A DNA stretch of 64,000 bases, taken from positions 2,918,900 through 2,982,899 of the forward strand of contig NZ_CP047593.1 of assembly GCF_009905215.1 (NCBI RefSeq). The letters are read 5' to 3'. The notes below the pieces were generated by a model. That model was not told the DNA's origin, searched no databases, and saw only the letters and a program-made list of their open reading frames with translations. Below are positions 1 through 64,000 of the stretch, one piece after another. A program made the translations under genes and the position numbers. The stretch is from Tichowtungia aerotolerans (GTDB lineage Bacteria > Verrucomicrobiota > Kiritimatiellia > Kiritimatiellales > Tichowtungiaceae). The first letter of the stretch is position 1. Each line of letters starts with the position of its first letter.

Positions 1-1
1 C

Positions 2-634
2 GGTTCGGATACTTCTCGAACAACCCTTGCCACGGATGGAACCATGCAAACCTGGTTCCTGCGGATTGAGCGTTCCGGAGACAACTTCCTGATTACACCA
101 AGCATCGATGGTAAGTTATTCGGACCCACCAGCGCATTTGTTGAAGCCTTTACCAACAGTGCCGCCATCGACGCAGTCTTCGACCAGTTGACCCTTACAG
201 TTCGCGGGAATGATGTTGCTGTGAAAATCGATAATGTGACTCTTTTGTCAAATACGAAACCCTATGTTCTAAGTGCATACGAACAATGGGTAGCGGATTG
301 CGGCCTGTCCGGCAGCAACGCCGAGATGGGAAGCAACCCGGACAATGATGCGCTGGATAATACCGGGGAATATATTTTTGGCGGCAATCCGCTGGACAAT
401 GCTGACGTCGGCACCCTGCCTGCATTCGACGCAGCAAGTGGAAACTACATCTACATGCTGCGCAGCGATAATACCCTCACCGCTCATGTGCTGACCCGGA
501 CAAATCTGATATACGGCAGCTGGATCACAAATGCATCAATGAACATTACGCTGAATGACGGCGGAATGACCAGTTACACCAACCGCGTGGGGCTAACGGC
601 AGACCAGTTGTTTATTAAACTGCTGGTGGAATAG
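2..634 (+). CDS. C-terminal part of a secreted protein (5' end outside window)
   Basis: The reading frame is open from base 2, so the internal ATG at 44 is probably not the start and the gene begins before the window. The visible 211 residues start with a beta-rich stretch resembling the end of a LamG/laminin-like jelly roll. A C-terminal module follows, with Glu-Gln-Trp, GLSGS, acidic Asn/Asp residues and EYIFGGNP. Such AEYxxGxNP modules close many secreted hydrolases of Kiritimatiellota and Verrucomicrobia (family knowledge), and a related module ends the lyase at 3894-8123. Catalytic function cannot be judged from this fragment. It precedes the lyases on the same strand and is probably part of the same locus. 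Confidence 0.7.
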   Translation, partial: GSDTSRTTLATDGTMQTWFLRIERSGDNFLITPSIDGKLFGPTSAFVEAFTNSAAIDAVFDQLTLTVRGNDVAVKIDNVTLLSNTKPYVLSAYEQWVADCGLSGSNAEMGSNPDNDALDNTGEYIFGGNPLDNADVGTLPAFDAASGNYIYMLRSDNTLTAHVLTRTNLIYGSWITNASMNITLNDGGMTSYTNRVGLTADQLFIKLLVE

Positions 635-650
635 GAAGCACAGTTCAACG

Positions 651-676
651 CCGATCCTGTCCGGTGGCAGGATCGG
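651..676 (+). terminator. Hairpin after the first gene, possible terminator
   Basis: A perfect 9-bp stem (CCGATCCTG / CAGGATCGG) with an 8-nt loop lies 17 bp after the stop codon of the preceding gene. The following bases are only mildly T-rich (TTCCTTC), so this is a weak or processed terminator candidate, not a textbook one. Confidence 0.5.
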
Positions 677-769
677 TTCCTTCAAACCAGGCCACAGGCC
701 GGATTTTTTAATTATAACCATGTTGTCGTTTTCGCTGTCGGCACGTATCAACGGCACAGGAGTCTTATC

Positions 770-3700
770 ATGCGAAATGTTCATTTGGCTGCCATGCTTT
801 TGATCGGTGCTTCTGTGTGCCGGGCGGAACAGGGGAGCAGTTCATGTGGTTCCTGCACAGATTTTCCGGCAGGACCGATCCGCGTTCTGGAAAGTTTTGA
901 AGAAGGGGTTCCATCCTATGTCCAGGCCTCGGGCGTTCCGCTGACCGTGAATTCGCGGCGCATGAAACACGGAAACCAATCGCTTTCCTGGCAATGGAAC
1001 GGGAACGACACGTTGACGTTCAGAACACTTATCGGATACCGCAGGCAGCGGTTGCTCACTGAACTGCAGAAAGATCATCAGGAGAATCTGCACGCCGCCC
1101 CCGATATAGATGTCTATGAAGCACCGCGCGGCTTCTTCATGTGGATCTATAATGATGTCCCGCGAAAACAGCGCCTACGGTTCAAGTTTGGACATGGTGT
1201 CGAGGTGGATTGCTGGTTCGACTACAATCTGGACTTTAATGGATGGCGAACCGTCGCTATTTACTATGATCGCGGTGACATGGCGGGAACTGCGCGAGAA
1301 GACATGGATTTTATGACCATTTGCGCTCCCTCCATCGGCACGGGAACCTTTCTGATCGATACGTTGGGATTCTCCGTGCCGATGAACCCGCGCACGGCCA
1401 CCCCCAATCCCCAGCTTCCGCAAATTGATCGTCATCCCCGGCTGGTAAGCAACTATGAACACCGCATGTATCAATTCAGCCAGTACACGCCCTTGTATGA
1501 TCCAACGCCTCTGACTTCGCAGACCATCGAGGATTTTCGCACGCTGGACCGGCAGGCGAAGGAACTCTATCTGCCCGATAAATCGCGTCGCCAATGGAAA
1601 GACTGCCGACTTGATCTAATTGAAGAACGGTTCAGGCAGTTCGAGATCGTTCGCGAAGGTGAAGAAATCTACGGACGGCCTCTTGTCAAAGACAACATCA
1701 TGTTTGAATATTTCCAGGAACTCGGCCTGTCCAAGGACCGTCACATGGAAGGCCTGATGAGCTGGGAAAAAAATTTCGGACCGACACTGCTGCAGATTGC
1801 CGAAGCATGGAACTGCAGTGACTCCAGCGATGTCCGGGACAGATTGGCTGCCATGTTCATCGACCTGTTCGATTACGGAATCGATCAGGGGTTTGCAGTT
1901 GGAGCAGGGCTGAACTGGATCCACCATTATTCATATGAGATCCGCGACTACGCGCCCGCCATGTTTCTCATGCGCGATGTGCTGAAAGAACACGAACGGC
2001 TCCAAGAGGCCATTGACATCTGCAAATGGTTCCACGGCTTTAACCAAGTCTATCGCGACGACCTGGTGTACGGGTACGAAGGACGGATTGCGAGCGATGC
2101 GGATGATATGCAGGGGCTCCTGACTCAACGGCTGCTTTGCGCATTGATAATGAATGACTCACCGGAAAAGGCGCGGGATCTGCGCCATTTCTCGGATCAT
2201 TTTTCAACTGTTTCAACAGGATATGCCAATGCTCTGGATGAGGCATTCAAGCCTGACGGAACCGTGTTTCACCATGCCGGGCATACACTTGGGTACGGCG
2301 GAAGAGCAATCTATGGCGCTGTAAGAACCTGGTCCATTTTAAAACACACACAATACGCCGCCTCACCGGAGGCCGTCCAGCGTCTGAAAAAAGTCGCGAA
2401 TACCTATGAATTCTGTTTGTTCGGGAAGAACCGGAAGACGCCGAAAGCCTTTGCCTCCATTCGCTTTCAGCCCTATACGCACCCGAAGCATTTCGGAAAC
2501 ATGCCTGAGGCATTGGGTGAAGCATCGGCTTCATCGGGAATGCGCATGCTGCCATACAGTTGCGTGGGCATTAAACGTCAAAAAAACGACTGGATGATCA
2601 CGGCGCGAACGCACAGCAAATATGTCTATCCGTTTGAAAGCTGGAGCAGGAATTATTTCGCCTTTCCGCTCTTTATTGCCAACGGCTATCTGGATGTATC
2701 TTATCCCGGCAGTCTGGACAGCACAACGCCGTCCGACTCAGTCTGGTTTGACGGCTATGACTGGCGCCGCTGGCCGGGAACCACAACCGTGCATCTGCCT
2801 GAGGACATCATTGCAACCCGTGTCGGGCAGGTCCGGGATGAAGGAGGTGAATATCTGTTCAGCGATCAGCCCTTCTGCGGAGGTCTGGAAACAAGTTATG
2901 GTTGTGGCGTACAGGTATTTTCGTTCAAAGGGCATGACAAATACGAACTGGCATCATTCACAGGGAAGAAAACCTGGTTTTACGACGGTAACAAAGTGGT
3001 CTGCCTCGGCAGTGACATTAAAAGCGGCATTGAAAACTATCCTGTCGAGACAACTCTGTTTCAGGATCATCTGGAAACGGAAACCACTCCTGTTTTAATC
3101 AATGGAACGGAATGCTGTGCTCCATTGTTTGAAAAAACTTTGAATCCGAAAACCTGGCTGATGGATACCCGGAGAACGGGATATGCGGTGCTGGGCATGG
3201 ATGAGCAGTCATCCCTGAAACTGAGGAGAGGCCTTCAGGAAAACCCGAACTGTACAAATACCGGTATGGCAACGGGTCGTTTCGTAACTGTGTGGTTTGA
3301 TCATTCAATACAACCGGTCGGTGCATCCTACGCCTATGTCCTTGTCGCGGCGACCGTTCCCGAAGAAATGCAGGAACTGGCCGATGGGCTGAACGGAAGC
3401 GTCTCGCCCATCCGGATCGTCCAGCAGAACGCGGATGCTCACATTGTGCGTTTGACTGAAAAGCGCGCCACTGCCTATGCGGTCTATAAAAAGGACGGCA
3501 TGGACTTTGAAACCGGACTCGCCAGGCATGTTGACAGCGCGTCCTGCTTCATGATCCGCCAGGAAGAAGACCGGCTGCGGGTTTCGCTGTCCGATCCTGA
3601 TCTCAACATCTATGACGGACAGGATGACCTGTTGCCTGACGGCACAAGAGGCGAACTGTCCATTTATGAGCACGAGTGGTTCTACTGGCCCAGCCGGGAA

Positions 3701-3880
3701 AGCAAAGTCCATCTGACACTGAATGGACGCTGGAAGATGGATTCTCTGGTTCGCGCCATGGAAACAACGGAACAGCAGGCCAAAGTCATCGCTGCCAATG
3801 AGAAAAGCACAATGGTGGAATTCACCTGTCGCGATGGATTGAGTACAGAGCTGATTCTTTCACGAGTACCGGAACAGTAA
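770..3880 (+). CDS. Polysaccharide lyase family 8 (chondroitinase ABC-like), secreted
   Basis: This 1036-aa protein should cleave a uronic-acid glycosaminoglycan by beta-elimination outside the cytoplasm. Residues 1-19 form a signal peptide ending at CRAEQ. An N-terminal jelly-roll lyase domain (about 40-210) precedes an alpha/alpha toroid (about 240-600) carrying NWIHHYSYEIRDY near 381 and DGTVFHHAGHTLGYGG at 496-511. In the latter, His501/502 and Tyr509 fall where PL8 chondroitinases have their catalytic His and Tyr. The beta-sandwich region follows, including YDWRRWPGTTT. The length matches ABC-type lyases (about 1000 aa). The ATG is preceded by AGGAG. The next PL8 gene starts 13 bp downstream, so the pair is probably co-transcribed. 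Substrate is not decidable from sequence: chondroitin/dermatan is the family default. Confidence 0.82.
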   Translation: MRNVHLAAMLLIGASVCRAEQGSSSCGSCTDFPAGPIRVLESFEEGVPSYVQASGVPLTVNSRRMKHGNQSLSWQWNGNDTLTFRTLIGYRRQRLLTELQKDHQENLHAAPDIDVYEAPRGFFMWIYNDVPRKQRLRFKFGHGVEVDCWFDYNLDFNGWRTVAIYYDRGDMAGTAREDMDFMTICAPSIGTGTFLIDTLGFSVPMNPRTATPNPQLPQIDRHPRLVSNYEHRMYQFSQYTPLYDPTPLTSQTIEDFRTLDRQAKELYLPDKSRRQWKDCRLDLIEERFRQFEIVREGEEIYGRPLVKDNIMFEYFQELGLSKDRHMEGLMSWEKNFGPTLLQIAEAWNCSDSSDVRDRLAAMFIDLFDYGIDQGFAVGAGLNWIHHYSYEIRDYAPAMFLMRDVLKEHERLQEAIDICKWFHGFNQVYRDDLVYGYEGRIASDADDMQGLLTQRLLCALIMNDSPEKARDLRHFSDHFSTVSTGYANALDEAFKPDGTVFHHAGHTLGYGGRAIYGAVRTWSILKHTQYAASPEAVQRLKKVANTYEFCLFGKNRKTPKAFASIRFQPYTHPKHFGNMPEALGEASASSGMRMLPYSCVGIKRQKNDWMITARTHSKYVYPFESWSRNYFAFPLFIANGYLDVSYPGSLDSTTPSDSVWFDGYDWRRWPGTTTVHLPEDIIATRVGQVRDEGGEYLFSDQPFCGGLETSYGCGVQVFSFKGHDKYELASFTGKKTWFYDGNKVVCLGSDIKSGIENYPVETTLFQDHLETETTPVLINGTECCAPLFEKTLNPKTWLMDTRRTGYAVLGMDEQSSLKLRRGLQENPNCTNTGMATGRFVTVWFDHSIQPVGASYAYVLVAATVPEEMQELADGLNGSVSPIRIVQQNADAHIVRLTEKRATAYAVYKKDGMDFETGLARHVDSASCFMIRQEEDRLRVSLSDPDLNIYDGQDDLLPDGTRGELSIYEHEWFYWPSRESKVHLTLNGRWKMDSLVRAMETTEQQAKVIAANEKSTMVEFTCRDGLSTELILSRVPEQ

Positions 3881-3893
3881 CAGTGGAGATATT

Positions 3894-6800
3894 ATGAATA
3901 CACAGAAATTACATCATTGCAAAAGGGTGAAAAAGACATGGGCCGACGGTGTGCATTTTATGCATCTGTCCTTTATTTTTTTTCTGTTCAGTCAGCCCGG
4001 TTTCTCGCCGGCAGACACGCTGGTGGGGTCCTTTCATCTGCAGTCGCTGTTCACCGAAACGGCATGTGAAAGTGCAGTCGGCCTGCCGACGCGCCTGACT
4101 TCCGGCGATATAAATACCCGTGGAACCGTTTCCGGAAGCGCAAGCTATCTGGTCGGGCATGCCCTCGGTGCCGATGGCTATGCAGGTGCCCAGATCAAAT
4201 CTCTGGCCGATGCCGCCGAATACAACAATATGGTTCGATATGGCGAAGCGAACAAAGGCGGTGTCGTTTTTTATGATTTCGACCTGTCAGGCTGGGCAAC
4301 TGGAAAAGACATTGGATACAGCACAAACCAGGTGGGTCTCGCCATTCGGTTGAACTATGCGAACCGACGCACAGCTGCATCGTTTCCTCTGCCGGTTTAT
4401 GTCAGCTATTCCGATGGAAGCAGTCTCACGCTGGACACCACAGTCACCACCACCGAAACCGCCGGTTCAGCCACTGCATATGGGCTGGTCTCCAATACGG
4501 CTCACTTTATAAAGATCGGGGAAATTCCGGCGGGGCCGCCTGCCGCCGGCACAAAAACCTTTGATATAACCGAGCACCTTCTGGCCTCCACCAACCAGGT
4601 GCTGCGCATTGCCCTGTTTGTGACGGAATACTACGGCGACCTTCGGCTTGAATCCGATTCAGGACTGGTTGAAATAACAGGCGGCAGTGTAACTGTTCCT
4701 GTTTCATGCATGGCCTCGTGGCAGGATTGGGATTCCGCAAACCTTTCGAACATCGCAACCATCAACGGCTCCTGCGATTTCATCGCCGGTCCGGCCTTCG
4801 ATGGCCCATACTCTCTCCGGTTTAATTACAGTGCAAACAGCTCCCTCACATTCCCCTGTCGCTATCCCAGTGGCGATCTGTACTACGGTGCTTATTTCTT
4901 TTCCGCCCTGTTTGACCCCGACACATCGAGCAACGAAACCTACCTGATTGAATTCATTGAAGGCGGTTCTGTTGCATGCACCATAACACTCCACCCGGAT
5001 CGCCCGTTCTGGAACCGGGCCGAAGCGCACCAAGTTGAGCGTTATGATAAGTTTCAACCCAAAACACCGCACGGACTTTTGATGGATGATTATATCCCTC
5101 GCTATCCCGACTCCATTCGAATCAAACCGCCGCAGGGCCGCAGTGGAACAGTTTATATCGGCAAACTGTTTCTCGGAAATGAAACAAAAAAAACACAACT
5201 CAACCTTCAGATGGACGAAGTGACGGCTCCGATTTCTGCCTCTCTTCCCTCGCTCCCTTCTTCGGTTACAACCAATCAGTCGAATGATCTTGCACAGATT
5301 AGGATACGACTCGAAGAGATCTTCGGTGTGGCCTCATACGCCACAGTTTCTTCAATTTCCACGAACACCATGACCGATCTGCAGGCTCGTTATCAGGCTT
5401 ACAATATTCAGTGGAATGCATCGGCAGGGGTTTGGGCCGGCGACAACACGATGATGTATCAGGGTTCAAGTGATTATGCTTGCAATGAGAAATTTCTCGG
5501 CGACCTGATGCTTGAAGTTGCAACAGCCTACCGAAACACGACAGATGCGACGCAAAAAAACGAACTGAAAAACATGTACTTCGACCTGTTCGATTTTTCT
5601 GAATGTATCTTCGGTATCCCGGACAACTGGGCCGCAGGCATGAACTATCTTCCATCTGCATTTTTAATGCGTGCAGAGCTGGACAGCACCGGACGGCTCT
5701 CGCCGCTCTTTCTGGGAACCTGTCGGAACCGAATCGGGTTCAATCGAATTTACCGCGAAGATTCATGGTTTGCTCAGACCGGCATTAACGGATGGAATGA
5801 AACCCAGTCTTCGCGCGATATTTCACGCGACGGCGAAATGGGGGAGAACGTGGACTATCTCCGCATCATCTCGATACAGTTGGTCATCAACGCGGTTCTG
5901 GGCGCAACCGAAAACGAATGTGTTCGCGATCTGGAAGCGGTATGCAATTATTTTTCGGACATTGCTTTCCAGACAGCGCCCGGCACGCTGGATGGATTTC
6001 GGCCGGACGGTCTGGCCTATCACCACTGGGGCTGGGTCGCCCAGTACGGGATCGATTGCCTGGTGCAGGTGCCTAAAATTGTTTACGCCTTGTCAGGCAC
6101 AGAATTTCGAATCAGGGAAGCCGCTCATCAACGTGTGAAAGATGCTCTCATCAGCCTCGATTGGATGAGCCTGTACAGTATTGTGCCTAGCACCCTCAGC
6201 GGAAAAAGCGGGTTCCCCTACGCCTATGGCGGTCGCACACATAACACGCCCGATCCATTCGCGTGGATGGCTTTAAGCGGAACCCCGGATGGAACCGATT
6301 CAATCGACGAGGAAATGGCCGGTATCTTCTTACGGTCATTTAATGACTTCCTCCCGAACAGCGCAGATCCTTCGATGTTCGCATCAAACAGCCAGACCAT
6401 GCTTTCAAACGCAAACTATTCTGCGACGACAGCGCCGGAAGGCACCCGGATTTACAGTTATGGCGACATGGCCGTTCACCGGAAAAACGGCTGGCTCTGG
6501 TCTGTTAAAGGGCACAGTAAATTCCAGTTCACCCGCGAGTCGGCCGATCCGTGGGTGACCTATCTGGGCTACGGTATGCTCGACCTGGTCCAGGACTACT
6601 GGGTTCGATACGGCATCATCAGGTTGGAGAGCGAATTCGGAGTGAACGGATATGATTGGCGGAAATATCCCGGCACAACCACTATCGATTTTTCTGATAT
6701 TCAGGACATCGTAAACCATGAATATAAACGGTGGTGGAGCGACGAAACCTTTGTTGGCGGGCTGGTTCAAAACGGAAACGGAATATTCACGATGTGCATA

Positions 6801-8123
6801 AAAGGTTCCGCCACCAACTCCCTCGGTTCTTATCGCGCAAAAAAGAGCTGGTTCTTTTTCGATGGCACAGCTGTTGCGATGGGCAGCGGAATCAGCAATT
6901 CCGTGTCGGCGGAGCCGACCATTACCACTCTTTATCAGGATGGAATCACCTCTTCCACTGAAACGTGGTTCAATAACACATCAGGAACAACCGGACTCAG
7001 CACGGACAGTACCGCCATACTCGGTTCATCGGCATGGCTGGTCGATTCCGAAAGTACCGGCTACTGGGTGCCCGCCGGAGAAAATCTGACAGTGAAACGC
7101 CGGGCGCAAACCAACCCGAACTGGGACAACAATGCAAACGTCTCCGGCGATTTCGCCCTCGCGTGGCTCAATCATGGCAATGCCCCGAACAATGCTTCTT
7201 ATTGGTATGTGCAGACCGTTGGAGCCACGCCCGCTGCAATGAGCGCTTTCAATACGTCCATGAACAGCGGCACACCGCCTTTCCAAATATTGGAAAACTC
7301 AGACCGGGCACATGCCGTTTGGTCGGAAGCAGAGCAGACTTGCGGCATCACGGTTTTTGATGTTACCTCCGCCTTGGATATCCGCGATGTCAAGACCGTC
7401 TCGCGGCCATGTGTTCTGATGATGCAGGAGTCTTCTTCCAGCCTGCGGAAACTCAGTGTCGCGGATCCTGATCTCGATCTGATAGACCATGCCGTGTACA
7501 GCAACAACGAAAGTTGGGGATACAGTTCTGAGCACACCGTTACGATTGTGCTTAACGGGCTTTGGAGTGTCGGAACTCCGCCCGAGAACCTGTCAGCAGT
7601 GCTGACCAACGGTGCCCAAAACACAACTACGCTGACGCTGACAGTCAAAGAAGGCCTCACAACCGATATTGACCTTGTGGCAATCCCGAAAGCAATGGCC
7701 GATCAAATAAACAGCTTTAATGCATGGCTTGGATATTATGGTCTCAGCAATATTTCAACTTCAGCTGATTCCGATAAAGACACAGTAACCGACCTGCAGG
7801 AATACGCATTCAATCTGAACCCGGCGAAATCCGATCGGCAGGTCCTGGTTCCAGACATTGGAACGTCCGGTCTCCCTTTCATTGGAGTCGATACCTGTGC
7901 GGAGCCGATACTTAATGTAACTTATTTGCGCCGCAAAGACGCCCCTAACCTGAGTTATACCGTTGAGTTTTGCAACGACCTTGTTTCAAACAACTGGGAA
8001 CCGGCAACCTCTATTGAGACCATCACCTTGATCAACTCAGTCTGGGAACAGGTGAAAATCAGCGATTCAGTTACAAACCCTCTTTGTCGCTTTGGCCGCG
8101 TCCGAATCGGCGTTTATGAGTAG
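3894..8123 (+). CDS. Large polysaccharide lyase family 8-like protein with C-terminal module, secreted
   Basis: A 1409-aa second PL8-like lyase directly behind the first. A signal sequence lies within residues 1-42 (hydrophobic stretch around HLSFIFFLFSQPGFS, then PADT). About 230 extra N-terminal residues form a carbohydrate-binding-like beta domain absent from the neighbour. The lyase jelly roll, the toroid with NWAAGMNYLPSAF and GLAYHHWGWVAQYG (His710/711, Tyr about 718), and the sandwich with YDWRKYPGTTT follow. The C-terminus (about 1265-1409) carries LQEYAFNLNP, the same kind of module as the protein at 2-634, possibly for sorting or surface attachment (inferred). Tandem divergent paralogues suggest different cut sites or sulfation patterns in one polymer. 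A perfect 17-bp palindrome of the dispersed dyad family lies inside it at 7280-7296. Confidence 0.78.
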   Translation: MNTQKLHHCKRVKKTWADGVHFMHLSFIFFLFSQPGFSPADTLVGSFHLQSLFTETACESAVGLPTRLTSGDINTRGTVSGSASYLVGHALGADGYAGAQIKSLADAAEYNNMVRYGEANKGGVVFYDFDLSGWATGKDIGYSTNQVGLAIRLNYANRRTAASFPLPVYVSYSDGSSLTLDTTVTTTETAGSATAYGLVSNTAHFIKIGEIPAGPPAAGTKTFDITEHLLASTNQVLRIALFVTEYYGDLRLESDSGLVEITGGSVTVPVSCMASWQDWDSANLSNIATINGSCDFIAGPAFDGPYSLRFNYSANSSLTFPCRYPSGDLYYGAYFFSALFDPDTSSNETYLIEFIEGGSVACTITLHPDRPFWNRAEAHQVERYDKFQPKTPHGLLMDDYIPRYPDSIRIKPPQGRSGTVYIGKLFLGNETKKTQLNLQMDEVTAPISASLPSLPSSVTTNQSNDLAQIRIRLEEIFGVASYATVSSISTNTMTDLQARYQAYNIQWNASAGVWAGDNTMMYQGSSDYACNEKFLGDLMLEVATAYRNTTDATQKNELKNMYFDLFDFSECIFGIPDNWAAGMNYLPSAFLMRAELDSTGRLSPLFLGTCRNRIGFNRIYREDSWFAQTGINGWNETQSSRDISRDGEMGENVDYLRIISIQLVINAVLGATENECVRDLEAVCNYFSDIAFQTAPGTLDGFRPDGLAYHHWGWVAQYGIDCLVQVPKIVYALSGTEFRIREAAHQRVKDALISLDWMSLYSIVPSTLSGKSGFPYAYGGRTHNTPDPFAWMALSGTPDGTDSIDEEMAGIFLRSFNDFLPNSADPSMFASNSQTMLSNANYSATTAPEGTRIYSYGDMAVHRKNGWLWSVKGHSKFQFTRESADPWVTYLGYGMLDLVQDYWVRYGIIRLESEFGVNGYDWRKYPGTTTIDFSDIQDIVNHEYKRWWSDETFVGGLVQNGNGIFTMCIKGSATNSLGSYRAKKSWFFFDGTAVAMGSGISNSVSAEPTITTLYQDGITSSTETWFNNTSGTTGLSTDSTAILGSSAWLVDSESTGYWVPAGENLTVKRRAQTNPNWDNNANVSGDFALAWLNHGNAPNNASYWYVQTVGATPAAMSAFNTSMNSGTPPFQILENSDRAHAVWSEAEQTCGITVFDVTSALDIRDVKTVSRPCVLMMQESSSSLRKLSVADPDLDLIDHAVYSNNESWGYSSEHTVTIVLNGLWSVGTPPENLSAVLTNGAQNTTTLTLTVKEGLTTDIDLVAIPKAMADQINSFNAWLGYYGLSNISTSADSDKDTVTDLQEYAFNLNPAKSDRQVLVPDIGTSGLPFIGVDTCAEPILNVTYLRRKDAPNLSYTVEFCNDLVSNNWEPATSIETITLINSVWEQVKISDSVTNPLCRFGRVRIGVYE
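7280..7296. repeat. 17-bp dyad TTTCCAAATATTGGAAA inside the lyase gene
   Basis: A perfect palindrome of the same class as the phased array at 26855-27082. It is read through as codons of the lyase. It may be a chromosomal copy of the motif or chance; it is recorded because related dyads recur elsewhere in the window. Confidence 0.45.
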
Positions 8124-8166
8124 CAACCGGTTTAAATCCGTAAACAGATAAAAATAAGGATTGTTG

Positions 8167-9159
8167 ATGAGGCGAAAAATCAAATCCGCCATTTTGAATG
8201 ATGGGGTGAGTTGGACGAAGACGGAAGGAGATCATATTGTTTCACAGGTCTATGCCGGGGGAAGGATGGAGGTGCTCACCGAAATCACCGATTTGTATCC
8301 GGAGATCATTACGACCGAAAACTTCGACGCACATGCGGCCAACCTGCAGGATCTGGAAGTTGTTTTCTCCACATGGGGCATGGTGTCGCTTTCAAAAGAA
8401 CAGTTGCTTCAGCTTCCTTCCCTGAAAGCTGTGTTCTATGCAGCAGGTGCGACATCATCGTTTCGCGCTCCGCTTGTTGACCGGGGGATCAAAGTGTGCA
8501 GCGCGGCAGCGGCAAACGCCATTCCGGTGGCAGAATTTGCGCTTGGACAGATTTTGCTGGCCGGAGCCGGTTTTTTCAGAAACACACGCGAGTGTACAGA
8601 TGAAAAAAATATGAGGCGCTGCACGTTTAGAGGCACGGGGAATTATGACAGCCGGGTGGCGATTCTCGGAAACGGCACTATATCCACTCGACTGCAGGAA
8701 TTTCTGTCGATGCACAATCTGGAGGTCGTGGTTGTTCCTTCGCGGACGGCAAGTCGCACGGTTTCGCTCGAGGAGGCCTTTGCCACTTCGTTTGCCGTGG
8801 TAAACCTTTTTCCTGACCGCGACGACAACGTTGGCGTCTTTAACGCAGCACTGTTTGAGAAAATGATGGACGGCGCTGTCTTCATCAATGTCGGCCGCGG
8901 ACGGCAGGTGAACGAAGCCGATCTGATTCGGGTTTTGAAAAACCGGCCGGATCTGACGGCTTCGCTGGATGTTCAATGGCCGGAGCCGCCGGTGGACGGA
9001 TCGGAACTGTACAGGCTGCCGAATGTTTTACTCACACCGCATACCGCCGGGTCCAAAGCGGCGGAACTGGTCAGAATGGCTGATTATATGATCGAAGATT
9101 TTCATCGTTTTAACCGGAATGAACCTCTGAAATATGAAGTGACGCCCGATCAGCTGTAA
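8167..9159 (+). CDS. D-isomer-specific 2-hydroxyacid dehydrogenase family protein
   Basis: This 330-aa cytoplasmic NAD(P)-dependent oxidoreductase belongs to the D-2-hydroxyacid dehydrogenase family. The Rossmann region has VAILGNGTIS (about 160-170; GxGxxx-like), then INVGRGR (about 240) with the usual catalytic Arg region, LDVQWPEP with the Glu, and TPHTAG with the catalytic His. The first glycine-rich loop is less canonical (LGNGT). ATG 8167 is preferred over TTG 8161 because AAGGA sits 6 nt upstream. Set between lyases and a sugar isomerase-like gene, it probably acts on a sugar-derived hydroxy or keto acid released from the polymer. The exact substrate cannot be read from the sequence. 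Confidence 0.8.
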   Translation: MRRKIKSAILNDGVSWTKTEGDHIVSQVYAGGRMEVLTEITDLYPEIITTENFDAHAANLQDLEVVFSTWGMVSLSKEQLLQLPSLKAVFYAAGATSSFRAPLVDRGIKVCSAAAANAIPVAEFALGQILLAGAGFFRNTRECTDEKNMRRCTFRGTGNYDSRVAILGNGTISTRLQEFLSMHNLEVVVVPSRTASRTVSLEEAFATSFAVVNLFPDRDDNVGVFNAALFEKMMDGAVFINVGRGRQVNEADLIRVLKNRPDLTASLDVQWPEPPVDGSELYRLPNVLLTPHTAGSKAAELVRMADYMIEDFHRFNRNEPLKYEVTPDQL

Positions 9160-9167
9160 GGATTCAC

Positions 9168-9941
9168 ATGGAAAAAAGTTTTAAAATATATATGGCCACT
9201 GTGCTGCTCGACCGCAACCGCTGGACGGAAGAACGCAACCCTTCTGTAAAAGTAAGTAACTGGCTGGAACGCTTCAGTGCCGACGGATTCGACGGACTGG
9301 AGCTGTGGTCGTTTCACGCGACATATGCTTCAGAAGAAGAACAGGCGCGGCTGGAACAGTCAGCTCTTCCGATCCGCCTGTTTAATTCCTACGCCTGTTT
9401 CGATCGCGAAGATTCGGCACAGGAAACCGATGTCGTCGCAGCCATCCGTTTCGGGGCGCGCGGAATCAAGTACAACATCGGCAGCGACCCCGCGCTGCGC
9501 AAAACGTATCTGAAACAGCTCGCTGCATGGCGTGAACGGGTTCCGCAAAACATACAGCTCCTGTGCGAATGCCATCCGGGAACGATTATCGAGCAGCCTG
9601 TCGCCGCGAGAGCCTTTTTCGACGAACTGGGCATGGACGGGCACGGAATCATTGTCCATCCGTTCAGTCGGTTTGATTCCCTCGAAGAATGGTTGGACCT
9701 GTTCGGCCCGGATGTTATGCACGCGCACATGCAGATGACTGATGAATCAGGTAAGCTTATACGCTTTGATAAACGTTCGGATCTTGCCGAACAGGCGATC
9801 CGGATCATGCAGAAAAAAGGTTATTGCGGGTCATACAGTCTGGAATTTACCGAAGGGGTTGCCGCGCCCGGCGAAACACCGGAAATGCTCTATGAAAACG
9901 CCCGTAAAGATTTATCGCTGTTGCGGTCACTGTTGGCATAA
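9168..9941 (+). CDS. Sugar phosphate isomerase/epimerase family TIM-barrel protein
   Basis: A 257-aa protein of the AP-endonuclease-2-like TIM-barrel superfamily. Seen in the sequence: DGFDGLELWSFH (about 37-48), a metal-ligand-like LLCECHPGTI (about 129), HAHMQMTD (about 184) and YSLEFTEG (about 222), the acidic and His positions that usually bind a divalent metal. It starts 8 bp after the dehydrogenase stop behind AAGGA, so the two are surely co-transcribed. Together they look like a two-step oxidation/isomerisation of a sugar or uronate derivative. Alternatives within the superfamily include hydroxypyruvate isomerase and inosose dehydratase; I cannot choose. Confidence 0.75.
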   Translation: MEKSFKIYMATVLLDRNRWTEERNPSVKVSNWLERFSADGFDGLELWSFHATYASEEEQARLEQSALPIRLFNSYACFDREDSAQETDVVAAIRFGARGIKYNIGSDPALRKTYLKQLAAWRERVPQNIQLLCECHPGTIIEQPVAARAFFDELGMDGHGIIVHPFSRFDSLEEWLDLFGPDVMHAHMQMTDESGKLIRFDKRSDLAEQAIRIMQKKGYCGSYSLEFTEGVAAPGETPEMLYENARKDLSLLRSLLA

Positions 9942-10006
9942 TCGGTTATATTCATGAAGAAGATGCATTGACGGACAGTGGATGATTTAGTTTCAAGGGA
10001 CAAAAA

Positions 10007-12421
10007 ATGATCAGACATGCAGATGAAGAAACCGGTCCGCTAAAGCTTTTTTATCGGTCTCCGGCGGATTCGTGGATTGAGGCGCTTCCGGTTGGCAACG
10101 GACGTCTCGGTGCCATGGTGTACGGCGGGATGGGAAACGAGCGTATCCGGCTCAATGAAGATACGCTTTGGTCCGGTGAGCCGGGTGACAACAATAACCA
10201 TGACGCAATCAACTGGCTGCCGAAGGCGCGGCAGGCCGTATTTGACGGTCGGCATAAAGATGCCATTGACTTCTGCAAAAAAATGCAGGGCGCCTATAAC
10301 GAATCCTTTCAGCCGTTTGGAACACTTCATTTGGTATCTGACTGTGCGGAAGCGGCTGATTATCACCGCGAACTGGACCTGGACCGAGCCGTTTCCCTTA
10401 CACGCTACCGTATTGGCGAGACGGTTTTTACGTGCGAGGTTTTTGCCAGTCATCCCGATCAGGTGATTGCCGTTCGGCTTGAAGCAAGCACACCGGAGAG
10501 CCTGTCGTTCTCGGCATACATAGACTCTCCCCATCCCTGCAAAATAACGCGCGACGCATTTAATCGGCTTGTAGTTCGCGGACGCTGCCCCAGCCATGTT
10601 GATCCGAATTATTACGATTCGGGCAGTCCCCCGGTGGTTTATGACGAAGGAAAGGGCATGCGTTTTACCGGCGTACTGCATGTTAAAACAGATGGTGGCG
10701 AAATCCAACTGGATGACGATGGGCAATTTCATATTCAGAATGCGGATCATGCACTGCTTCTGTTTTCTGCAGGTAGCAGTTTCAACGGGTTCGACAAATC
10801 GCCTTCTGCGGAAGGAATCGACCCGGACAGGAAACCATTTGCTGCCATTGATGCCGCTGCCGGAAAATCGGCGGAACAACTGCTGACTGATCATATCGCC
10901 GATCATCAGGAGCTTTTCCATCGTTCCATTCTAACTTTAACACCATCGCGCTCCGAGATGGATACAGCAGAACGAATCCGGAATTATACAACGCCGGACG
11001 ACCCCGGTTTGGTTGCGCTTCTCTACAACTTCGGTCGTTACCTGCTGATTGCCAGTACTCGTCCCGGCTGTCAGCCCGCTCATCTTCAGGGCATTTGGAG
11101 CATGGATGTACGCCCGCCGTGGAGCGACAACTGGACGCTGAACATCAATAGCACCATGAATTATTGGCCGGCCCATGTATGTAATCTGAGTGAATGCCAC
11201 TTGCCGCTGATCGATTTTATCGGCGAGCTCGCTGTGCGCGGTCGCGAAACCGCGCGGATTCATTACGGGGCAAACGGCTGGGTGGCGCATCATAATGCCG
11301 ACATCTGGCGGCAGACCGCACCGGTCGGCGATTTCGGCGTCGGCGATCCTGTCTGGGCCAACTGGGCCTTCGGCGGCATCTGGCACTGCATGGACCTATG
11401 GGAACACTATGCCTATACCGGCGATGAACAGTTTCTTCGCGAAACCGCATACCCGCTCATGCGCGGTGCTGCCGAATTCTGTCTGGACTGGTTTGTGCCC
11501 GATGCCGACGGCTGGCTGGTCACGGCCCCGGCAACGTCGCCCGAAAACCGTTTTGTCCGTCCTGAAGACGGCGGCGATGGTATGGTCTGTGCAGGTTGCA
11601 CGCAGGATACCGCACTGGCATGGGACCTCTCCACTCATCTGATTTGGATCTGCGAGCATTTCAATATTGATCTGGAATTCTGCAAAAAGATTTCGACTTT
11701 CAGGGATCGGCTTCGTCCATATCGGATTGGTTCAAAGGGGCAGTTGCTTGAATGGGATCGGGAATACGAAGAGCAGGACCCGCATCACCGGCACATGTCG
11801 CATCTGATCGGATTCCATCCTGGGCGGCAGATCACCTTTGATGATGACCTTGAACTGACCGCAGCCGTTCGCCGGTCGATGGAGCTGCGCGGCGACGAGG
11901 CAACCGGCTGGTCTATGGCGTGGAAGGCCGCTGTCTGGGCGCGCCTGCGCGATGGAAACCGCGCGGCAGATCTGATTGCCCGATTGTTTACTTTGGTTGG
12001 CGATATGTCTGTTCGGGAAGCCTGCGACACGTGCCCGTCCGGAGGAATCTATCCCAACCTGTTCAGTGCCTGTCCGCCGTTGCAGATTGATGCCAACTTC
12101 GGTGTTGCTGCCGCAATTTCCGAAATGCTTCTCCAATCGCACCGGCAGGTGGATGACGTATATGAAATCCATCTGCTTCCGGCACTTCCAGAGGCATGGA
12201 CTGATGGTCGAATCAACGGCTTGCGTGCTCGTGGAGGTTTTGAAGTTGATCTCGAGTGGGTAAACGGAAGGTTGAGTAAAGTATGCATCAAATCCCTTGC
12301 TGGCTCTCTTCTGCGAGTACGGTACGGTGATCAGATCCTTCTTTTTAAAATTCAAGTTGAAGAAGAGATTAGGCTGCTTGAAACATGTTTTAATGCGGAG
12401 GCCGTCGATTTTCTATTTTGA
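10007..12421 (+). CDS. Glycoside hydrolase family 95 (alpha-L-fucosidase type)
   Basis: An 804-aa GH95 enzyme expected to release alpha-L-fucose (some members release L-galactose). Family landmarks: N-terminal beta domain with [16 protein letters not shown] (about 25-40) and [25 protein letters not shown] at 379-390 supplying the paired Asn; [10 protein letters not shown] at 580-589 with the proposed acid Glu; [13 protein letters not shown] (about 594-606); and [12 protein letters not shown] at 693-704 with the Asp. No signal peptide is visible, so it is probably cytoplasmic or exported without a classical signal. Its place behind two PL8 lyases points to a fucose-decorated uronate polymer. 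The ATG has AAGGGA upstream. Confidence 0.88.
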
Positions 12422-12520
12422 TGCTCTAGTTAACGAATCTGGTGCACAATTATTATATAAATTTTGCTGGCATTGCGAATGTCAAGGCTGGCTGGGAAAT
12501 GAAACAAAAGGAAAAGATTT

Positions 12521-13564
12521 ATGACCTCAAAAGAACGAGTGGCTGCCATTTTTAACGGAGAACTCCCCGACCGGGTGCCGATGTGGCACGGGCTTTCAAC
12601 CGAGTTTATTGCTAAGGCATTGGGCGAAACCGGCTTGCCGGATGAAGAGGCCCTGCGGGTGCGCATGGCCGACGATTTCCGCCGGATCCACGCATCCTAT
12701 GACTTGCCGGAAGAAACGCTCGCTGAGGGCGTGGTCTACCGTACCGTCTTCGGTGTGAACCGCATGGGGGAGGGCTACGGCCAGCCGGTCGGCCACGTGC
12801 TGTCGGATGTATCGCTGTCCGAAATTCATGACTATCCGTGGCCCGACCCGGCCTGTGTGAACGTTTCGACGCTGCGCGAACAGGCTGCGCCGTGGAAAGA
12901 GTCCTATTCCATCCTCGGGGGCGACTGGTCGCCCCTCTGGCACGACGCCATCGACCTGATGGGGATGGAAACGCTCTACATGCGCATGTATGACGAGCCT
13001 GAAGCCGTCGATGCGTTGCTGACTCACCTGACTGACTTCTATGCCGCAAGCTGCCGGAAGATTTTTGATGAAGCCGGCGATCTGATTGATGTCTTTTTTA
13101 TGGGCAACGACCTCGGCAGTCAGACCGGTCCGCTGATGGGGCCGGAGCAGTTTGAACGCTTCATCCTTCCGCACCTCAAACGTCTGATCGATTTGGCTCA
13201 CGACTACGGGCTGAAAACCCAGTTGCATTGCTGCGGCGGCATCTATCCGCTAATTCCCATGCTCATCGACGCCGGACTCGACGCGCTCCATGCCCTGCAG
13301 CCCGACTGCCACGGTATGGGGCTGCGCGAATTGAAAGATGCCTACGGCAATCGCATTGTGCTCAACGGCGCGATTGATTCCCACCATACCCTCATCAACG
13401 GCAACCCGGATAAAGTCCACACGGATGTGCAAAAGGTGTTGGCGGTCATGAAGCCGGGCGGCCGCTACATCGCTGGTGCCAGCCACGATTGGGTGCTCGA
13501 ACAGACCCCCGTCGAAAACATGCTTGAGATGGTTGATGCGGTGCAGGAATTCGGAACGTATTAA
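12521..13564 (+). CDS. Uroporphyrinogen decarboxylase (URO-D) family protein
   Basis: A 347-aa URO-D fold protein starting with TSKERVAAIFNGELPDRVPMWHG. HCCGGIYPLIPMLID (about 237-251), with HxCG, and ILNGAID-type segments (VLNGAIDS) resemble the corrinoid/methyltransferase branch (MtaA/MtbA/CmuA-like) and not haem-biosynthetic HemE. The cysteines could bind zinc. Family members in polysaccharide loci of this phylum have no established function; methyl transfer to or from a methylated sugar is only an idea. SD AAAGGAAA lies before the ATG. A related gene is at 47981-48994 and a broken relative at 13833-14275. Confidence 0.78.
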   Translation: MTSKERVAAIFNGELPDRVPMWHGLSTEFIAKALGETGLPDEEALRVRMADDFRRIHASYDLPEETLAEGVVYRTVFGVNRMGEGYGQPVGHVLSDVSLSEIHDYPWPDPACVNVSTLREQAAPWKESYSILGGDWSPLWHDAIDLMGMETLYMRMYDEPEAVDALLTHLTDFYAASCRKIFDEAGDLIDVFFMGNDLGSQTGPLMGPEQFERFILPHLKRLIDLAHDYGLKTQLHCCGGIYPLIPMLIDAGLDALHALQPDCHGMGLRELKDAYGNRIVLNGAIDSHHTLINGNPDKVHTDVQKVLAVMKPGGRYIAGASHDWVLEQTPVENMLEMVDAVQEFGTY

Positions 13565-13832
13565 AAATGGGATTTTGGAAATGACCAGTAAGTGTGGTTG
13601 TTGGAATGTGTGAAAAAAGTTTGTGGTATGAAATCGGTTTTCTTTATGGAGAAGAAATCCTGAAGCTCTTTTTGTTCGCTGTTTTTGTGTTTTCCGCCAC
13701 CGTGCGTTTGGTCGGGACTCCGGTAACTGCGCGGCAGGTTGAACATCACCTCAACCCGCCCGTAGCGACATCAGAATAGGAGGCAGAAGAGGTCTTCCAC
13801 AGCGAATAAACGAATTACGAAAGGAAATGATT

Positions 13833-14275
13833 ATGCTTCACGACCCGAGTCATTACACCCCGGCGGTCAGCGCCGAAGAAATTGTGGTTTCTTCGGCAGA
13901 CAAAGATGTCCTGCGTCGTCTCGCGGAACAGAAGGCTGAAATTTCTTCTCTGCCGGTACAGCAGGAGACGACCCGTCTCTGGACGGCTCCCAACGACATG
14001 GTACCAGAGCGTCCAATGGTCTGGGCCAACGAAATATGCTGGAACGAAATGGAGCATAACGAAGAACTGACCCTGCAATGCGAAGGCGGTTGGGCTCGAG
14101 AGCAGGAGCGGGTGCTGCGGCACGAAATATACCAGTGGAACCATTTGCCGGGCGACATAGTGGTCTCAACCCGTGGATCGAATGCCCAAAGGCGATTCAC
14201 AGCACCGATTTTGGAATTATTGAGCAGACCGATATCTGCACTGTAGGAAGTCAATCAGGAAAGGTAAAATTATGA
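13833..14275 (+). pseudogene. Truncated and frameshifted URO-D family gene
   Basis: The first ~110 codons from ATG 13833 (SD AAGGAAA) read like the N-terminus of a larger, ~400-aa URO-D-like family: VSSADKDVLRRLAEQKAE, then RLWTAPNDMVPERPMVW and an LRHEIYQWNHLPGD segment. After GDIVV the frame departs, and the expected continuation (NPWIECPKAIHSTDFGI, EQTDI) is found in another frame from about 14160. It stops at 14275, overlapping the sulfatase start codon. The remaining ~250 residues are absent. It therefore looks like a gene lost by frameshift plus 3' deletion. A sequencing indel could explain the frameshift but not the truncation. Confidence 0.6.
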
Positions 14276-15903
14276 AGTTTCGTTATCAAAAAGAAATGTG
14301 CGGTTTGCTGACTCTGTCTTTGGCGGGAGTTGTTGCCGCAGAGCAGCCTAACATCGTCTACTTTTATGTGGATGACATGGGCTATGGGGATGCAGGCTGC
14401 TATAATCCGACAGGAAAAATTAAAACCCCTAATCTGGACAAGTTCGCTAGCGAGGGGATGCTTTTTACCGACGCACACTCGACCGCAGCCGTGTGCTCTC
14501 CTTCTCGCTACAGCCTGTTGACCGGTCGGTATTCCTGGCGCTCCACTCTGCAGCAATACATTGTCGAACTCTACGGCGAGGCGTTGATTGATAAGGATCT
14601 GGTCACGGTTCCTAAGTTGCTGGCACAGAATGGTTATCACACCGGAATGATCGGAAAGTGGCACCTGGGTATGTCTTGGGATTTCGAGGTGTCGGAGAGT
14701 ATGCGCCCGGACCGGGAGGCAGTTTCGAGCTGCGATGGCTATCAGCTTCCTGTCTCTGAAGGTGATCGAAAATACTGGCACGAGTCCTTTTCAAAGCCCG
14801 TCCTTGGGGGGCCTGTAGCCGCGGGGTTTGAGTCGTTTTTTGGGGTCGATGTCCCAAACTGGCCGCCTTATGCCTACATTCAGGACCAAAAGCTGACTGA
14901 AATTCCTACAGAGCAGCTTCCGAAACGTTTACAAGGGAACAATCTGGCATCTATGGTGGGGCCGGCGGTCTCGCACTGGAACTTTGAACAGCTCCTGCCA
15001 ACATTCGCGGACAAGGCCGACCGGTTCATTAAAGAGCATGCCGCACAAAGCGAACCGTTCTTCCTGTATCTTCCGGTGACCTCTCCGCATACGCCCCTTT
15101 CCGTTAATAAACAATGGATCGGGAAAAGCGGTTTGAACAACCTGTACGCCGATCTGGTGATGGAGACCGATGATATTTTCGGTCAGGTTCTTGCGTCTCT
15201 TAAGAAACATGGCGTAGAAGATAATACGCTGGTGATCTTCAGCAGTGATAATGGCTGTGCGCATTATATCGGGATTCGCAAGGATGCCTCCGACGGTTGC
15301 GAGCAGGCACTTGAGCCGCAGGGGCATTTCCCCAGTGGCCCCTTCCGTGGGTATAAATCTGATATTTGGGAGGGCGGGCATCGTGTGCCGTTTGTCGTTC
15401 GCTGGCCGGGTGTGATCCAGCCGGGTACGGTGAGCGACCAATTTGTCAGCCAGGTTGATTTGCTGGCGACATGCGCCGATATCCTGGAGGTGGAGCTTCC
15501 TGCAAATGTCGGGGTTGATAGCTTCAGCATGCTTCCGCTGCTTAAAGGAGAGGACGTATCCTCCCGCGACCATTTGATTTCGCACAGTATTCGCGGAAAA
15601 TTTGCGATCCGAAAAGGCGCGTGGAAGCTCGTTCTCTGTTCGGGATCCGGGGGCTGGACACTGGTAGATGCCGATGCGACCCGGCAGGGCCTTCCTCCCT
15701 ATCAGCTCTACAACATGGAAGACGATCCGGCGGAAAGTAAAAATCTGTACGCAAAGCATCCGGACATCGTAAAGAATCTGCTTTCCGACCTCGAATCCTA
15801 TGTTGCCAATGGGCGCACAACCCCGGGGCCAAGCCAGGAAAATGATACGGGCGTTGATCTGTGGAAAGTGGAAGATCGCTCTTTTCTTGAGGCATTAAAA
15901 TAG
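14272..15903 (+). CDS. Secreted sulfatase (S1 family, formylglycine type)
   Basis: A 543-aa arylsulfatase-like hydrolase that should remove sulfate esters from sugars outside the cytoplasm. A signal peptide (about 1-23, ending VVAAEQ) precedes PNIVYFYVDDMGYGD with the metal-binding Asp pair. CSPSR at 75-79 is the maturation motif whose Cys75 becomes formylglycine. GMIGKWHLG (about 126-134) and IFSSDNG (about 322-328) supply further active-site residues. The length is normal. The ATG follows AGGAAAGG and overlaps the end of the broken URO-D gene by 4 nt. Activation needs a formylglycine-generating enzyme not present in this window. The substrate is probably the polysaccharide handled by the upstream lyases. 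Confidence 0.88.
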   Translation: MKFRYQKEMCGLLTLSLAGVVAAEQPNIVYFYVDDMGYGDAGCYNPTGKIKTPNLDKFASEGMLFTDAHSTAAVCSPSRYSLLTGRYSWRSTLQQYIVELYGEALIDKDLVTVPKLLAQNGYHTGMIGKWHLGMSWDFEVSESMRPDREAVSSCDGYQLPVSEGDRKYWHESFSKPVLGGPVAAGFESFFGVDVPNWPPYAYIQDQKLTEIPTEQLPKRLQGNNLASMVGPAVSHWNFEQLLPTFADKADRFIKEHAAQSEPFFLYLPVTSPHTPLSVNKQWIGKSGLNNLYADLVMETDDIFGQVLASLKKHGVEDNTLVIFSSDNGCAHYIGIRKDASDGCEQALEPQGHFPSGPFRGYKSDIWEGGHRVPFVVRWPGVIQPGTVSDQFVSQVDLLATCADILEVELPANVGVDSFSMLPLLKGEDVSSRDHLISHSIRGKFAIRKGAWKLVLCSGSGGWTLVDADATRQGLPPYQLYNMEDDPAESKNLYAKHPDIVKNLLSDLESYVANGRTTPGPSQENDTGVDLWKVEDRSFLEALK

Positions 15904-16083
15904 TCTCTGGATTCTCGTTGGGGAAACGGTGGTTTCGGCTCATAACAGACGCGGATGTGTTGGTGCATTTCGAAACGGTCATTCTGCCCACACTGGACAA
16001 AGATGCAATTGAGATTATGAATACTGTGTCCAAATCCGGCGCATCCTGGGTAAAGGGGTCGGGTAAAGGGGTCCTATAAATTA
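15904..16083. other. Intergenic stretch before the rhaM remnant
   Basis: 180 bp with no recognisable gene. A short + frame (…LVHFETVILPTLDKD…) has no start and no family I recognise. The 11-mer GGTAAAGGGGT occurs twice in tandem at about 16050-16073, next to where the intact part of rhaM begins, and may mark the deletion or insertion joint. Confidence 0.35.
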
Positions 16084-16239
16084 ATGATTTTGGTTGGACG
16101 GGTGTCGTGTGCGGTGGATGATTTGAAGAATTTACAGATCGTTCAAAAATGGTGGGAAACCATGGCCGATCTGATGGAAAACCATCCCAACAACACGCCG
16201 ATATTTCAACCGCTCCCTGAAGTTTTTCACATGGCTTAG
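16084..16239 (+). pseudogene. rhaM: 3' remnant of L-rhamnose mutarotase gene
   Basis: The 51 codons ending at TAG 16237-16239 read QIVQKWWETMADLMENHPN…TPIFQPLPEVFHMA. This matches the conserved C-terminus of RhaM (WWxxMADIMxxNPDNSP…LKEVFxL). The N-terminal half with the active-site His/Tyr (whole enzyme about 105 aa) is missing, and nothing upstream restores it. RhaM interconverts the anomers of L-rhamnose or, in related enzymes, L-fucose, which would fit the fucosidase locus. The fragment is not expected to be functional. Confidence 0.7.
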
Positions 16240-16251
16240 TTAAGGGTTTAG

Positions 16252-18381
16252 GTGGCAAGTTTATCGAAGTTTACGAATCCGGAAGTTTTTCGTCGGTTTA
16301 GTCCGGTCCTGCTGGCCGAGTTTTTGGGGCGTAGCACCGAGGCGGTAAAAGCTCGCGGGATCGACCTGCCGTCGGAGCCGACGGAAGACAATCTGCCGTA
16401 TGATCAGATTGCCCTGCTGTTTCTCTCCGCCGATGAAGCATTGATGGGGCTGTACGATGCCATTAATCTAGTCAATACGCTGGCGGCAAATAAAGGGCGC
16501 GGCGCAATTCTCGAAGCAGCAAAGGAGAAAAGCGTCTGGGTCCCATGCGAATTGTCCTCTCCATACGATGTGGCTCTGTGGACATGGTTGCATTACCCGG
16601 ATATTGCTGAACGGGCAGGCTATCGCCTCAAAATGCACAATGCCCGTTCATTCTATTATTTCCCGTCTTTTCTCGGGGAGGACACCCCGGCGTTGCAGTA
16701 CACCCCGGCAAATATTGAGCGGTTCGCCGACACAATGGGTTCATTCTATGCTCAGGCATCCAAAGGTGGCGTTGCCAAGGTACTGGATGTGATGGAAGCC
16801 GATGAGCTCTGGCTGTTGATCCGGCATGGCGGCTATCTGGAACGGCGGGGCGATGTGGATGAAGAGTCCGGCGAGGTGTCTACTATCTGTTTTCGCGATG
16901 AGGAATACGACGTGCTCATCTATAATGCCCGCCATCGGGAACTGAAAATCCGCCGCACGACCGATGCGACCATGGAACGGCTCAAGGTGGAGTTTGGTCA
17001 GATTTTCTTCGGTTCGGCGCACACCTTTGTCGGGCGTGAGAGTTTTCCGCTCAGTGTCCTTCAGCAAAACGACCTCTCATTTTTCCGAACCATTAAGGTG
17101 CCGGGCATTAAATCCGTCAGGTTTTCGGAAGTGCGCTATATGCTTTACGGTTCAGTAACAAAGACCGTTCATGAAAAATCAGCCGACCTTTTGCAGTCTG
17201 CGTCGATCGACGGCTACGTGGTGCCGAAGATCGCGTTCCATGTGGATTTTGCCAAGTTGCACTTTTGTTTTGAGGGGGAGGACAAATACCGTTCTGTAGA
17301 TCTGTATCCGCCGAATCGCTCCAGCTTCGCCAGAGAATCCGATGCCCGGAAAGTGGAAGAATGGCTTCGAGAGGCATCCCTGCTAAACGGCGGTTGCAAT
17401 GCCGACATGGACGAACGATTTTTTAAAGCACTCAATATTCATTTGGGAGAGTCGTATACGCTCAACGAGTGGAACCTCTTTTTTGGTGATACGTTTGAGC
17501 GGGCTGATCCATTTTTGCAGAATATCGGCAAGGATGCATCCTATTGGTGCGCTCCCGGTTCAGCCAAGCGGTTTGACATCCTGCGGGAAGGCGAAAAGGT
17601 CACCGCTCTTTCTCCGGATTACGAAAACAGCCCGGAACAGGAGCGGCGCAACATTGACCCGGCAGAACTCCGGCTATTCAAGCTGTGTCCCTGCTCGTTG
17701 TCGATCCGCCTCAACCGATCCTTCGGAGTGGAAAATGCGTTCTGCTCTTTAGAGGACGGGATTTATCGCATGGGAACACTGCGCGGGCCGGATCGCCGCC
17801 GTCACCGAGCCTTCCTGCTTGCCCATGCGGAGCGCAGCACGATTGCGTTGGCAAAACAGACGGTCGGACAGGAAGGAGAGGGCATAATTCTTGTCACTCC
17901 GGATTATTGCCCGGAAACAGTCGATTTCGCGGTCAAAAATAAAATTCTCTATGTCCCGTTGCGTGACACGCTCTTGCCTGATTTCTCGCTGACGCAGACA
18001 TTCGACGAATCAAAAAAACAGTTTTTTGCTCTTCATGCCGGGTCGGAGCTTCTGTCGCAGGATCAGGTCACCGGCTTTTTTGCGATTGCGCAGGCGCTGG
18101 ATGAGAATCCCAGGCTGAAAGCCCCGGTTCATTCCGTGGTTTTCAACCTCTATTGCGGACAGGGAATGAGCTCGGATGAAATCGCGCGGAAATGTGGATG
18201 CTCAAAAGCAACCGTGATCAGCCGGCTGGAACGTTTAAAGTCCAAGATCGGACGACCGTTGACTGAGCTCCGTGCCTACAGCGATCATTTTGAAAAAATC
18301 GCCGAAACCCTCGCCGATGATCGCGCTTCCGGCTATGACGCCCGCAAGGCCATCTATGACGATGCCGCCTATCAGGATTAA
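16252..18381 (+). CDS. Unrecognised 709-aa protein with C-terminal sigma-4-like HTH
   Basis: I do not recognise this family. The start is GTG 16252, the only reasonable one upstream of the conserved-looking N-terminus; the previous remnant ends 12 bp before. Residues about 1-30 (FRRFSPVLLAEFLGRS) look like a short helical domain. The middle is rich in aromatic and acidic residues with a Cys pair (LCPCSLSIRL, about 477-487). Residues about 623-670 (VVFNLYCGQGMSSDEIARKCGCSKATVISRLERLKSKIG) form a convincing sigma-70 region-4/LuxR-like helix-turn-helix. No signal peptide or membrane segment is seen. It converges with, and overlaps by 4 nt, the putative toxin gene on the other strand. The context, between a broken catabolic gene and a phage element, suggests mobile DNA; a defence or regulatory role is speculation. 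Confidence 0.6.
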   Translation: MASLSKFTNPEVFRRFSPVLLAEFLGRSTEAVKARGIDLPSEPTEDNLPYDQIALLFLSADEALMGLYDAINLVNTLAANKGRGAILEAAKEKSVWVPCELSSPYDVALWTWLHYPDIAERAGYRLKMHNARSFYYFPSFLGEDTPALQYTPANIERFADTMGSFYAQASKGGVAKVLDVMEADELWLLIRHGGYLERRGDVDEESGEVSTICFRDEEYDVLIYNARHRELKIRRTTDATMERLKVEFGQIFFGSAHTFVGRESFPLSVLQQNDLSFFRTIKVPGIKSVRFSEVRYMLYGSVTKTVHEKSADLLQSASIDGYVVPKIAFHVDFAKLHFCFEGEDKYRSVDLYPPNRSSFARESDARKVEEWLREASLLNGGCNADMDERFFKALNIHLGESYTLNEWNLFFGDTFERADPFLQNIGKDASYWCAPGSAKRFDILREGEKVTALSPDYENSPEQERRNIDPAELRLFKLCPCSLSIRLNRSFGVENAFCSLEDGIYRMGTLRGPDRRRHRAFLLAHAERSTIALAKQTVGQEGEGIILVTPDYCPETVDFAVKNKILYVPLRDTLLPDFSLTQTFDESKKQFFALHAGSELLSQDQVTGFFAIAQALDENPRLKAPVHSVVFNLYCGQGMSSDEIARKCGCSKATVISRLERLKSKIGRPLTELRAYSDHFEKIAETLADDRASGYDARKAIYDDAAYQD

Positions 18382-18998
18382 GGAATTGGCCAGTTCTTGT
18401 CCTGTTCCAAAACCCGGAAATAGCCCTTAATGCAATTGGGGTTGCGGACTGCAATTTGAACATGCGACTTCCTGTGAAATCCAGCTCCCGGATAAACCGG
18501 ATCGCCCTCTGTAAACATTCCCCGCACGGTGGTAAAGGGAGGTTTTTCTGACTTTTCCTCCCGCATGCCGTGCAGGTACTGAATCACTGCACAGTCGAGC
18601 GGGCGCAGCAGGAGGTCGCCGCTGCCGTCTGCATCAATATTCTTTGGGAGAGGCCGTTTTGCTTCGCAGACCGCCTCTTCAAATGCCTCATAAGCCTCTT
18701 GTACAACCTGGATTGATTTGGCATCCAGCAGGTTTAGGCAATGTCCAAGGTCGATAATGGCTCCGACCACATCCGGGGTTTTGATTGATTCTTTACTGCG
18801 TTCCGGATGTTTTTGTAACTGCGTTGCGTATTCCAGTGCCCGTTTGGGGTTGTTTTCCCAGAAATAGATGCCATGCCCGAGCCAGTCGTAATCATTCTGA
18901 CTGGGATTGAGTCGGGTTTCTCCGGCAACCAGCTTGTCCGCAACGGATTTGTCGCATCCATGAAACCCGAGAACAAAGGACGGAAGGGCGGAATACAT
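18378..18998 (-). CDS. Putative ADP-ribosyltransferase-like toxin
   Basis: A 206-aa protein with FHGCDKSVADKLVAG (about 12-26), then YDWLGHGIYFWE (about 37-48) and RALEYA. The order His, Tyr/Gly-x-Gly-hydrophobic-Tyr-Phe, with later Glu candidates (MFTEGDPVYPGAGF), resembles the ART fold of DUF3990-type and related toxins. This is a motif-level judgement without a database search. It starts 2 bp after a 48-aa gene ends (TGATCATG junction), the usual layout of a toxin behind its small partner. The same pairing with a small protein ending GKLKKQFR-like is, to my memory, common in bacteria but lacks an established function. No signal peptide. Confidence 0.55.
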   Translation of the reverse strand: MYSALPSFVLGFHGCDKSVADKLVAGETRLNPSQNDYDWLGHGIYFWENNPKRALEYATQLQKHPERSKESIKTPDVVGAIIDLGHCLNLLDAKSIQVVQEAYEAFEEAVCEAKRPLPKNIDADGSGDLLLRPLDCAVIQYLHGMREEKSEKPPFTTVRGMFTEGDPVYPGAGFHRKSHVQIAVRNPNCIKGYFRVLEQDKNWPIP

Positions 18999-19000
18999 GA

Positions 19001-19147
19001 TCAGCGGAACTGTTTTTTCAGCTTGCCGGTCGGGGTGTACATGCCGGTACGGTCCAACAGACGTTTTGCCAGTTCGGGATCGGTTTTTACCCGTTTTCTA
19101 AGTTCCCGGATATTTTCTATTTCTCTGTCTGCTTCAATAGCTGTCAT
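19001..19147 (-). CDS. Small partner (putative antitoxin) of the ART-like protein
   Basis: A 48-aa, charged, helical protein (MTAIEADREIENIREL…, ending TPTGKLKKQFR). The ATG at 19147 is chosen because AAGGGAA lies just upstream; longer readings to 19387 in the same frame lack a ribosome site and would run through the hairpin at 19228. It sits directly ahead of the ART-like gene and is surely co-transcribed. An antitoxin role is inferred from size, order and pairing only. The hairpin at 19228-19259 lies in its promoter region. Confidence 0.55.
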   Translation of the reverse strand: MTAIEADREIENIRELRKRVKTDPELAKRLLDRTGMYTPTGKLKKQFR

Positions 19148-19227
19148 GGCAATTCCCTTTTCAATTCGACACCCGTTTCTAGCACTCCCAGGGCGCATTT
19201 GTCGAGCAGTCCGTTCTTTTTCTTTGG

Positions 19228-19259
19228 AAAGTTGACCGTTGGGTAACCCGGTCAACTTT
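19228..19259. promoter_or_regulatory. Perfect 11-bp inverted repeat between divergent genes
   Basis: AAAGTTGACCG and CGGTCAACTTT flank a 10-bp spacer (TTGGGTAACC) in the 239-bp gap between the leftward toxin/antitoxin pair and the rightward AlpA-like gene. The symmetry and position fit a two-site operator for either unit. A terminator is unlikely because no T-run follows in either direction. Confidence 0.5.
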
Positions 19260-19386
19260 GCTGTTACCTTCTTTCTGTAAATAAGTTGCGCGTCTTGATT
19301 CTCCGGGTTGCTGACCGTCTCCGCACAGTATGGGCGTTTTTCCCGCCCAGCGAGCAAAGTGCAACAAAATGTGCGGAGATACAGCA

Positions 19387-19707
19387 ATGAGTGTGAACAA
19401 CGATGATCTGATCCGGGCGGTCTTCACTGCCACCAACGAAGCAAAAGCACAGGCCCTCGAAATTTTGGAAGGTAGGGCGAAGTCGCCTGGCCTAAGCGGA
19501 GTCGAAGGGCCGAGTGAGCCGTTTGCAGACCCTGTTCTTCTTCGTATGGGCGAGGCCGCCGAACTGCTGAATGTCAGTCGCGCCACGCTCTGGCGCATCA
19601 TCAAAGCCGGTCGTCTCGAAAAAGTCGAACTCTACCCCGGCTCTTTTCGTCTCCGCCGTTCCGACATCCTGGCACTCATCAGCGGAAAGGAGACCTCCCG
19701 TGGTTAA
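19387..19707 (+). CDS. AlpA/excisionase-like HTH protein
   Basis: A 106-aa DNA-binding protein. Residues about 55-100 (RMGEAAELLNVSRATLWRIIKAGRLEKVELYPG.FRLRRSDILALI) are a MerR-like winged helix-turn-helix of the AlpA/HTH_17 excisionase type, typical at the early end of prophages and phage satellites. ATG 19387 has GGAG upstream; the longer frame from 19330 lacks one. A near-identical paralogue is at 59461-59765. The linker between the N-terminal helix and the HTH contains a translated copy of a dispersed hairpin repeat (GGTAGGGCGAAGTCGCC…), differing in sequence and length between the paralogues. Confidence 0.72.
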   Translation: MSVNNDDLIRAVFTATNEAKAQALEILEGRAKSPGLSGVEGPSEPFADPVLLRMGEAAELLNVSRATLWRIIKAGRLEKVELYPGSFRLRRSDILALISGKETSRG

Positions 19708-19732
19708 TAACCTTTCCGCATCCGCACCAAAC

Positions 19733-19756
19733 GTAGGACAGCGCTTCCAGCCTGTC
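19733..19756. repeat. Dispersed miniature hairpin repeat
   Basis: GTAGGACAGCGCTTCCAGCCTGTC, written as GTAGGACAGCGC then TTCCAGCCTGTC, is an imperfect GACAGGCT-type hairpin. The same element follows the second AlpA gene at 59780-59803. Relatives with the layout GTRGG-stem-TCC-stem are at 20313-20335, 21593-21618, 24925-24949, 32621-32645 and 59550-59575. Confidence 0.5.
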
Positions 19757-19836
19757 TGCGATTCTGAACCCGCACGGTCTTCAATTCGCGCCCGTTCATT
19801 CGCGGTTAAAAACTCTCCTGTTGAAGGCGGTGCATC

Positions 19837-20295
19837 GTGCTGATCCGCATCGACACCCGCGAACAGCAGCCCTTGGAGTTCGAGCGCTGTGCCACCGTGC
19901 GCGGTACGATCAGCACCTTCGACTACGCCATCGAAGGCGACAAGGACTTTTTTGCCATCGAGCGCAAATCCCTTTCCGACTTGATTCAGTCGCTGGCCAT
20001 CCAGAAAAACTGGATTCGCGAGTTGAAAAAAATCCGCCGAGCCCGTGCCGCAGGCATGCCCAGAGTGTTCTACGTCGTCGAAGCCAACCGTGAGGACATC
20101 GAGCACTTTGATTACGCCATTTTTACCCGTGGACGGATCGGATCGCCCTTCATTTTCCACCAGCTCAGCGAGCTGGAATACAACTTCGATGTTCACGCCA
20201 TCTTTTCCGGCGATGCCCTTGGCGCCGCCCGCGACATCCACCGCCTGCTCAAACGTCGTTCAGAAGACCTCAAAGCGCAGGAGAGTGAACAATGA
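19837..20295 (+). CDS. ERCC4-type (XPF/Mus81-like) nuclease, phage
   Basis: A 152-aa stand-alone ERCC4 nuclease domain. It shows RIDTREQQPLEFE at the N-terminus (first acidic residues), FDYAIEGDKDFFAIERKSLSDL at about 30-50 with the ERKxxxD signature, and a helical end. Such proteins cut branched or flap DNA and occur in replication modules of phages. The start is GTG 19837 with GAAGG upstream; no ATG fits the conserved N-terminus. It is the first gene of the replication block after the AlpA-like gene. Confidence 0.8.
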   Translation: MLIRIDTREQQPLEFERCATVRGTISTFDYAIEGDKDFFAIERKSLSDLIQSLAIQKNWIRELKKIRRARAAGMPRVFYVVEANREDIEHFDYAIFTRGRIGSPFIFHQLSELEYNFDVHAIFSGDALGAARDIHRLLKRRSEDLKAQESEQ

Positions 20296-20312
20296 TTTGG
20301 CGATCCATAGGA

Positions 20313-20335
20313 GGAGCGAGCTCTCCGAGCACGCT
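20313..20335. repeat. Dispersed miniature hairpin repeat
   Basis: GGAGCGAGCTCTCCGAGCACGCT, seen as GGAGCGAGCTC then TCCGAGCACGCT, is a member of the GTRGG-stem-TCC-stem family. It lies in the 160-bp gap before the DUF2800 gene. The next copy, in-frame inside the following cistron, is at 21593-21618. Confidence 0.45.
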
Positions 20336-20455
20336 GTCTGATATCTGTGCGCCATGCGCCCGCGGCCCACCAACCTTTGCGCTTTTTGCGCTCTTTCGCG
20401 GCTAATCAATTCCCCACCAACCGAGAACTCTTAACTGATAACTGAGAACCAAATT

Positions 20456-21526
20456 ATGACTAATAATTTACACGCCAAACACGGCCCGTCTTCTTTGAAG
20501 AACAAGGAAATCTGTCCCCACTGGGAAAACCGCCCCGGTTCATCCGCGGCGGCCGATGAAGGGACGATGATGCACGAAGCTGCCGAAACCGGTCGGCTGG
20601 TTGGCCTCAACCCAGAACAAATCGCCCAAGTGCGGGAATGTCTCGATGCAGTTGATCAAATGCAGTCGGAAATTCCCGGATGCATCCGTTATCCCGAGCT
20701 ACAGGTTGATGTGTGCGGCCTGACCTTTGGCACGGCGGATGTCGTGCTGATCGGCACGAAAACCGCGACCGTCATCGACTATAAAATGGGACGAGTCCCT
20801 GTCGATGATGCAGAAATCAACCTGCAAGGCTGGGCCTACGCCCTCGGAGCATTTGATCTCTTTGGCGTGGATTCGGTCAAGGTGGTCTTCTTGCAACCGC
20901 GTTGCGATTTACGGACGGAGCACACTTTTACCCGATCCGCCGACTATGACCGGATGCGCGACCGTGTCGCCGCTGTCATCGAAAAGGCTGAAGACCCGAA
21001 GAGTCCCTATAACCCGCATCCTGACAACTGCCAGTATTGCGGTGCCAAGGCGCTTTGTCCGGCGCTTACAGCCAAAGCCATGATGGTGGTTGAAAAACTG
21101 CCGGAGCGGCTGGAACTCCCGAAGGTAATGGATCCGCTGCAGATTGCGGAACCCGAACAGATGGCTCTGGCATTACGCCTTGCACCCGTTTTGATCGATT
21201 GGGCAGAGGCGGTCAAAGCCCATGCACTGGAGATGGTACGCAGCGGTCAGGAAATCCCGGGATACGAACTCAAACACCGCAGCGGACGGCGAGTCATCAA
21301 AGAGCTGTCATCCGTCTGGGACATTGTCCACGCGGAATTCGATCTTCCGCTGGAGCAGTTCCTTCCCGCCTGTTCGATCTCCGTCACTTCCCTCGAAAAC
21401 GCAGTGAAGTCCGTTCAGGAGCGCGGGCAGGGCGCCAAAGCCATTCGAAAGCTCAACCAGCTCCTGACAGCCGAAGGACTCTGCACCACCGATCCCGAAA
21501 TCAGCTATCTCGCAAAAGAACGATAA
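20456..21526 (+). CDS. DUF2800 / Cas4-RecB-like phage nuclease
   Basis: A 356-aa PD-(D/E)XK family protein of the DUF2800 type. LKNKEICPHWENRPGS near 14-30, a GTADVVLIG…VIDYKMGR segment (about 91-116) with the Asp and D-x-K catalytic signature, and QLQGWAYALGAF-like NLQGWAYALGAF (about 122-133) are the landmarks. NCQYCGAKALCPAL (about 190-203) is the C-terminal iron-sulfur-type cysteine cluster, as in Cas4/AddB-like nucleases. It probably processes DNA ends in phage replication or recombination. The neighbour downstream starts 24 bp after the stop and is a probable partner. Confidence 0.78.
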   Translation: MTNNLHAKHGPSSLKNKEICPHWENRPGSSAAADEGTMMHEAAETGRLVGLNPEQIAQVRECLDAVDQMQSEIPGCIRYPELQVDVCGLTFGTADVVLIGTKTATVIDYKMGRVPVDDAEINLQGWAYALGAFDLFGVDSVKVVFLQPRCDLRTEHTFTRSADYDRMRDRVAAVIEKAEDPKSPYNPHPDNCQYCGAKALCPALTAKAMMVVEKLPERLELPKVMDPLQIAEPEQMALALRLAPVLIDWAEAVKAHALEMVRSGQEIPGYELKHRSGRRVIKELSSVWDIVHAEFDLPLEQFLPACSISVTSLENAVKSVQERGQGAKAIRKLNQLLTAEGLCTTDPEISYLAKER

Positions 21527-21550
21527 CCCCAACCAAAAGGAGAAAATACA

Positions 21551-22348
21551 ATGACCACTACATCGTTCAAAAAAGATAAAGACAACACGCAAGGTGGAGC
21601 GGGCTCTCCGAGCACGCTTGCCCCTGTAACTGCGGGCGTTGACCGCGGCCCTAACAACCATGAACTGACAACTGCGAACTCCGGACTTCCCTCAATCGGC
21701 GGTTTGGCCGGAGACTATGAAGAATCTGACTTCCGTCTTCCCCGGATCAACATTGTGCAGTCGGTTGGCCCGATGTCAGAGGACTTCGACGCCGGAGCCA
21801 TCGTGCTGAACAAGGACATCATTGTTCTGCCGGCGGCATCCGATCCCAAGGTCTGGAGCGATCCGTTGAACATCACCGTCCTGAACGCCAAAAAGGAATT
21901 TCAGGAAAACATCGAATACGGCTCTGACGAAATGCCGGAAACAGTTGAGACGCTGGAAGAAGTGCACGAGCGTGGTGGATGGATTGATTTCCGAAATGAT
22001 GAAAAGCCCCCGTGGCGTCCGATGCTCACCGCATTGCTGCTCATCGAAGCGCCGACCGAAGAACTGTCCGAAGAATTCTCGATTCAAGGATCGGACGGCA
22101 AAGCCTACGAGCTGGCTCTCTGGACAATGAAAGGCTCGGCGTACAGCCGTGCCGGAAAAGCGATCAACACCGCTGCCCGGTTTGCGTTGCGCAACAAAGA
22201 AACCGGACTGCCCGAATTGCACAAAGGAAAATGGACGCTTCAGGTGCGCCGCGAAAAACTGGGAACCAATCTCGTGTTCGTTCCCCGTCTGCGCCAGCAC
22301 GGCAAGCACGCCGACGAGTTCATCGACTTCATCACCACGCTTCTCTGA
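21551..22348 (+). CDS. Phage replication-block protein, unknown (possible ssDNA-binding protein)
   Basis: A 265-aa acidic protein with AAGGAG before the ATG. The first ~50 residues are low-complexity and include a translated copy of the GGTGGAGCGGGCTCTCC repeat. The body (about 52-265: FRLPRINIVQSVGPMSEDF…, SAYSRAGKAINTAARFAL…, KWTLQVRREKLGTN…VFVPRLR) looks globular and beta-rich. In phages, DUF2800 proteins are commonly followed by single-strand-binding or annealing proteins (DUF2815 and others). Position therefore suggests such a role, but I do not recognise the sequence family. Confidence 0.55.
   Translation: MTTTSFKKDKDNTQGGAGSPSTLAPVTAGVDRGPNNHELTTANSGLPSIGGLAGDYEESDFRLPRINIVQSVGPMSEDFDAGAIVLNKDIIVLPAASDPKVWSDPLNITVLNAKKEFQENIEYGSDEMPETVETLEEVHERGGWIDFRNDEKPPWRPMLTALLLIEAPTEELSEEFSIQGSDGKAYELALWTMKGSAYSRAGKAINTAARFALRNKETGLPELHKGKWTLQVRREKLGTNLVFVPRLRQHGKHADEFIDFITTLL
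21593..21618. repeat. Dispersed hairpin repeat inside a coding sequence
   Basis: GGTGGAGCGGGCTCTCC followed by GAGCACGCT is translated as codons 15-23 of the protein at 21551. It is nearly the same as the intergenic copy at 20313-20335, showing the element can sit in-frame in a disordered N-terminus. Confidence 0.45.
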
Positions 22349-22417
22349 CCGGTTCCGTTCTGCCCTCGGTTCCCCTCCATTGGAGGGGTGCCCGTAGGGC
22401 GGGGTGGGGTCTTTCGC

Positions 22418-22450
22418 CTTTAACGCTTTCAACCTTTAACGATTTGAACG
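22418..22450 (+). repeat. Intergenic TTTAACG repeat, copy 1
   Basis: CTTTAACGCTTTCAACC-TTTAACGATTTGAACG lies just before the primase gene. Copies with the same core stand before the genes at 32693 (32650-32687) and 35121 (35081-35116). The recurring position directly upstream of cistrons of one element suggests a spacer or promoter-like role. Confidence 0.5.
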
Positions 22451-22457
22451 AATCCCA

Positions 22458-24755
22458 ATGAACACTTCCGATTTCCTGTCCTGCCTGAAAAACGTCTCCA
22501 AATGTTCCGGAGGCTGGAAGGCATGCTGTCCGGCGCATGAAGACCATTCGCCGAGCCTCAGCATTACTGAAGGTGATGACGGGCGTATCTTGATCAAATG
22601 CCATGCTGGATGCGCAACGGAGCAGGTGCTTGCTGCCATGAACCTGACCATGGCCGATCTGTTTCCAGACTCTGGAACAATGTTTTCCCTGAATGTGTCG
22701 GATCTTGCCCGGAAGTCGGAAAGAGCAGCGCAGTACCGCTCCAAACGGCCGATGCGCCAGACATCATTCCATTCTTATTCAAAAGATGGACAAATGCTGG
22801 CCGGTGTTTTCCGTTTTGACCCCTCCGATGGTTCACAGGGCAAACAGTATGTCCCCGTTCACGCAACTCCGTCCGGCGGTGCGGTCGGTGATCCACCGAA
22901 CGGCTGGCCGCTTTACCGTCTCGAAGCCATCCAGCAGCGTCCCGAAGAACCGGTTTTCCTGGTCGAAGGTGAAAAAGCAGCCGATGCGCTGACTGAACTC
23001 GGATTGCTGGCCACCACTTCCGCCCACGGTTCCAATGCCTGGAAAAAGACTGACTGGTCGCCGTTGGTCGGACGCGACCTGATCACTATGCCCGACAATG
23101 ACGATGCGGGCCGCAAATACATCGAAGACGTTGTTGCGCACATTTACGAACTCGGAAGACCGGAATCCATCCGCCGTATCGAACTGTCCCATCTTGCCGA
23201 AAAATCCGATGCTTACGACCTGATCGCTGTTTTGCGTGAAGAAGGTTTGTCAGATGCCCAGATCAAAGCCGAGCTGCTCACCATGGGAGTGGATTGGTGC
23301 CCGGAGGTTGAACCGCCTGAATTCGCCATGCTCAAACGACTGGCCATGAACTATGGCGATGCCTTTTCCCGTGGGTCAAAAGGGCAGCCCGTGTCGGTGA
23401 ATCAACAGTTTGCAACCGGATGGTGTGCCCAGACCTTAACCCTTTTGTTTGATCCGTCCCTTCAATGTTTTTACGAATACGATCCTGCGTTCGGCCTGTG
23501 GGTCCAGCGTACCGATGCCGTCATTGTGCAGCGGGTCGGGACAGCGCTGGGGCAGATGCTCAATCTTCTTTCATCAGTCCACCTCCAGTCCAAGTGCGGT
23601 CAGAACGTCTTGGCTGCAATTACCAACCTGCTAAAAGGCATGATCGAAAAACAGGACGGTTGGTCCAAATCAGATAACTGTATCCATCTCTCCAACGGCA
23701 TGCTTAACATCGATGTGCAGGCCCCACCGCATCTGGGCATATTTTCTTCCCGTTATTATTCCCGCAACCGTTCTTCCTATCCTTGGAAACCGGATGCCCA
23801 ATGTCCGCGCTTTCTCGGCGAGCTGCTGGAGCCTGCCTTGTCGACGGATGACATTCAGCTGCTCCAGAAATACGCGGGGCAGTGCCTGCTCGGTCGTAAT
23901 GCGTCCCAGACCCTTTTGCTTATTCGCGGTACTGCCGGCGGCGGAAAATCCACCTTGTGTGAAATCATCGAAAACATCATCGGGGAAGAAAACGTATCCC
24001 AGCTCCGGGTTGAACAGCTTACTTCCCGGTTTGAGTCATCACGCTTCCTGGGGCGGACATTGTTGTCCGGAAAAGACGTAGCGGGCAACTTTCTCGATAC
24101 CAAAGGTGCCTACGTTCTTAAATCTCTGGTCGGCGGTGACCGCCTCGAAGGAGAAGTCAAAGGTGGGAACCTGCCGGTCTCTATCCGAGGCGAATTCAAC
24201 TCGATTATCACCTCCAACAGTCGGCTTTGTGTCCGGCTTGATGGCGATGCCGCAGCCTGGCGACGACGCCTGCTCATCATCGACTTTGATCAACCGCCAG
24301 TTGCAAAGCGTATTCCGTTTTTTGCCACCCGCCTGCTTGAAGAGGAGGGGCCCGGTATCCTGCGATGGATGATCGACGGGGCCGTCGCTCTGCTGTCCGA
24401 CCTTGAACAACACGGTTCCGTCCAGCTTTCGGAAAACCAGATCAAACGAATCGAAGACCTGCTTGCCGAATCCGACTCTGTACGCGCCTTCGTTCGTGAA
24501 TGCGTCGAAAAAGCCGATTCCCTGTCCTCAATCACTGTATCCGAACTGACTGCCGCCTACTTTGACTACTGCGACTCCCGTGGCTGGGAAGCCCGCTCCC
24601 GTCGCCGTTTCGAAACTGCCGTTGTCGATACCATGATGGAAATTCACCGTGCATCACGACGAAACGATATACGACGTGACGGAAAAAATCAGCGCGGCTA
24701 CTCACACGTTCGGCTTGTCGGCCAGACTCCCAACTATGGAGATGAACTATGTTGA
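22458..24755 (+). CDS. Phage primase-helicase (Toprim + D5/SF3 helicase)
   Basis: A 765-aa replication protein. The N-terminus (about 17-50: CCPAHEDHSPSLSI…CHAGC) is a CHC2-type zinc ribbon. A Toprim nucleotidyltransferase region has FLVEGEKAADAL (about 172-183) and MPDNDDAGR (about 213-221). The C-terminal half is an SF3/D5 helicase, with Walker A IRGTAGGGKST (about 492-502), a D5_N-like lead and motif RLDGDAAAWRRRLLIIDF. It should prime and unwind the element's own replication origin, as in P4-like satellites and many temperate phages. A fused primase-D5 protein is a hallmark of phage-inducible islands. The ATG follows GAATCCCA without an obvious SD. Confidence 0.88.
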   Translation: MNTSDFLSCLKNVSKCSGGWKACCPAHEDHSPSLSITEGDDGRILIKCHAGCATEQVLAAMNLTMADLFPDSGTMFSLNVSDLARKSERAAQYRSKRPMRQTSFHSYSKDGQMLAGVFRFDPSDGSQGKQYVPVHATPSGGAVGDPPNGWPLYRLEAIQQRPEEPVFLVEGEKAADALTELGLLATTSAHGSNAWKKTDWSPLVGRDLITMPDNDDAGRKYIEDVVAHIYELGRPESIRRIELSHLAEKSDAYDLIAVLREEGLSDAQIKAELLTMGVDWCPEVEPPEFAMLKRLAMNYGDAFSRGSKGQPVSVNQQFATGWCAQTLTLLFDPSLQCFYEYDPAFGLWVQRTDAVIVQRVGTALGQMLNLLSSVHLQSKCGQNVLAAITNLLKGMIEKQDGWSKSDNCIHLSNGMLNIDVQAPPHLGIFSSRYYSRNRSSYPWKPDAQCPRFLGELLEPALSTDDIQLLQKYAGQCLLGRNASQTLLLIRGTAGGGKSTLCEIIENIIGEENVSQLRVEQLTSRFESSRFLGRTLLSGKDVAGNFLDTKGAYVLKSLVGGDRLEGEVKGGNLPVSIRGEFNSIITSNSRLCVRLDGDAAAWRRRLLIIDFDQPPVAKRIPFFATRLLEEEGPGILRWMIDGAVALLSDLEQHGSVQLSENQIKRIEDLLAESDSVRAFVRECVEKADSLSSITVSELTAAYFDYCDSRGWEARSRRRFETAVVDTMMEIHRASRRNDIRRDGKNQRGYSHVRLVGQTPNYGDELC

Positions 24756-25041
24756 TGATCCTCTTTATCTCTTTTCCCGGACGGTTCGGACGGTTGTCGA
24801 AAAGTTCTTACGTGGAAAAAATACAGAAAAGTGAATTTTCTATAATAAGAGTTGAGCGCAACCGTCCGAAGCGTCCGAGCTCCGATTTTCCCGTTTTTTC
24901 CACCTTTGTGTCCTTTTCTCTACCGTGGAGCAGACACTCCTGTCTGCTCATCCGCACCGCAGGTTCTCAGCCAGCTTTGTTCCTTCCTGTCGCCCAAATA
25001 ACCAATTTCCAATAACCAATATCTGAAAGCGAAGCTTTCCC
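24756..25041. other. Intergenic region with a hairpin repeat (24925-24949)
   Basis: 286 bp without a credible gene. It contains GTGGAGCAGACACTCC plus TGTCTGCTC at 24925-24949, a perfect GAGCAGACA hairpin of the dispersed family, and a CCAATAACCAATA tract near 25005-25020. Confidence 0.45.
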
Positions 25042-25509
25042 ATGACCTGCCACTCCTGCCCCCATTACAAAGCCATCCTCAGCGGCAAGCATGATTCCAC
25101 CCCTTGGGAGGAATTGCCCTGTGCCACCTGCAAGTTGGGTGAGGATACGTTTTACTCGGTTGAGCTGGACGATGATCATCCGCCGGTTCCTTCCGCTGAT
25201 CCCGCGTTCGAGCGCACGAAACTGGAAGACCAGTTGGCCAAACACATGCCGGTATCCATCCTGACCGATTTTTTGCAGTCGCTTATGAAGCTCCCCGTTG
25301 AACAGCGCGATGTCGTTTCCTGGCGACTTCAGGGCATGCGGTACAAGGAGATCGCCGAACGTCAGGGCACGTCGATCCAACTGGCGGAGATGCGCCACAA
25401 GATCGCCATGCGCGATTGTCCGGCGCTGGAGTATCTTTTCCCTGAGAAAGCGGCTAAGCGGAAGCGTTGGCGTTCCCGTAGGCAGGCATGGCAGAAATCC
25501 TGCCAGTGA
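25042..25509 (+). CDS. Small zinc-ribbon and sigma-4-like regulator, phage late-gene type
   Basis: A 155-aa protein with two CxxC pairs in the first 40 residues (CHSCPHY and LPCATCKLG), probably a zinc ribbon. A C-terminal helix-turn-helix of sigma-70 region-4 type follows (LPVEQRDVVSWRLQGMRYKEIAERQGTSIQLAEM, about 92-125) with a basic tail. Proteins of this size just ahead of terminase genes often act as late transcription activators (inference). Its targets could be the TTTAACG repeats at 22418, 32650 and 35081. Confidence 0.6.
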   Translation: MTCHSCPHYKAILSGKHDSTPWEELPCATCKLGEDTFYSVELDDDHPPVPSADPAFERTKLEDQLAKHMPVSILTDFLQSLMKLPVEQRDVVSWRLQGMRYKEIAERQGTSIQLAEMRHKIAMRDCPALEYLFPEKAAKRKRWRSRRQAWQKSCQ

Positions 25510-25583
25510 ATACACTGTCATGATTTCCTGCTGTACGGAGCCCAGCCAGCCGCCCTTTGTCTCCGGACTTCCTCCTGGATTCC

Positions 25584-26068
25584 ATTCGTACCTCATTTCA
25601 TCCAGCGAGGAAGATCCTGCGTCAAAGTTCGGCTCGCTGGTCTCCGCCTCGGTCGGGCCTTTTGAACCGTCGGCAGACTGAAAGAAAGAATGGTACCGGT
25701 CCCTACGGAACCCCCATTCTTTCTTTCAGACTGCCTTCCGGTTGGCCTCCCTCGGATCGCATCCGCTCAAATTGTCGGGTGGCGGAACAAGCGCCACCTT
25801 GAAGTCCGTCAAGCGCCGTCCCGCCCCGCAGCCCGCCGTCCACCGGCCCCTCAGCCTGCGCCATTCGTACCTCATGTCGCAGACACCGGGGCAGGGAACT
25901 CCCGGGCAGTCGGTGCGAGCCATCGCTTCACGGACTTCCCCTCAGTCGGCCTTTGAAAACCGTCCACAAACTGAACCATCAGTCGTACCTCCTTCCGGTC
26001 CAGATTGTTCCCGGTTGGCCTCCCTCGGATCGCTCCGCTCAACTTGTCGGGTGCCGGGCTCCCGGCAC
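25584..26068. repeat. Two tandem copies of a structured ~210-bp module
   Basis: Copy 1 (25584-25798) and copy 2 (25863-26068) share blocks in the same order: ATTCGTACCTCAT (25584, 25863); GTCGG-GCCTTTTGAACCGTC-like (about 25648, 25938); and CCGGTTGGCCTCCCTCGGAT through TTGTCGGGTG (25738, 26011). Each ends in a hairpin whose sequence differs but whose pairing is kept: GGTGGCG/CGCCACC at 25778-25798, GTGCCGGG/CCCGGCAC at 26051-26068. Confidence 0.55.
25672..25735. repeat. 22-bp inverted repeat with 20-nt loop
   Basis: The arm GGCAGACTGAAAGAAAGAAT plus GG pairs with its complement ending at 25735, with one mismatch. It sits inside structured module 1 and is absent from module 2. Either RNA strand would form a long stem. 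Confidence 0.7.
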
Positions 26069-26093
26069 GGACGCTCGGAAAGCCCCAGACGCA

Positions 26094-26187
26094 CATAAGT
26101 TGTTTTTATGCGTCCGCGGAATACCGCACGTGTCGGCCAGTTCGTACCTCACCTAGAGGCCGAAACATCGCATAAAAACCACTTATG
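26094..26187. repeat. Nested inverted repeat (19-bp outer arms, 6-bp inner arms)
   Basis: Outer arms CATAAGTTGTTTTTATGCG (26094-26112) and its near-complement at 26169-26187 (one mismatch) enclose an inner TCGGCC/GGCCGA pair (about 26133-26163). The inner loop carries another TTCGTACCTCA block (26141), linking it to the two modules upstream. Confidence 0.65.
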
Positions 26188-26375
26188 TTCGTTTGGTGGC
26201 GGGGGATCAAACCCCGCTTTCCTCGCTCCAACCCGGCACGGCTCGTTTCTCGCACGTGCCTTCCCTCTGCGCGTTCACTCAGGGGGAGCCCCAGCGGCCT
26301 TCGGGCGAATACGCCCTTTCGGCGCCCCGTCTCCCCCTCGGCCTTCGGCCTCACCCCCTTTCCCCATAGCTGTCA

Positions 26376-26400
26376 CGGTTTGTGCTTGGGGCACAAACCG
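26376..26400. repeat. Perfect 10-bp hairpin
   Basis: CGGTTTGTGC, loop TTGGG, GCACAAACCG. No T-run follows, so it is not an intrinsic terminator; it is one of several strong stems in this non-coding stretch. Confidence 0.6.
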
Positions 26401-26854
26401 CGCCAGCCCCGTGTGTAGTCAAGTCCAGTGGGGGGAGGGGTTCTCTCCAGCAGGGGCTGGTCCGCCCAGCGGAGCCTGCATTCCGGTCGCGCCCAACGCA
26501 GGCTGAAGCCCAACCGAACCGACCGGCAGCGCGAAGCGCCCGGGCGACCTGCAGGCAACACTATGGCGGCCAGCCCCCGCTTCCGTTCACCCCTGAGAAT
26601 CCGTCGGCGGGCACCATCCCGCCCGAAGATGCCCGCCCAAGTGCCGCCGCCGGAAACTCGCCGCAATAGCGGCACGCCGGGTCGCTCGCAGGCTCGCAGT
26701 CCGGCTCCCCTGCCGGGGGCAAGGTATTGTCCCTGAAGAAAAGCCCTGAACACCTCACGCCGAAAAACGCCGGGCAGAAACCGCAAGCCCACACACCCGC
26801 AAGCCCCGGCGCGAACGCCTGTCCTGAGCCCGGTCGAAGGGCGCTTCGCACGGC

Positions 26855-27082
26855 TTTCCAACCCTTGGAAAAAATACTTCCAAGGTCTGGAAAAACGGCC
26901 AGCAATTTTTCCAATGCTCGGAAAAGGCAGCCGTAAAATTTCCAATCCTCGGAAAACCTGATCCGGAATTCTTCCGACCTCTGGAAAACTCAGAGCCGTT
27001 TTTTTCAACACTTGGAAAATTGTCGGGGTGCAGGCTCAGCCTGCTTCCCACCTTCGAGTGAAAACGTTCCAGCTCTCGGAAA
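26855..27082. repeat. Phased array of seven 17-bp dyads
   Basis: Imperfect palindromes of consensus YTTCCAAnnCTyGGAAA start at 26855, 26877, 26908, 26939, 26971, 27002 and 27066. Spacings are 22, 31, 31, 32, 31 and 64 (2 x 32) bp. The half-sites TTCC and GGAAA are kept while the centre varies, as for protein-binding sites on one helix face. It lies about 300 bp before the terminase genes. Two dyads with the same 31-bp spacing are at 35930 and 35961. Confidence 0.75.
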
Positions 27083-27356
27083 GCGCCCGCGCCCGCGGGT
27101 CGCGGAGGGAGGGGGTGCCCGAAGGGCGGGGGTGGGTGGCCATCGAAGATGCATCGACTGACTGGAACGTTGGAGTCAGGTCCGTTTCAGAATGTTTCAG
27201 CCGATCATCAATCGGCAATTTGAAAATCGGCAATGCCGATGGGTTCCCCCCCAGAGGGTCCCCCCTTCCGGGCGCGTCGCGGGCGCGCCGCGCCCTGTAT
27301 TATTCTGCATCAAGCAGGGTGGTTGAAACACCCTGAAACCTCAACCGGCACGCGCC

Positions 27357-27383
27357 GTTTGATTTTTGCCCTTAGGGCATGAA
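27357..27383 (+). promoter_or_regulatory. Hairpin-start motif GTTTGATTTTTGCCC…GGGCATG, copy 1
   Basis: GTTTGATTTTTGCCC, TTA, GGGC, ATG: a 4-bp GCCC/GGGC hairpin abuts the start codon of the terminase small-subunit-like gene (ATG 27379), and no Shine-Dalgarno is seen. Copies are at 28892-28917, 30077-30103 and, altered, 30587-30620. Confidence 0.6.
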
Positions 27384-27765
27384 ATTTAAACCCGGACAAT
27401 CAGGCAACCCCGCAGGCAGCAAAAAAGGGCCGCGTAGCGGGCGCATGCTCGCTCTCGCAGAGCTCGACTCCATGCTTAAAGACGCTGGCGTTATGGAAAC
27501 GCTTCGTGACGGTCTCCAGAAATCGCTGGAGCGCGACCCCGTTTGGTTCTTCCGCCGCATTATCATGCCGCTGCTTCCCAAGGAAGCAACGCTCTCACTT
27601 GAAAACAACGGAGAGTTCAAATGGAAACTCCTCACCGATACCGCCCCCATCGAGGACAGCTCAGAATACATCTCTCAAAAGCGCGATTCCGCATTGTCTG
27701 TACCGGACGACGGTTCGGGAAAACCCTCTGCCTTGCCCGCGAAGTCGCCGAGCGCGGAGTCTTAG
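27379..27765 (+). CDS. Probable small terminase-like protein (DUF5681-type N-terminus)
   Basis: 128 aa. The start MKFKPGQSGNPAGSKKGPRSGR is the FKPGQSGNPAGRPKG signature found at the N-terminus of phage proteins next to terminases (DUF5681). A helical stretch and an acidic, disordered tail follow. Its position immediately ahead of the large terminase supports a DNA-recognition role in packaging. The last ~100-145 bases also encode the N-terminus of the large terminase in another frame. The ATG directly follows the GCCC/GGGC hairpin motif. Confidence 0.6.
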   Translation: MKFKPGQSGNPAGSKKGPRSGRMLALAELDSMLKDAGVMETLRDGLQKSLERDPVWFFRRIIMPLLPKEATLSLENNGEFKWKLLTDTAPIEDSSEYISQKRDSALSVPDDGSGKPSALPAKSPSAES

Positions 27766-28892
27766 AGCCCGGAGATTACGGATGGATCGCGCCGACTTAC
27801 AACGTTGCCGACCGTGGGCGTGAGGCATTTCAGGAAGCCTTTGAGCCGGAGTTTCTGCGCTTCAGCGGACGGACTCCGTCACGCTTGGAATTCACCAGCC
27901 CGAATGGAACCAGCCGGGTCTGGTTTCTTTCCGCCGACAACCCCGAAAATATTCGTGGTTACGGCTTCAAAGGCATTGTCGTCGATGAGGCGGCGGTGAT
28001 TCCGCCGGATGTTTGGACATACATTCTGCGTCCGACCATCGCCCAGACGTTGGGGTGGGCCGTGTTTATCTCCACGCCCAAAGGACGCAATTGGTTTTAC
28101 GATCTGTTCACCCGCGGTGAAGATCCGTATGAGCCGGATTATGAATCCTTCCGGTTCCCCAGCATCGACAATCCGTTTTTTCCTGTCTCGGAATGGGAGG
28201 ATGCCAAACGGACACTGCCCGCCGATGTGTTCCAGCAGGAATACGAAGCGCAGTTCCTGGAAGACAGTGCCGGAGTTTTCCGCAACGTATCGTCCTGTTT
28301 GTTTCCTCAGAGGGCTTTAACCCGCGAAGACCGCGCGGGGGCGGTGGTCATCGGATGCGATGTGGCCAAGCACACCGATTTTACCGTGCTCGTCGCCATG
28401 AATCAGCGCACTGGGCGCTGCTTCGACATGGAACGCTTTAATCAGCTCGATTGGCCGATCCAGAAAGACCGCATCCTTGAGTTCGCCCGCAAATGGCGCG
28501 GGCGCATCATTCTGGATGCAACCGGCGCCGGCGATCCGATCTACGACGATCTGGCACGGCGGTATTCCAACATCGAACCGTTCAAGTTTACCGCTCAGTC
28601 CAAAGTGGAGCTGGTTCAGCGGCTGATTGTCGCCGTCGAACAGCAGAAGGTGAGCTGGCCGGAAGAGTGGCAGGTCTTAACGAACGAAATGCAGCGCTAC
28701 GAATACGAAATCTCTGCCCGCGGCCGATTGAGCTACAATGCCCCGAGCGGCTTCCACGATGATTGCGTCATGGCGCTCGCTCTCGCCAATCACCGCCGAT
28801 GGGAAACCCAGTCCGTCGGGCCGATGATCCCGCTTGCTCCGAAAGGACGCTTTTCACCGTTCGCCCGGCGGCCGCGCATACTGCCCGGCTGA
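27621..28892 (+). CDS. Terminase large subunit
   Basis: The packaging motor and nuclease, up to 423 aa. The ATPase half has Walker A CTGRRFGKT (about 27-35), Walker B GIVVDEAA (about 116-123) and the coupling region FISTPKGRNW (about 147-156). The nuclease half has VIGCDVAKHTDF (about 240-251), ILDATGAGDP (about 296-305) and FHDDCVMALAL (about 379-389), the three acidic RNase-H-like motifs. Walker A begins only ~78 nt after ATG 27621, before the upstream gene ends at 27765, so a real two-frame overlap of at least ~65 nt exists and up to 145 nt if this ATG is used. It moves DNA into the procapsid through the DUF935-type portal encoded next. Confidence 0.88.
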   Translation: METPHRYRPHRGQLRIHLSKARFRIVCTGRRFGKTLCLAREVAERGVLEPGDYGWIAPTYNVADRGREAFQEAFEPEFLRFSGRTPSRLEFTSPNGTSRVWFLSADNPENIRGYGFKGIVVDEAAVIPPDVWTYILRPTIAQTLGWAVFISTPKGRNWFYDLFTRGEDPYEPDYESFRFPSIDNPFFPVSEWEDAKRTLPADVFQQEYEAQFLEDSAGVFRNVSSCLFPQRALTREDRAGAVVIGCDVAKHTDFTVLVAMNQRTGRCFDMERFNQLDWPIQKDRILEFARKWRGRIILDATGAGDPIYDDLARRYSNIEPFKFTAQSKVELVQRLIVAVEQQKVSWPEEWQVLTNEMQRYEYEISARGRLSYNAPSGFHDDCVMALALANHRRWETQSVGPMIPLAPKGRFSPFARRPRILPG

Positions 28893-28917
28893 TTTGATTT
28901 TTGCCTTTATGGCACAA
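28892..28917 (+). promoter_or_regulatory. Hairpin-start motif, copy 2
   Basis: ATTTGATTTTTGCC, TTTAT, GGCAC: the same element as at 27357, here between terminase and portal. A TTG inside it would add 11 codons to the portal protein, but ATG 28934 is preferred. Confidence 0.5.
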
Positions 28918-28933
28918 ACAAAGTGAGAATTTT

Positions 28934-30082
28934 ATGCGTTATCTCTGTTCCACAAAAGACCATGGCTATCGAGACTCAACCAATCCGCTGCGCGGACTGA
29001 ACATGCAGCGGCTTGTCGCCTTGCAGGAGTCCGGCGAGCGCGGCGAGTACGCCGATCTTCAATGGTTCTACTACTACATGGAACGCTCGGATGCGATGAT
29101 CCATTCGGTAATTCAGCGGCGGCGGGCCGCGCTGCTCGCTCTCGACTGGGATGTGCGCGTTGTTTCGCAGGAAGACGACAACCCGCTCGCTCAGGAGCAG
29201 GCCGATTTCCTGCGCATGGTTTACGATAACATCGACAATTTCCGAGAAGCGGTTTCCTTTCTTTTTACCGGCTTCTTCCGTGGCTTTGCCCATCTCGAAA
29301 AACACTGGAGCCCCGGCGGGCTGATCGAACGCCTTGAGCCGGTCGAACAGTGGTTCTGGGTGCGTGACGGCCTGTTCGGCGATTGGGAATACAACGATGG
29401 TGCCATTTCGGGGCATCGGAGGGGAGTAACTATTGAAGATTATAACTTCATTGTCTTGGAATCGCCTGCGCTCGACCGAATTTTGAGCGTTCTCTACCTG
29501 CGCAAGAATCTATCCCAGACGGATTGGGATGCATTTCTGTCGGTCTATGGCATCCCGTCCATCTTTCTGGTTGGTCCGCCCAATGCCGATGAAACGAAAC
29601 AGAAGGAATATCAGGCTGTTGCTGAGCAGATTCTTTCCAACGGGCGCGGATTCCTACCGCACGACAGCGACATCAAGTTTGTGACCGGCGGCGGAGAAAA
29701 GCCGCCGTTCCAACAGCTGATTAAATATCTTGATGAGCAGATTACCATTGCCGCTACCGGCGGACTGCTGACCATGCTGGCCCAACCCGGCAGTGGAACG
29801 CTCGCCGGAAGTGCGCATCAGAACAGCTTTCATCAGATTGCAAAATCGGATGCGGTTTCGCTGGCTGGGGTGCTCCAAAACGCTATTGACGTCCCGCTGC
29901 TTGCCGAGTTTTTTCCCGGACAGCCGCCGCTGGCCTACTTTGAATTTTCACCCGGCCTCAACGAGGAATCCCGTCAGCTCGTTGAAGATGCCGTCCAGCT
30001 TAAATCCGCCGGGCTCGATGTAGATCCCGCCGAACTATCCGAAAAGACCGGCTACACCCTTACGGAAAAACAGTCTGTTTGA
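28934..30082 (+). CDS. Phage portal protein (DUF935, Mu gp29-like)
   Basis: A 382-aa portal subunit forming the dodecameric DNA gate at the capsid vertex. Typical of DUF935: NPLRGLNMQRLVAL near the start, RSDAMIHSVIQRRRAALLALDWDV (about 50-73), WGGL/LEPVEQWFWV region, and LSQTDWDAFLSVYGIPSIFLVGPP (about 193-216), followed by the AQPGSGTLAGSAHQNSF stretch. ATG 28934 is chosen over TTG 28901; neither has a strong ribosome site. It pairs with a Mu-type protease/scaffold downstream, so the head module is Mu-like although no Mu-like tail genes follow. Confidence 0.85.
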   Translation: MRYLCSTKDHGYRDSTNPLRGLNMQRLVALQESGERGEYADLQWFYYYMERSDAMIHSVIQRRRAALLALDWDVRVVSQEDDNPLAQEQADFLRMVYDNIDNFREAVSFLFTGFFRGFAHLEKHWSPGGLIERLEPVEQWFWVRDGLFGDWEYNDGAISGHRRGVTIEDYNFIVLESPALDRILSVLYLRKNLSQTDWDAFLSVYGIPSIFLVGPPNADETKQKEYQAVAEQILSNGRGFLPHDSDIKFVTGGGEKPPFQQLIKYLDEQITIAATGGLLTMLAQPGSGTLAGSAHQNSFHQIAKSDAVSLAGVLQNAIDVPLLAEFFPGQPPLAYFEFSPGLNEESRQLVEDAVQLKSAGLDVDPAELSEKTGYTLTEKQSV

Positions 30083-30103
30083 TTTTTGCCCATAGGGCAT
30101 GAA
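30077..30103 (+). promoter_or_regulatory. Hairpin-start motif, copy 3
   Basis: GTTTGATTTTTGCCC, ATA, GGGC, ATG with the start codon of the protease gene (30099) abutting the stem, as at 27357. Confidence 0.6.
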
Positions 30104-31145
30104 TTTAATTTTGAACCGCAATTTCGAACTTCCTGAGGACGGATGGTATCAGCTCGCCCCGCTGGGCGAGTTTCCCCATGCTGCCGCCGGAGTCACCCAG
30201 ATCATTGACGAGGCCGCCTGTAACCGAATGGTGACAGCGTTTGAGACAATCAAAAACGCTTCCGATAATTTCCCCGGCCTCCTGATCGACTTCGATCATT
30301 TCTCCCTCGATGCCGCCAAGCATTCCGAAGCCGCAGGCTGGATTACTGATTTAAAATTGATTCCGAACGGAGGAGGGCTGTTCGCCCAGATTCGTTGGAG
30401 CGATACCGGCGAAGCCGCCGTCAAGGGCGGGCGCTATCGCTTCCTCTCTCCGGTCTGGGCGAAATCTGATTGCGAAGACCTTGGAAATGATCGCCTGCGT
30501 CCGGTGTGCCTTTTGAATGCGGCCGTCACCAATGACCCCAATTTAAAGGGCATTTTGCCTCTTTCGAACCGAAACCCCGCCGAGCCGTTTGATTTTTCGG
30601 CTTTAGGCAAAATTCAAAAGGAGAAACCCATGCAACCTGTCATTGATGCTTTGCTCAACAAACTGAATCTGCCTGCCGACACCGCCGAGGCCGATCTGAT
30701 CGCCGCCATTGAAAATATGGCAACGGCGGACGAAGCTGCCGTGCTAACCAACCGGGCGGAAACCGCTGAGACTTCGCTTGCCGATCTGCAGACCGCCCAG
30801 CTCGAAGCAGACGCCGATGCCTTCTGCGAAGACAACGCCGATCTGATCGAAAACCGTGATGAAGTCCGCGCCCGGTTTATTGAAAACCGCGAACTGACCG
30901 AGGCGGTATTCAAAAACCTCAAGGCTCCGGCAGAACCCGCACCCCCGGCTCCTGCCGTACCGGCAGCTCGTCCGCAGCCGCTGCATAACCGTGATTCGAA
31001 AGTCGCGGCAACCCGGAATCGTGATGCTGTCGCCAACGAATCCAACGCGGTAAAAATCCGTAACCGTGCTGCCGAGATCATGAAGACGGAAAGTGTCGCT
31101 TACACAGAAGCCTTCCGTCGCGCCGAACAGGAACTCGCTGATTAA
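30099..31145 (+). CDS. Head maturation protease with fused scaffold (Mu gpI-like)
   Basis: 348 aa. The N-terminal ~170 residues are a Mu-type protease (LPEDGWYQLAPLGEFPH, then FPGLLIDFDHFSLDAAKHSEAAGWI near 68-92 and GRYRFLSPVWAK near 121-132). The C-terminal half is a helical, acidic, Ala/Glu-rich coiled-coil scaffold (TADEAAVLTNRAETAETSLADLQ). In Mu, gene Z (scaffold) is nested in-frame inside gene I, and the same layout is visible here: an internal ATG at 30630 with AAGGAG. Cleavage of the scaffold and capsid by this protease would mature the head. Confidence 0.78.
   Translation: MNLILNRNFELPEDGWYQLAPLGEFPHAAAGVTQIIDEAACNRMVTAFETIKNASDNFPGLLIDFDHFSLDAAKHSEAAGWITDLKLIPNGGGLFAQIRWSDTGEAAVKGGRYRFLSPVWAKSDCEDLGNDRLRPVCLLNAAVTNDPNLKGILPLSNRNPAEPFDFSALGKIQKEKPMQPVIDALLNKLNLPADTAEADLIAAIENMATADEAAVLTNRAETAETSLADLQTAQLEADADAFCEDNADLIENRDEVRARFIENRELTEAVFKNLKAPAEPAPPAPAVPAARPQPLHNRDSKVAATRNRDAVANESNAVKIRNRAAEIMKTESVAYTEAFRRAEQELAD
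30587..30620 (+). promoter_or_regulatory. Hairpin-start motif, altered copy 4, inside the protease gene
   Basis: CCGTTTGATTTTTCGGC followed by TTTAGGCAAAATTC lies in-frame just before the nested scaffold start at 30630. The GTTTGATTTTT part matches the other copies, but the hairpin arms differ. Confidence 0.45.
30630..31145 (+). CDS. Nested scaffold protein (in-frame internal start)
   Basis: ATG 30630 (codon 178 of the protease frame) is preceded by AAAAGGAGAAACCC, the best ribosome site in the head module. It would give a 171-aa scaffold consisting of the coiled-coil part only. This matches the arrangement in Mu (I/Z) and lambda (C/Nu3). The expression of a separate product is inferred. Confidence 0.6.
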   Translation: MQPVIDALLNKLNLPADTAEADLIAAIENMATADEAAVLTNRAETAETSLADLQTAQLEADADAFCEDNADLIENRDEVRARFIENRELTEAVFKNLKAPAEPAPPAPAVPAARPQPLHNRDSKVAATRNRDAVANESNAVKIRNRAAEIMKTESVAYTEAFRRAEQELAD

Positions 31146-31201
31146 CCCAACTCTGAACTCATAACTGTTAACCAATAACTCTCGACTGAAAGGAGAGCAC
31201 C

Positions 31202-31624
31202 ATGTCCCAGTCCAACGTCAAATTTGGTCCCGTCCCGTTCAATTGCGGCGAAGACCTCACCGCCGCTGCCGATCACTTAGCAGTTCTCAGTCACGATACC
31301 GGAACCCCGCAGATGCTTCTGCCGGATTCTCTGACCGCGCTTGCGCTTTACCTCGTGCTTGAAGGTGCCGCCATCGGTGCAACCGGCTACTTCCTTCCTA
31401 TCACGGGTGCCGCCAACGTACGGCTGCCGCTCATCGGGACCTGCAACCCGGGCGATACCCTCGTGCTTGCCGATCCGACAGTCGAAGGACAGCCCGGCAA
31501 AGTGATTGTCCTCCCCGAGGATGCCGGAACCTACCGTGTCGTAGCCATCGCCGAAGAGGCTGGCATCGACACCCAGCTCGTACTCGCCCGTCCCGCCAAC
31601 CTCGGAACCATCACCGTTGCCTAA
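31202..31624 (+). CDS. Small virion protein, probable capsid decoration protein
   Basis: A 140-aa, beta-rich, mildly acidic protein (NVKFGPVPFNCGEDLTAAADHLAVL…, ATGYFLPITGAANVRLPLIG…). AAAGGAGAG lies before the ATG. Its place between protease/scaffold and major capsid is where decoration (lambda gpD-like or DUF2190-like) proteins are encoded. I do not recognise the family directly. The preceding 55-bp gap contains an AACTCATAACTGTTAACC-type spacer also seen before the gene at 20456. Confidence 0.55.
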   Translation: MSQSNVKFGPVPFNCGEDLTAAADHLAVLSHDTGTPQMLLPDSLTALALYLVLEGAAIGATGYFLPITGAANVRLPLIGTCNPGDTLVLADPTVEGQPGKVIVLPEDAGTYRVVAIAEEAGIDTQLVLARPANLGTITVA

Positions 31625-31652
31625 CCAGCATTTCTAACTAAAGGAGAGCCCC

Positions 31653-32594
31653 ATGTCCCGTTTATCTACTATCAGCTCCAGCCCGATGCTCCGCCAGTTC
31701 GCGCAGGGTGCCGCTCAAAGCGCCATCATGCCCGTGGCGGACTTCATCGCCCCGACCATCGAAGTGCCGACTTCGACCGGACGATTCAAAAAGTACACCG
31801 AAAAACACCGTTTCCATATTCCGAAGACTCTTCGGACGCTTGGAGGCCGGGCGTCCGAACTGCGCTTTGAAGTGTCCGACCAGACCTTCAACTGCGAACC
31901 GCACGCCCTCGATTATCCGGTCGATAATCTCGAGCAGCTTGAAGCTGAAGGGCTCGAAAACATGCTCCGTGAAGGAGCGGTCGCTGTAGCTGAAGTTGCT
32001 GCGCTCGCACACGAAAAAACAGTCATTGATCTTGCCGTCGAATCTATTGGCCCCGGTGCTGATGCAACCTGGAATGATGCCGCCGACCCGGTTGCCGATA
32101 TTGATGACTCCATCCTCGACGTCATCAAAGCCTGCAAATACGGCTCGCTGATGAACATTGGTGTCCTGTTCGGTGCGTCTGCATGGAACGTGTTCAAAAA
32201 TCAAGCTAAAGTCCGCGGGCGTTTTGTCGTCGGCAGCGGTGCCCGCAGTGGGGTGGGGCTGGCTGTGCCGACCCAGTCCAACGCCGGTGAACTGTTCATC
32301 GGTTCGCCCGAAGTGCGCACCAGCTACATGGTGTTCGACGATGCGCCCGAAGGCGTCGATGAGGATGTTCAATTCCTGCTCGATTCCGTCGTGCTTGTCT
32401 TCGCCCGCAAAGCGCAGCCGACCCGCCGCGATCCGTCCTTCATGAAGACCTTCCGTCTCATGAACCGCTTCATGGTTCCCGGCTCCTACCAGCGCGACGA
32501 TGGCCGCGTCGAAGTCGCCAAGTTCGACTGGTCCGAAGACGTTCAGGTCTCCAATTCCAGCGCGGCCAAACGCATCAACGTCTCCGCCGCCTAA
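31653..32594 (+). CDS. Major capsid protein
   Basis: A 313-aa shell protein of presumed HK97 fold. It has SSPMLRQFAQGAAQSAIMPVADFIAPTIEVP at the start, RFEVSDQTFNCEPHALDYPVD (about 70-90; the conserved E-loop-like segment of Mu-type capsids), the long helix VAEVAALAHEKTVIDLAVES, and a C-terminal P-domain-like end. AAAGGAGAG precedes the ATG. Position after protease/scaffold and decoration protein is standard. There is no N-terminal delta domain to speak of, in line with the separate scaffold. Confidence 0.78.
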   Translation: MSRLSTISSSPMLRQFAQGAAQSAIMPVADFIAPTIEVPTSTGRFKKYTEKHRFHIPKTLRTLGGRASELRFEVSDQTFNCEPHALDYPVDNLEQLEAEGLENMLREGAVAVAEVAALAHEKTVIDLAVESIGPGADATWNDAADPVADIDDSILDVIKACKYGSLMNIGVLFGASAWNVFKNQAKVRGRFVVGSGARSGVGLAVPTQSNAGELFIGSPEVRTSYMVFDDAPEGVDEDVQFLLDSVVLVFARKAQPTRRDPSFMKTFRLMNRFMVPGSYQRDDGRVEVAKFDWSEDVQVSNSSAAKRINVSAA

Positions 32595-32620
32595 CCTGTG
32601 GGTTGCCGCCCGTTTCCTTT

Positions 32621-32645
32621 GTAGGTGCGGGCGGTGACCGCGCCC
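32621..32645. repeat. Dispersed miniature hairpin repeat
   Basis: GTAGGTGCGGGCGGTGACC then GCGCCC is a further member of the GTRGG hairpin family, in the 98-bp gap after the capsid gene. Confidence 0.45.
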
Positions 32646-32649
32646 TTCG

Positions 32650-32687
32650 TTTTTAACGATTTAAACCTTCAACGATTTTAACGGTAA
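32650..32687 (+). repeat. Intergenic TTTAACG repeat, copy 2
   Basis: TTTTTAACGATTTAAACC, TTCAACGATTTTAACGG just upstream of ATG 32693, matching 22418-22450 and 35081-35116. Confidence 0.5.
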
Positions 32688-32692
32688 AACCC

Positions 32693-33094
32693 ATGTGGAA
32701 AGAACTCACAGTCTCATACATCGAATCGATCATGAACCCGACGGTTTATGCGTCCTATCAGGCGTGGCTCTCGGATAATCCGGGGAAAGCCGGGCGGCTG
32801 GCTGACATCATCAGCATGACCACGACCGAGTATCGCAGCGCGATGGAAGCCAATGCGTTGCCGGTTCCCGACACGTCGGCTTCGGCGGTTCATGAGTCGT
32901 GCGTGCGCCATGCGCAGACCACGATTCTATTTGAGCTGAAAAAGGAAATCGGTCTGACGCTTTCCGAGGCGGAAAACGCTGCCGCCATCCGAGCCGATGT
33001 ATTCCTTCGTGCCGTCTGGATGGGCTCGATCCCGATAATTATTTCGTCCCAGCCGTCACCGTCTTACGCCTCCCTTGAAGATATCCCCGAATAA
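32693..33094 (+). CDS. Phage structural-region protein, unknown
   Basis: A 133-aa mostly helical protein (YIESIMNPTVYASYQAWLSDNPGKAGRLADIISMTTTEYRSAM…) right after the capsid gene, where head-completion or connector proteins are encoded. A helical adaptor of the gp6/gp16 type is plausible from position and fold impression; I do not recognise the family. Confidence 0.5.
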   Translation: MWKELTVSYIESIMNPTVYASYQAWLSDNPGKAGRLADIISMTTTEYRSAMEANALPVPDTSASAVHESCVRHAQTTILFELKKEIGLTLSEAENAAAIRADVFLRAVWMGSIPIIISSQPSPSYASLEDIPE

Positions 33095-33106
33095 AGGAGT
33101 CCATCA

Positions 33107-33424
33107 ATGCAAACGATCTTTGGCATGAGCAGCCTTCACTCTCTGGACAGCGGCACGGTCTCCGTCACCAACACGCAGAAACATGCGTCCTGGGTTCCGG
33201 TTGCCGTTTTGTTCCGCTTTGAGTCTTCAGTCTCAGGAACCGTGACCGTCACCCGCGAAACCGGAGGCACGAGCTTTCAGCTCGCCACCGTCGATCTGTC
33301 CGGCAACCAGACTGCAGTCTGGATTCCCGATGTGGCCTATCCCTTCAACTTAAATGACGTACTGACCGTCACATCAACTGCCACCAACGGCACCGTCGAA
33401 ATCATTCGAAAGGCCGCACAATGA
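33107..33424 (+). CDS. Small beta-rich phage protein, unknown
   Basis: 105 aa, Ser/Thr/Val-rich with alternating beta pattern (SGTVTVTRETGGTSFQLATVDLSG…). AAGGAG precedes the ATG and the stop overlaps the next start (ATGA). It looks like an immunoglobulin-like or fibre-type beta-sandwich. No family recognised. Confidence 0.5.
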   Translation: MQTIFGMSSLHSLDSGTVSVTNTQKHASWVPVAVLFRFESSVSGTVTVTRETGGTSFQLATVDLSGNQTAVWIPDVAYPFNLNDVLTVTSTATNGTVEIIRKAAQ

Positions 33425-33984
33425 GTAATTCATGGATTCTAGACGGCCAAAAGGCTGAGCCTGAAGCAGGCGGCGCAGGAAACGAACTGCTTGTCGAGTT
33501 GAAACTTAACAGCAGTGGAGGCTCTACGTTTCTTTTCGGGACGCATCATACCAAAATTGGATGCGGCCAGTTTACACCGATAGAAGTTTTTGACCCCGAA
33601 AACTGCTGGGCATCCGATGCATTTACCGCTCCGAGTGACGGCGTGTATGAGTTCGTTGTTGAAGGAGTTCATTTAGAACCGATTTGTTCGACTATGGTCA
33701 TCGCGGTTTACCCGTTTGGCTTCGGCGTGCTGATTAACGACACCTTTATATACTATTCAAAATTTCCTAAAGACGACGGAACCAGTATTCCCGGGCAAAA
33801 TTCCCATCCCGACTCTCGTGCTAAACAGTTCCGTATTCAGCTCGAATTGACTGCGGGTGATACATGCAAGCTGGTCTCTCTTGCGGACTGGATTCCCTTT
33901 CATTCTTTGCATCCCTCCTACACAGATGCTCATGCGGGGCCGGCAAGCAGCAAAATCAGGATTTACAAATGCGCACTGTCTTAA
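33421..33984 (+). CDS. Phage protein with C1q/TNF-like beta-sandwich character
   Basis: A 187-aa protein. About residues 27-187 include FTPIEVFDPENCWASDAFTAPSDGVYEFVVEGV and a C-terminal KIRIYKCAL strand. The phrase FTAPSDGVYEF is typical of C1q-like jelly rolls (FTAPxxGxYxF), which form trimers and occur in some phage host-binding proteins. This is the best candidate for a receptor-binding or capsid-fibre protein in an element that otherwise lacks tail genes. It is translationally coupled to the gene before (ATGA) and overlaps the sulfotransferase by 16 nt. Confidence 0.5.
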   Translation: MSNSWILDGQKAEPEAGGAGNELLVELKLNSSGGSTFLFGTHHTKIGCGQFTPIEVFDPENCWASDAFTAPSDGVYEFVVEGVHLEPICSTMVIAVYPFGFGVLINDTFIYYSKFPKDDGTSIPGQNSHPDSRAKQFRIQLELTAGDTCKLVSLADWIPFHSLHPSYTDAHAGPASSKIRIYKCALS

Positions 33985-34601
33985 ACCAGAGAGACAGGGC
34001 TGCGGAAAAAGAATTTATTTCCCGTCTTTGTGTCATCGGATCGTTTCCGCGTTCCGGCTCCCATTGGACGCGCCGGATGATCGGGGAAATCATTTCCCTG
34101 CGCACCGGAATCCCCGCCACGTTCGGACATTCTTTAAACAAGCTGGCCGGATTTACCCAAATGGTGAACGCGGGCAACTGGAAGTATCATAAAGAGCCGA
34201 TCATCTGGGCGGCGCACGATCTGCGGGTTGCCCCCGCGCATTGGAAAATTTATCTGCGCCGGGATTTTGAAGAAGTATTCCGCTCCACACAAAAGGCAGA
34301 AAAGGAAATGCCCGATTGCTGGTGGGGCGGCAGCCGCGAGGAATGCTTCAGAAAATGGAAGCACCACAACGAGGTCGGATGTTCGCGCGCGAAGCTCGTC
34401 ATTGATTACAACATGACCCTCACCAACCCCGAAACGACGATCCGCGCAATCTGCGAGGTGCTGGAAATGAACCCGACCGATGAAGAAGTCGCTCGCGCCC
34501 TGTTTGCAGGCCGCCGCGAAAACATGCTCAAAGAGCAGGGGCAGGCCGCCGGAGTAATGTGGTCGATGGTGAATAGAGAGGATGCGTATGAAAATTGTTG
34601 A
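33969..34601 (+). CDS. Phage-encoded sulfotransferase-domain protein
   Basis: 210 aa from ATG 33969. IGSFPRSGSHWTRRMIGEI (about 23-41) is the 5'-phosphosulfate-binding loop of PAPS-dependent sulfotransferases (SFPRSGTTWL-type). KIYLRRDFEEVFRSTQKAEKE (about 93-113) corresponds to the 3'-phosphate motif (YVxRNPKDVxxS-like), with LVIDYNMTL and an ICEVLEM helix behind. It should transfer sulfate from PAPS to a hydroxyl; the acceptor is unknown (sugar of the host surface or a virion protein). The earlier in-frame start at 33864 would overlap the previous gene by 120 nt and adds no domain. No signal peptide. Confidence 0.68.
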   Translation: MRTVLNQRDRAAEKEFISRLCVIGSFPRSGSHWTRRMIGEIISLRTGIPATFGHSLNKLAGFTQMVNAGNWKYHKEPIIWAAHDLRVAPAHWKIYLRRDFEEVFRSTQKAEKEMPDCWWGGSREECFRKWKHHNEVGCSRAKLVIDYNMTLTNPETTIRAICEVLEMNPTDEEVARALFAGRRENMLKEQGQAAGVMWSMVNREDAYENC

Positions 34602-35076
34602 AACAGGATTTGGAAAATGGAAGAAGGACGGGCAGTTCTACAAGCTCGCGCCGTCTGCCGGACAGACGATTGCAGCGATGAAGGCCGAAGCCGAGGCCGC
34701 GGGCTATACGTTGGTTGCGCCGTCTGTTTTGGAAAAGGCGGCCATGTTCAAAAAACGTGAGATAGCCTCCGCGCGTTATGAAGCCGAGTTTTCGGGCTTT
34801 ACCGAACCCAATAGCGGTCTGTTTGTGCGCACCGACGAGCGCACCCGCTCCTTGCTGACCGCCGCCAAGCTGCGGGCACAGGCCAACGCCGCGTATCTCG
34901 TGGAAAACTGGAAAACTGCGGATGGCACCTTTATCACGCTTGATGCGCCGACCATCATCGCGCTTGAAAGTGCCGTGCACGATTTCATTGAAGCTCAATT
35001 TGCCAAAGAAGCGGATCTTGTCGCCCGGATCAATGCCGTCAGCACCATCGAAGAGGTCGCCGCAATCCAATGGTAA
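34588..35076 (+). CDS. DUF4376-like phage protein (fibre-associated)
   Basis: 162 aa. The C-terminal ~110 residues (REIASARYEAEFSGFTEPNSGLFVRTDERTRSLLTAAKLRA…, FITLDAPTIIALESAVHDFIEAQFAKEADL) match the pattern of DUF4376, found in phage tail-fibre assembly or fibre-proximal proteins. ATG 34588 is preferred over 34582 because GAGAGG then has proper spacing. The first ~20 codons overlap the end of the sulfotransferase gene. Confidence 0.6.
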   Translation: MKIVETGFGKWKKDGQFYKLAPSAGQTIAAMKAEAEAAGYTLVAPSVLEKAAMFKKREIASARYEAEFSGFTEPNSGLFVRTDERTRSLLTAAKLRAQANAAYLVENWKTADGTFITLDAPTIIALESAVHDFIEAQFAKEADLVARINAVSTIEEVAAIQW

Positions 35077-35080
35077 TCAA

Positions 35081-35116
35081 TTTTAACGCTTTCAACCTTT
35101 AACGATTTTAACGGTA
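35081..35116 (+). repeat. Intergenic TTTAACG repeat, copy 3
   Basis: TTTTAACGCTTTCAACC followed by TTTAACGATTTTAACGG, ending a few bases before ATG 35121. The first part is identical to 22418-22450 and the second to 32650-32687. Confidence 0.5.
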
Positions 35117-35120
35117 TTCA

Positions 35121-35645
35121 ATGAGAATTCTTCAATACGAAGGAATCAGCCGCCTCAGCCAAACCGTTCGGTTTTTCACATGGAACCGCACGTCGCACAC
35201 CGCCATCGAACTGGATGACGGCCGCGTCTGCGAAGCCTGGAAAAGCCGGGAGGAAGACGGAGTGCGTATTGTCGATTCTCTCCATGCGCAGCACACCCCC
35301 GGCACGATTGTCAAAGCCTACAGCATGCCGGAGCTGTCCTCCATGCAGGCCGAAGACTTCACCTCGTGGCTCATTCAGCAGGAGGGCAAACCGTACGCCT
35401 TCTGGGGCGGCATTACCCGCTTTGTCACCCGGCACGACCCGCAGCCCTTCGACCCGCAGAGCTTCAAAATAGACGATTACGACCCCGACGCATGGTTCTG
35501 CAGTTGTCTTGCCTTTGCCGGCCTTATGCATGTCGACTTCAAACTGCTCGACCGCATTCCCCCGTGGCGCGTCTCGCCCGGCATCATCAACTTTTCGCCC
35601 CGTCTTAAACTCGATGAAATTTTGCGTACAGAAGGAGCTGTCTAA
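35121..35645 (+). CDS. Permuted NlpC/P60-like (YiiX/YebB type) cysteine peptidase, phage
   Basis: 174 aa. TSHTAIELDDGRVCEAW (about 25-41) supplies a His at the start and AWFCSCLAFAGL (about 131-142) a Cys near the end, the circularly permuted order of YiiX-type NlpC/P60 papain-like enzymes. It may cleave peptidoglycan peptides as the lysis enzyme of the element or act during entry. The next gene overlaps by one base (TAATG) and encodes a small membrane protein, as in lysis cassettes. Confidence 0.62.
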   Translation: MRILQYEGISRLSQTVRFFTWNRTSHTAIELDDGRVCEAWKSREEDGVRIVDSLHAQHTPGTIVKAYSMPELSSMQAEDFTSWLIQQEGKPYAFWGGITRFVTRHDPQPFDPQSFKIDDYDPDAWFCSCLAFAGLMHVDFKLLDRIPPWRVSPGIINFSPRLKLDEILRTEGAV

Positions 35646-35866
35646 TGAAATCCTGCGACGAACTTCCTGACGGTTGCCAGCAGCGCTTTGACCGCATCGA
35701 TGAAAAGCTCGATGCCATTCACACGCATGCTGCCCGAACCAATGGTCGGGTTACCAAACTCGAAAAGTGGAATCTGGTCTTCCTCACCAGCCTGATCGTT
35801 TTGCTTTCCACCAACCCGACCGGTCTGATCACCGTCCTGAAAACCATTACGTCCTGGATTCGATAA
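35645..35866 (+). CDS. Small membrane protein, holin-like candidate
   Basis: 73 aa: a charged coiled N-terminal half (QQRFDRIDEKLDAIHTHAARTNGRVTKLE) and one transmembrane segment (WNLVFLTSLIVLLSTNPTGLITVL). This layout occurs in haemolysin XhlA-like phage proteins and some holins. Overlap with the peptidase gene supports a lysis role. Confidence 0.55.
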   Translation: MKSCDELPDGCQQRFDRIDEKLDAIHTHAARTNGRVTKLEKWNLVFLTSLIVLLSTNPTGLITVLKTITSWIR

Positions 35867-35929
35867 AGATGCATCGCCGGTATCGCCAAAGCTCTGCTGT
35901 GTAAAAAATGAATCTGTCTCGGTTCGCGA

Positions 35930-35977
35930 CTTCCAAGGGTTGGAAGAATACGGTAGAAGTTTTCCGATGTTTGGAAA
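35930..35977. promoter_or_regulatory. Two phased 17-bp dyads at the start of the AlbA-like gene
   Basis: CTTCCAAGGGTTGGAAG (35930-35946, perfect palindrome) and TTTCCGATGTTTGGAAA (35961-35977) start 31 bp apart, the same phase as the array at 26855-27082. The second contains the probable start codon ATG 35967. A bound protein would block transcription or translation start of this gene, so autoregulation or shared control is likely. Confidence 0.65.
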
Positions 35978-37391
35978 TTACGATACAGAACAGTTGCGGG
36001 AGCTGATTCGCGGGGGCGAAGGGCTGACGCTGGAATTCAAGACCTGCCGCAGCGCGATTAACCGCGATGTGTACGATACCGTCTGTGCGTTTCTCAACCG
36101 CCACGGCGGCATCATTTTGCTTGGGGTGGAAGACGACGGTAATCCGGCGGGAGTTGACCCGGCGGCCATTGATCAAATCCGAAAGGATTTTGTCACGGCA
36201 ATCAACAATCCGCAGAAAATCAGTCCGCCCACCTATCTTTCCATTGCCGAAGCCGAGCTGGACGGGGCCAAACTGCTGCATGTCTATGTTCCCGAGAGCT
36301 CGCAGGTTCATCGCTGCAATGGCCGGATTTACGACCGCAACGAAGACGGTGATCTGGATATTACAGACCACACGGCACAGGTCGCCCGGCTGTATCAGCG
36401 CAAACAGGCGACCTACAGTGAAAACAAGGTTTATCACCAGATTCAGATAAAAGACCTCCGAGCCGACCTGATTGAGCGCTGTCGGAAACACGTGCGGATC
36501 AATCGAAAAAATCATCCGTGGGTGGAGATGGACGATGCGGAGTTGGTCAAAAGCGCGCAGCTCTATCAGGCCGACCCCGAAAGCGGTAAGCAGGGCGTAA
36601 CACTGGCCGGAGTCATGCTACTTGGAACCGATGACCAGATCCTGAAGGTATGTCCCGCGCACCGTACCGACTTGATTCTGCGCAAAGTCAATGTCGACCG
36701 CTATGACGACCGCGACCTGGTTCGCACCAACCTTATCGACAGTTATGACCGGATTCTCGATTTCGTCCGCAAGCACCTGCCCGACCCGTTCTATCTGGAA
36801 GGAACGGACCGGAAGAGCCTGCGCGAAGCCATTTTCCGCGAAGTGGCCTCCAATTTGTTGATCCACCGTGAATATGCCAGCGGCATTCCCGCCCGACTGG
36901 TGATTGAGTACGGCAAAGTCACCACCTTTAATGCCAACCGCCCGCACGGATTTGGTGCGCTTGACCCTGAAACCTTTGCGCCGTACCCGAAAAATCCCGT
37001 CATCGGTGCATTTTTCCGGGAAATCGACCGGGCCGACGAACTCGGCTCCGGCATGCGCAATATGGTGCGTTACGGAAAAACCTATGGCGGTGCCGATCCG
37101 CAGCTCATTGAAGGCGATGAATTCCAAATGATTCTCAGTGTGCCGGAGTTTGAAGAAGCTGCAGGGCAGGGGACACCGACAGCGTCGGGGAAAACGTCGG
37201 GGAAAACGTCGGGGAAAATTCTAAAAATTGTCGGGGAAAACGGGCAAGTAACGATTCCTGAATTGGCTGAAAAGATAGGGGTTACAGAACGTTCAATTGA
37301 GCGGGCAATTCAAAAATTACAAACGCAAGGTATTCTAAGACGCATTGGCCCGGCAAAAGGTGGGCGCTGGGAGATCGTGAGCCAGGAATAA
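35967..37391 (+). CDS. AlbA_2/RecG-like ATP-binding regulator (Schlafen-like N-domain)
   Basis: 474 aa from ATG 35967 (a TTG at 35940 would add 9). Residues about 14-130 form an AlbA_2/Schlafen-like domain (ESLTLEFK-type GEGLTLEFKTCRS, GGIILLGVEDDG). About 190-375 is an HATPase_c_4-type domain with REAIFREVASNLLIHREY and a FxNRPHGFG-like segment. A flexible linker repeats SGKT three times (12-bp tandem unit from 37185), and a C-terminal winged HTH follows (ITIPELAEKIGVTERSIERAIQKLQ). Such proteins are called ATP-dependent helicase-like or transcription regulators and often travel with mobile elements and defence islands. The phased dyads over its start suggest it binds them itself or shares the array's protein. 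Confidence 0.7.
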   Translation: MFGNYDTEQLRELIRGGEGLTLEFKTCRSAINRDVYDTVCAFLNRHGGIILLGVEDDGNPAGVDPAAIDQIRKDFVTAINNPQKISPPTYLSIAEAELDGAKLLHVYVPESSQVHRCNGRIYDRNEDGDLDITDHTAQVARLYQRKQATYSENKVYHQIQIKDLRADLIERCRKHVRINRKNHPWVEMDDAELVKSAQLYQADPESGKQGVTLAGVMLLGTDDQILKVCPAHRTDLILRKVNVDRYDDRDLVRTNLIDSYDRILDFVRKHLPDPFYLEGTDRKSLREAIFREVASNLLIHREYASGIPARLVIEYGKVTTFNANRPHGFGALDPETFAPYPKNPVIGAFFREIDRADELGSGMRNMVRYGKTYGGADPQLIEGDEFQMILSVPEFEEAAGQGTPTASGKTSGKTSGKILKIVGENGQVTIPELAEKIGVTERSIERAIQKLQTQGILRRIGPAKGGRWEIVSQE

Positions 37392-37405
37392 TCGTTTCTG
37401 AGACG

Positions 37406-37565
37406 CTCTGAAAAGTGTGGCAGAAAGTGTGGCTTTGAAATTGGATTTTGGCCGACAGATCGAGCGGTTGGATCGATTTTCCCAAAAATCGGGCGACCTC
37501 TTCCTGTTTATTCAAGATATTGGGCCTGAAACAGTCTGAAAAGTGTGGTCTAAAGTGTGGCTTTT
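37406..37565. repeat. Direct repeats AAGTGTGG, arm-site-like
   Basis: TCTGAAAAGTGTGGCAGAAAGTGTGGCTTT, given as its two halves TCTGAAAAGTGTGG and CAGAAAGTGTGGCTTT (37406-37437), recurs with few changes at 37534-37565. Each has two AAGTGTGG units about 13 bp apart. Paired direct repeats beside a tRNA/tmRNA 3' end are typical of tyrosine-integrase arm sites; no integrase is encoded nearby. Confidence 0.5.
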
Positions 37566-37606
37566 ACCCGTTCTAAACCTCCTTTTTTCAAACATTTTCA
37601 CCCTGC

Positions 37607-37635
37607 TTGACATCGCTCGGTCATTTTCGTATATT
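37607..37635 (+). promoter_or_regulatory. Consensus sigma-70 promoter
   Basis: TTGACA (37607-37612), 17 bp, TATATT (37630-37635). The start would be near 37642, giving a ~98-nt RNA that ends in the tRNA/tmRNA-like 3' end with CCA at 37739. Confidence 0.65.
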
Positions 37636-37641
37636 CTTCTT

Positions 37642-37739
<98 letters not shown>

Positions 37740-37775
37740 CTCAGAAGATATTGATTAACAGCACTTTGTAAAAGG

Positions 37776-39064
37776 GGCTCTTCCCCAAAGACGGGGGCAA
37801 GGGCGAATTTTTATTAACCACACATCACAATTACTCTCAATCTGTAATTGCTGAAATTCCTAAAGCCGTAGGCTCTTCTCTGAATCAGCTCCATCTTGGT
37901 ATGGAAGCCTTCTGTAATGCCGTTGTTGCGGGTGAACCTCCACATCCGGGCGATCTCATCGCGCCAGGAACTCAATGTGGCCCCCAGCGTGCGCAACGGC
38001 TCGAATGGACTGTTGCGCAGCTGATCGATCCAGTACAGCAGGCGTGAGATTAGCGGCCGGCAGTCCTTTTGTGTTCGATGCTTCTGGTTGAGCAGTTCGC
38101 ATAGCTCCTCTTTGGCCTTGTACACCATACCAATCGCTGGGTTCTGCTCAAAATATCGCTCCAGACGGGCTTGCTGCTCCGGGCGCAGGTTTTCGCCTTT
38201 TCGGCGCATCAGCGATAGCAGCCCACGGTTTTTACGCCCTACAGGGTCAAGTAGCTTCCATGTGTCGAGGAAATGGCGGATGACGGTTCGCACCACATGG
38301 AACCGATCGCTGACGATCAATGCATTCGGGAAATACTTCCGAGCCAAGCTGCGATAGCTTGATGAAAGGTCGATACAGACCACCTGAACGCGCTCTCGGC
38401 CTTTCATTCGCATCAGAGCGCTATGCAGGGAGTGCTCCGATCGTCCCTTGGCTACCTCGAATATCCGATGCTTCTGCAGGTCACAGAAGGTCGTTGCGTA
38501 TCCCTGCTTCTTGGTGAAGAAGTGTTCATCAATACCCAGAACCGTCGGGCACAACCGGCTGGAAAACATCTTCTCTTTAAGCTCCAGATGGTCATGAAAC
38601 CACCGCTCGACAGTAGCGGATCCGATCCGCCGGGTGCGGTGCAGCTGTTGCTGGCTGATGCCGTCACGGTGATCCATAAAGATCTCCTGACGGAACATCT
38701 CGGTACTGCGCCGGTACGGCAGCAGGCCGGGCACTCGGGCCCTAAAATAGCGTCTGCAGTCTTCGCAGCGATATTTACGCAGCGTCAAGTACAGCCAGGT
38801 GTTTTTCGTTCCAATGCTTTCATGACGCAGCTTCCGTACAAATCGATCCTTAGTGCGCAGCTGCTCTGAACTGCATTGCGGACAGGCCACCGGGCCAACG
38901 TACTCGGCATGAATCATCACGCCACCGTGGCGGACTACGGAATGAACCTTGATGCCGGGGCCGACCAGGTCTATCTTCTCTTGGGGCATAGCGATCTCCT
39001 TTTTATTCCAACTGCTACCTTAGCAGTCAGGGATCGCCCTTGCCCCCGTCTTTGAGGAAGAGCC
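37776..39064 (-). mobile_element. ISL3-family insertion sequence, copy 1 (intact)
   Basis: 1289 bp bounded by imperfect ~30-bp inverted repeats (GGCTCTTCCCCAAAGACGGG at the left; the right end reads GGCTCTTCCTCAAAGACGGG on the other strand). It carries one transposase gene. The 8 bases on either side (GTAAAAGG and TTAGGCTT) do not match, so no target duplication is visible. A second copy in opposite orientation is at 60006-61295. Confidence 0.88.
37814..38989 (-). CDS. ISL3-family transposase
   Basis: 391 aa. Zinc-binding cysteines (CPQCSSEQ, then YRCEDCRRYF; about 36-82), an HTH (GISQQQLHRTRRIGSATVERWF), then the DDE core: LGIDEHFFTKKQGY (about 150-163), IVSDRFHVVRTV (about 222-233) and a C-terminal Glu region (ITEGFHTKMELIQRRAYGFRNF). 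Length and motif order are those of ISL3 transposases. GGAGAT precedes the ATG, four C residues follow it, and the frame is intact. It may also serve the copy at 60 kb, whose own start is out of frame. Confidence 0.9.
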   Translation of the reverse strand: MPQEKIDLVGPGIKVHSVVRHGGVMIHAEYVGPVACPQCSSEQLRTKDRFVRKLRHESIGTKNTWLYLTLRKYRCEDCRRYFRARVPGLLPYRRSTEMFRQEIFMDHRDGISQQQLHRTRRIGSATVERWFHDHLELKEKMFSSRLCPTVLGIDEHFFTKKQGYATTFCDLQKHRIFEVAKGRSEHSLHSALMRMKGRERVQVVCIDLSSSYRSLARKYFPNALIVSDRFHVVRTVIRHFLDTWKLLDPVGRKNRGLLSLMRRKGENLRPEQQARLERYFEQNPAIGMVYKAKEELCELLNQKHRTQKDCRPLISRLLYWIDQLRNSPFEPLRTLGATLSSWRDEIARMWRFTRNNGITEGFHTKMELIQRRAYGFRNFSNYRLRVIVMCG

Positions 39065-39384
39065 TTAGGCTTTCTTGGTGCCACATGACTGAAAATATTC
39101 CTTGGCAGGAAATCGCAGAACAAATTTCTATGCTCCAATGATTCGGCTCAGCAAACAACTTATGATCCAATTTAGTTTTCCAGATATTTCAATAGGAAAC
39201 AAGTGGGGTTATGGAGAACAGAATTTGTTATAAGGCGTTGTTTGTAAGGCAATTTATTCAGATGTAGATCGGCTTGTCGCGTAAATTGTCGGTCAAAAGA
39301 AAAATTTATGTTTTCAGAGTTGACCTGCATGGTAAATGGAGAGATATTTGTTTGAAACACACGTGTGTTCGGGTGGTTTTTTGC
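39065..39384. other. Upstream region of the LacI-type gene
   Basis: 320 AT-rich bases without a gene. The only recognisable content is the promoter and operator at 39320-39369. A frame read through from 39274 is open but includes the operator and is not part of the regulator. Confidence 0.6.
39320..39369 (+). promoter_or_regulatory. lacI-type promoter with operator AACACACGTGTGTT
   Basis: TTGACC (39320-39325), 17 bp, GATATT (39343-39348); the 14-bp perfect palindrome AACACACGTGTGTT at 39356-39369 covers the expected start point. This is the layout of an autoregulated repressor. The same palindrome is at 40386-40399 and 52263-52276. Confidence 0.75.
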
Positions 39385-40368
39385 ATGAAGAAACAAGTAA
39401 CAATTAAAGATATTGCGAAAGAGTTGGGAGTATCTCACTCGGTAGTTTCCCGTGCATTAAACCCAAATCCAGATAAAAATGCACGTATTTCTCCAGAGAC
39501 AAAAGAGCGAATTGTTAAGACGGCCAAGCGCTTGGGGTTTCAGAGGAATCGCATTGCTGAGTTTCTGAAACATGGCAAAGCTGCGACAATTGGTGTTTTT
39601 ATGCCGGAATTCTCTAATCGTTTGGGAGCAGACTTAATGATGGGGATTTCTGAAGCTGCTGCAGAATATGGGTTCCCTCTAAATTTTTATTTTGGCATGA
39701 ATTATTCATCTTTTGAGACATTTATTCATAAAAATATAAAAAACCCGTGTTCTGGGATTATTTCTTATCCATTTGAGTTTGGGGAATCTGAGGAATTGAA
39801 GAAGTTATTCTCAGAGTTTGCGGACAGTGGTGGAAAGACCATCTTGTTGAATACGACATGTGGATCGGGCTTTCCGGTACTTTATATGAATAATCAAAAA
39901 GGAAGTCAGATTGCTGCCGATTTCTTAATTAAAAAAGCCTGTTCATTGTATTTAGTAGATAACAGTCATCGAGGTAGGTCTGACTCATTTTTGTCGTATA
40001 TAGACGGCAAAGGGTTCCTAGATCGATGTGTGCGATTTGATTTTCAAGAATTTCCTACTATTTTTAAGCGTGTTGCGGACAATCGTACAGGTTTCCCAAT
40101 AGGCATATTTGCTGCAAATGATCAGAATGCTGCAGATATTATCCGCAAGGTAAGAGAGTTGGGTTTGCAGTTTAAAGAGGAGATTGCACTGGTAGGCTAT
40201 GATGATTTGCAACTTGCTGCGCAATTGGACCCTCCTTTAACAACCATTCACCAACCTTTTCGTTATGAAGGGCGTCGGGCTGTTGAAAAATTGATCAATG
40301 TTATCTATGGCGGAAACGAGGAAGATGAATCAATTGATCCGTTTTTAGTTGAAAGAGAGACGGCATAA
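39385..40368 (+). CDS. LacI-family transcription regulator
   Basis: 327 aa from ATG 39385. The N-terminal HTH is clear (KQVTIKDIAKELGVSHSVVSRALNPNP), with hinge-type RIAEFLKHGKAATIGVFMPEF and a periplasmic-binding-like effector domain ending VGYDDLQLAAQLDPPLTTIHQPF (about 270-292). The usual hinge helix motif is slightly changed (NRIAEFLKHG for ARxLxxg). It should bind CG-centred palindromes, and three such operators exist in the window (39356, 40386, 52263). The effector is probably a sugar from the locus. The first catabolic gene starts 44 bp downstream behind its own operator. Confidence 0.88.
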   Translation: MKKQVTIKDIAKELGVSHSVVSRALNPNPDKNARISPETKERIVKTAKRLGFQRNRIAEFLKHGKAATIGVFMPEFSNRLGADLMMGISEAAAEYGFPLNFYFGMNYSSFETFIHKNIKNPCSGIISYPFEFGESEELKKLFSEFADSGGKTILLNTTCGSGFPVLYMNNQKGSQIAADFLIKKACSLYLVDNSHRGRSDSFLSYIDGKGFLDRCVRFDFQEFPTIFKRVADNRTGFPIGIFAANDQNAADIIRKVRELGLQFKEEIALVGYDDLQLAAQLDPPLTTIHQPFRYEGRRAVEKLINVIYGGNEEDESIDPFLVERETA

Positions 40369-40385
40369 AAAATTTTCCACAAAAA

Positions 40386-40399
40386 AACACACGTGTGTT
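40386..40399. promoter_or_regulatory. LacI-type operator before the epimerase gene
   Basis: AACACACGTGTGTT, perfect palindrome, 13 bp before ATG 40413 and 17 bp after lacI. The flank TTTTCCACAAAAA matches the flank of the 52263 site (TTTTCACAAAAA). It overlaps a GTG (40395) that would otherwise extend the downstream gene. Confidence 0.75.
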
Positions 40400-40412
40400 C
40401 GACGAGTTGAAT

Positions 40413-41612
40413 ATGTTTGAAAAAGAGATAACCAGATATCGGAACGAACTTTTAAGTTCGGTTATTCCCTTTTGGGAAGAGCATTGTGTGGATAAAGAAT
40501 TCGGCGGGTATTTCACTTCATTAGATCGTGACGGATCTGTTTATGACTATACGAAATATATGTGGATGCAGTGGCGCATTGTGTACATGTTCAGCGAGCT
40601 GCATTTGAGCGAATACAGCCGACCCGGCTGGCTGGATATTGCCGAAAGAGGATTTGATTTTCTCTACAAACACGGACGAGACGAAACGGGGCATTATTAC
40701 TTTGCCCTGAACAGGAAAGGGGAACCTTCCATTGCTGCATATAATATTTTCTCTGACTGCTTTGCCGCCATGGGAAGCGCTGCTCTGTATAAGGCAACCG
40801 GCACAGACCGTTATCGTCGAGCTGCCGAAGATGCCATGAATGGCTATCTTGCCCGGATAGATAACCCAAAAGCGCAGTGGGAAAAAAGTCTTGCCGGACG
40901 GCAGCGTTTTCTTTCTCTCGGGCATTACATGATGCTGGCTAATCTCGGTGTTATTATGGATGAATGCCTGGATGCCGACCGTTATCGCAGCGATCTGGAC
41001 AGCGCTATTTCTATAGTGCTCGACAGGTTCTGGAATCCTGAGTTGGGTCTGATGTTCGAGAATGTGTTGCCGAACGGCGGCTTTGATCTGGAGAGCTGCG
41101 AAGGGAGGATGCTTAATCCGGGGCATGTGCTTGAAGCCATGTGGTTTATTCTTAACTATTTTGACCGAAACGGCGGAGATCCTCATAACCTTATTAAGGT
41201 TGCAAAGATTATCAAGGCGGCATTGAAAACCGGATGGGATACAGAGCACGGTGGCCTCTTCTATTTCATGGATGCACAGAACAAACCGCATCTGGAGCTC
41301 CAGTGGGATATGAAGCTCTGGTGGCCGCAGTGCGAAGCACTGATTGCCTGTCTGTATGCCTTCAAAATGACCGGCGATCGCGAATTCTATGACTGGTTTG
41401 TTAAATTCAATGAGTGGACATGGAATCATTTTCGCGATCCGGAATTTGGGGAATGGTATGGCTATCTTAATCGGCAGGGAGCTCCGACTCACTCTCTCAA
41501 GGGTGGCAAATGGAAAACCTTCTTCCATTTGCCGCGCTGCCTGTTGATGTCTGTCCGCCTGATGCAAGACATTAAGAATGCTCTAACCACGACAGAATTT
41601 GGAGAAATATGA
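40413..41612 (+). CDS. N-acylglucosamine 2-epimerase (AGE/RenBP) family protein
   Basis: 399 aa from ATG 40413; a GTG at 40395 lies inside the operator and is rejected. The family's (alpha/alpha)6 barrel is visible through WEEHCVDKEFGGYFTSLDRDG (about 16-36), MWMQWRIVYMFSEL (about 48-61), NPGHVLEAMWFI (about 233-244) and LWWPQCEALIA (about 304-314), with the conserved His/Glu/Arg positions. It interconverts N-acetylglucosamine and N-acetylmannosamine or acts on cellobiose/mannose-type sugars in relatives. Next to an aldolase of the NAL/DHDPS family it hints at amino-sugar or sialic-acid-like chemistry, but substrate is not certain. The next gene overlaps by 4 nt. Confidence 0.85.
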   Translation: MFEKEITRYRNELLSSVIPFWEEHCVDKEFGGYFTSLDRDGSVYDYTKYMWMQWRIVYMFSELHLSEYSRPGWLDIAERGFDFLYKHGRDETGHYYFALNRKGEPSIAAYNIFSDCFAAMGSAALYKATGTDRYRRAAEDAMNGYLARIDNPKAQWEKSLAGRQRFLSLGHYMMLANLGVIMDECLDADRYRSDLDSAISIVLDRFWNPELGLMFENVLPNGGFDLESCEGRMLNPGHVLEAMWFILNYFDRNGGDPHNLIKVAKIIKAALKTGWDTEHGGLFYFMDAQNKPHLELQWDMKLWWPQCEALIACLYAFKMTGDREFYDWFVKFNEWTWNHFRDPEFGEWYGYLNRQGAPTHSLKGGKWKTFFHLPRCLLMSVRLMQDIKNALTTTEFGEI

Positions 41613-42874
41613 TGAAAGCTCAGCTTAAGACTGCTGTCGAAAAAAATATTCGCTGGTTTGAATGTTCCGGAATCATGCGCCCAAGCGATGGGTTTTGGGG
41701 CGTTGCTGAGCGCATTGCTGTTATGGAGCTCAACGAGGCAGAAAAAAAGATCAACGACATGTTTCCTTGTCAGACTCGGCTTAATGCTGGAACAGTAGTT
41801 CTGGATCATCGGCGGGCGGATTGTGCTCTTGAGAGCGCGTTGATGTTTGATCTTGCTTCCGAATATTTTGGCAGGAATGACTATCGAAAAATCGCAACGA
41901 ACTTAATTCAGTTTTTATTGAATCGCAGTTGTTTGCAGGTAACCGATCCTGATTCTGAATTTTTCAATCTATGGAAATGGGCGACTCCTCTATTTTTTGA
42001 TGCAAACAAAATTTGGATCGATGATAATTCCTGGATTGTAATTTGTCTTTTGATATTAGCCCAGAGAGGTCACGAAGGACTTCACGAAACAGCTTTGTCC
42101 ACTGCTGACGCATTGCAAAAACAGATGCAGCTTTATTTCGATTTTATTGAACAGAAAGGACGTAACGCGAAATATAATACGGCCATATTTGGTGTTCAGC
42201 TTAATCCTCATTGGATCGGACTTGCAACTCTGGCATTGGCCTTTGCCGACAAAACTCGGAAAACGCGAAACAGTTATAATCTTATTAGAAGGTACTACGA
42301 TATAGTACTTGATGGACCTCATGCATGGGATCTGGATTCCCTATGTAAAAGCGCCAGCGGCGTTTCCTGGGCAATCTCCGAGTTTGCCTATCTGAGTTTT
42401 GTTGCCCCGCTTGTCGCCCAAATTTGCGGTGATGAGCGGATCATGAGGGTTGCTGAAAAGGCCGCCGATATTTTGCTGAAGAACCAGATGTCGGATGGAC
42501 ATTTTACCTCCAATCATTTTGAAGCACCCGCGGGAGATCATTTGGCTGATCTGATTTATACCCAAAATTGGGCGACTCTTGGCCTCTATCATTTAGCTAA
42601 ACTAAGTCCGGCAAAAGTGGAATACCGAGCAGCATTTGAAAAGTCTGCCCAATTTCTGATCGACATCCAGGATTCCTCTGGAACTTCTCTTTTTGATGGT
42701 TGTTGGCGTGGTATGTATGACTGTGATGTTGGAGCTTGGGGCGGTGGGAACAGGTTCGAAGGCGGTAAAGGCAGCATTTATTCGGGATGGACTAACGCAG
42801 TGATAAGCATCGCTTTTTTATTGGAACTTACAGACTCGACGTTGTCCTCATGGTTACTCACAGATGCAGAATAA
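41609..42874 (+). CDS. Alpha/alpha-barrel glycosidase-like protein, unknown
   Basis: 421 aa without a signal peptide, translationally coupled to the epimerase (ATGA overlap). It is helical throughout with repeated hydrophobic pairs and conserved-looking IWIDDNSWIVICLL (about 132-145), HAWDLDSLCKSASGVSWAISEFAYL (about 235-259) and DCDVGAWGGGNRF (about 373-385). It resembles (alpha/alpha)6 barrels such as GH88/GH105 or AGE-like enzymes. I cannot assign a family, so it is described as a probable sugar-active enzyme from fold and context. Confidence 0.55.
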   Translation: MMKAQLKTAVEKNIRWFECSGIMRPSDGFWGVAERIAVMELNEAEKKINDMFPCQTRLNAGTVVLDHRRADCALESALMFDLASEYFGRNDYRKIATNLIQFLLNRSCLQVTDPDSEFFNLWKWATPLFFDANKIWIDDNSWIVICLLILAQRGHEGLHETALSTADALQKQMQLYFDFIEQKGRNAKYNTAIFGVQLNPHWIGLATLALAFADKTRKTRNSYNLIRRYYDIVLDGPHAWDLDSLCKSASGVSWAISEFAYLSFVAPLVAQICGDERIMRVAEKAADILLKNQMSDGHFTSNHFEAPAGDHLADLIYTQNWATLGLYHLAKLSPAKVEYRAAFEKSAQFLIDIQDSSGTSLFDGCWRGMYDCDVGAWGGGNRFEGGKGSIYSGWTNAVISIAFLLELTDSTLSSWLLTDAE

Positions 42875-42885
42875 GTTTTTAGGAG

Positions 42886-43854
42886 ATGAAAATGAAAAAA
42901 ATATCTGATGGTGTCTGGCCGGTGATGCTGACTCCTTTCAAGGGGAAAGATCAGATCGACTTTAACGGTTTGGAGGAACTGACGGAATGGTACATTTCTC
43001 AGGGAGTGCATGGATTGTTTTCCGCCTGTCTTTCCAGTGAAGCTCTTGAGATGGGAGATGCCAGCAAACTCGCGCTGGTTAAGCGGGTTGTAGAAATTGC
43101 AGATGGTCGCATTCCGGTTGTTGCCGGCGTGATGGGCGTTGTTTCGCGGTCAAAACGGGTGGAGATGGCGCATGAGGTTCTTGAAATAGGAGCAGCGGCG
43201 GCGGTCTTGACCTTCAGTGATCTCGTCCATCAGGGGGCGTCGGATGAAGAATGGATGAGAGAAATGGATCGACATTTGAACTCTCTTAAAGGGTGTCCTC
43301 TGGGGGTTTATGAGTGTCCGTTCCCATACCACCGGATGATGACTCCTGAGTTGACGGACTATGTGTCCGATCATCCAGAATTTCTATTCCTTAAAGAAAC
43401 CTCCGGCAGATTGCCGGAGATGGTTCGTAAAAGGCAGGCCGGGAAAAAATTTGGATTGAAAGTATTCAGTGCGGATGCCTTGACCATTCTAGAGGCGATG
43501 AAGGGAGGGCTCAACGGATTCAGTGGACTTCAAACTAATCTGTGGCCAGCGCTGCATGTGAAGCTTTTTGCGTGTTGGCAGGACAACCCATTGCTGGCGA
43601 AGCGGCTGCAGCAGTTCTTTATCGATTACCAGTGGGTGTTGCATCGTTCATATCCGGCCAGTGCGAAACTTTATTTGAAGATGGCTTATGATTTGAATAT
43701 TGAAACCCTTTCTTTTTTAGAGGATGCCTCGGTTGGGCTAGGAGATCAGGAATGGATTAGTGAATTGGTCCAGGCAGTTCATGATTTCATGGGGCAGATA
43801 AATGTTCATCTTCCTATAGGAAGATGCGTTTCTAATTATCGAATGGGTAGATGA
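42886..43854 (+). CDS. Dihydrodipicolinate synthase / N-acetylneuraminate lyase family aldolase
   Basis: 322 aa. TIM-barrel class-I aldolase with GVWPVMLTPFKGKDQIDFNGLEEL at the start, a GVYECPFPYHR segment (about 146-156) bearing the conserved Tyr, and FLFLKETSGR (about 166-175) with the Schiff-base Lys. The GxxGE-type substrate loop is atypical (SACLSSEAL for GTTGE), so the substrate is neither plain pyruvate/ASA of DapA nor necessarily sialic acid. In sugar loci such enzymes cleave 2-keto-3-deoxy sugar acids. AGGAG precedes the ATG; it follows the barrel protein by 11 bp in one operon. Confidence 0.82.
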   Translation: MKMKKISDGVWPVMLTPFKGKDQIDFNGLEELTEWYISQGVHGLFSACLSSEALEMGDASKLALVKRVVEIADGRIPVVAGVMGVVSRSKRVEMAHEVLEIGAAAAVLTFSDLVHQGASDEEWMREMDRHLNSLKGCPLGVYECPFPYHRMMTPELTDYVSDHPEFLFLKETSGRLPEMVRKRQAGKKFGLKVFSADALTILEAMKGGLNGFSGLQTNLWPALHVKLFACWQDNPLLAKRLQQFFIDYQWVLHRSYPASAKLYLKMAYDLNIETLSFLEDASVGLGDQEWISELVQAVHDFMGQINVHLPIGRCVSNYRMGR

Positions 43855-43887
43855 TATGGGTGCTGAATTTACAGAGAAGGAGGGCAT

Positions 43888-44733
43888 ATGAAAAAAATAC
43901 TGGCAGGGGCGCTGGTGTGCATGATTGGGATAATCTGTTTTTCGGAGCAGTTGTTTTATGAGCCGTTTGATTATTCCGCTGGAGGGAAAATTCGGGGGGA
44001 AAGGGGGGGCGTCGGATTTGGTTCCGACAGTTGGCATGGCAAATCCGGTCCCCAAGGCGACATGTATGTGACATGGAGTGGACTTTCGTTTTCCGATATG
44101 CCGGTATGTGGCAATGCGGTTTTGCTCGATATGCACTCTACAGGTGATGGTGATGGGATTAATTTGACCCGTTCGTTGGAGCGTGCTCTTAAAAAAGGAA
44201 CGCTTTGGGTTTCCTTTCTTTATAAATATGATGGCGTGACGCAGGATTCCTTCCTTGAAAATATAATGGCTTTTGTTCGTTTTCAGTCGAAGTCCAATAA
44301 GTCTATTCGGTTTCGAATGAGATGTAACAGCTTGACCACAGGGGGCATTGCTGTCCGACAAAGTGGTGACAAATGGATGGAGGGAGTTTGCTCAAAACCT
44401 TCTATTGCTGATGGCAATGTTTACCTGATTATTTGCCGGTTTCCTGGGCTGGGAACGCCTGAAGGCGGGAGTCCGATTATCTGGGCTTTTCTGGAAAGCG
44501 GTTATGAGAATCTAAAATCCAAGCGTGGTGCAATTACCGAAGCGGATTTGACGGAAAATGTGGTTGTCAGCGCAATCGGTGGATGTGCTTCGGCTGAAAT
44601 GAAGGATGATGATTTTATCAATCTGGGCTTATTTGCCCGAAAAGAAAACACAAGGTTTTCTGTTAGTTTTGATGAGTTGCGGGCTGGAACTGATCTGTCT
44701 GATGTACTGATTTTGAAAGACGCTTCAAAATAA
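43888..44733 (+). CDS. Secreted LamG-like jelly-roll protein
   Basis: 281 aa with a signal peptide (about 1-20, ILAGALVCMIGIICFSEQ). The rest is one beta domain with FYEPFDYSAGGK at the start and IWAFLESG, ITEADLTENVV, FDELRAGTDLSDV at the end. The same end pattern (IDEIKIGTSLEDV) closes each of the two repeats of the protein at 52309-54099, so they belong to one domain family. Probably binds carbohydrate at the cell surface; no catalytic motif is seen. GGAGGG lies upstream of the ATG. Confidence 0.65.
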   Translation: MKKILAGALVCMIGIICFSEQLFYEPFDYSAGGKIRGERGGVGFGSDSWHGKSGPQGDMYVTWSGLSFSDMPVCGNAVLLDMHSTGDGDGINLTRSLERALKKGTLWVSFLYKYDGVTQDSFLENIMAFVRFQSKSNKSIRFRMRCNSLTTGGIAVRQSGDKWMEGVCSKPSIADGNVYLIICRFPGLGTPEGGSPIIWAFLESGYENLKSKRGAITEADLTENVVVSAIGGCASAEMKDDDFINLGLFARKENTRFSVSFDELRAGTDLSDVLILKDASK

Positions 44734-44811
44734 TACCAAGGGTTAAGTTTCCCGATTAAGTGATGAATCGGATTAGCCAGATATTCTGGTGGGTTGGGTT
44801 AGATAGAGGTA

Positions 44812-47800
44812 GTGATGAAACAATATTTTGTAAAATGGTGTGTTATTTTAAAATTAATGATTTTTGGGGAAGTAATATATGCCTTAGAGACGAATTCTTG
44901 GCTTTTTTATCACTCATTTGATAACGGTGTGAATGCTGATTATGCCGCAGGTTTGCCAAATACATTTTCAGATGGACGGGTAGATCTGGGGCGTACTGGA
45001 AAAGATGGAACTGCGCTTTTTGTGCCATTTTCAGATCATTTCAGTTTTGACCTTGAAAGAAACCTTTCTTTGGATGAGGGCACGATTCGGTTTGATGTGC
45101 AGCCTCTTTTTACGATGCCCGATGTTCGCGAAGGATACGGGCGAACGCAATGTCTGCTCAGTACGGAAATCCGGACTGGTCAAAAAATGCAGCTCAAGTT
45201 GCAGACGAGGGGGAGCAAGGCTTTTTTGGTTGTTGAGACAGCGGATGGAAAGGATAAGCCGACAGGCCGGATTGGTTTGGATGTCAGCAACTGGAAAGCT
45301 GAAACGTGGCACTCGGTTGCTATGGCTTGGAAAAGGCCGAATATCCTGCTCTTGCGTGTTGACGATAAGCAACAGCAGATCAGCAATGCCGCGATTCCTT
45401 CTTGTTCGGCGGGAATGATGTATGAAATGTATATCGGTACAGACAGCGATGGAACGCAGGGATATTCCGACAACGAGCATGCCGATATGTTGTTCGATAA
45501 TGTTGCGGTGTTTAGTGTGTTCGACTATCAGCCGGGTAACAGAGAAATGCCGCCTGCGATGCCAGTATTTACTGCGCCGGATATTGTAGACAGAAACCCG
45601 CAGTGGATTGGTAAAACAAAACATCGCATCAATATATATACGGGGAAAACTTCCAGAGATTGGAAAAACACGCCGATTCGGCTGAGTGTGGACTTTAAGA
45701 ACGGTTGGGAGACGCTTGATGCCGCCGGCCGGCGTGCGGCGTTGGCGTCTCTGCGATTGGTGCAGTATGACCCGGCAACAGGCCAGCCGATTGTTTATGA
45801 TGAAACACTGTCGGGCGATGATAAATATTTTGTTCCGTTTCGGATTTCGCCGGAGCTGTACTGGCAGTCGTCCGGAATAGTTTCGTGGAGCCACAGCGGA
45901 AGAAACCCGGCGACCTATTCGCTGTATTATGATCCGACTGCTCCTTATGCGGAAGCGTTCCCCAAAACGATTCCTATGACTGGTGACGGGGATCGCCTGC
46001 AGCTTGGATTGAAGGGGGATGCAAACCGGCTTTCTCTAGGAATCAGCGGCTTGTTTGAGCCGTTCGATGCCGATAATGACGGGGACTTAGATCTTTGGTG
46101 CAATACTGGTACGGCACCAATGTCTCGTTCCAGAGATCTGGGATATGGTCATTATTATTATGAGAATCTGGGACAGACCTCCAAGGGTGTGGTGTTTGCT
46201 CCGGGACAGTTGATTTACAGAGGTAGTACACCCTTTAAAGGAATGTTGAATGGCAATACACTTCTGAATATTGCGGACATCAATGGAGATGAGAAGCCCG
46301 ATTTTATTTACAGTGGCTGGAAGGTCCATGAGTGGTGGGAGTTTGAGATGTGCGGAGGAAAGCCGGTCGTTACGGCGATTCATCCAATACCTTTTAGAGG
46401 TAAGGCTCCAACTGCCGAGTTGAAAAGTCGTGTTTATGACTTTAATGAGGATGGGCTTCCAGATTTACAGCTTGGAACAAAAGTTCTGCTGAATATTGGA
46501 CTCGAGACGGATCCGTTGTTTGATGCTGGAAATCCGATTGAGTTGAGTATGGATGCCCCGATTCTTTTTGAAAAAGATGAGATGGATAAGCAACATTTTG
46601 GAGAAGATAACGGCGCTGCATTGGCTCGTGAACGACTTTTTTTTCCGATTGATTGGGATATGGATGGGAAACTCGACCTGATTTCTTCGTCCAATTTCCC
46701 AGAACTGTTTTTCCGGAAAAATGTTGGTACGAAAAAAGACCCTTTGTTTTCAAAACGCATGCGTCTGAAAACATTTGATCGAACAGATATCCATATTGTC
46801 AGTATGCTTACCTTGGCAAAAGTTTTTGATTGGGATAATGATCAGGATATCGATCTGCTGTTTGGCGGAGAAGAAGGATTCATCGGGTTCTGCGAAAATA
46901 TAGCGGGTCCTGCCAAAATACCCCAGTTGCGCCAGACCGCATTTGTGAACCAGCTGAATGCTCCGCTGGATGCCGGCTCGTTAGCCATTCCTGTTGCTGT
47001 GGATTGGGACGATGACGGTGATAATGATCTGATTGTTGGCAATTCAGGTTATGAAATTCTTTTATTCGAAAATCAGGGAGATAACCGGAATCCTGTCTGG
47101 TCTGAGAGTCATCCGCTGTATGCTGCCGGTGTTCCGATCCAACTGATGCCCGGCCCGGATGGCAGTGTGCAGGGCTCCAAGGAAAGCTACTGGGGCTACG
47201 GTGAGCCGGTGGTCGTCGACTGGGATGGCGATGGGTTGAAGGACCTGATTGTAACCGGCAACCGGATGACACATCATTTTTTCAAAAACATTGGTCATAA
47301 CGGACATCCACAGTTGGCTGCTGGGGAATTGATTGAAATGAAGAACCCGCCGCGCGACGATGACGGAAAACGCACGGACCTGCCGTGGGGAATTCATTAT
47401 GAGCCGGAAGGCAACGAGCTGATTACGGTTCATCGGACCCGCCCGGAAGGGCTGGACTGGGACGGTGACGGGGTGATGGATTATGTAACGTTGGATCACA
47501 AGGGTGACCTGGCGCTTTACCGTGGAGAACGAACAGAATCCGGAAAGATTGTTCTCAACAATCCGGAAAATATTTTTGAAATCGACGATCCGTATGCGCG
47601 GGCAATTGTCTGGAATCATGCAAAGGAATCGGACGGCGGAAATTGGAGGCCGGGGTCGCAGGGCCGCACGGTGGTCAACATTGTCGACTGGGACGGCGAC
47701 GGAGACTTCGACATGATCTGGGACAACATCAACGGCCGATACTATGAAAACACTGGCAGCAACAAATCTCCGCATTTGGTGGATCGTGGCGATTTGGTTA

Positions 47801-47964
47801 AAGAGCGGCTGGCCAATCATAATACCGGCCCAGAAATCGTCGATTTTGACGGCGACGGCAAGCTCGACCTACTGGTCGGTGCGGAATCCGGACGCGTGTA
47901 TTATTTTCACCGCTCCTATATAGAACGAGATACTCCGTCTGTGGCGGTTGTTTCTGAACAGTAG
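44812..47964 (+). CDS. Large secreted FG-GAP/VCBS-repeat protein with LamG domain
   Basis: 1050 aa from the first ATG of an ATGATG-like context at 44812 (the next at 44815 is equally possible); signal segment at about 5-27. A concanavalin-like LamG domain (about 28-245: LFYHSFDNGVNADYAAG…) is followed by a linker and then beta-propeller FG-GAP/VCBS repeats. Ca-binding loops DADNDGDLDLW (about 416-426), DINGDEKPDF, DWDMDGKLDL, DWDNDQDIDLL, DWDDDGDNDL, DWDGDGLKDL, DWDGDGVMDY, DWDGDGDFDM and DFDGDGKLDLL are visible. Probably a surface protein that binds polymer. A lyase function is possible, as some propeller proteins are lyases, but no active site is recognised. Confidence 0.75.
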   Translation: MMKQYFVKWCVILKLMIFGEVIYALETNSWLFYHSFDNGVNADYAAGLPNTFSDGRVDLGRTGKDGTALFVPFSDHFSFDLERNLSLDEGTIRFDVQPLFTMPDVREGYGRTQCLLSTEIRTGQKMQLKLQTRGSKAFLVVETADGKDKPTGRIGLDVSNWKAETWHSVAMAWKRPNILLLRVDDKQQQISNAAIPSCSAGMMYEMYIGTDSDGTQGYSDNEHADMLFDNVAVFSVFDYQPGNREMPPAMPVFTAPDIVDRNPQWIGKTKHRINIYTGKTSRDWKNTPIRLSVDFKNGWETLDAAGRRAALASLRLVQYDPATGQPIVYDETLSGDDKYFVPFRISPELYWQSSGIVSWSHSGRNPATYSLYYDPTAPYAEAFPKTIPMTGDGDRLQLGLKGDANRLSLGISGLFEPFDADNDGDLDLWCNTGTAPMSRSRDLGYGHYYYENLGQTSKGVVFAPGQLIYRGSTPFKGMLNGNTLLNIADINGDEKPDFIYSGWKVHEWWEFEMCGGKPVVTAIHPIPFRGKAPTAELKSRVYDFNEDGLPDLQLGTKVLLNIGLETDPLFDAGNPIELSMDAPILFEKDEMDKQHFGEDNGAALARERLFFPIDWDMDGKLDLISSSNFPELFFRKNVGTKKDPLFSKRMRLKTFDRTDIHIVSMLTLAKVFDWDNDQDIDLLFGGEEGFIGFCENIAGPAKIPQLRQTAFVNQLNAPLDAGSLAIPVAVDWDDDGDNDLIVGNSGYEILLFENQGDNRNPVWSESHPLYAAGVPIQLMPGPDGSVQGSKESYWGYGEPVVVDWDGDGLKDLIVTGNRMTHHFFKNIGHNGHPQLAAGELIEMKNPPRDDDGKRTDLPWGIHYEPEGNELITVHRTRPEGLDWDGDGVMDYVTLDHKGDLALYRGERTESGKIVLNNPENIFEIDDPYARAIVWNHAKESDGGNWRPGSQGRTVVNIVDWDGDGDFDMIWDNINGRYYENTGSNKSPHLVDRGDLVKERLANHNTGPEIVDFDGDGKLDLLVGAESGRVYYFHRSYIERDTPSVAVVSEQ

Positions 47965-47980
47965 TCTCAAGGAATTTTCA

Positions 47981-48994
47981 ATGAATCTACGACAAATCGA
48001 GCTGGATGCCATTGCGCATAAGAACGGGCCGGTTCCCGCTGATGCGATTGTGCTGGAGAACACATCGGAAATGGCGGCGTATCTCGGCGTGCGGGAAGAC
48101 CGTGTTTATGAACTGCTTGGAATCTGCGGCCGATTGATTGAACCGCAGTGGAAACCGGTACTTCGCGGCGAAAAACCACGTGGCATGAATGCGTTCGGAA
48201 CCTTTGAAAACGATCAGCATGCTGGACGGGAAAACCCGCTGGACGGCTGTGAAACTATTGAGGCAATTGAAGCGTTAAATTGGCCGGACCCGTATGACTT
48301 TAATTTTGAGATGATGCGGCCGATGATCGACTCTTATCATGGAGAAGTTGCAATGCGCGGGCCGGGCTGGCGTCCTCTGTTTTTCAAGATTGCCGACTTA
48401 TGGGGCATGGAAGAGGCGCTGGTGAACATGCTGTCAGAGCCGGAACTTTTTGAGGTGGCTGTGGAGCGAGTGTTTGAGTTTTCCTATCGTCATGCAGAGC
48501 GGTATATGGAAACGGTCGGCGACAGTGTGGACGTGTTTTACTGCTGTGATGACTTTGCGACGCAGCGAGGCTTGATGTTTTCACCGGAGCAATGGAGAAA
48601 ATGGTTCAAACCTTATTATGCAAAGTTGTTTGCCATCGGCAAAAAATATAATCGGCCAGTTTGGTTTCATTCTTGTGGCGATATTACGCCGGTGCTGCCG
48701 GATATGATTGAGATTGGCATGGACGTTTGGGAAACTGTTCAGTTGCACGCATTGCCGTTCGGGATGGAAAAGCTGAAAAGCGAGTATGGCCGAGACCTCT
48801 GTTTTTTCGGAGGAATTAGCACTCAGAAACTGCCTTTCATGACTCCGAATGAAGTGCATGAAATCACCGCGCGTACAATTGATGTGATGGCCAAAGACGG
48901 CGGCTATATTTGCGGAGGTGATCATCATATTCAGAAAGAAGTACCGCCGGAAAATGTGCTGGCACTATTCGAAACCGTAAGAGAATTTCAATAA
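47981..48994 (+). CDS. Uroporphyrinogen decarboxylase (URO-D) family protein
   Basis: 337 aa from ATG 47981 with AAGGAA upstream; the frame is open from 47948 but that part overlaps the preceding gene. VWFHSCGDITPVLPDMIEIGMDVWE (about 227-251) has the HxCG zinc/corrinoid-type motif, and LCFFGGISTQKLPFM (about 272-286) is the family's ILxGxxDtq equivalent. It is a different subfamily from the gene at 12521. Both stand next to sulfatases and sugar enzymes, which argues for a catabolic, not haem, role. Confidence 0.75.
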   Translation: MNLRQIELDAIAHKNGPVPADAIVLENTSEMAAYLGVREDRVYELLGICGRLIEPQWKPVLRGEKPRGMNAFGTFENDQHAGRENPLDGCETIEAIEALNWPDPYDFNFEMMRPMIDSYHGEVAMRGPGWRPLFFKIADLWGMEEALVNMLSEPELFEVAVERVFEFSYRHAERYMETVGDSVDVFYCCDDFATQRGLMFSPEQWRKWFKPYYAKLFAIGKKYNRPVWFHSCGDITPVLPDMIEIGMDVWETVQLHALPFGMEKLKSEYGRDLCFFGGISTQKLPFMTPNEVHEITARTIDVMAKDGGYICGGDHHIQKEVPPENVLALFETVREFQ

Positions 48995-49017
48995 AATATG
49001 TTAAGGGATGGCATGCG

Positions 49018-50493
49018 ATGAAAAAAAAGAATGTTCTATTTATTATTTCACACGACATTAGCAACCGATTCGGTTGCTTGGGCGATGCTCATGCTGTGAC
49101 GCCGAGCATTGACCGGTTGGCGGAGCATAACAGTTTGGTGTTTGAAAAACATTATTGTCATTGGCCGTTGTGCGGACCGTCGCGCGCCAACCTGTTCAGT
49201 GGCTGCCGACCGATGACGACAGAGCGTTTCAGCAATGCAGAATTTTGGGAAACCTTTCATGAAAAAATGGGGCCGGACTATGCCACCATGCCGCAGCATT
49301 TTAAAAACAACGGTTATTTCACCCGCTCGTTCTGGCAGGTATTTCACGACACGGAAACGGATCCTGAGTCATGGAGTGTTCCACAGTGGTTTCCGCCAAT
49401 GCCGAAGAACTGTGATCCCGAAATCCCGCCGGCTGATTGGAATGACCAGCGACACTGGGTTGCCCCGGAATCACAAAAACTGATCATGGAGCGGATTGCC
49501 ACCCTGAAAAAAGAAGGGAAGAAACTCGAGGGTGAATTGCGGCGGTTCCGTGGCCCTGGGGTGGAATGTGCTGATGTGGATGATTCGGCGTATCCAGACG
49601 GAAAAACCACTGATGAGGCTGTAAGGGCAATTGAAGAATATGACAGGGCCCAGCCATTCTTTATGGCGGTTGGTTATGAAATTGGTCACACGCCATGGTG
49701 TGCACCGAAAAAATATTGGGACCTTTACAACCGGGAAAAACTGACGATTCCCGGTGCCGCCGACCAGCCCCCCGGAACTCCGACATGGGGAATGGGGGAT
49801 AAGGAGCCGGCACAGTATTATTGGCAACATTCTTATGATCAAGTTTGGCATCCAACCTATGAGCAGGAAAAAGAAATGATGCATGGTCATTATGCCTGTA
49901 TTAGTTTTTATGATGCACAGGTGGGGCGGCTGGTCGATGCCATTGAAAAGAAAGGGCTTCGCGATGACACAATTATTGTGGTAACGACCGATCATGGCTT
50001 TACTATTGGAGAACACGGATACTGGGGCAAACATAATATGTGGGAGCCATCTTTCCACATTCCATTGGTTATTAGTGTGCCGGGATACGGGTCGGAACAG
50101 AAAACGACCCGGCAGTTAACCGAACATGTAGATCTGTATCCAACGCTCTGCGATCTATGTTATCTGGACAAACCGGATTATCTGGAAGGAGACAGTCTGG
50201 TTCCGTTGATGGAGGTGCCTTCAAGAGCTTGGAAAAAGGCGGTGTTTTCCCACCGCATGCCGCAGTTCCATGATCTGAGCCCGGATTATAAACATGGCCG
50301 AACCGTGAGGACGGATCGGTATCGTTATACGCTTTATGAAGGTGTCGACGAGGAAACTGTTTATGAGGAGCTGTTTGATTATGATCATGATCCGGGCGAG
50401 ACAACTAATCTTGCACAGTGCTCCGAGCATGCCCGTATAAAAATGGAAATGAAACAGCTTCTGCAGGATGGATGGGAAGCCTGCCGGGTATAA
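49018..50493 (+). CDS. Cytoplasmic sulfatase (S1 family, formylglycine type)
   Basis: 491 aa. KKNVLFIISHDISNRFGCLG at the start, LCGPSRANLFSG at 51-62 with the modified Cys52, VTTDHGFTIGEHGYWGKHNMWE (about 322-343) with Asp/His and Lys/His of the metal site. No signal peptide precedes the KNVLFII strand, unlike the sulfatase at 14272, so it should act in the cytoplasm on imported sulfated mono- or oligosaccharides. That fits the SSS symporter gene 30 bp downstream. Iduronate-2-sulfatase-like in overall layout; the substrate is open. Confidence 0.85.
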   Translation: MKKKNVLFIISHDISNRFGCLGDAHAVTPSIDRLAEHNSLVFEKHYCHWPLCGPSRANLFSGCRPMTTERFSNAEFWETFHEKMGPDYATMPQHFKNNGYFTRSFWQVFHDTETDPESWSVPQWFPPMPKNCDPEIPPADWNDQRHWVAPESQKLIMERIATLKKEGKKLEGELRRFRGPGVECADVDDSAYPDGKTTDEAVRAIEEYDRAQPFFMAVGYEIGHTPWCAPKKYWDLYNREKLTIPGAADQPPGTPTWGMGDKEPAQYYWQHSYDQVWHPTYEQEKEMMHGHYACISFYDAQVGRLVDAIEKKGLRDDTIIVVTTDHGFTIGEHGYWGKHNMWEPSFHIPLVISVPGYGSEQKTTRQLTEHVDLYPTLCDLCYLDKPDYLEGDSLVPLMEVPSRAWKKAVFSHRMPQFHDLSPDYKHGRTVRTDRYRYTLYEGVDEETVYEELFDYDHDPGETTNLAQCSEHARIKMEMKQLLQDGWEACRV

Positions 50494-50523
50494 GTCCGGT
50501 CTCTATCAGTTAGGGAACATCGT

Positions 50524-52098
50524 ATGAGTATAAGCGTTATTGATATTGCCGTTTTAGTTGGCTACTTCCTGCTGACGATTGGGATTGGGCTCTATTTTTC
50601 GAGGAAGAATACCAACACGGAAGAATACTTTCTTGGTGGACGGTCGTTTCCTGGCTGGGCGCTGGGTTTGAGTTTGGTTGGGACTTGTATGAGTTCGATC
50701 ACATTCCTGTCTCATCCGGCAGATAGCTTCAAAACAACGTTGATACGGATGACAATCACATTGACATTTCCACTCATTTCGATGTTCGGAATGTTTGTTC
50801 TGCTTCCATTTTTTCGACGCGGAACCATTTCATCGGCGTACGAATATCTTGCCCAGCGTTTTGGTCGGTCCGTTTCGTGTTATGCCGCCTCGATATTTTT
50901 TATTATTCAGATTCTTCGTGTGAGTACAATCCTGTACCTGATCTCTTTGCTGATTCATACGGTAACGGGCTTGAGTTTTTTTTCCTGTCTTCTGATGGCT
51001 GGCGGCATTACTGCGCTTTACACGGTAAGCGGCGGATTTGATGCGGTAATCTGGACCGATGTGTTGCAAACGATTACTTTGATTTTCGGATCATTCGTTA
51101 TGATTGGTTTGATGATTTATAAAACCGACGGAGGCATTATTGCACTCATTCAGACGGCTTTTGAAAACGGAAAACTGTCAATGACACAGGATCTGAACGT
51201 AGTAACTGGGCAGATTGAACCAATAGCGAATGGTTTTTCGTTGACGGAGAAGACTTTTGTGATGCTGCTGATTGTAGGAGTTGTGCAGTATTTAAGCACT
51301 CAGTTTGACCAGACCAGTATTCAGCGCTGGTGTTCGGCGAAATCTCCGAAAGAGGCGCGCAAGGCCATTATGGTGCTGGCGTTCAGTGCCGTACCGATCT
51401 GGGCGAGCTTTATGCTGACCGGAACTATATTGTGGGCGTTTTTTCGCTTTCATCCTGATCCAGTGGTAACAGAAATGCTTACCGGGGTGCGTAAGGGAGA
51501 AGAGATAGTTCCATATTTTGTAGTCAATTATATGCCGGTCGGCTTGACCGGGCTTGTGATTGCTGGTGCGCTGGCCGCAGCCATGTCATCTCTCAGTTCC
51601 AGTATTAACGCAGCCAGTATGGTTTGGGTGAGGGACATCTATAAGCCTTATCTAATAAAGGGAAAAACAGATCGTCATTATTTACGTATTGGATTCTTGG
51701 CTTCCGGCGCGGTCTCTCTGATGATGCTGTGTGGAGCTTGGCTTTTCTACACTACCGATACTAAAACCTTGAATGATCTGGGAGTTACAATTACTAGTGT
51801 TTGCGGTGGCGGCATGGTAGGAATTTTCCTTGTAGGTGTGTTTACGCGTTGTGGAGACCAGCGTTCTGTTTGGATAGCATTGGCAGTGAACGCGTTGGTA
51901 ACAGCCTATGTTCTTTTGGATAATCGAGGAATAGTTCCGGCCCGTTTCTCACTGTCTCTCGACCTTTATTTTACAGCACTGATTGGAAACACACTGACTG
52001 TTATCTCAGCATTGCTGGCAAGTATCTTTTTTAAATCTCGAGTTAAAGATTTTACGAACTTGACCGTGTGGGATCAGGAAAAATCACCTTTGGTATAA
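50524..52098 (+). CDS. Sodium:solute symporter (SSS family)
   Basis: 524 aa with about 13 transmembrane helices. Family motifs: FSRKNTNTEEYFLGGRSFPGWALGLSLVGTCMSSITFLSHPADS (about 21-64) and GLTGLVIAGALAAAMSSLSSSINAASMVWVRDIY (about 341-374) carrying the Na-site Ser residues. It should import the sugar or sugar acid of this locus coupled to sodium. Related porters carry sialic acid, glucose or galactose-type sugars. It is the last gene of the presumed operon from 40413; the gap after it (211 bp) contains the next promoter and operator. Confidence 0.87.
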   Translation: MSISVIDIAVLVGYFLLTIGIGLYFSRKNTNTEEYFLGGRSFPGWALGLSLVGTCMSSITFLSHPADSFKTTLIRMTITLTFPLISMFGMFVLLPFFRRGTISSAYEYLAQRFGRSVSCYAASIFFIIQILRVSTILYLISLLIHTVTGLSFFSCLLMAGGITALYTVSGGFDAVIWTDVLQTITLIFGSFVMIGLMIYKTDGGIIALIQTAFENGKLSMTQDLNVVTGQIEPIANGFSLTEKTFVMLLIVGVVQYLSTQFDQTSIQRWCSAKSPKEARKAIMVLAFSAVPIWASFMLTGTILWAFFRFHPDPVVTEMLTGVRKGEEIVPYFVVNYMPVGLTGLVIAGALAAAMSSLSSSINAASMVWVRDIYKPYLIKGKTDRHYLRIGFLASGAVSLMMLCGAWLFYTTDTKTLNDLGVTITSVCGGGMVGIFLVGVFTRCGDQRSVWIALAVNALVTAYVLLDNRGIVPARFSLSLDLYFTALIGNTLTVISALLASIFFKSRVKDFTNLTVWDQEKSPLV

Positions 52099-52261
52099 AA
52101 ATGCGTATTATTGGTGCATTGGTCTGTTAGTTATTTTGGGCAAGCCAGTTTGCTTGGCCTAAATTAAAGGCAACGTTCTGAATTACAGAATTATCGCAGT
52201 AAAATAATAAAATAAAATTGACATATAGATATATTTACAAAAAAATATTTTCACAAAAAAA

Positions 52262-52277
52262 GAACACACGTGTGTTC
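52262..52277. promoter_or_regulatory. LacI-type operator before the gene at 52309
   Basis: GAACACACGTGTGTTC, a perfect 16-bp palindrome, 31 bp before ATG 52309. A TTGACA at 52218-52223 and an AT-rich tract lie upstream. The longest of the three operators in the window and probably the strongest. Confidence 0.75.
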
Positions 52278-52308
52278 ATCAGTTGTGGCCCTGAAAAGTA
52301 AGGAGTAA

Positions 52309-54099
52309 ATGATGAAACGATGGATAATAGGTGGGTTGATTGCCATGGTAATGGGGACAGCCAATGCAGTGTTGCTTGTACACGAAGACTTCGAGGGAAT
52401 GGCAATGGGGGGAAACCCGGGATCTGCTTCGGAGTTTGGGGTTGGTATCTCCGGGTGGGGTAATTCACTGGGAAGTTATGGTGACTCGTGGGTGACCAAT
52501 TCATTGGTATTTGGATCGTATGCGGTTGGAAGCAACGCTCTGTATATTACTAAAAATAGTACTGGTGGTGCTTTGTCATTTGATACTGCAACGACAGGAA
52601 TCAGCACTGGAGCAATGTATATCAGTATGTTGTTCAAAGGGACTTCATCTGATCTTGCGGCTGCGAGTTTTTTTCAAGTGAGAAATAGTGACAATAACTT
52701 CCGCGTTTCACCATTGGCTGCTGGCACTGCCGATACAGGAATCGGGGTGGCTTACGGAGGAACCACATATTATGAAGATAACGGTAATACGTTGATGAAT
52801 AATGATCTGTATATGGTGATTGCAAAATTCGATGGGTTGGGGGCGGCTGGTGGAACTTCTACAATCTGGGCAATTGATGACGAGACGTTTAACGCGATTG
52901 TATCTGGAGGAATTTCTGAGGCCGAGCTAAGTGCAAATGCATATCTGCACGCTTCGGGCGTTGATACGGAAACGCTTGTTTTGAACTCAACCGTAACATT
53001 TAATCTTTTTGCAGGGGGGGAAGCTCAATATAGAATTGATGAAATAAAAATTGGAACCTCGTTGGAGGATGTTGTCGGAGTTGAGTTGACCGGAGGATTT
53101 CTTTTAGTTCATGAAGATTTTGAAGATATGGTTATTGGGGATAACCCGGGAACGGTTTCTTCTTCTGCATGCGGCGCCGGGATTGTTGATTGGGGAAATT
53201 CTTTGGGTTCCAACGGTGATGCATGGATTACGAATTCTCTTGTCTTCAACACTTATTTGACCGGCAATAATGCCCTGTATGTAACAGATTATAGTGGAGG
53301 GTCCTTAACGTTTACAACTCTTACTGAAGGGGTTACGAATGGCCCAATGTTTGTCAGTATGGTTTTTAGCGGAACGGCTAACGATTTAACGGCCGCAAGC
53401 TTTATGCAAATGCGTAGAATTACAGGATCACTTGATTTTCGAGTTTGTCCACTTGCTTCAGGAACCTCGGATTTTGGGTTGGGGGTTGCTTACGCAAGTT
53501 CAGCCTACAAAGAAGATAACAGCGATACATTAATGAATAATGGAACCTACATGGTTATTGCCAAATTTGATGGCTTGGGTTCAACTGCTGGAAATGCTTC
53601 AGTTTGGGCTATTGACACAAACATTTTTTATAATATCAAAAGTGGAGGGATTACAGAAGCTGAACTGGATGCGCATGCTTACCTTCGGGCTTCTGGAACA
53701 GATTCAACCTTCTTGACTCTTGGCGAGAATGACCAGTTTATGTTGGCTTTTGGCGGTGAAGCTCAGTATACAATTGATGAAATCAAAATTGGGACTTCGC
53801 TGGAATCGGTAACGGTTCCGTTAACCACAACGGGGCCGGTTTTTTCATCCATCGTCAGTTTGGACTCAGTTAGTAATGTTGTGAGAATGATTTTTTACGC
53901 ATCTTCCCCATCAGATACTTATCCTTTGGTTTCTACAAACCTGACGACTGGCAAGTGGGAAACTGTAGCGCATTCGGATGATGGCGTGAATGCGTTTATT
54001 ATAACTAATCTTTCTTACTCCTCTCTGTCTGGCTCAAACCGGGTTATTTTCTTGCAAGCTGATGCAGAAACAAAATTTTTCGGTATTGGCGGAGAGTGA
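52309..54099 (+). CDS. Secreted protein with two tandem LamG-like domains
   Basis: 596 aa with a signal peptide (about 1-20, LIAMVMGTANAV). Two domains of about 235 aa are clear internal duplicates: LLVHEDFEGMAMGGNPGS… to IDEIKIGTSLEDV (about 22-258) and LLVHEDFEDMVIGDNPGT… to IDEIKIGTSLESV (about 264-500). A ~90-residue C-terminal beta module follows. The domain is shared with 43888-44733. No catalytic residues are recognised; polymer binding on the surface is the likely role. Its own operator suggests a second transcription unit of the LacI regulon. AAGGAG precedes the ATG. Confidence 0.7.
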   Translation: MMKRWIIGGLIAMVMGTANAVLLVHEDFEGMAMGGNPGSASEFGVGISGWGNSLGSYGDSWVTNSLVFGSYAVGSNALYITKNSTGGALSFDTATTGISTGAMYISMLFKGTSSDLAAASFFQVRNSDNNFRVSPLAAGTADTGIGVAYGGTTYYEDNGNTLMNNDLYMVIAKFDGLGAAGGTSTIWAIDDETFNAIVSGGISEAELSANAYLHASGVDTETLVLNSTVTFNLFAGGEAQYRIDEIKIGTSLEDVVGVELTGGFLLVHEDFEDMVIGDNPGTVSSSACGAGIVDWGNSLGSNGDAWITNSLVFNTYLTGNNALYVTDYSGGSLTFTTLTEGVTNGPMFVSMVFSGTANDLTAASFMQMRRITGSLDFRVCPLASGTSDFGLGVAYASSAYKEDNSDTLMNNGTYMVIAKFDGLGSTAGNASVWAIDTNIFYNIKSGGITEAELDAHAYLRASGTDSTFLTLGENDQFMLAFGGEAQYTIDEIKIGTSLESVTVPLTTTGPVFSSIVSLDSVSNVVRMIFYASSPSDTYPLVSTNLTTGKWETVAHSDDGVNAFIITNLSYSSLSGSNRVIFLQADAETKFFGIGGE

Positions 54100-54183
54100 T
54101 AACTTGGTATCTCTAGTCGAGATGTTGATATCAGTATATAAATTTGTGAAAGAAGATGATATTTTGGAATATCTAATAGTTAG

Positions 54184-55536
54184 ATGGGGTATTGTATGAA
54201 AATTTTAGATTCAAAAAAATTGTTTTGTTTTGTTCTGCTTGCTTTTTTTTCTGTAAATTCATCCGCCTTTGTGAGCGTTAAAGATTATGGGGCGGTTGGT
54301 GATGGAGTAACTGATGATACGGTTGCGATACAGTCGGCGTTAACCAATGCTCTAGAAATTTATTTTCCGGCTGGTGTATATGTGCTCAGTGATGGCTTGG
54401 ATCTGCCTCCATCTGTAATTTTGAAAGGAGATGGTGCTCCAAATTTAGCTCCATTTCCGCTTGTCGGAGATGATAAAGTGTATTTGAGTCCAGGGCAGGT
54501 TTCGCGGTTGCCGGGTACAACTCTTTTGTTTAAAGGGACTGGTTCAAAAAGTATAACGACTTCGCGGTCGGATATATTTAGCTCTATGCATTATTCCGTA
54601 AAAACTACTGAGGCGTATCCATATTCCATTTCAGATCTTGCCATAGTACAAGATGTGAATGTGTATGACGGCGGAGCACTAACCACTCCGGCGAATGACA
54701 ACTGTTCTGACTTTGATGTGGGGCTTCTGGTACACGACTCTGCTGTGGGAACTGTTCGCAATGTAACCATTTTTGGCTATTTTGATAAAGCGGGACTTTG
54801 TGTTATTTCAGACGGAATAGGAAGTAATCCGGATTATAATACATTTTGGAATTGTTCATTTATGGGGAATTATGGAGTAACCTTGCTTGGATCTGATAAT
54901 ACTGGTGGTGCTGGACTTTCTGGTACTCAGTTTTATGGATGCGATATTTTTGCAAATGACTATCATTCGCGCGGCGATGCTTCCTGGGGGACTGCAGCTT
55001 TGTATATCGATGGCGGTATCAGTTCAACATCGTCAATTAATGGGCATTATTTTTTTGGAGGTTGTATTCGAACTTATCGAGATCGGGCGGTTCGATTGGA
55101 GCATGCATCTAATGTAACATTCCAGGGCGTCATATTTGAATTGTCGCCGTGGACTCGCGGTGGTGCATATGCATCTTATGCTGATGAGGAAGGGTGGATT
55201 CAAGGAACGGCGGACACTAGGGATGTTTCCTTAATAAGTTGTCGACATCGCGATCTTAAACTTCAAGAGTTGAGTGAATCGATGACCGACGGAAGGTTGT
55301 TTGTTGTTAATGATAGCATGGGAGCTATTTCGACATATGCGGACGGGAAATCTGTACGGCTTAATGCACTTCCTGGTTATGATCCGACTGTACAGTTTAC
55401 GGATGACGCTACCTCAAGAGTCAGTGGGTGGGTTGTTCGAATGGATGTTTCGGCAGAAAACTGTTTGGAATTCCGCTATGGAAACAGTGCCAAGCTGAGA
55501 ATTACAACGAATGCTACACCTGTAATAATTGACTGA
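54184..55536 (+). CDS. Secreted right-handed beta-helix protein (Pectate_lyase_3 type)
   Basis: 450 aa. After a signal peptide (about 5-28, start MGYCMKILDSKKL; ATG 54196 is an alternative start) comes SVKDYGAVGDGVTDDTVAIQSAL, the signature of Pectate_lyase_3/glycosyl hydrolase 28-like beta-helices, and then Asn-rich helix rungs (DLAIVQDVNVYDGG, GTVRNVTIFGYFDKAGLCVI, TFWNCSFMGNYGVTL). Could be a polysaccharide lyase/hydrolase or a binding protein. It is about 65% similar by eye to the next gene, a tandem duplicate. Lies behind the 52262 operator unit with an 84-bp gap. Confidence 0.75.
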   Translation: MGYCMKILDSKKLFCFVLLAFFSVNSSAFVSVKDYGAVGDGVTDDTVAIQSALTNALEIYFPAGVYVLSDGLDLPPSVILKGDGAPNLAPFPLVGDDKVYLSPGQVSRLPGTTLLFKGTGSKSITTSRSDIFSSMHYSVKTTEAYPYSISDLAIVQDVNVYDGGALTTPANDNCSDFDVGLLVHDSAVGTVRNVTIFGYFDKAGLCVISDGIGSNPDYNTFWNCSFMGNYGVTLLGSDNTGGAGLSGTQFYGCDIFANDYHSRGDASWGTAALYIDGGISSTSSINGHYFFGGCIRTYRDRAVRLEHASNVTFQGVIFELSPWTRGGAYASYADEEGWIQGTADTRDVSLISCRHRDLKLQELSESMTDGRLFVVNDSMGAISTYADGKSVRLNALPGYDPTVQFTDDATSRVSGWVVRMDVSAENCLEFRYGNSAKLRITTNATPVIID

Positions 55537-55785
55537 AGTAGTCGAAAAATACGGAGTGCCTTTTAGCGAGATTGGCGCAAAATCCCCGCGGCTTATCGCG
55601 GGGATGAATGCGTCCCTCATCAGGGGGTAAATGGGGATATGCTCCTTGACGGGAAATTTCCGTCTGCCGCTTGTGGCGTGAGAGGGCCGACGGAAATGTT
55701 CCGTGGCTTGCCGCGGAAATCGTTGGATGAAAGGATGTTTTTACTAGAGATGGTGCTTTTTCAGAATTTCCTTGAAAAATTTAAA
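55537..55785 (+). promoter_or_regulatory. Hairpin-rich leader before the second beta-helix gene
   Basis: Three stems follow each other: CCCCGCG/CGCGGGG (55584-55603), GACGG/CCGTC around GAAATTT (55648-55664), and GACGGAA/TTCCGT near 55691-55708, with CCGCGG nearby. The region can be read as a 5' extension of the next gene from ATG 55639, but that extension lacks a signal and precedes a good signal peptide, so it is treated as a leader. Confidence 0.4.
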
Positions 55786-57132
55786 ATGAAGCAATTTGTA
55801 TTTATAGGGGTATTCCTGTTAAGCGTGGCCTGCTTTGGAACGCTGACTTTTAGCATGGTTGGCGTTCCGCCAGGGTATGTGAATGTTAAGGAATATGGAG
55901 CCGTAGGCGATGGGGTAACGGATGATACTGTTGCGATTCGTTCCGCACTTCAGGTTTGTAAAAAAGTTTATTTCCCTGCTGGTGTGTATGTTTTGACAAA
56001 TGGATTTGAACTGTCTCAATCCATCATAATTATGGGAGCTGGTACGCCGGCTCTTGCTCCGTTTCCCTTGAGAGACGATGATAAGCGTTTTTTACGATCA
56101 GGGTCTGTTCCTAACCTGCCGGGAACTGTTCTTCTTTTTAGAGGAACAGGGCAGGCAGTCCTGCATACAGTTCGCCAAGATACTTTCAGTTCGATGCGGT
56201 ATGCTCTAAAAACACACCCCAACTCGCCTTTTTTTATTTCAGATCTAGCTATTGTTTTGGATGTTCAGGTATTTAATGAAGAAGGCCTGCTGACGACTCC
56301 GGAGGATGATCAATCGGCCGATTACGATGTGGGACTTTTGATAGATAATTCTTCAGCAGGTACGGTCCAAAATGTTGCAGTTTTCGGATATTGGAATAAA
56401 GCAGGGCTTTGTGTTGTGTCGCGCGGGGATACTATCATTCCTGATTGTAATACATTCTGGAATTGCTCTTTTATGGGAGATCGTGGTGTGGCATTAGTTG
56501 GTTCTGGTAGCGTTCTTGGGCCGAAACTTTCCAGTACACGATTTTATGGATGCGATATCTTTGCTGGCGACCATCATAAGCGGGGAACTGCTTGGGGAAC
56601 GACTGCGCTTTATATCGATGGCATAGCTGAAACCAGTTCGGTGATCAGTGGACACTCTTTTTATGGAGGTTGTGTGCGCACTTATTTGAACCAGGCTGTT
56701 AAATTGGATCACGTGTCTCATGTAGCGTTTTTTGGAACTGTTTTTGAGTTGCCACCATGGAATTCCGGAGGTGTCGAGTTGGTACGAGTTAATGACTCGG
56801 GGTGTGTTGTCGGGACTGCTGATACGAAAGATATATCATTTGTTTCTTGTCGCCATCGTGGACTTGGGTTCTCAAAATTAGCTCAGGTGATGACGAATGG
56901 GAATATGTTTGTTGTGAATGATAATCATCACACGGTGGCATGTTATGGTGATGGCAAAGCAGTTCGGATCATGGCCATTCCTGGTCTTGACCCAGTACTC
57001 CAGTTAACAGACGATACTGAATCGAGTAATAGTGGATGGACCATTCGCATGGATGTTTCAGAGAGAAATATTCTTAATGTTCGATATAATAATGCATCCA
57101 AATATTCAATTCTAACGGGAGAATTGGATTGA
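55786..57132 (+). CDS. Secreted right-handed beta-helix protein, paralogue
   Basis: 448 aa from ATG 55786, where a signal peptide begins (KQFVFIGVFLLSVACFG). NVKEYGAVGDGVTDDTVAIRSAL and the following rungs (DLAIVLDVQVFNEEG, GTVQNVAVFGYWNKAGLCVV, TFWNCSFMGDRGVAL, TRFYGCDIFAGDHH) run colinear with the preceding gene over its whole length. So it arose by tandem duplication. A longer frame from 55639 is open but would bury the signal peptide. Role as for its neighbour: lyase or hydrolase of the regulon's polymer, unproven. Confidence 0.72.
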   Translation: MKQFVFIGVFLLSVACFGTLTFSMVGVPPGYVNVKEYGAVGDGVTDDTVAIRSALQVCKKVYFPAGVYVLTNGFELSQSIIIMGAGTPALAPFPLRDDDKRFLRSGSVPNLPGTVLLFRGTGQAVLHTVRQDTFSSMRYALKTHPNSPFFISDLAIVLDVQVFNEEGLLTTPEDDQSADYDVGLLIDNSSAGTVQNVAVFGYWNKAGLCVVSRGDTIIPDCNTFWNCSFMGDRGVALVGSGSVLGPKLSSTRFYGCDIFAGDHHKRGTAWGTTALYIDGIAETSSVISGHSFYGGCVRTYLNQAVKLDHVSHVAFFGTVFELPPWNSGGVELVRVNDSGCVVGTADTKDISFVSCRHRGLGFSKLAQVMTNGNMFVVNDNHHTVACYGDGKAVRIMAIPGLDPVLQLTDDTESSNSGWTIRMDVSERNILNVRYNNASKYSILTGELD

Positions 57133-57492
57133 TTTCTCTACAGAATTGTACTCAGGCTTAATGCATTGCAATTTGCAGTGAAACTATAATTTATAATTTT
57201 CACAAAAATCTTCAGGTAATTGTTTGGAATATTTAAAAGATTTACATCAAGGCTACATGGCGAGCTCTTGCTCTTTGGTTGTTCGTGAATATTTTTAAAA
57301 TATTATCTTGTTATATGGTGTGATTTTTTTACTTAATTTATATTGTTATTCTGGACATCTTATTTAAATATTTTTTTGTGATTGTGCCGTTTCTTGCTCC
57401 CAGAATATATGGGTTTATTTTTACAAGCAGTGTCTTTTCCCCCGTGTCAGGTTTCGGTGTTTCGCTGGGTTTTGTTTTGTGAGGGGAAACGG
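57133..57492. other. AT-rich gap, nothing recognised
   Basis: 360 bp. No gene, promoter consensus or repeat is convincing. It separates the LacI regulon from the remnant of a second integrative element. Confidence 0.5.
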
Positions 57493-57900
57493 GTGCCTTT
57501 AACAAAAAAGGTTGAATCTCTTGAAGCAATTGCTCAGCACAACCGGGATCTCCTGAAAAGGCTTTTGGCATTGTTTGAGCGTTCGCTGTGCCAAAAGGAT
57601 ATTAGTCACAAGGAGATGCTGGGAACAATCAACAAACGTTTCGATCAGATTGAAAAATCAATTGTTCCCAATGCGGTCCGTGGTGCCGGAACGCTTTCTT
57701 CTGCTTCTATCGGTGGAAAGACGCGTTCGGCTAAATACGAACCCTGCTATGAAGAGGCCCGTGAATTCATTCGCGAGTATCATGAAAAACATCCCTCAGT
57801 CAGCTTTACCCAGGCCCGAAAGCGGGCCGCACATCATCTGGCTTTGTCTCTTGGCACCTTGAGAAGCCACATAAAAAAAGAAGATTTTGCTGATTGGTAA
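57493..57900 (+). CDS. Small helical protein with HTH-like C-terminus
   Basis: 135 aa from GTG 57493, which has GAGGGGAAA upstream; a longer frame from 57382 has no ribosome site. The N-terminal half is a coiled-coil helix (KKVESLEAIAQHNRDLLKRLLALFERS). The C-terminal part (YEEAREFIREYHEKHPSVSFTQARKRAAHHLALSLGTLRSHIKK) looks like a DNA-binding helical bundle as in small regulators of integrative elements. Followed at once by a strong terminator. Confidence 0.5.
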   Translation: MPLTKKVESLEAIAQHNRDLLKRLLALFERSLCQKDISHKEMLGTINKRFDQIEKSIVPNAVRGAGTLSSASIGGKTRSAKYEPCYEEAREFIREYHEKHPSVSFTQARKRAAHHLALSLGTLRSHIKKEDFADW

Positions 57901-57907
57901 AAAAAGT

Positions 57908-57940
57908 GGGCGACGTGCCCGCCACGTCGCCCATTTTTTT
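57908..57940 (+). terminator. Rho-independent terminator
   Basis: Perfect 10-bp stem GGGCGACGTG / CACGTCGCCC, 5-nt loop, then A and seven T. It ends the transcript of the 57493 gene. Confidence 0.9.
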
Positions 57941-57979
57941 CTGATAAGACCTGTTCCGTACTTAACGCGGGGCAGGTTT

Positions 57980-57987
57980 TTTTGCTC
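57980..57987. repeat. Target-site duplication TTTTGCTC (left)
   Basis: Identical to 59430-59437 on the other side of the IS256-family element; 8 bp is the usual size for this family. Confidence 0.8.
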
Positions 57988-59429
57988 GATAGCGTATTAA
58001 ATCTTTCGCACATTTGAATTGGGGTTCTCCCGGCTGGTAAAACCAGCCGTGTGTCAGCAAACACAAGGAGAACCAAATGGATAGAGACCAAAAGACGACG
58101 GAAGATACCACGAAAAAGATCATCGAAATTGACGACTCGGCTGTGCGGGGACATCTGCAGGAGCTGGTGAGAGGCTCCGTTGAGGAGACGCTCAACGGCC
58201 TGCTGGATGCCGAAGCGGATACCCTGTGCGGAGCAAAACGCTATGAGCGAAGCCCGGATCGGGTGGATTCTCGTGCGGGCCATTACGAGCGTGGACTGGA
58301 GACACAAGCCGGCAGTGTGAAGCTCAAAGTACCCAAGCTTCGCAGCATTCCCTTTGAGACACAGATCATTGAACGCTATCGTCGTCGTGAAAGCTCCGTC
58401 GAAGAAGCGTTGATGGAGATGTATCTGGCCGGGGTGTCGGTTCGCCGTGTTGAAGATATTACGCAGGCACTGTGGGGCACGCGAGTCAGCCCGGGAACGG
58501 TCAGTAACCTGAACCAAAAAGTTTATGAACGCATCGAGAAGTGGCGGACACGCCCGATTGATGGCGAGTATCCGTACGTCTATCTCGACGGGATCTGCCT
58601 GAAGCGCAGCTGGGGCGGCGAAGTGAAGAACGTATCGGTTCTGGTCGCTATTGGAGTCAATGCGGAAGGCTATCGAGAGATTCTTGGTGCCGCCGAAGGC
58701 GAGAAGGAAGACAAGGCCGGATGGCAAGCATTCTTGCGCGATCTGAAGGAGCGGGGGCTCAAAGGGGTTCGCTTGATCGTCAGCGATAAATGCCTTGGGT
58801 TGGTGGAATCGGTCGCCGAGGTTTATCCATCCGCCGACTGGCAACGTTGCGTGGTTCACTGGTACCGCAACATCTTCCAGAATGTACCGCGCCAGAAAGT
58901 CAAAGCAGTCGCTGCCATGCTCAAAGCAATTCATGCCCAGGAAGACCGCGAAGCGGCCTTGGAAAAGGCTCAGGCAGTCGTAGAAAAGCTAAAAGGCATG
59001 AAGCTGAACAAAGCGGCCGATCACGTGCAACGAACCGTAGACGAAACACTGAGCTATATGAGCTATCCCGAGGAGCATTGGCGGCGCATCCGCACCAACA
59101 ATCCGTTGGAGCGGATTATGCGCGAGATCCGGCGACGTACCCGCGTAGTCGGCAGCTTTCCTGACGGACAGTCCGCGCTGATGCTGGTCGCAGCTCGTCT
59201 ACGCCACATCGCAGGCACCAAATGGGGGACGCGCCGCTACCTGAACATGACCCGACTCTACGAACTGGAACAACTCAAGAAGAATGCCGCATAGGCGGCC
59301 TCGGGCTTCGACCCAACTCCGACGAGTTATATGACCCATTCTCGTTGGCCCGAAGCCCAGAGGCCGCCCCGAACAACAGAATTTATGGAGAACTCCAAAA
59401 CGAAAGTGCGAAAGATTCTGGACACTACC
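57988..59429 (+). mobile_element. IS256-family insertion sequence (complete)
   Basis: 1442 bp. Ends are imperfect inverted repeats of about 40 bp: GATAGCGTATTAAATCTTTC at the left, and GGTAGTGTCCAGAATCTTTC reading inward from the right, both continuing with GCAC and ending in TTCTCC. It is flanked by the direct repeat TTTTGCTC. Removing it restores a continuous leader in front of the AlpA-like gene at 59461. Confidence 0.88.
58077..59294 (+). CDS. IS256-family (Mutator-like) transposase
   Basis: 405 aa. Features of the family: LVRGSVEETLNGLLDAEADTLCGA (about 26-49), RYRRRESSVEEALMEMYLAGVSVRRV (about 101-126), the first catalytic Asp in YVYLDGICLKRSWGG (about 167-181), the second in LIVSDKCLGLVE (about 236-247), and Glu in RTNNPLERIMREIRRRTRVVGSFPDG (about 341-366). 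The length is normal, the frame is intact, and AAGGAG precedes the ATG. It is presumably active. Confidence 0.93.
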   Translation: MDRDQKTTEDTTKKIIEIDDSAVRGHLQELVRGSVEETLNGLLDAEADTLCGAKRYERSPDRVDSRAGHYERGLETQAGSVKLKVPKLRSIPFETQIIERYRRRESSVEEALMEMYLAGVSVRRVEDITQALWGTRVSPGTVSNLNQKVYERIEKWRTRPIDGEYPYVYLDGICLKRSWGGEVKNVSVLVAIGVNAEGYREILGAAEGEKEDKAGWQAFLRDLKERGLKGVRLIVSDKCLGLVESVAEVYPSADWQRCVVHWYRNIFQNVPRQKVKAVAAMLKAIHAQEDREAALEKAQAVVEKLKGMKLNKAADHVQRTVDETLSYMSYPEEHWRRIRTNNPLERIMREIRRRTRVVGSFPDGQSALMLVAARLRHIAGTKWGTRRYLNMTRLYELEQLKKNAA

Positions 59430-59437
59430 TTTTGCTC
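59430..59437. repeat. Target-site duplication TTTTGCTC (right)
   Basis: Pairs with 57980-57987 across the IS256-family element. Confidence 0.8.
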
Positions 59438-59460
59438 CGAAAACCAAAGGAGCAGAACAA

Positions 59461-59765
59461 TGAATGAATCCGTAACCAACGAGCAGGTTATTCAGGCGGT
59501 CTTCACCGCCACCGACGAAGCCAAAGAACACGCCTTAGAAATCCTTGAAGGTAGGGCAGGTTCGCCGAACCTGCCGCAAGACAATGATCCACTCCTGCTC
59601 CGCATGGGCGAAGCAGCAGAAATGTTGAACGTGAGCCGTGCCACGCTCTGGCGCACCATCAAAGCCGGCAGTCTGGAAAAAGTGGAACTTTATCCCGGCT
59701 CATTCCGCCTTCGTCGCTCCGACATCATCGCTTTGGTCAATAATCGCACAGCAGGAACACGATGA
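59461..59765 (+). CDS. AlpA/excisionase-like HTH protein, paralogue
   Basis: 101 aa from ATG 59461 (AAAGGAGCAG upstream; an earlier in-frame start at 59331 lies inside the insertion sequence). RMGEAAEMLNVSRATLWRTIKAG.LEKVELYPG.FRLRRSDIIALV is almost the same as in 19387-19707. The linker is again a translated hairpin repeat, here the perfect GGTAGGGCAGGTTCGCC / GAACCTGCC copy (59550-59575). The insertion sequence cuts its upstream region 24 bp before the start codon, so its promoter may be lost or replaced. Confidence 0.72.
59550..59575. repeat. Dispersed hairpin repeat, in-frame inside the AlpA paralogue
   Basis: GGTAGGGCAGGTTCGCC then GAACCTGCC: perfect GGCAGGTTC stem. It occupies the same linker position as a different family member in the AlpA-like gene at 19387. 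Confidence 0.55.
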
Positions 59766-59779
59766 TGTTTTCCCGTAAA

Positions 59780-59803
59780 GTAGGACAGTGCTTCCAGCCT
59801 GTC
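59780..59803. repeat. Dispersed miniature hairpin repeat
   Basis: GTAGGACAGTGC then TTCCAGCCTGTC, one base different from 19733-19756 and in the same place behind an AlpA-like gene. The sequence beyond, to 60005, holds no recognisable gene. Confidence 0.5.
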
Positions 59804-60005
59804 TTCCCCGCAGAGTTTTTTGTAGACGCGACCTTCGCGGGCGTTACAGCCCGGGCGTCGCGCTCCCCTTTGCGCTCTATGCGTTCTCTCGCGGCTAATC
59901 CAATCCGTGTCCATCCGTCTTCATCCGCGGTTGATCTTCTTTTTGTGCCTTTTTGTGGCCAATCAATTTCCGTGTCTTCGGTGTGTTCCGTGGTTCAGCC
60001 TTTCG

Positions 60006-61295
60006 GGCTCTTCCTCAAGGGCGGGGGCAAGGGCGATCCCTGACTGCTAAGGTAGCAGTTGGAATAAAAAGGAGATCGCTATGCCCCCAAGAGAAGATAG
60101 ACCTGGTCGGCCCCGGCATCAAGGTTCATTCCGTAGTCCGCCACGGTGGCGTGATGATTCATGCCGAGTACGTTGGCCCGGTGGCCTGTCCGCAATGCAG
60201 TTCAGAGCAGCTGCGCACTAAGGATCGATTTGTACGGAAGCTGCGTCATGAAAGCATTGGAACGAAAAACACCTGGCTGTACTTGACGCTGCGTAAATAT
60301 CGCTGCGAAGACTGCAGACGCTATTTTAGGGCCCGAGTGCCCGGCCTGCTGCCGTACCGGCGCAGTACCGAGATGTTCCGACAGGAGATCTTTATGGATC
60401 ACCGTGACGGCATCAGCCAGCAACAGCTGCACCGCACCCGGCGGATCGGATCCGCTACTGTCGAGCGGTGGTTTCATGACCATCTGGAGCTTAAAGAGAA
60501 GATGTTTTCCAGCCGGTTGTGCCCGACGGTTCTGGGTATTGATGAACACTTCTTCACCAAGAAGCAGGGATACGCAACGACCTTCTGTGACCTGCAGAAG
60601 CATCGGATATTCGAGGTAGCCAAGGGACGATCGGAGCACTCCCTGCATAGCGCTCTGATGCGAATGAAAGGCCGAGAGCGCGTTCAGGTGGTCTGTATCG
60701 ACCTTTCATCAAGCTATCGCAGCTTGGCTCGGAAGTATTTCCCGAATGCATTGATCGTCAGCGATCGGTTCCATGTGGTGCGAACCGTCATCCGCCATTT
60801 CCTCGACACATGGAAGCTACTTGACCCTGTAGGGCGTAAAAACCGTGGGCTGCTATCGCTGATGCGCCGAAAAGGCGAAAACCTGCGCCCGGAGCAGCAA
60901 GCCCGTCTGGAGCGATATTTTGAGCAGAACCCAGCGATTGGTATGGTGTACAAGGCCAAAGAGGAGCTATGCGAACTGCTCAACCAGAAGCATCGAACAC
61001 AAAAGGACTGCCGGCCGCTAATCTCACGCCTGCTGTACTGGATCGATCAGCTGCGCAACAGTCCATTCGAGCCGTTGCGCACGCTGGGGGCCACATTGAG
61101 TTCCTGGCGCGATGAGATCGCCCGGATGTGGAGGTTCACCCGCAACAACGGCATTACAGAAGGCTTCCATACCAAGATGGAGCTGATTCAAAGGAGAGCC
61201 TACGGCTTTAGGAATTTCAGCAATTACAGATTGAGAGTAATTGTGATGTGTGGTTAATAAAAATTCGCCCTTGCCCCCGTCTTTGGGGAAGAGCC
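60006..61295 (+). mobile_element. ISL3-family insertion sequence, copy 2 (start codon region altered)
   Basis: 1290 bp, one base longer than the copy at 37776-39064 and otherwise nearly identical, in opposite orientation. Ends: GGCTCTTCCTCAAGGGCGGG at the left, GGCTCTTCCCCAAAGACGGG inward from the right. The flanks CCTTTCG and GAAAGG are inverted, not direct, so no target duplication is seen. The right end is 7 bp from the CCA end of tRNA-Met. Confidence 0.88.
60081..61257 (+). pseudogene. ISL3-family transposase, copy 2, frameshifted directly after its start codon
   Basis: The start region reads ATGCCCCCAAGAG with five C, where copy 1 has ATGCCCCAAGAG with four. The ribosome site GGAGAT and ATG 60081 are kept, but the ATG is now out of frame with the other 390 codons, which are intact and identical in protein sequence. 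In-frame reading is possible only from upstream (ATG 59953, outside the element) or by a +1 slip on the C run. It is therefore probably silent or expressed weakly. Confidence 0.72.
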
Positions 61296-61302
61296 GAAAG
61301 GG

Positions 61303-61379
61303 TGGTAGCGGAGGAGGGAATCGAACCCCCGACACGAGGATTATGATTCCCCTGCTCTAACCAACTGAGCTACTCCGCC
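61303..61379 (-). tRNA. tRNA-Met (anticodon CAT), elongator type
   Basis: On the minus strand: acceptor GGCGGAG/CTCCGCT, D-arm GCTCAGTTGGTTAGAGC, anticodon stem GGGGA/TCCTC around loop ATCATAA (anticodon CAT), T-arm CGGGGG/TTCGATT/CCCTC-type, encoded CCA. Seventy-seven bases with CCA. A G1-U72 pair is unusual for an elongator and an Ile-2 (lysidine) reading cannot be fully excluded. Its 3' end faces the insertion sequence and the integrative-element remnant. Confidence 0.88.
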
Positions 61380-61447
61380 GTAGGAAAGTGGGGAAGATAG
61401 AAAAACCGGTTCGGGAAGACAAGCGGAATGTGGTAAGAATTTTTTTC

Positions 61448-62209
61448 ATGAACCTGATTCTTGTTTTTTCTGAAGAAATGGATGCGGATGGACGGGTGCG
61501 TTTGATGGATGAGCGTGCTCTCCATATCCGTAAAGTGTTGCGTGGAACGGTGGGGCAGAAACTTCGGATTGGCCTGTTAAATGGTCCGTTAGGAACAGGA
61601 ACTGTCGAAGAGGTTTCACAGGAAGCAGTTTCTTTATCCTGTGTCTGGGAGGAGCGTATCCCGGAACGGCCCGGTGTTGATTTGCTGTTGGCGATGCCGC
61701 GACCGAAAGTGCTGAAACGGCTTTGGGCCCAGTTCGCGGCGCTGGGGGTGGGGCGCATTGTTCTTGCGAATGCAGAGAAAGTGGAGCGGTTCTATTTTGA
61801 CACACACATTATCAGGCCGGAATTTTATAAAGCTCGTCTGATCGAGGGCCTTCAACAGGCTCGCGATACTTTTTTGCCGGAGGTGAGTGTGGTAAAACAG
61901 CTGAAGCCTTTGATTGAAGATGATCTGAATTCTGTTTTTCCAAAGGTCGGAAAACGAATGGTTGCTGATCCGTCCGGGACACAGAACATTTTCCAATGTT
62001 TGGAAAGCGGCGGCGAAAAAGTTCCAGACAGTGGCAAACGAGTGCTTTTAGCGGTCGGCCCCGAAGGGGGGTGGACTCCTTATGAGCTGGAGATGTTTCG
62101 GTCAAACGGCTTTGAAGTGTTCGGGATGGGGTCGCGGATTTTGCGGACAGATACGGCCTGTGTCGGTTTGTTAAGTCTGCTTGCAGAGGGCCTGCGTAAA
62201 CCCGTATAA
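61448..62209 (+). CDS. rsmE: 16S rRNA (uracil-1498-N3)-methyltransferase
   Basis: 253 aa from ATG 61448. It methylates U1498 of 16S rRNA with SAM. An N-terminal PUA-like domain (RALHIRKVLRGTVGQKLRIG, about 25-44) is followed by the SPOUT fold with LLLAMPRPKVLKRLWAQFAALGVGRI (about 78-103) and the knot motifs LLAVGPEGGWTPYELEMF (about 200-217) and LGSRILRTDTA-like MGSRILRTDTACVGLLSLL (about 226-244). The length is typical. Two dyads of the TTTCCAA class lie inside it at 61937-61953 and 61990-62006. pgpA follows 9 bp downstream. Confidence 0.93.
   Translation: MNLILVFSEEMDADGRVRLMDERALHIRKVLRGTVGQKLRIGLLNGPLGTGTVEEVSQEAVSLSCVWEERIPERPGVDLLLAMPRPKVLKRLWAQFAALGVGRIVLANAEKVERFYFDTHIIRPEFYKARLIEGLQQARDTFLPEVSVVKQLKPLIEDDLNSVFPKVGKRMVADPSGTQNIFQCLESGGEKVPDSGKRVLLAVGPEGGWTPYELEMFRSNGFEVFGMGSRILRTDTACVGLLSLLAEGLRKPV
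61937..62006. repeat. Two 17-bp dyads inside rsmE
   Basis: TTTCCAAAGGTCGGAAA (61937-61953) and TTTCCAATGTTTGGAAA (61990-62006), 53 bp apart. They match the half-sites of the array in the phage element but lie in core chromosome and are coding. Confidence 0.5.
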
Positions 62210-62218
62210 AAGACGCCT

Positions 62219-62683
62219 ATGAATAAATTTATTAAATGGACAGCGGTTGGATTTGGTTTTGGGCTGAGCCCGGTAATGCCCGGGACGGTTGGTACGCTTT
62301 GGGGGATTCCGCTTTTTTGGGCAATTGCTGATCTCTCCCTGCCGATACAGATTGTGCTGTGTTTGATCTTCACGCTGCTTGCTGTGCCGCTGTGTGCCAA
62401 AGCGGAGTCATTAATTGGGAAAGGAAAAGATCCCGGGTGCATTGTTGCCGACGAGTATCTGACCCTTCCAATCTGTTATCTCGGACTGCCGTTTTCGCTG
62501 GGCGTGATTCTTGCCGGATTTGTGTTTCATCGTATTTTTGACATCACCAAGCCGCCGCCGATCAAGCAGTTGCAGCGTATTAAAGGTGGAATCGGTATTG
62601 TGATTGATGACTTTCTTGCTGCTCTGATTGCTCTCGTCTGCAATCACGTGTTGTTCCGGATTGTTATTCCGATGTTTGGATAA
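62219..62683 (+). CDS. pgpA: Phosphatidylglycerophosphatase A
   Basis: 154 aa integral membrane enzyme that removes the phosphate of phosphatidylglycerophosphate. Family marks: GFGLSPVMPGTVGTLWGIPLFW (about 12-33), DPGCIVADEYLTLPI (about 71-85) with the acidic active site, and RIFDITKPPPIKQLQRIKGGIGIVIDD (about 105-131). Three or four membrane helices. The ATG follows AAGACGCCT without a clear SD. Its end overlaps the converging alkaline phosphatase gene by 20 bp. Confidence 0.92.
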   Translation: MNKFIKWTAVGFGFGLSPVMPGTVGTLWGIPLFWAIADLSLPIQIVLCLIFTLLAVPLCAKAESLIGKGKDPGCIVADEYLTLPICYLGLPFSLGVILAGFVFHRIFDITKPPPIKQLQRIKGGIGIVIDDFLAALIALVCNHVLFRIVIPMFG

Positions 62684-63719
62684 GTTCGATCATTGTTTTT
62701 CCAATATCTGTATTATCCATTATTCCGCTGAAACGGCTGCTGGCAGGGCCTTCGGCAAAGACCGGGACCATCGAGGCAGTGTGCTTTTTATGAATGAAGC
62801 CGGTTTGGCTGACAGTTTTTTCTGCCAGTGTTCCATCGATCACAGCAAATCCGCCAGTTTCATGATCGGCAGTGATAATCACCAGCGTGCGGCCGTTTTT
62901 TTCAGCGAAGTCGAGCCCAACTCCGACTGCGTCATCAAAATCAATGACTTCACTGATAATGTTGGCAGCATCATTTTTATGTCCCGCCCAGTCGATCTGA
63001 GAGCCTTCCACCATCAGAAAAAATCCATCTTCGTCCTGGACCAGGATTTCAATGGCTTTTTGGGTCAGTTCTTTCAGGGAAACTGTCCGCTCCGCGACAT
63101 GAGGCGGGTGTTCCGGATAGAGCAGGGCTGCGGCCTTTTCCGGGGTTCCGAGAGCGTAGAATTCCTCTGCGGTGGTGGCTAGGGGCATTTTATTTTGTAA
63201 CTGCGGCAGACAGGATGGGGCATTGGACGGACTGAAATAGGCCAGTCCGCCGCCGAAAAGAACGTCGACATCGCTGTCGGCCAGTTGCCGGGCGATTTCA
63301 ACGTATTGCTGGCGGCTGGGTACATGTGTTGCAAAGCCGGCGGGCGTGGCATGGGTGACTGCGCAGTTGCAGACGAGCCCGGTTGATTTTTTTTGATCTT
63401 CCGCAATTTCCAATACGGTTTTGAGGCGTTGGCCTTCGGGGTTGAGTGAGAGCATTCCGTTGTCTGTTTTGGTGCCGGTTGCCAAAGCAGTTGCCGCAGC
63501 GGCGGAATCGGTTGTCAGGTGGTCTGCAGACCAGGTGCTCGCCAGCCCGGCTACGGGGCAGCGCTCCATTTCCAGTGTTCCTTTAGCAATCTTGCCCGCA
63601 GTGACCTGCGCGATGCCCATGCCGTCCCCGATGAATAGAATGATGTTTTTAGGTCGGGTTTCTTCGGCATGAAGAAGAAGCCCGGTCAGGCAAAGGGCCG
63701 TCAGGATTTTCTTACTCAT
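62664..63719 (-). CDS. Alkaline phosphatase (PhoA family), exported
   Basis: 351 aa with a signal peptide (about 1-18, LTALCLTGLLLHAEE). NIILFIGDGMG (about 25-35) holds the first metal Asp, TTDSAAAATALATGTKT (about 69-85) the phospho-accepting Ser, HATPAGFATH (about 122-131) and VEGSQIDWAGHKND (about 238-251) further zinc ligands, and ITADHETGGF (about 287-296) the last metal site. Shorter than E. coli PhoA (about 450 aa) but complete in motifs. It releases phosphate in the periplasm. Convergent with pgpA, with a tail-to-tail overlap. Confidence 0.92.
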   Translation of the reverse strand: MSKKILTALCLTGLLLHAEETRPKNIILFIGDGMGIAQVTAGKIAKGTLEMERCPVAGLASTWSADHLTTDSAAAATALATGTKTDNGMLSLNPEGQRLKTVLEIAEDQKKSTGLVCNCAVTHATPAGFATHVPSRQQYVEIARQLADSDVDVLFGGGLAYFSPSNAPSCLPQLQNKMPLATTAEEFYALGTPEKAAALLYPEHPPHVAERTVSLKELTQKAIEILVQDEDGFFLMVEGSQIDWAGHKNDAANIISEVIDFDDAVGVGLDFAEKNGRTLVIITADHETGGFAVIDGTLAEKTVSQTGFIHKKHTASMVPVFAEGPASSRFSGIMDNTDIGKTMIELIQTSE

Positions 63720-63790
63720 GCCGTCAGATTACTTTTCGGTGGTGAAGGTCACAAGTTCGAATTCGGTGAAGACGCTGTCAGCAGACCTGG

Positions 63791-64000
63791 TCAGCTCTTC
63801 TGTTGGGATTGAAGAGTGGTCTGGAGGCTTATGACATTTTCAATACTTCTTTCGTCGGGTTTCTGAATCGATCCCAAGGCTTTGATCTGCTCGGTGGTTT
63901 CGTCAATAATGTGGTCGTAAAAAAAGAGAATCTTTGGATCAAACCCTTTCGTTTTTTCAGCGGTCAGTTTGAACAGCATCATTTTCTGAAGGAAATTATT
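63791..64000 (-). CDS. C-terminal part of an unrecognised protein (5' end outside window)
   Basis: The frame is open to the window edge; the visible 69 residues end QTTLQSQQKS. An internal ATG at 63982 could be a start of a 63-aa protein, but no ribosome site is obvious and the frame continues upstream. It is rich in charged residues (KTKGFDPKILFFYDHIIDETTEQIKAL…) and helical. No family recognised. Confidence 0.4.
   Translation of the reverse strand, partial: NNFLQKMMLFKLTAEKTKGFDPKILFFYDHIIDETTEQIKALGSIQKPDERSIENVISLQTTLQSQQKS

What the first reader, a model, noticed from the sequence alone, without database searches (positions are those of the whole stretch)
26855..27082. Phased array of seven 17-bp dyads at ~31-32 bp spacing upstream of the terminase genes
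Dyads of the form TTCCAAnnnnyGGAAA start at 26855, 26877, 26908, 26939, 26971, 27002 and 27066. Four successive gaps are 31-32 bp and the last is 64 bp, as if one site had been lost. That is three helical turns, so a protein could bind all on one face. The centres vary while the half-sites hold, which is what binding selection leaves. Candidate roles: packaging site bound by the small terminase (compare R sites of lambda cosB), origin iterons for the D5 primase, or a partition/centromere site.
Basis: partly seen in the sequence, partly recalled or inferred. Interest (0 to 1): 0.78.

Follow-up and report, generated by a model that had tools for sequence, protein, structure and literature searches.

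The report
Genome-wide helically phased DNA binding sites
The seven sites upstream of this prophage's packaging genes are a dense cluster of a 15-letter palindrome that occurs over a thousand times across the host chromosome, spaced in whole turns of the DNA helix, so an unidentified host protein probably binds it and organises the chromosome, and several prophages carry the densest clusters.

Summary
Seven 15-bp dyads (TTYCRRnnnYYGGAA) lie at the stated place, and an eighth has decayed inside the 64-bp gap (42+22). The same dyad occurs 1,146-1,223 times in the host's 3.88-Mb chromosome (reversed control 6-12), in genes and between them. Neighbouring sites sit 22, 31/32, 42, 52/53, 63, 73/74 or 83/84 bp apart, a period of 10.435 bp (95% 10.415-10.450). 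Phasing is equally strong inside genes (p~1e-19), holds to about 400 bp, and is gone beyond. Half-sites, not flanks, are conserved between species. The densest arrays seen in the host genome (6-10 sites) belong to four terminase-bearing prophages, upstream of TerS; two viral contigs have them at the same place, a third has lost it. Best explanation: binding sites of an unidentified host dimeric DNA-binding protein that works cooperatively on one face of the helix as an architectural factor, exploited by the prophages. The protein and the role are inferred. An element-specific site beside the array (GTTTCAN4GTTTCA / TGAAACN4TGAAAC) is a better packaging or origin candidate.

The parts
26856..26870 (.). 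dyad 1 TTCCAACCCTTGGAA
26878..26892 (.). dyad 2 TTCCAAGGTCTGGAA (22 bp from dyad 1)
26909..26923 (.). dyad 3 TTCCAATGCTCGGAA (+31)
26940..26954 (.). dyad 4 TTCCAATCCTCGGAA (+31)
26972..26986 (.). dyad 5 TTCCGACCTCTGGAA (+32)
27003..27017 (.). dyad 6 TTTCAACACTTGGAA (+31)
27045..27059 (.). decayed dyad TTCCCACCTTCGAGT (+42; +22 to the next), intact in sister prophage P3
   Evidence: alignment, sequence
27067..27081 (.). dyad 7 TTCCAGCTCTCGGAA
27103..27339 (.). block conserved among related elements between array and TerS; holds GTTTCAGAATGTTTCA (27184-27199) and TGAAACACCCTGAAAC (27324-27339), an inverted pair of direct repeats 10 bp apart; element-specific
27379..27765 (+). probable small terminase subunit (DUF5681, below curated cut-off)
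27621..28892 (+). large terminase subunit (Terminase_6N)
35931..35976 (.). phased pair of the same dyad (31 bp) at the start of the AlbA_2/Schlafen-like gene; the same pair lies in sister prophage P2
22505..23044 (.). three single dyads (22505, 22663, 23030) inside the DUF5906 (primase-like) gene

Best explanation
The array is a cluster of binding sites for a host-encoded dimeric (helix-turn-helix-like) DNA-binding protein, here called X. X recognises TTTCCAANSNTTGGAAA: its two half-sites are 11 bp apart, so both sit on one face of the helix. X binds neighbouring sites cooperatively, which demands that sites lie a whole number of turns apart (2, 3, 4 ... turns; coherence to about 400 bp), so dimers line up on one face and can bridge, loop or wrap the DNA. 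Over a thousand such sites run through coding and non-coding DNA of the chromosome, so X most likely acts as a sequence-specific nucleoid-structuring protein rather than a regulator of a set of genes. Related prophages carry the densest arrays a few hundred bp upstream of TerS, presumably to nucleate the host protein there (to silence the late operon, insulate it, or organise the element's DNA). Shown: sites, genome-wide occurrence, helical phasing, conservation of half-sites, clade spread, prophage arrays. Inferred: that a protein X exists, its fold, its cooperativity, and every statement about function.
For: Genome-wide: 1,223 matches, control 12; TTCCN7GGAA 465 in 1.264 Mb against 45-77 for most other spacers tried (0-15; the exception is spacer 0 with 154), flanks unconserved beyond 2-3 bp. 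Present in genes (261 sites, little frame bias) and between them (115), next to genes of every orientation. Phasing: Rayleigh 119.6 on 174 pairs at 18-150 bp; adjacent pairs inside genes p~1e-19; period 10.435 bp (10.415-10.450) with zero phase, control oligos R 0.03-0.06; R 0.76 against at most 0.18 in 2,000 jitter nulls, same without the window; coherence to 400 bp and none beyond. Selection: in a congener at 76% identity 17 of 27 sites stay in place; half-sites 0.84-0.98 identical, flanks about 0.72. Prophages: arrays of 7-10 in W, P2, P3, L181, L182 and 6 in a fourth terminase element.
Against: X is not identified; no binding, expression or contact data exist. Within one genus counts vary from 24 to 1,438, odd for an essential chromosome organiser. 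In the own genome intergenic sites favour 3' ends of genes and in G012 78% of sites are intergenic, so a role tied to transcription units is not excluded. In G087 the linkers between sites also look alike, closer to a dispersed repeat. Prophage L183 has lost the array, so it is dispensable for at least that element.
Confidence: 0.6

Rival explanations
1. Transcription-unit boundary element: X bound at gene ends acts as a roadblock terminator or topological insulator; prophage arrays shield the late operon.
For: In G000 site density within 80 bp of stop codons in convergent gaps is 3.4-4.2 per kb against 0.9-2.0 in divergent gaps and about 0.24 in genes; few canonical intrinsic terminators were found by a crude scan. 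In G012 most sites are intergenic.
Against: Two thirds of the sites in G000 lie inside genes and are phased equally well. G012 shows no preference for convergent over divergent gaps. The dyad has no T-run after the stem, so it is not an intrinsic terminator.
Confidence: 0.2
2. Global transcription factor with a very large regulon; phasing reflects looping between operators.
For: Sites also occur upstream of many genes; the single Lrp/AsnC gene has a site near -47 in three of five species of the genus. Lrp-family sites are known to lie two or three turns apart (PMC2995911).
Against: Density at 5' ends is lower than at 3' ends; no gene family recurs widely beside arrays across MAGs; most sites are in coding sequence.
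Confidence: 0.12
3. Phage packaging, replication or partition site proper to the element.
For: Conserved place upstream of TerS in several elements; the longest arrays are in prophages.
Against: The dyad is host-wide, distant relatives of the terminase lack it, L183 lost it, and a separate element-specific repeat sits next to it.
Confidence: 0.06
4. Dispersed REP/BIME-like repeat spread by copying.
For: Palindromic, mostly intergenic in G012 and G087, with similar linkers in G087.
Against: In G000 and G012 linkers and flanks are unrelated, spacings are quantised in turns rather than one unit, and single sites lie in genes without a shared flank.
Confidence: 0.02

Closest known systems
Lrp/AsnC (feast/famine) regulators, e.g. 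Ss-LrpB
   Same: Dimers on palindromic sites aligned on one face, two or three turns apart, wrapping DNA (PMC2995911); 22 and 31/32 bp are among the commonest spacings here.
   Different: The one Lrp/AsnC ortholog of the host also occurs in motif-free genomes and has an acidic recognition helix; from general knowledge, Lrp-family targets are not known to number over a thousand exact sites in genes.
Noc/NBS, SlmA/SBS and MatP/matS chromosome-organising sites
   Same: Short dyads scattered over a chromosome and bound by a dedicated protein.
   Different: From general knowledge those sites number tens and are regionally biased; here over a thousand, flat along the chromosome and phased. One full ParB-type HTH match per genome.
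HIP1 (GCGATCGC) of cyanobacteria (PMC4390886, abstract seen)
   Same: Very abundant palindrome, patchy within a phylum.
   Different: HIP1 is an 8-bp word linked to methyltransferases; this is a gapped 15-bp dyad with helical phasing.
REP/BIME elements
   Same: Palindromes at gene ends.
   Different: No shared flanks in G000 or G012; present in coding sequence; helical quantisation of spacing.
Lambda cosB R sites
   Same: Several sites next to terminase genes.
   Different: Not confined to the phage; bound, if at all, by a host protein.

Membership tests
Lrp/AsnC sites | Palindromic sites two or three turns apart on one face | tested here: met
   16 adjacent pairs at 2 turns and 47 at 3 turns, but also 27 at 4
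Lrp/AsnC sites | Cognate Lrp gene whose presence or recognition helix tracks the motif | tested here: not met
   The six genomes without Lrp have low counts (3-15), but many genomes with Lrp lack the motif too; recognition helix acidic in positives and negatives alike
Lrp/AsnC sites | Binding by Lrp | not testable with these tools
   needs gel shift or ChIP
MatP/matS | Sites confined to the terminus region | tested here: not met
   No ter-restricted pattern in site density over the chromosome
Noc/NBS | Second ParB-type gene and the Noc site | tested here: not met
   One full ParB HTH match per genome in all 47, with only weak extra matches in four; half-site spacing differs from the NBS known to me
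REP/BIME | Copies share sequence beyond the palindrome | tested here: not met
   Flanks at background composition in G000 and diverse in G012; partly similar in G087
Lambda cosB-type packaging site | Sites restricted to the phage packaging region | tested here: not met
   Over a thousand host sites
Described Rfam RNA | Match to a curated RNA family | tested here: not met
   No match reaches its gathering score

The most novel reading that the evidence does not exclude
Kiritimatiellia possess a sequence-specific chromatin protein that reads helical phase: a dimer bound at over a thousand dyads in genes and between them, lined up on one face over stretches up to about 400 bp to wrap or bridge the chromosome, and prophages carry dense arrays that recruit it to their late operon.
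Probability: 0.4. Interest if true: 0.9.

Novelty: new variant of a known kind. Interest (0 to 1): 0.76.

Why it matters
A whole bacterial chromosome whose discrete 15-bp protein sites are locked in helical register, in coding sequence too, would be a natural record of the helical repeat and of cooperative DNA organisation in vivo. No description of it was found in the papers searched. It gives a direct route to a new nucleoid protein (affinity capture with this array) in a poorly studied bacterial class, and a case of prophages carrying dense arrays of a host-wide site.

Tried and rejected
Lrp/AsnC as X: gene present, but also in motif-free genomes, and its recognition helix is acidic. Noc-like second ParB: no full second copy. 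Recurrent gene beside arrays, or X's own promoter: no family recurs widely across MAGs, and no obvious DNA-binding gene stood out by eye among the genes listed beside arrays. Tandem duplication or copying: linkers unrelated in G000 and G012. General A-tract periodicity: AA/TT and single half-sites show no 10.4-bp signal of this size. Macrodomain pattern: none seen. Known RNA family: none above its gathering score. DNA relatives of the array in named phages or plasmids: none. Literature searches for the motif or for such a system in Kiritimatiellota: nothing found.

Full report
Check of the observation. The seven dyads are present. The conserved unit is 15 bp with an odd centre, TTCCAA-NSN-TTGGAA, extended by T and A on the outside. 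In the window the exact form TTCCN7GGAA occurs 22 times against 1.8 expected in shuffles. The 64-bp gap holds a decayed site, TTCCCACCTTCGAGT at 27045-27059, whose counterpart TTCCAACCTTCGGAT is intact in a sister prophage; it splits the gap into 42 and 22 bp.

The site is host-wide. The pattern TTYCRRNNNYYGGAA occurs 1,223 times in the 3.88-Mb genome, its reversed control 12 times. In a 1.264-Mb sample TTCCN7GGAA occurs 465 times; of the other spacers from 0 to 15, spacer 0 gives 154 and the rest 45-77. Sites lie in genes (261) and between genes (115), in every orientation of neighbouring genes, with only a slight frame bias. Flanks beyond two or three bases are at background, so these are not copies of a repeat.

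Helical phasing. Distances between neighbouring sites fall on 22, 31/32, 42, 52/53, 63, 73/74, 83/84, 94 and 104 bp. The period is 10.435 bp (bootstrap 10.415-10.450) with zero phase, and control oligos show none. Adjacent pairs inside genes are phased with p about 1e-19. Jittering sites by up to 5 bp destroys it, and leaving out this window changes nothing. Adjacent sites 250-400 bp apart are still in phase (R 0.55, n 34); beyond 400 bp none are. A 10.4-bp period is that of double-stranded DNA, which argues for DNA read by a protein rather than an RNA structure (inference).

Selection. Against a congener at 76% identity, 17 of 27 unique sites are kept in place; half-sites are 84-98% identical, flanks about 72%, the centre 73-84%.

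Spread. Counts per genome within the class range from 0 to 1,978 and are near background in most of the rest of the phylum, with small excesses in some families; even one genus spans 24 to 1,438. Perfect pairs within 6-48 bp number 499 in G012, 336 in G087, 217 in G065 and 90 in G032, with zero controls; nearly all those listed lie 30-32 bp apart. In G012, 82 of 92 sampled sites are paired at 29-33 bp and 78% are intergenic, without preference for convergent or divergent gaps. In G087 arrays of two to seven dyads have partly similar linkers.

Prophages. A related element at C1:2576001 carries 10 sites and one at C1:703581 carries 9; a fourth terminase element near C1:3392600 carries 6. Exact triples of the dyad are listed for the whole genome; the non-prophage ones seen there are runs of three, and one search shows one group of four. 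Viral contigs L181 and L182 carry 10 and 7 sites upstream of TerS; L183 has one; five more distant relatives have none. Where present in the five aligned elements, the last dyad lies roughly 280-390 bp upstream of TerS. Between array and TerS lies a block conserved among the elements with GTTTCAN4GTTTCA and TGAAACN4TGAAAC; in 1.336 Mb of host sample the latter occurs only three times, upstream of TerS in three prophages. That block is a better candidate for a packaging, origin or late-promoter site than the dyads.

Mechanism. Half-sites 11 bp apart suit a helix-turn-helix dimer; whole-turn spacing with flexible numbers of turns suits cooperative contacts between dimers on one face. Lrp-family proteins work this way at two or three turns (PMC2995911), so the system works like them; membership is not supported, because the single Lrp/AsnC ortholog also occurs in motif-free genomes and its recognition helix is acidic. 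X is unknown. In the own genome intergenic sites favour the 80 bp after stop codons (3.4-4.2 per kb in convergent gaps against 0.9-2.0 in divergent ones), so a boundary or roadblock role is the main rival.

Limits. No experiment bears on X.

Noticed in passing
window 27184-27199 and 27324-27339: GTTTCAN4GTTTCA and TGAAACN4TGAAAC, an inverted pair of direct repeats one turn apart, conserved upstream of TerS in related elements and rare elsewhere in the host sample; candidate packaging, origin or late-promoter site.
   Followed up: partly
L316 45-2203 (G000:C1:3390700-3394700): A fourth terminase-bearing element in the same chromosome, with a six-site array upstream of its terminase.
   Followed up: partly
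window 16252-37391: The element has primase-like, TerS, TerL, portal, protease and head genes and one tail-fibre-like hit, but no further tail genes were recognised; it may be a short or capsid-forming satellite.
   Followed up: no
window 27030-27044; L191 7618; L033 17694; L034 11639: A small hairpin GCAGGCTNAGCCTGC sits inside or beside arrays of the dyad in two prophages and also occurs elsewhere in the host.
   Followed up: no
G000 intergenic gaps: Dyads favour the first 80 bp after stop codons.
   Followed up: partly
G087 (L291, L301): Arrays of two to seven dyads with partly similar linkers (GCCGAAAATTTT), more repeat-like than in other genomes.
   Followed up: partly
window 37814-38989 and 59953-61257: Two ISL3-family transposase genes, one just beyond the prophage end.
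   Followed up: no
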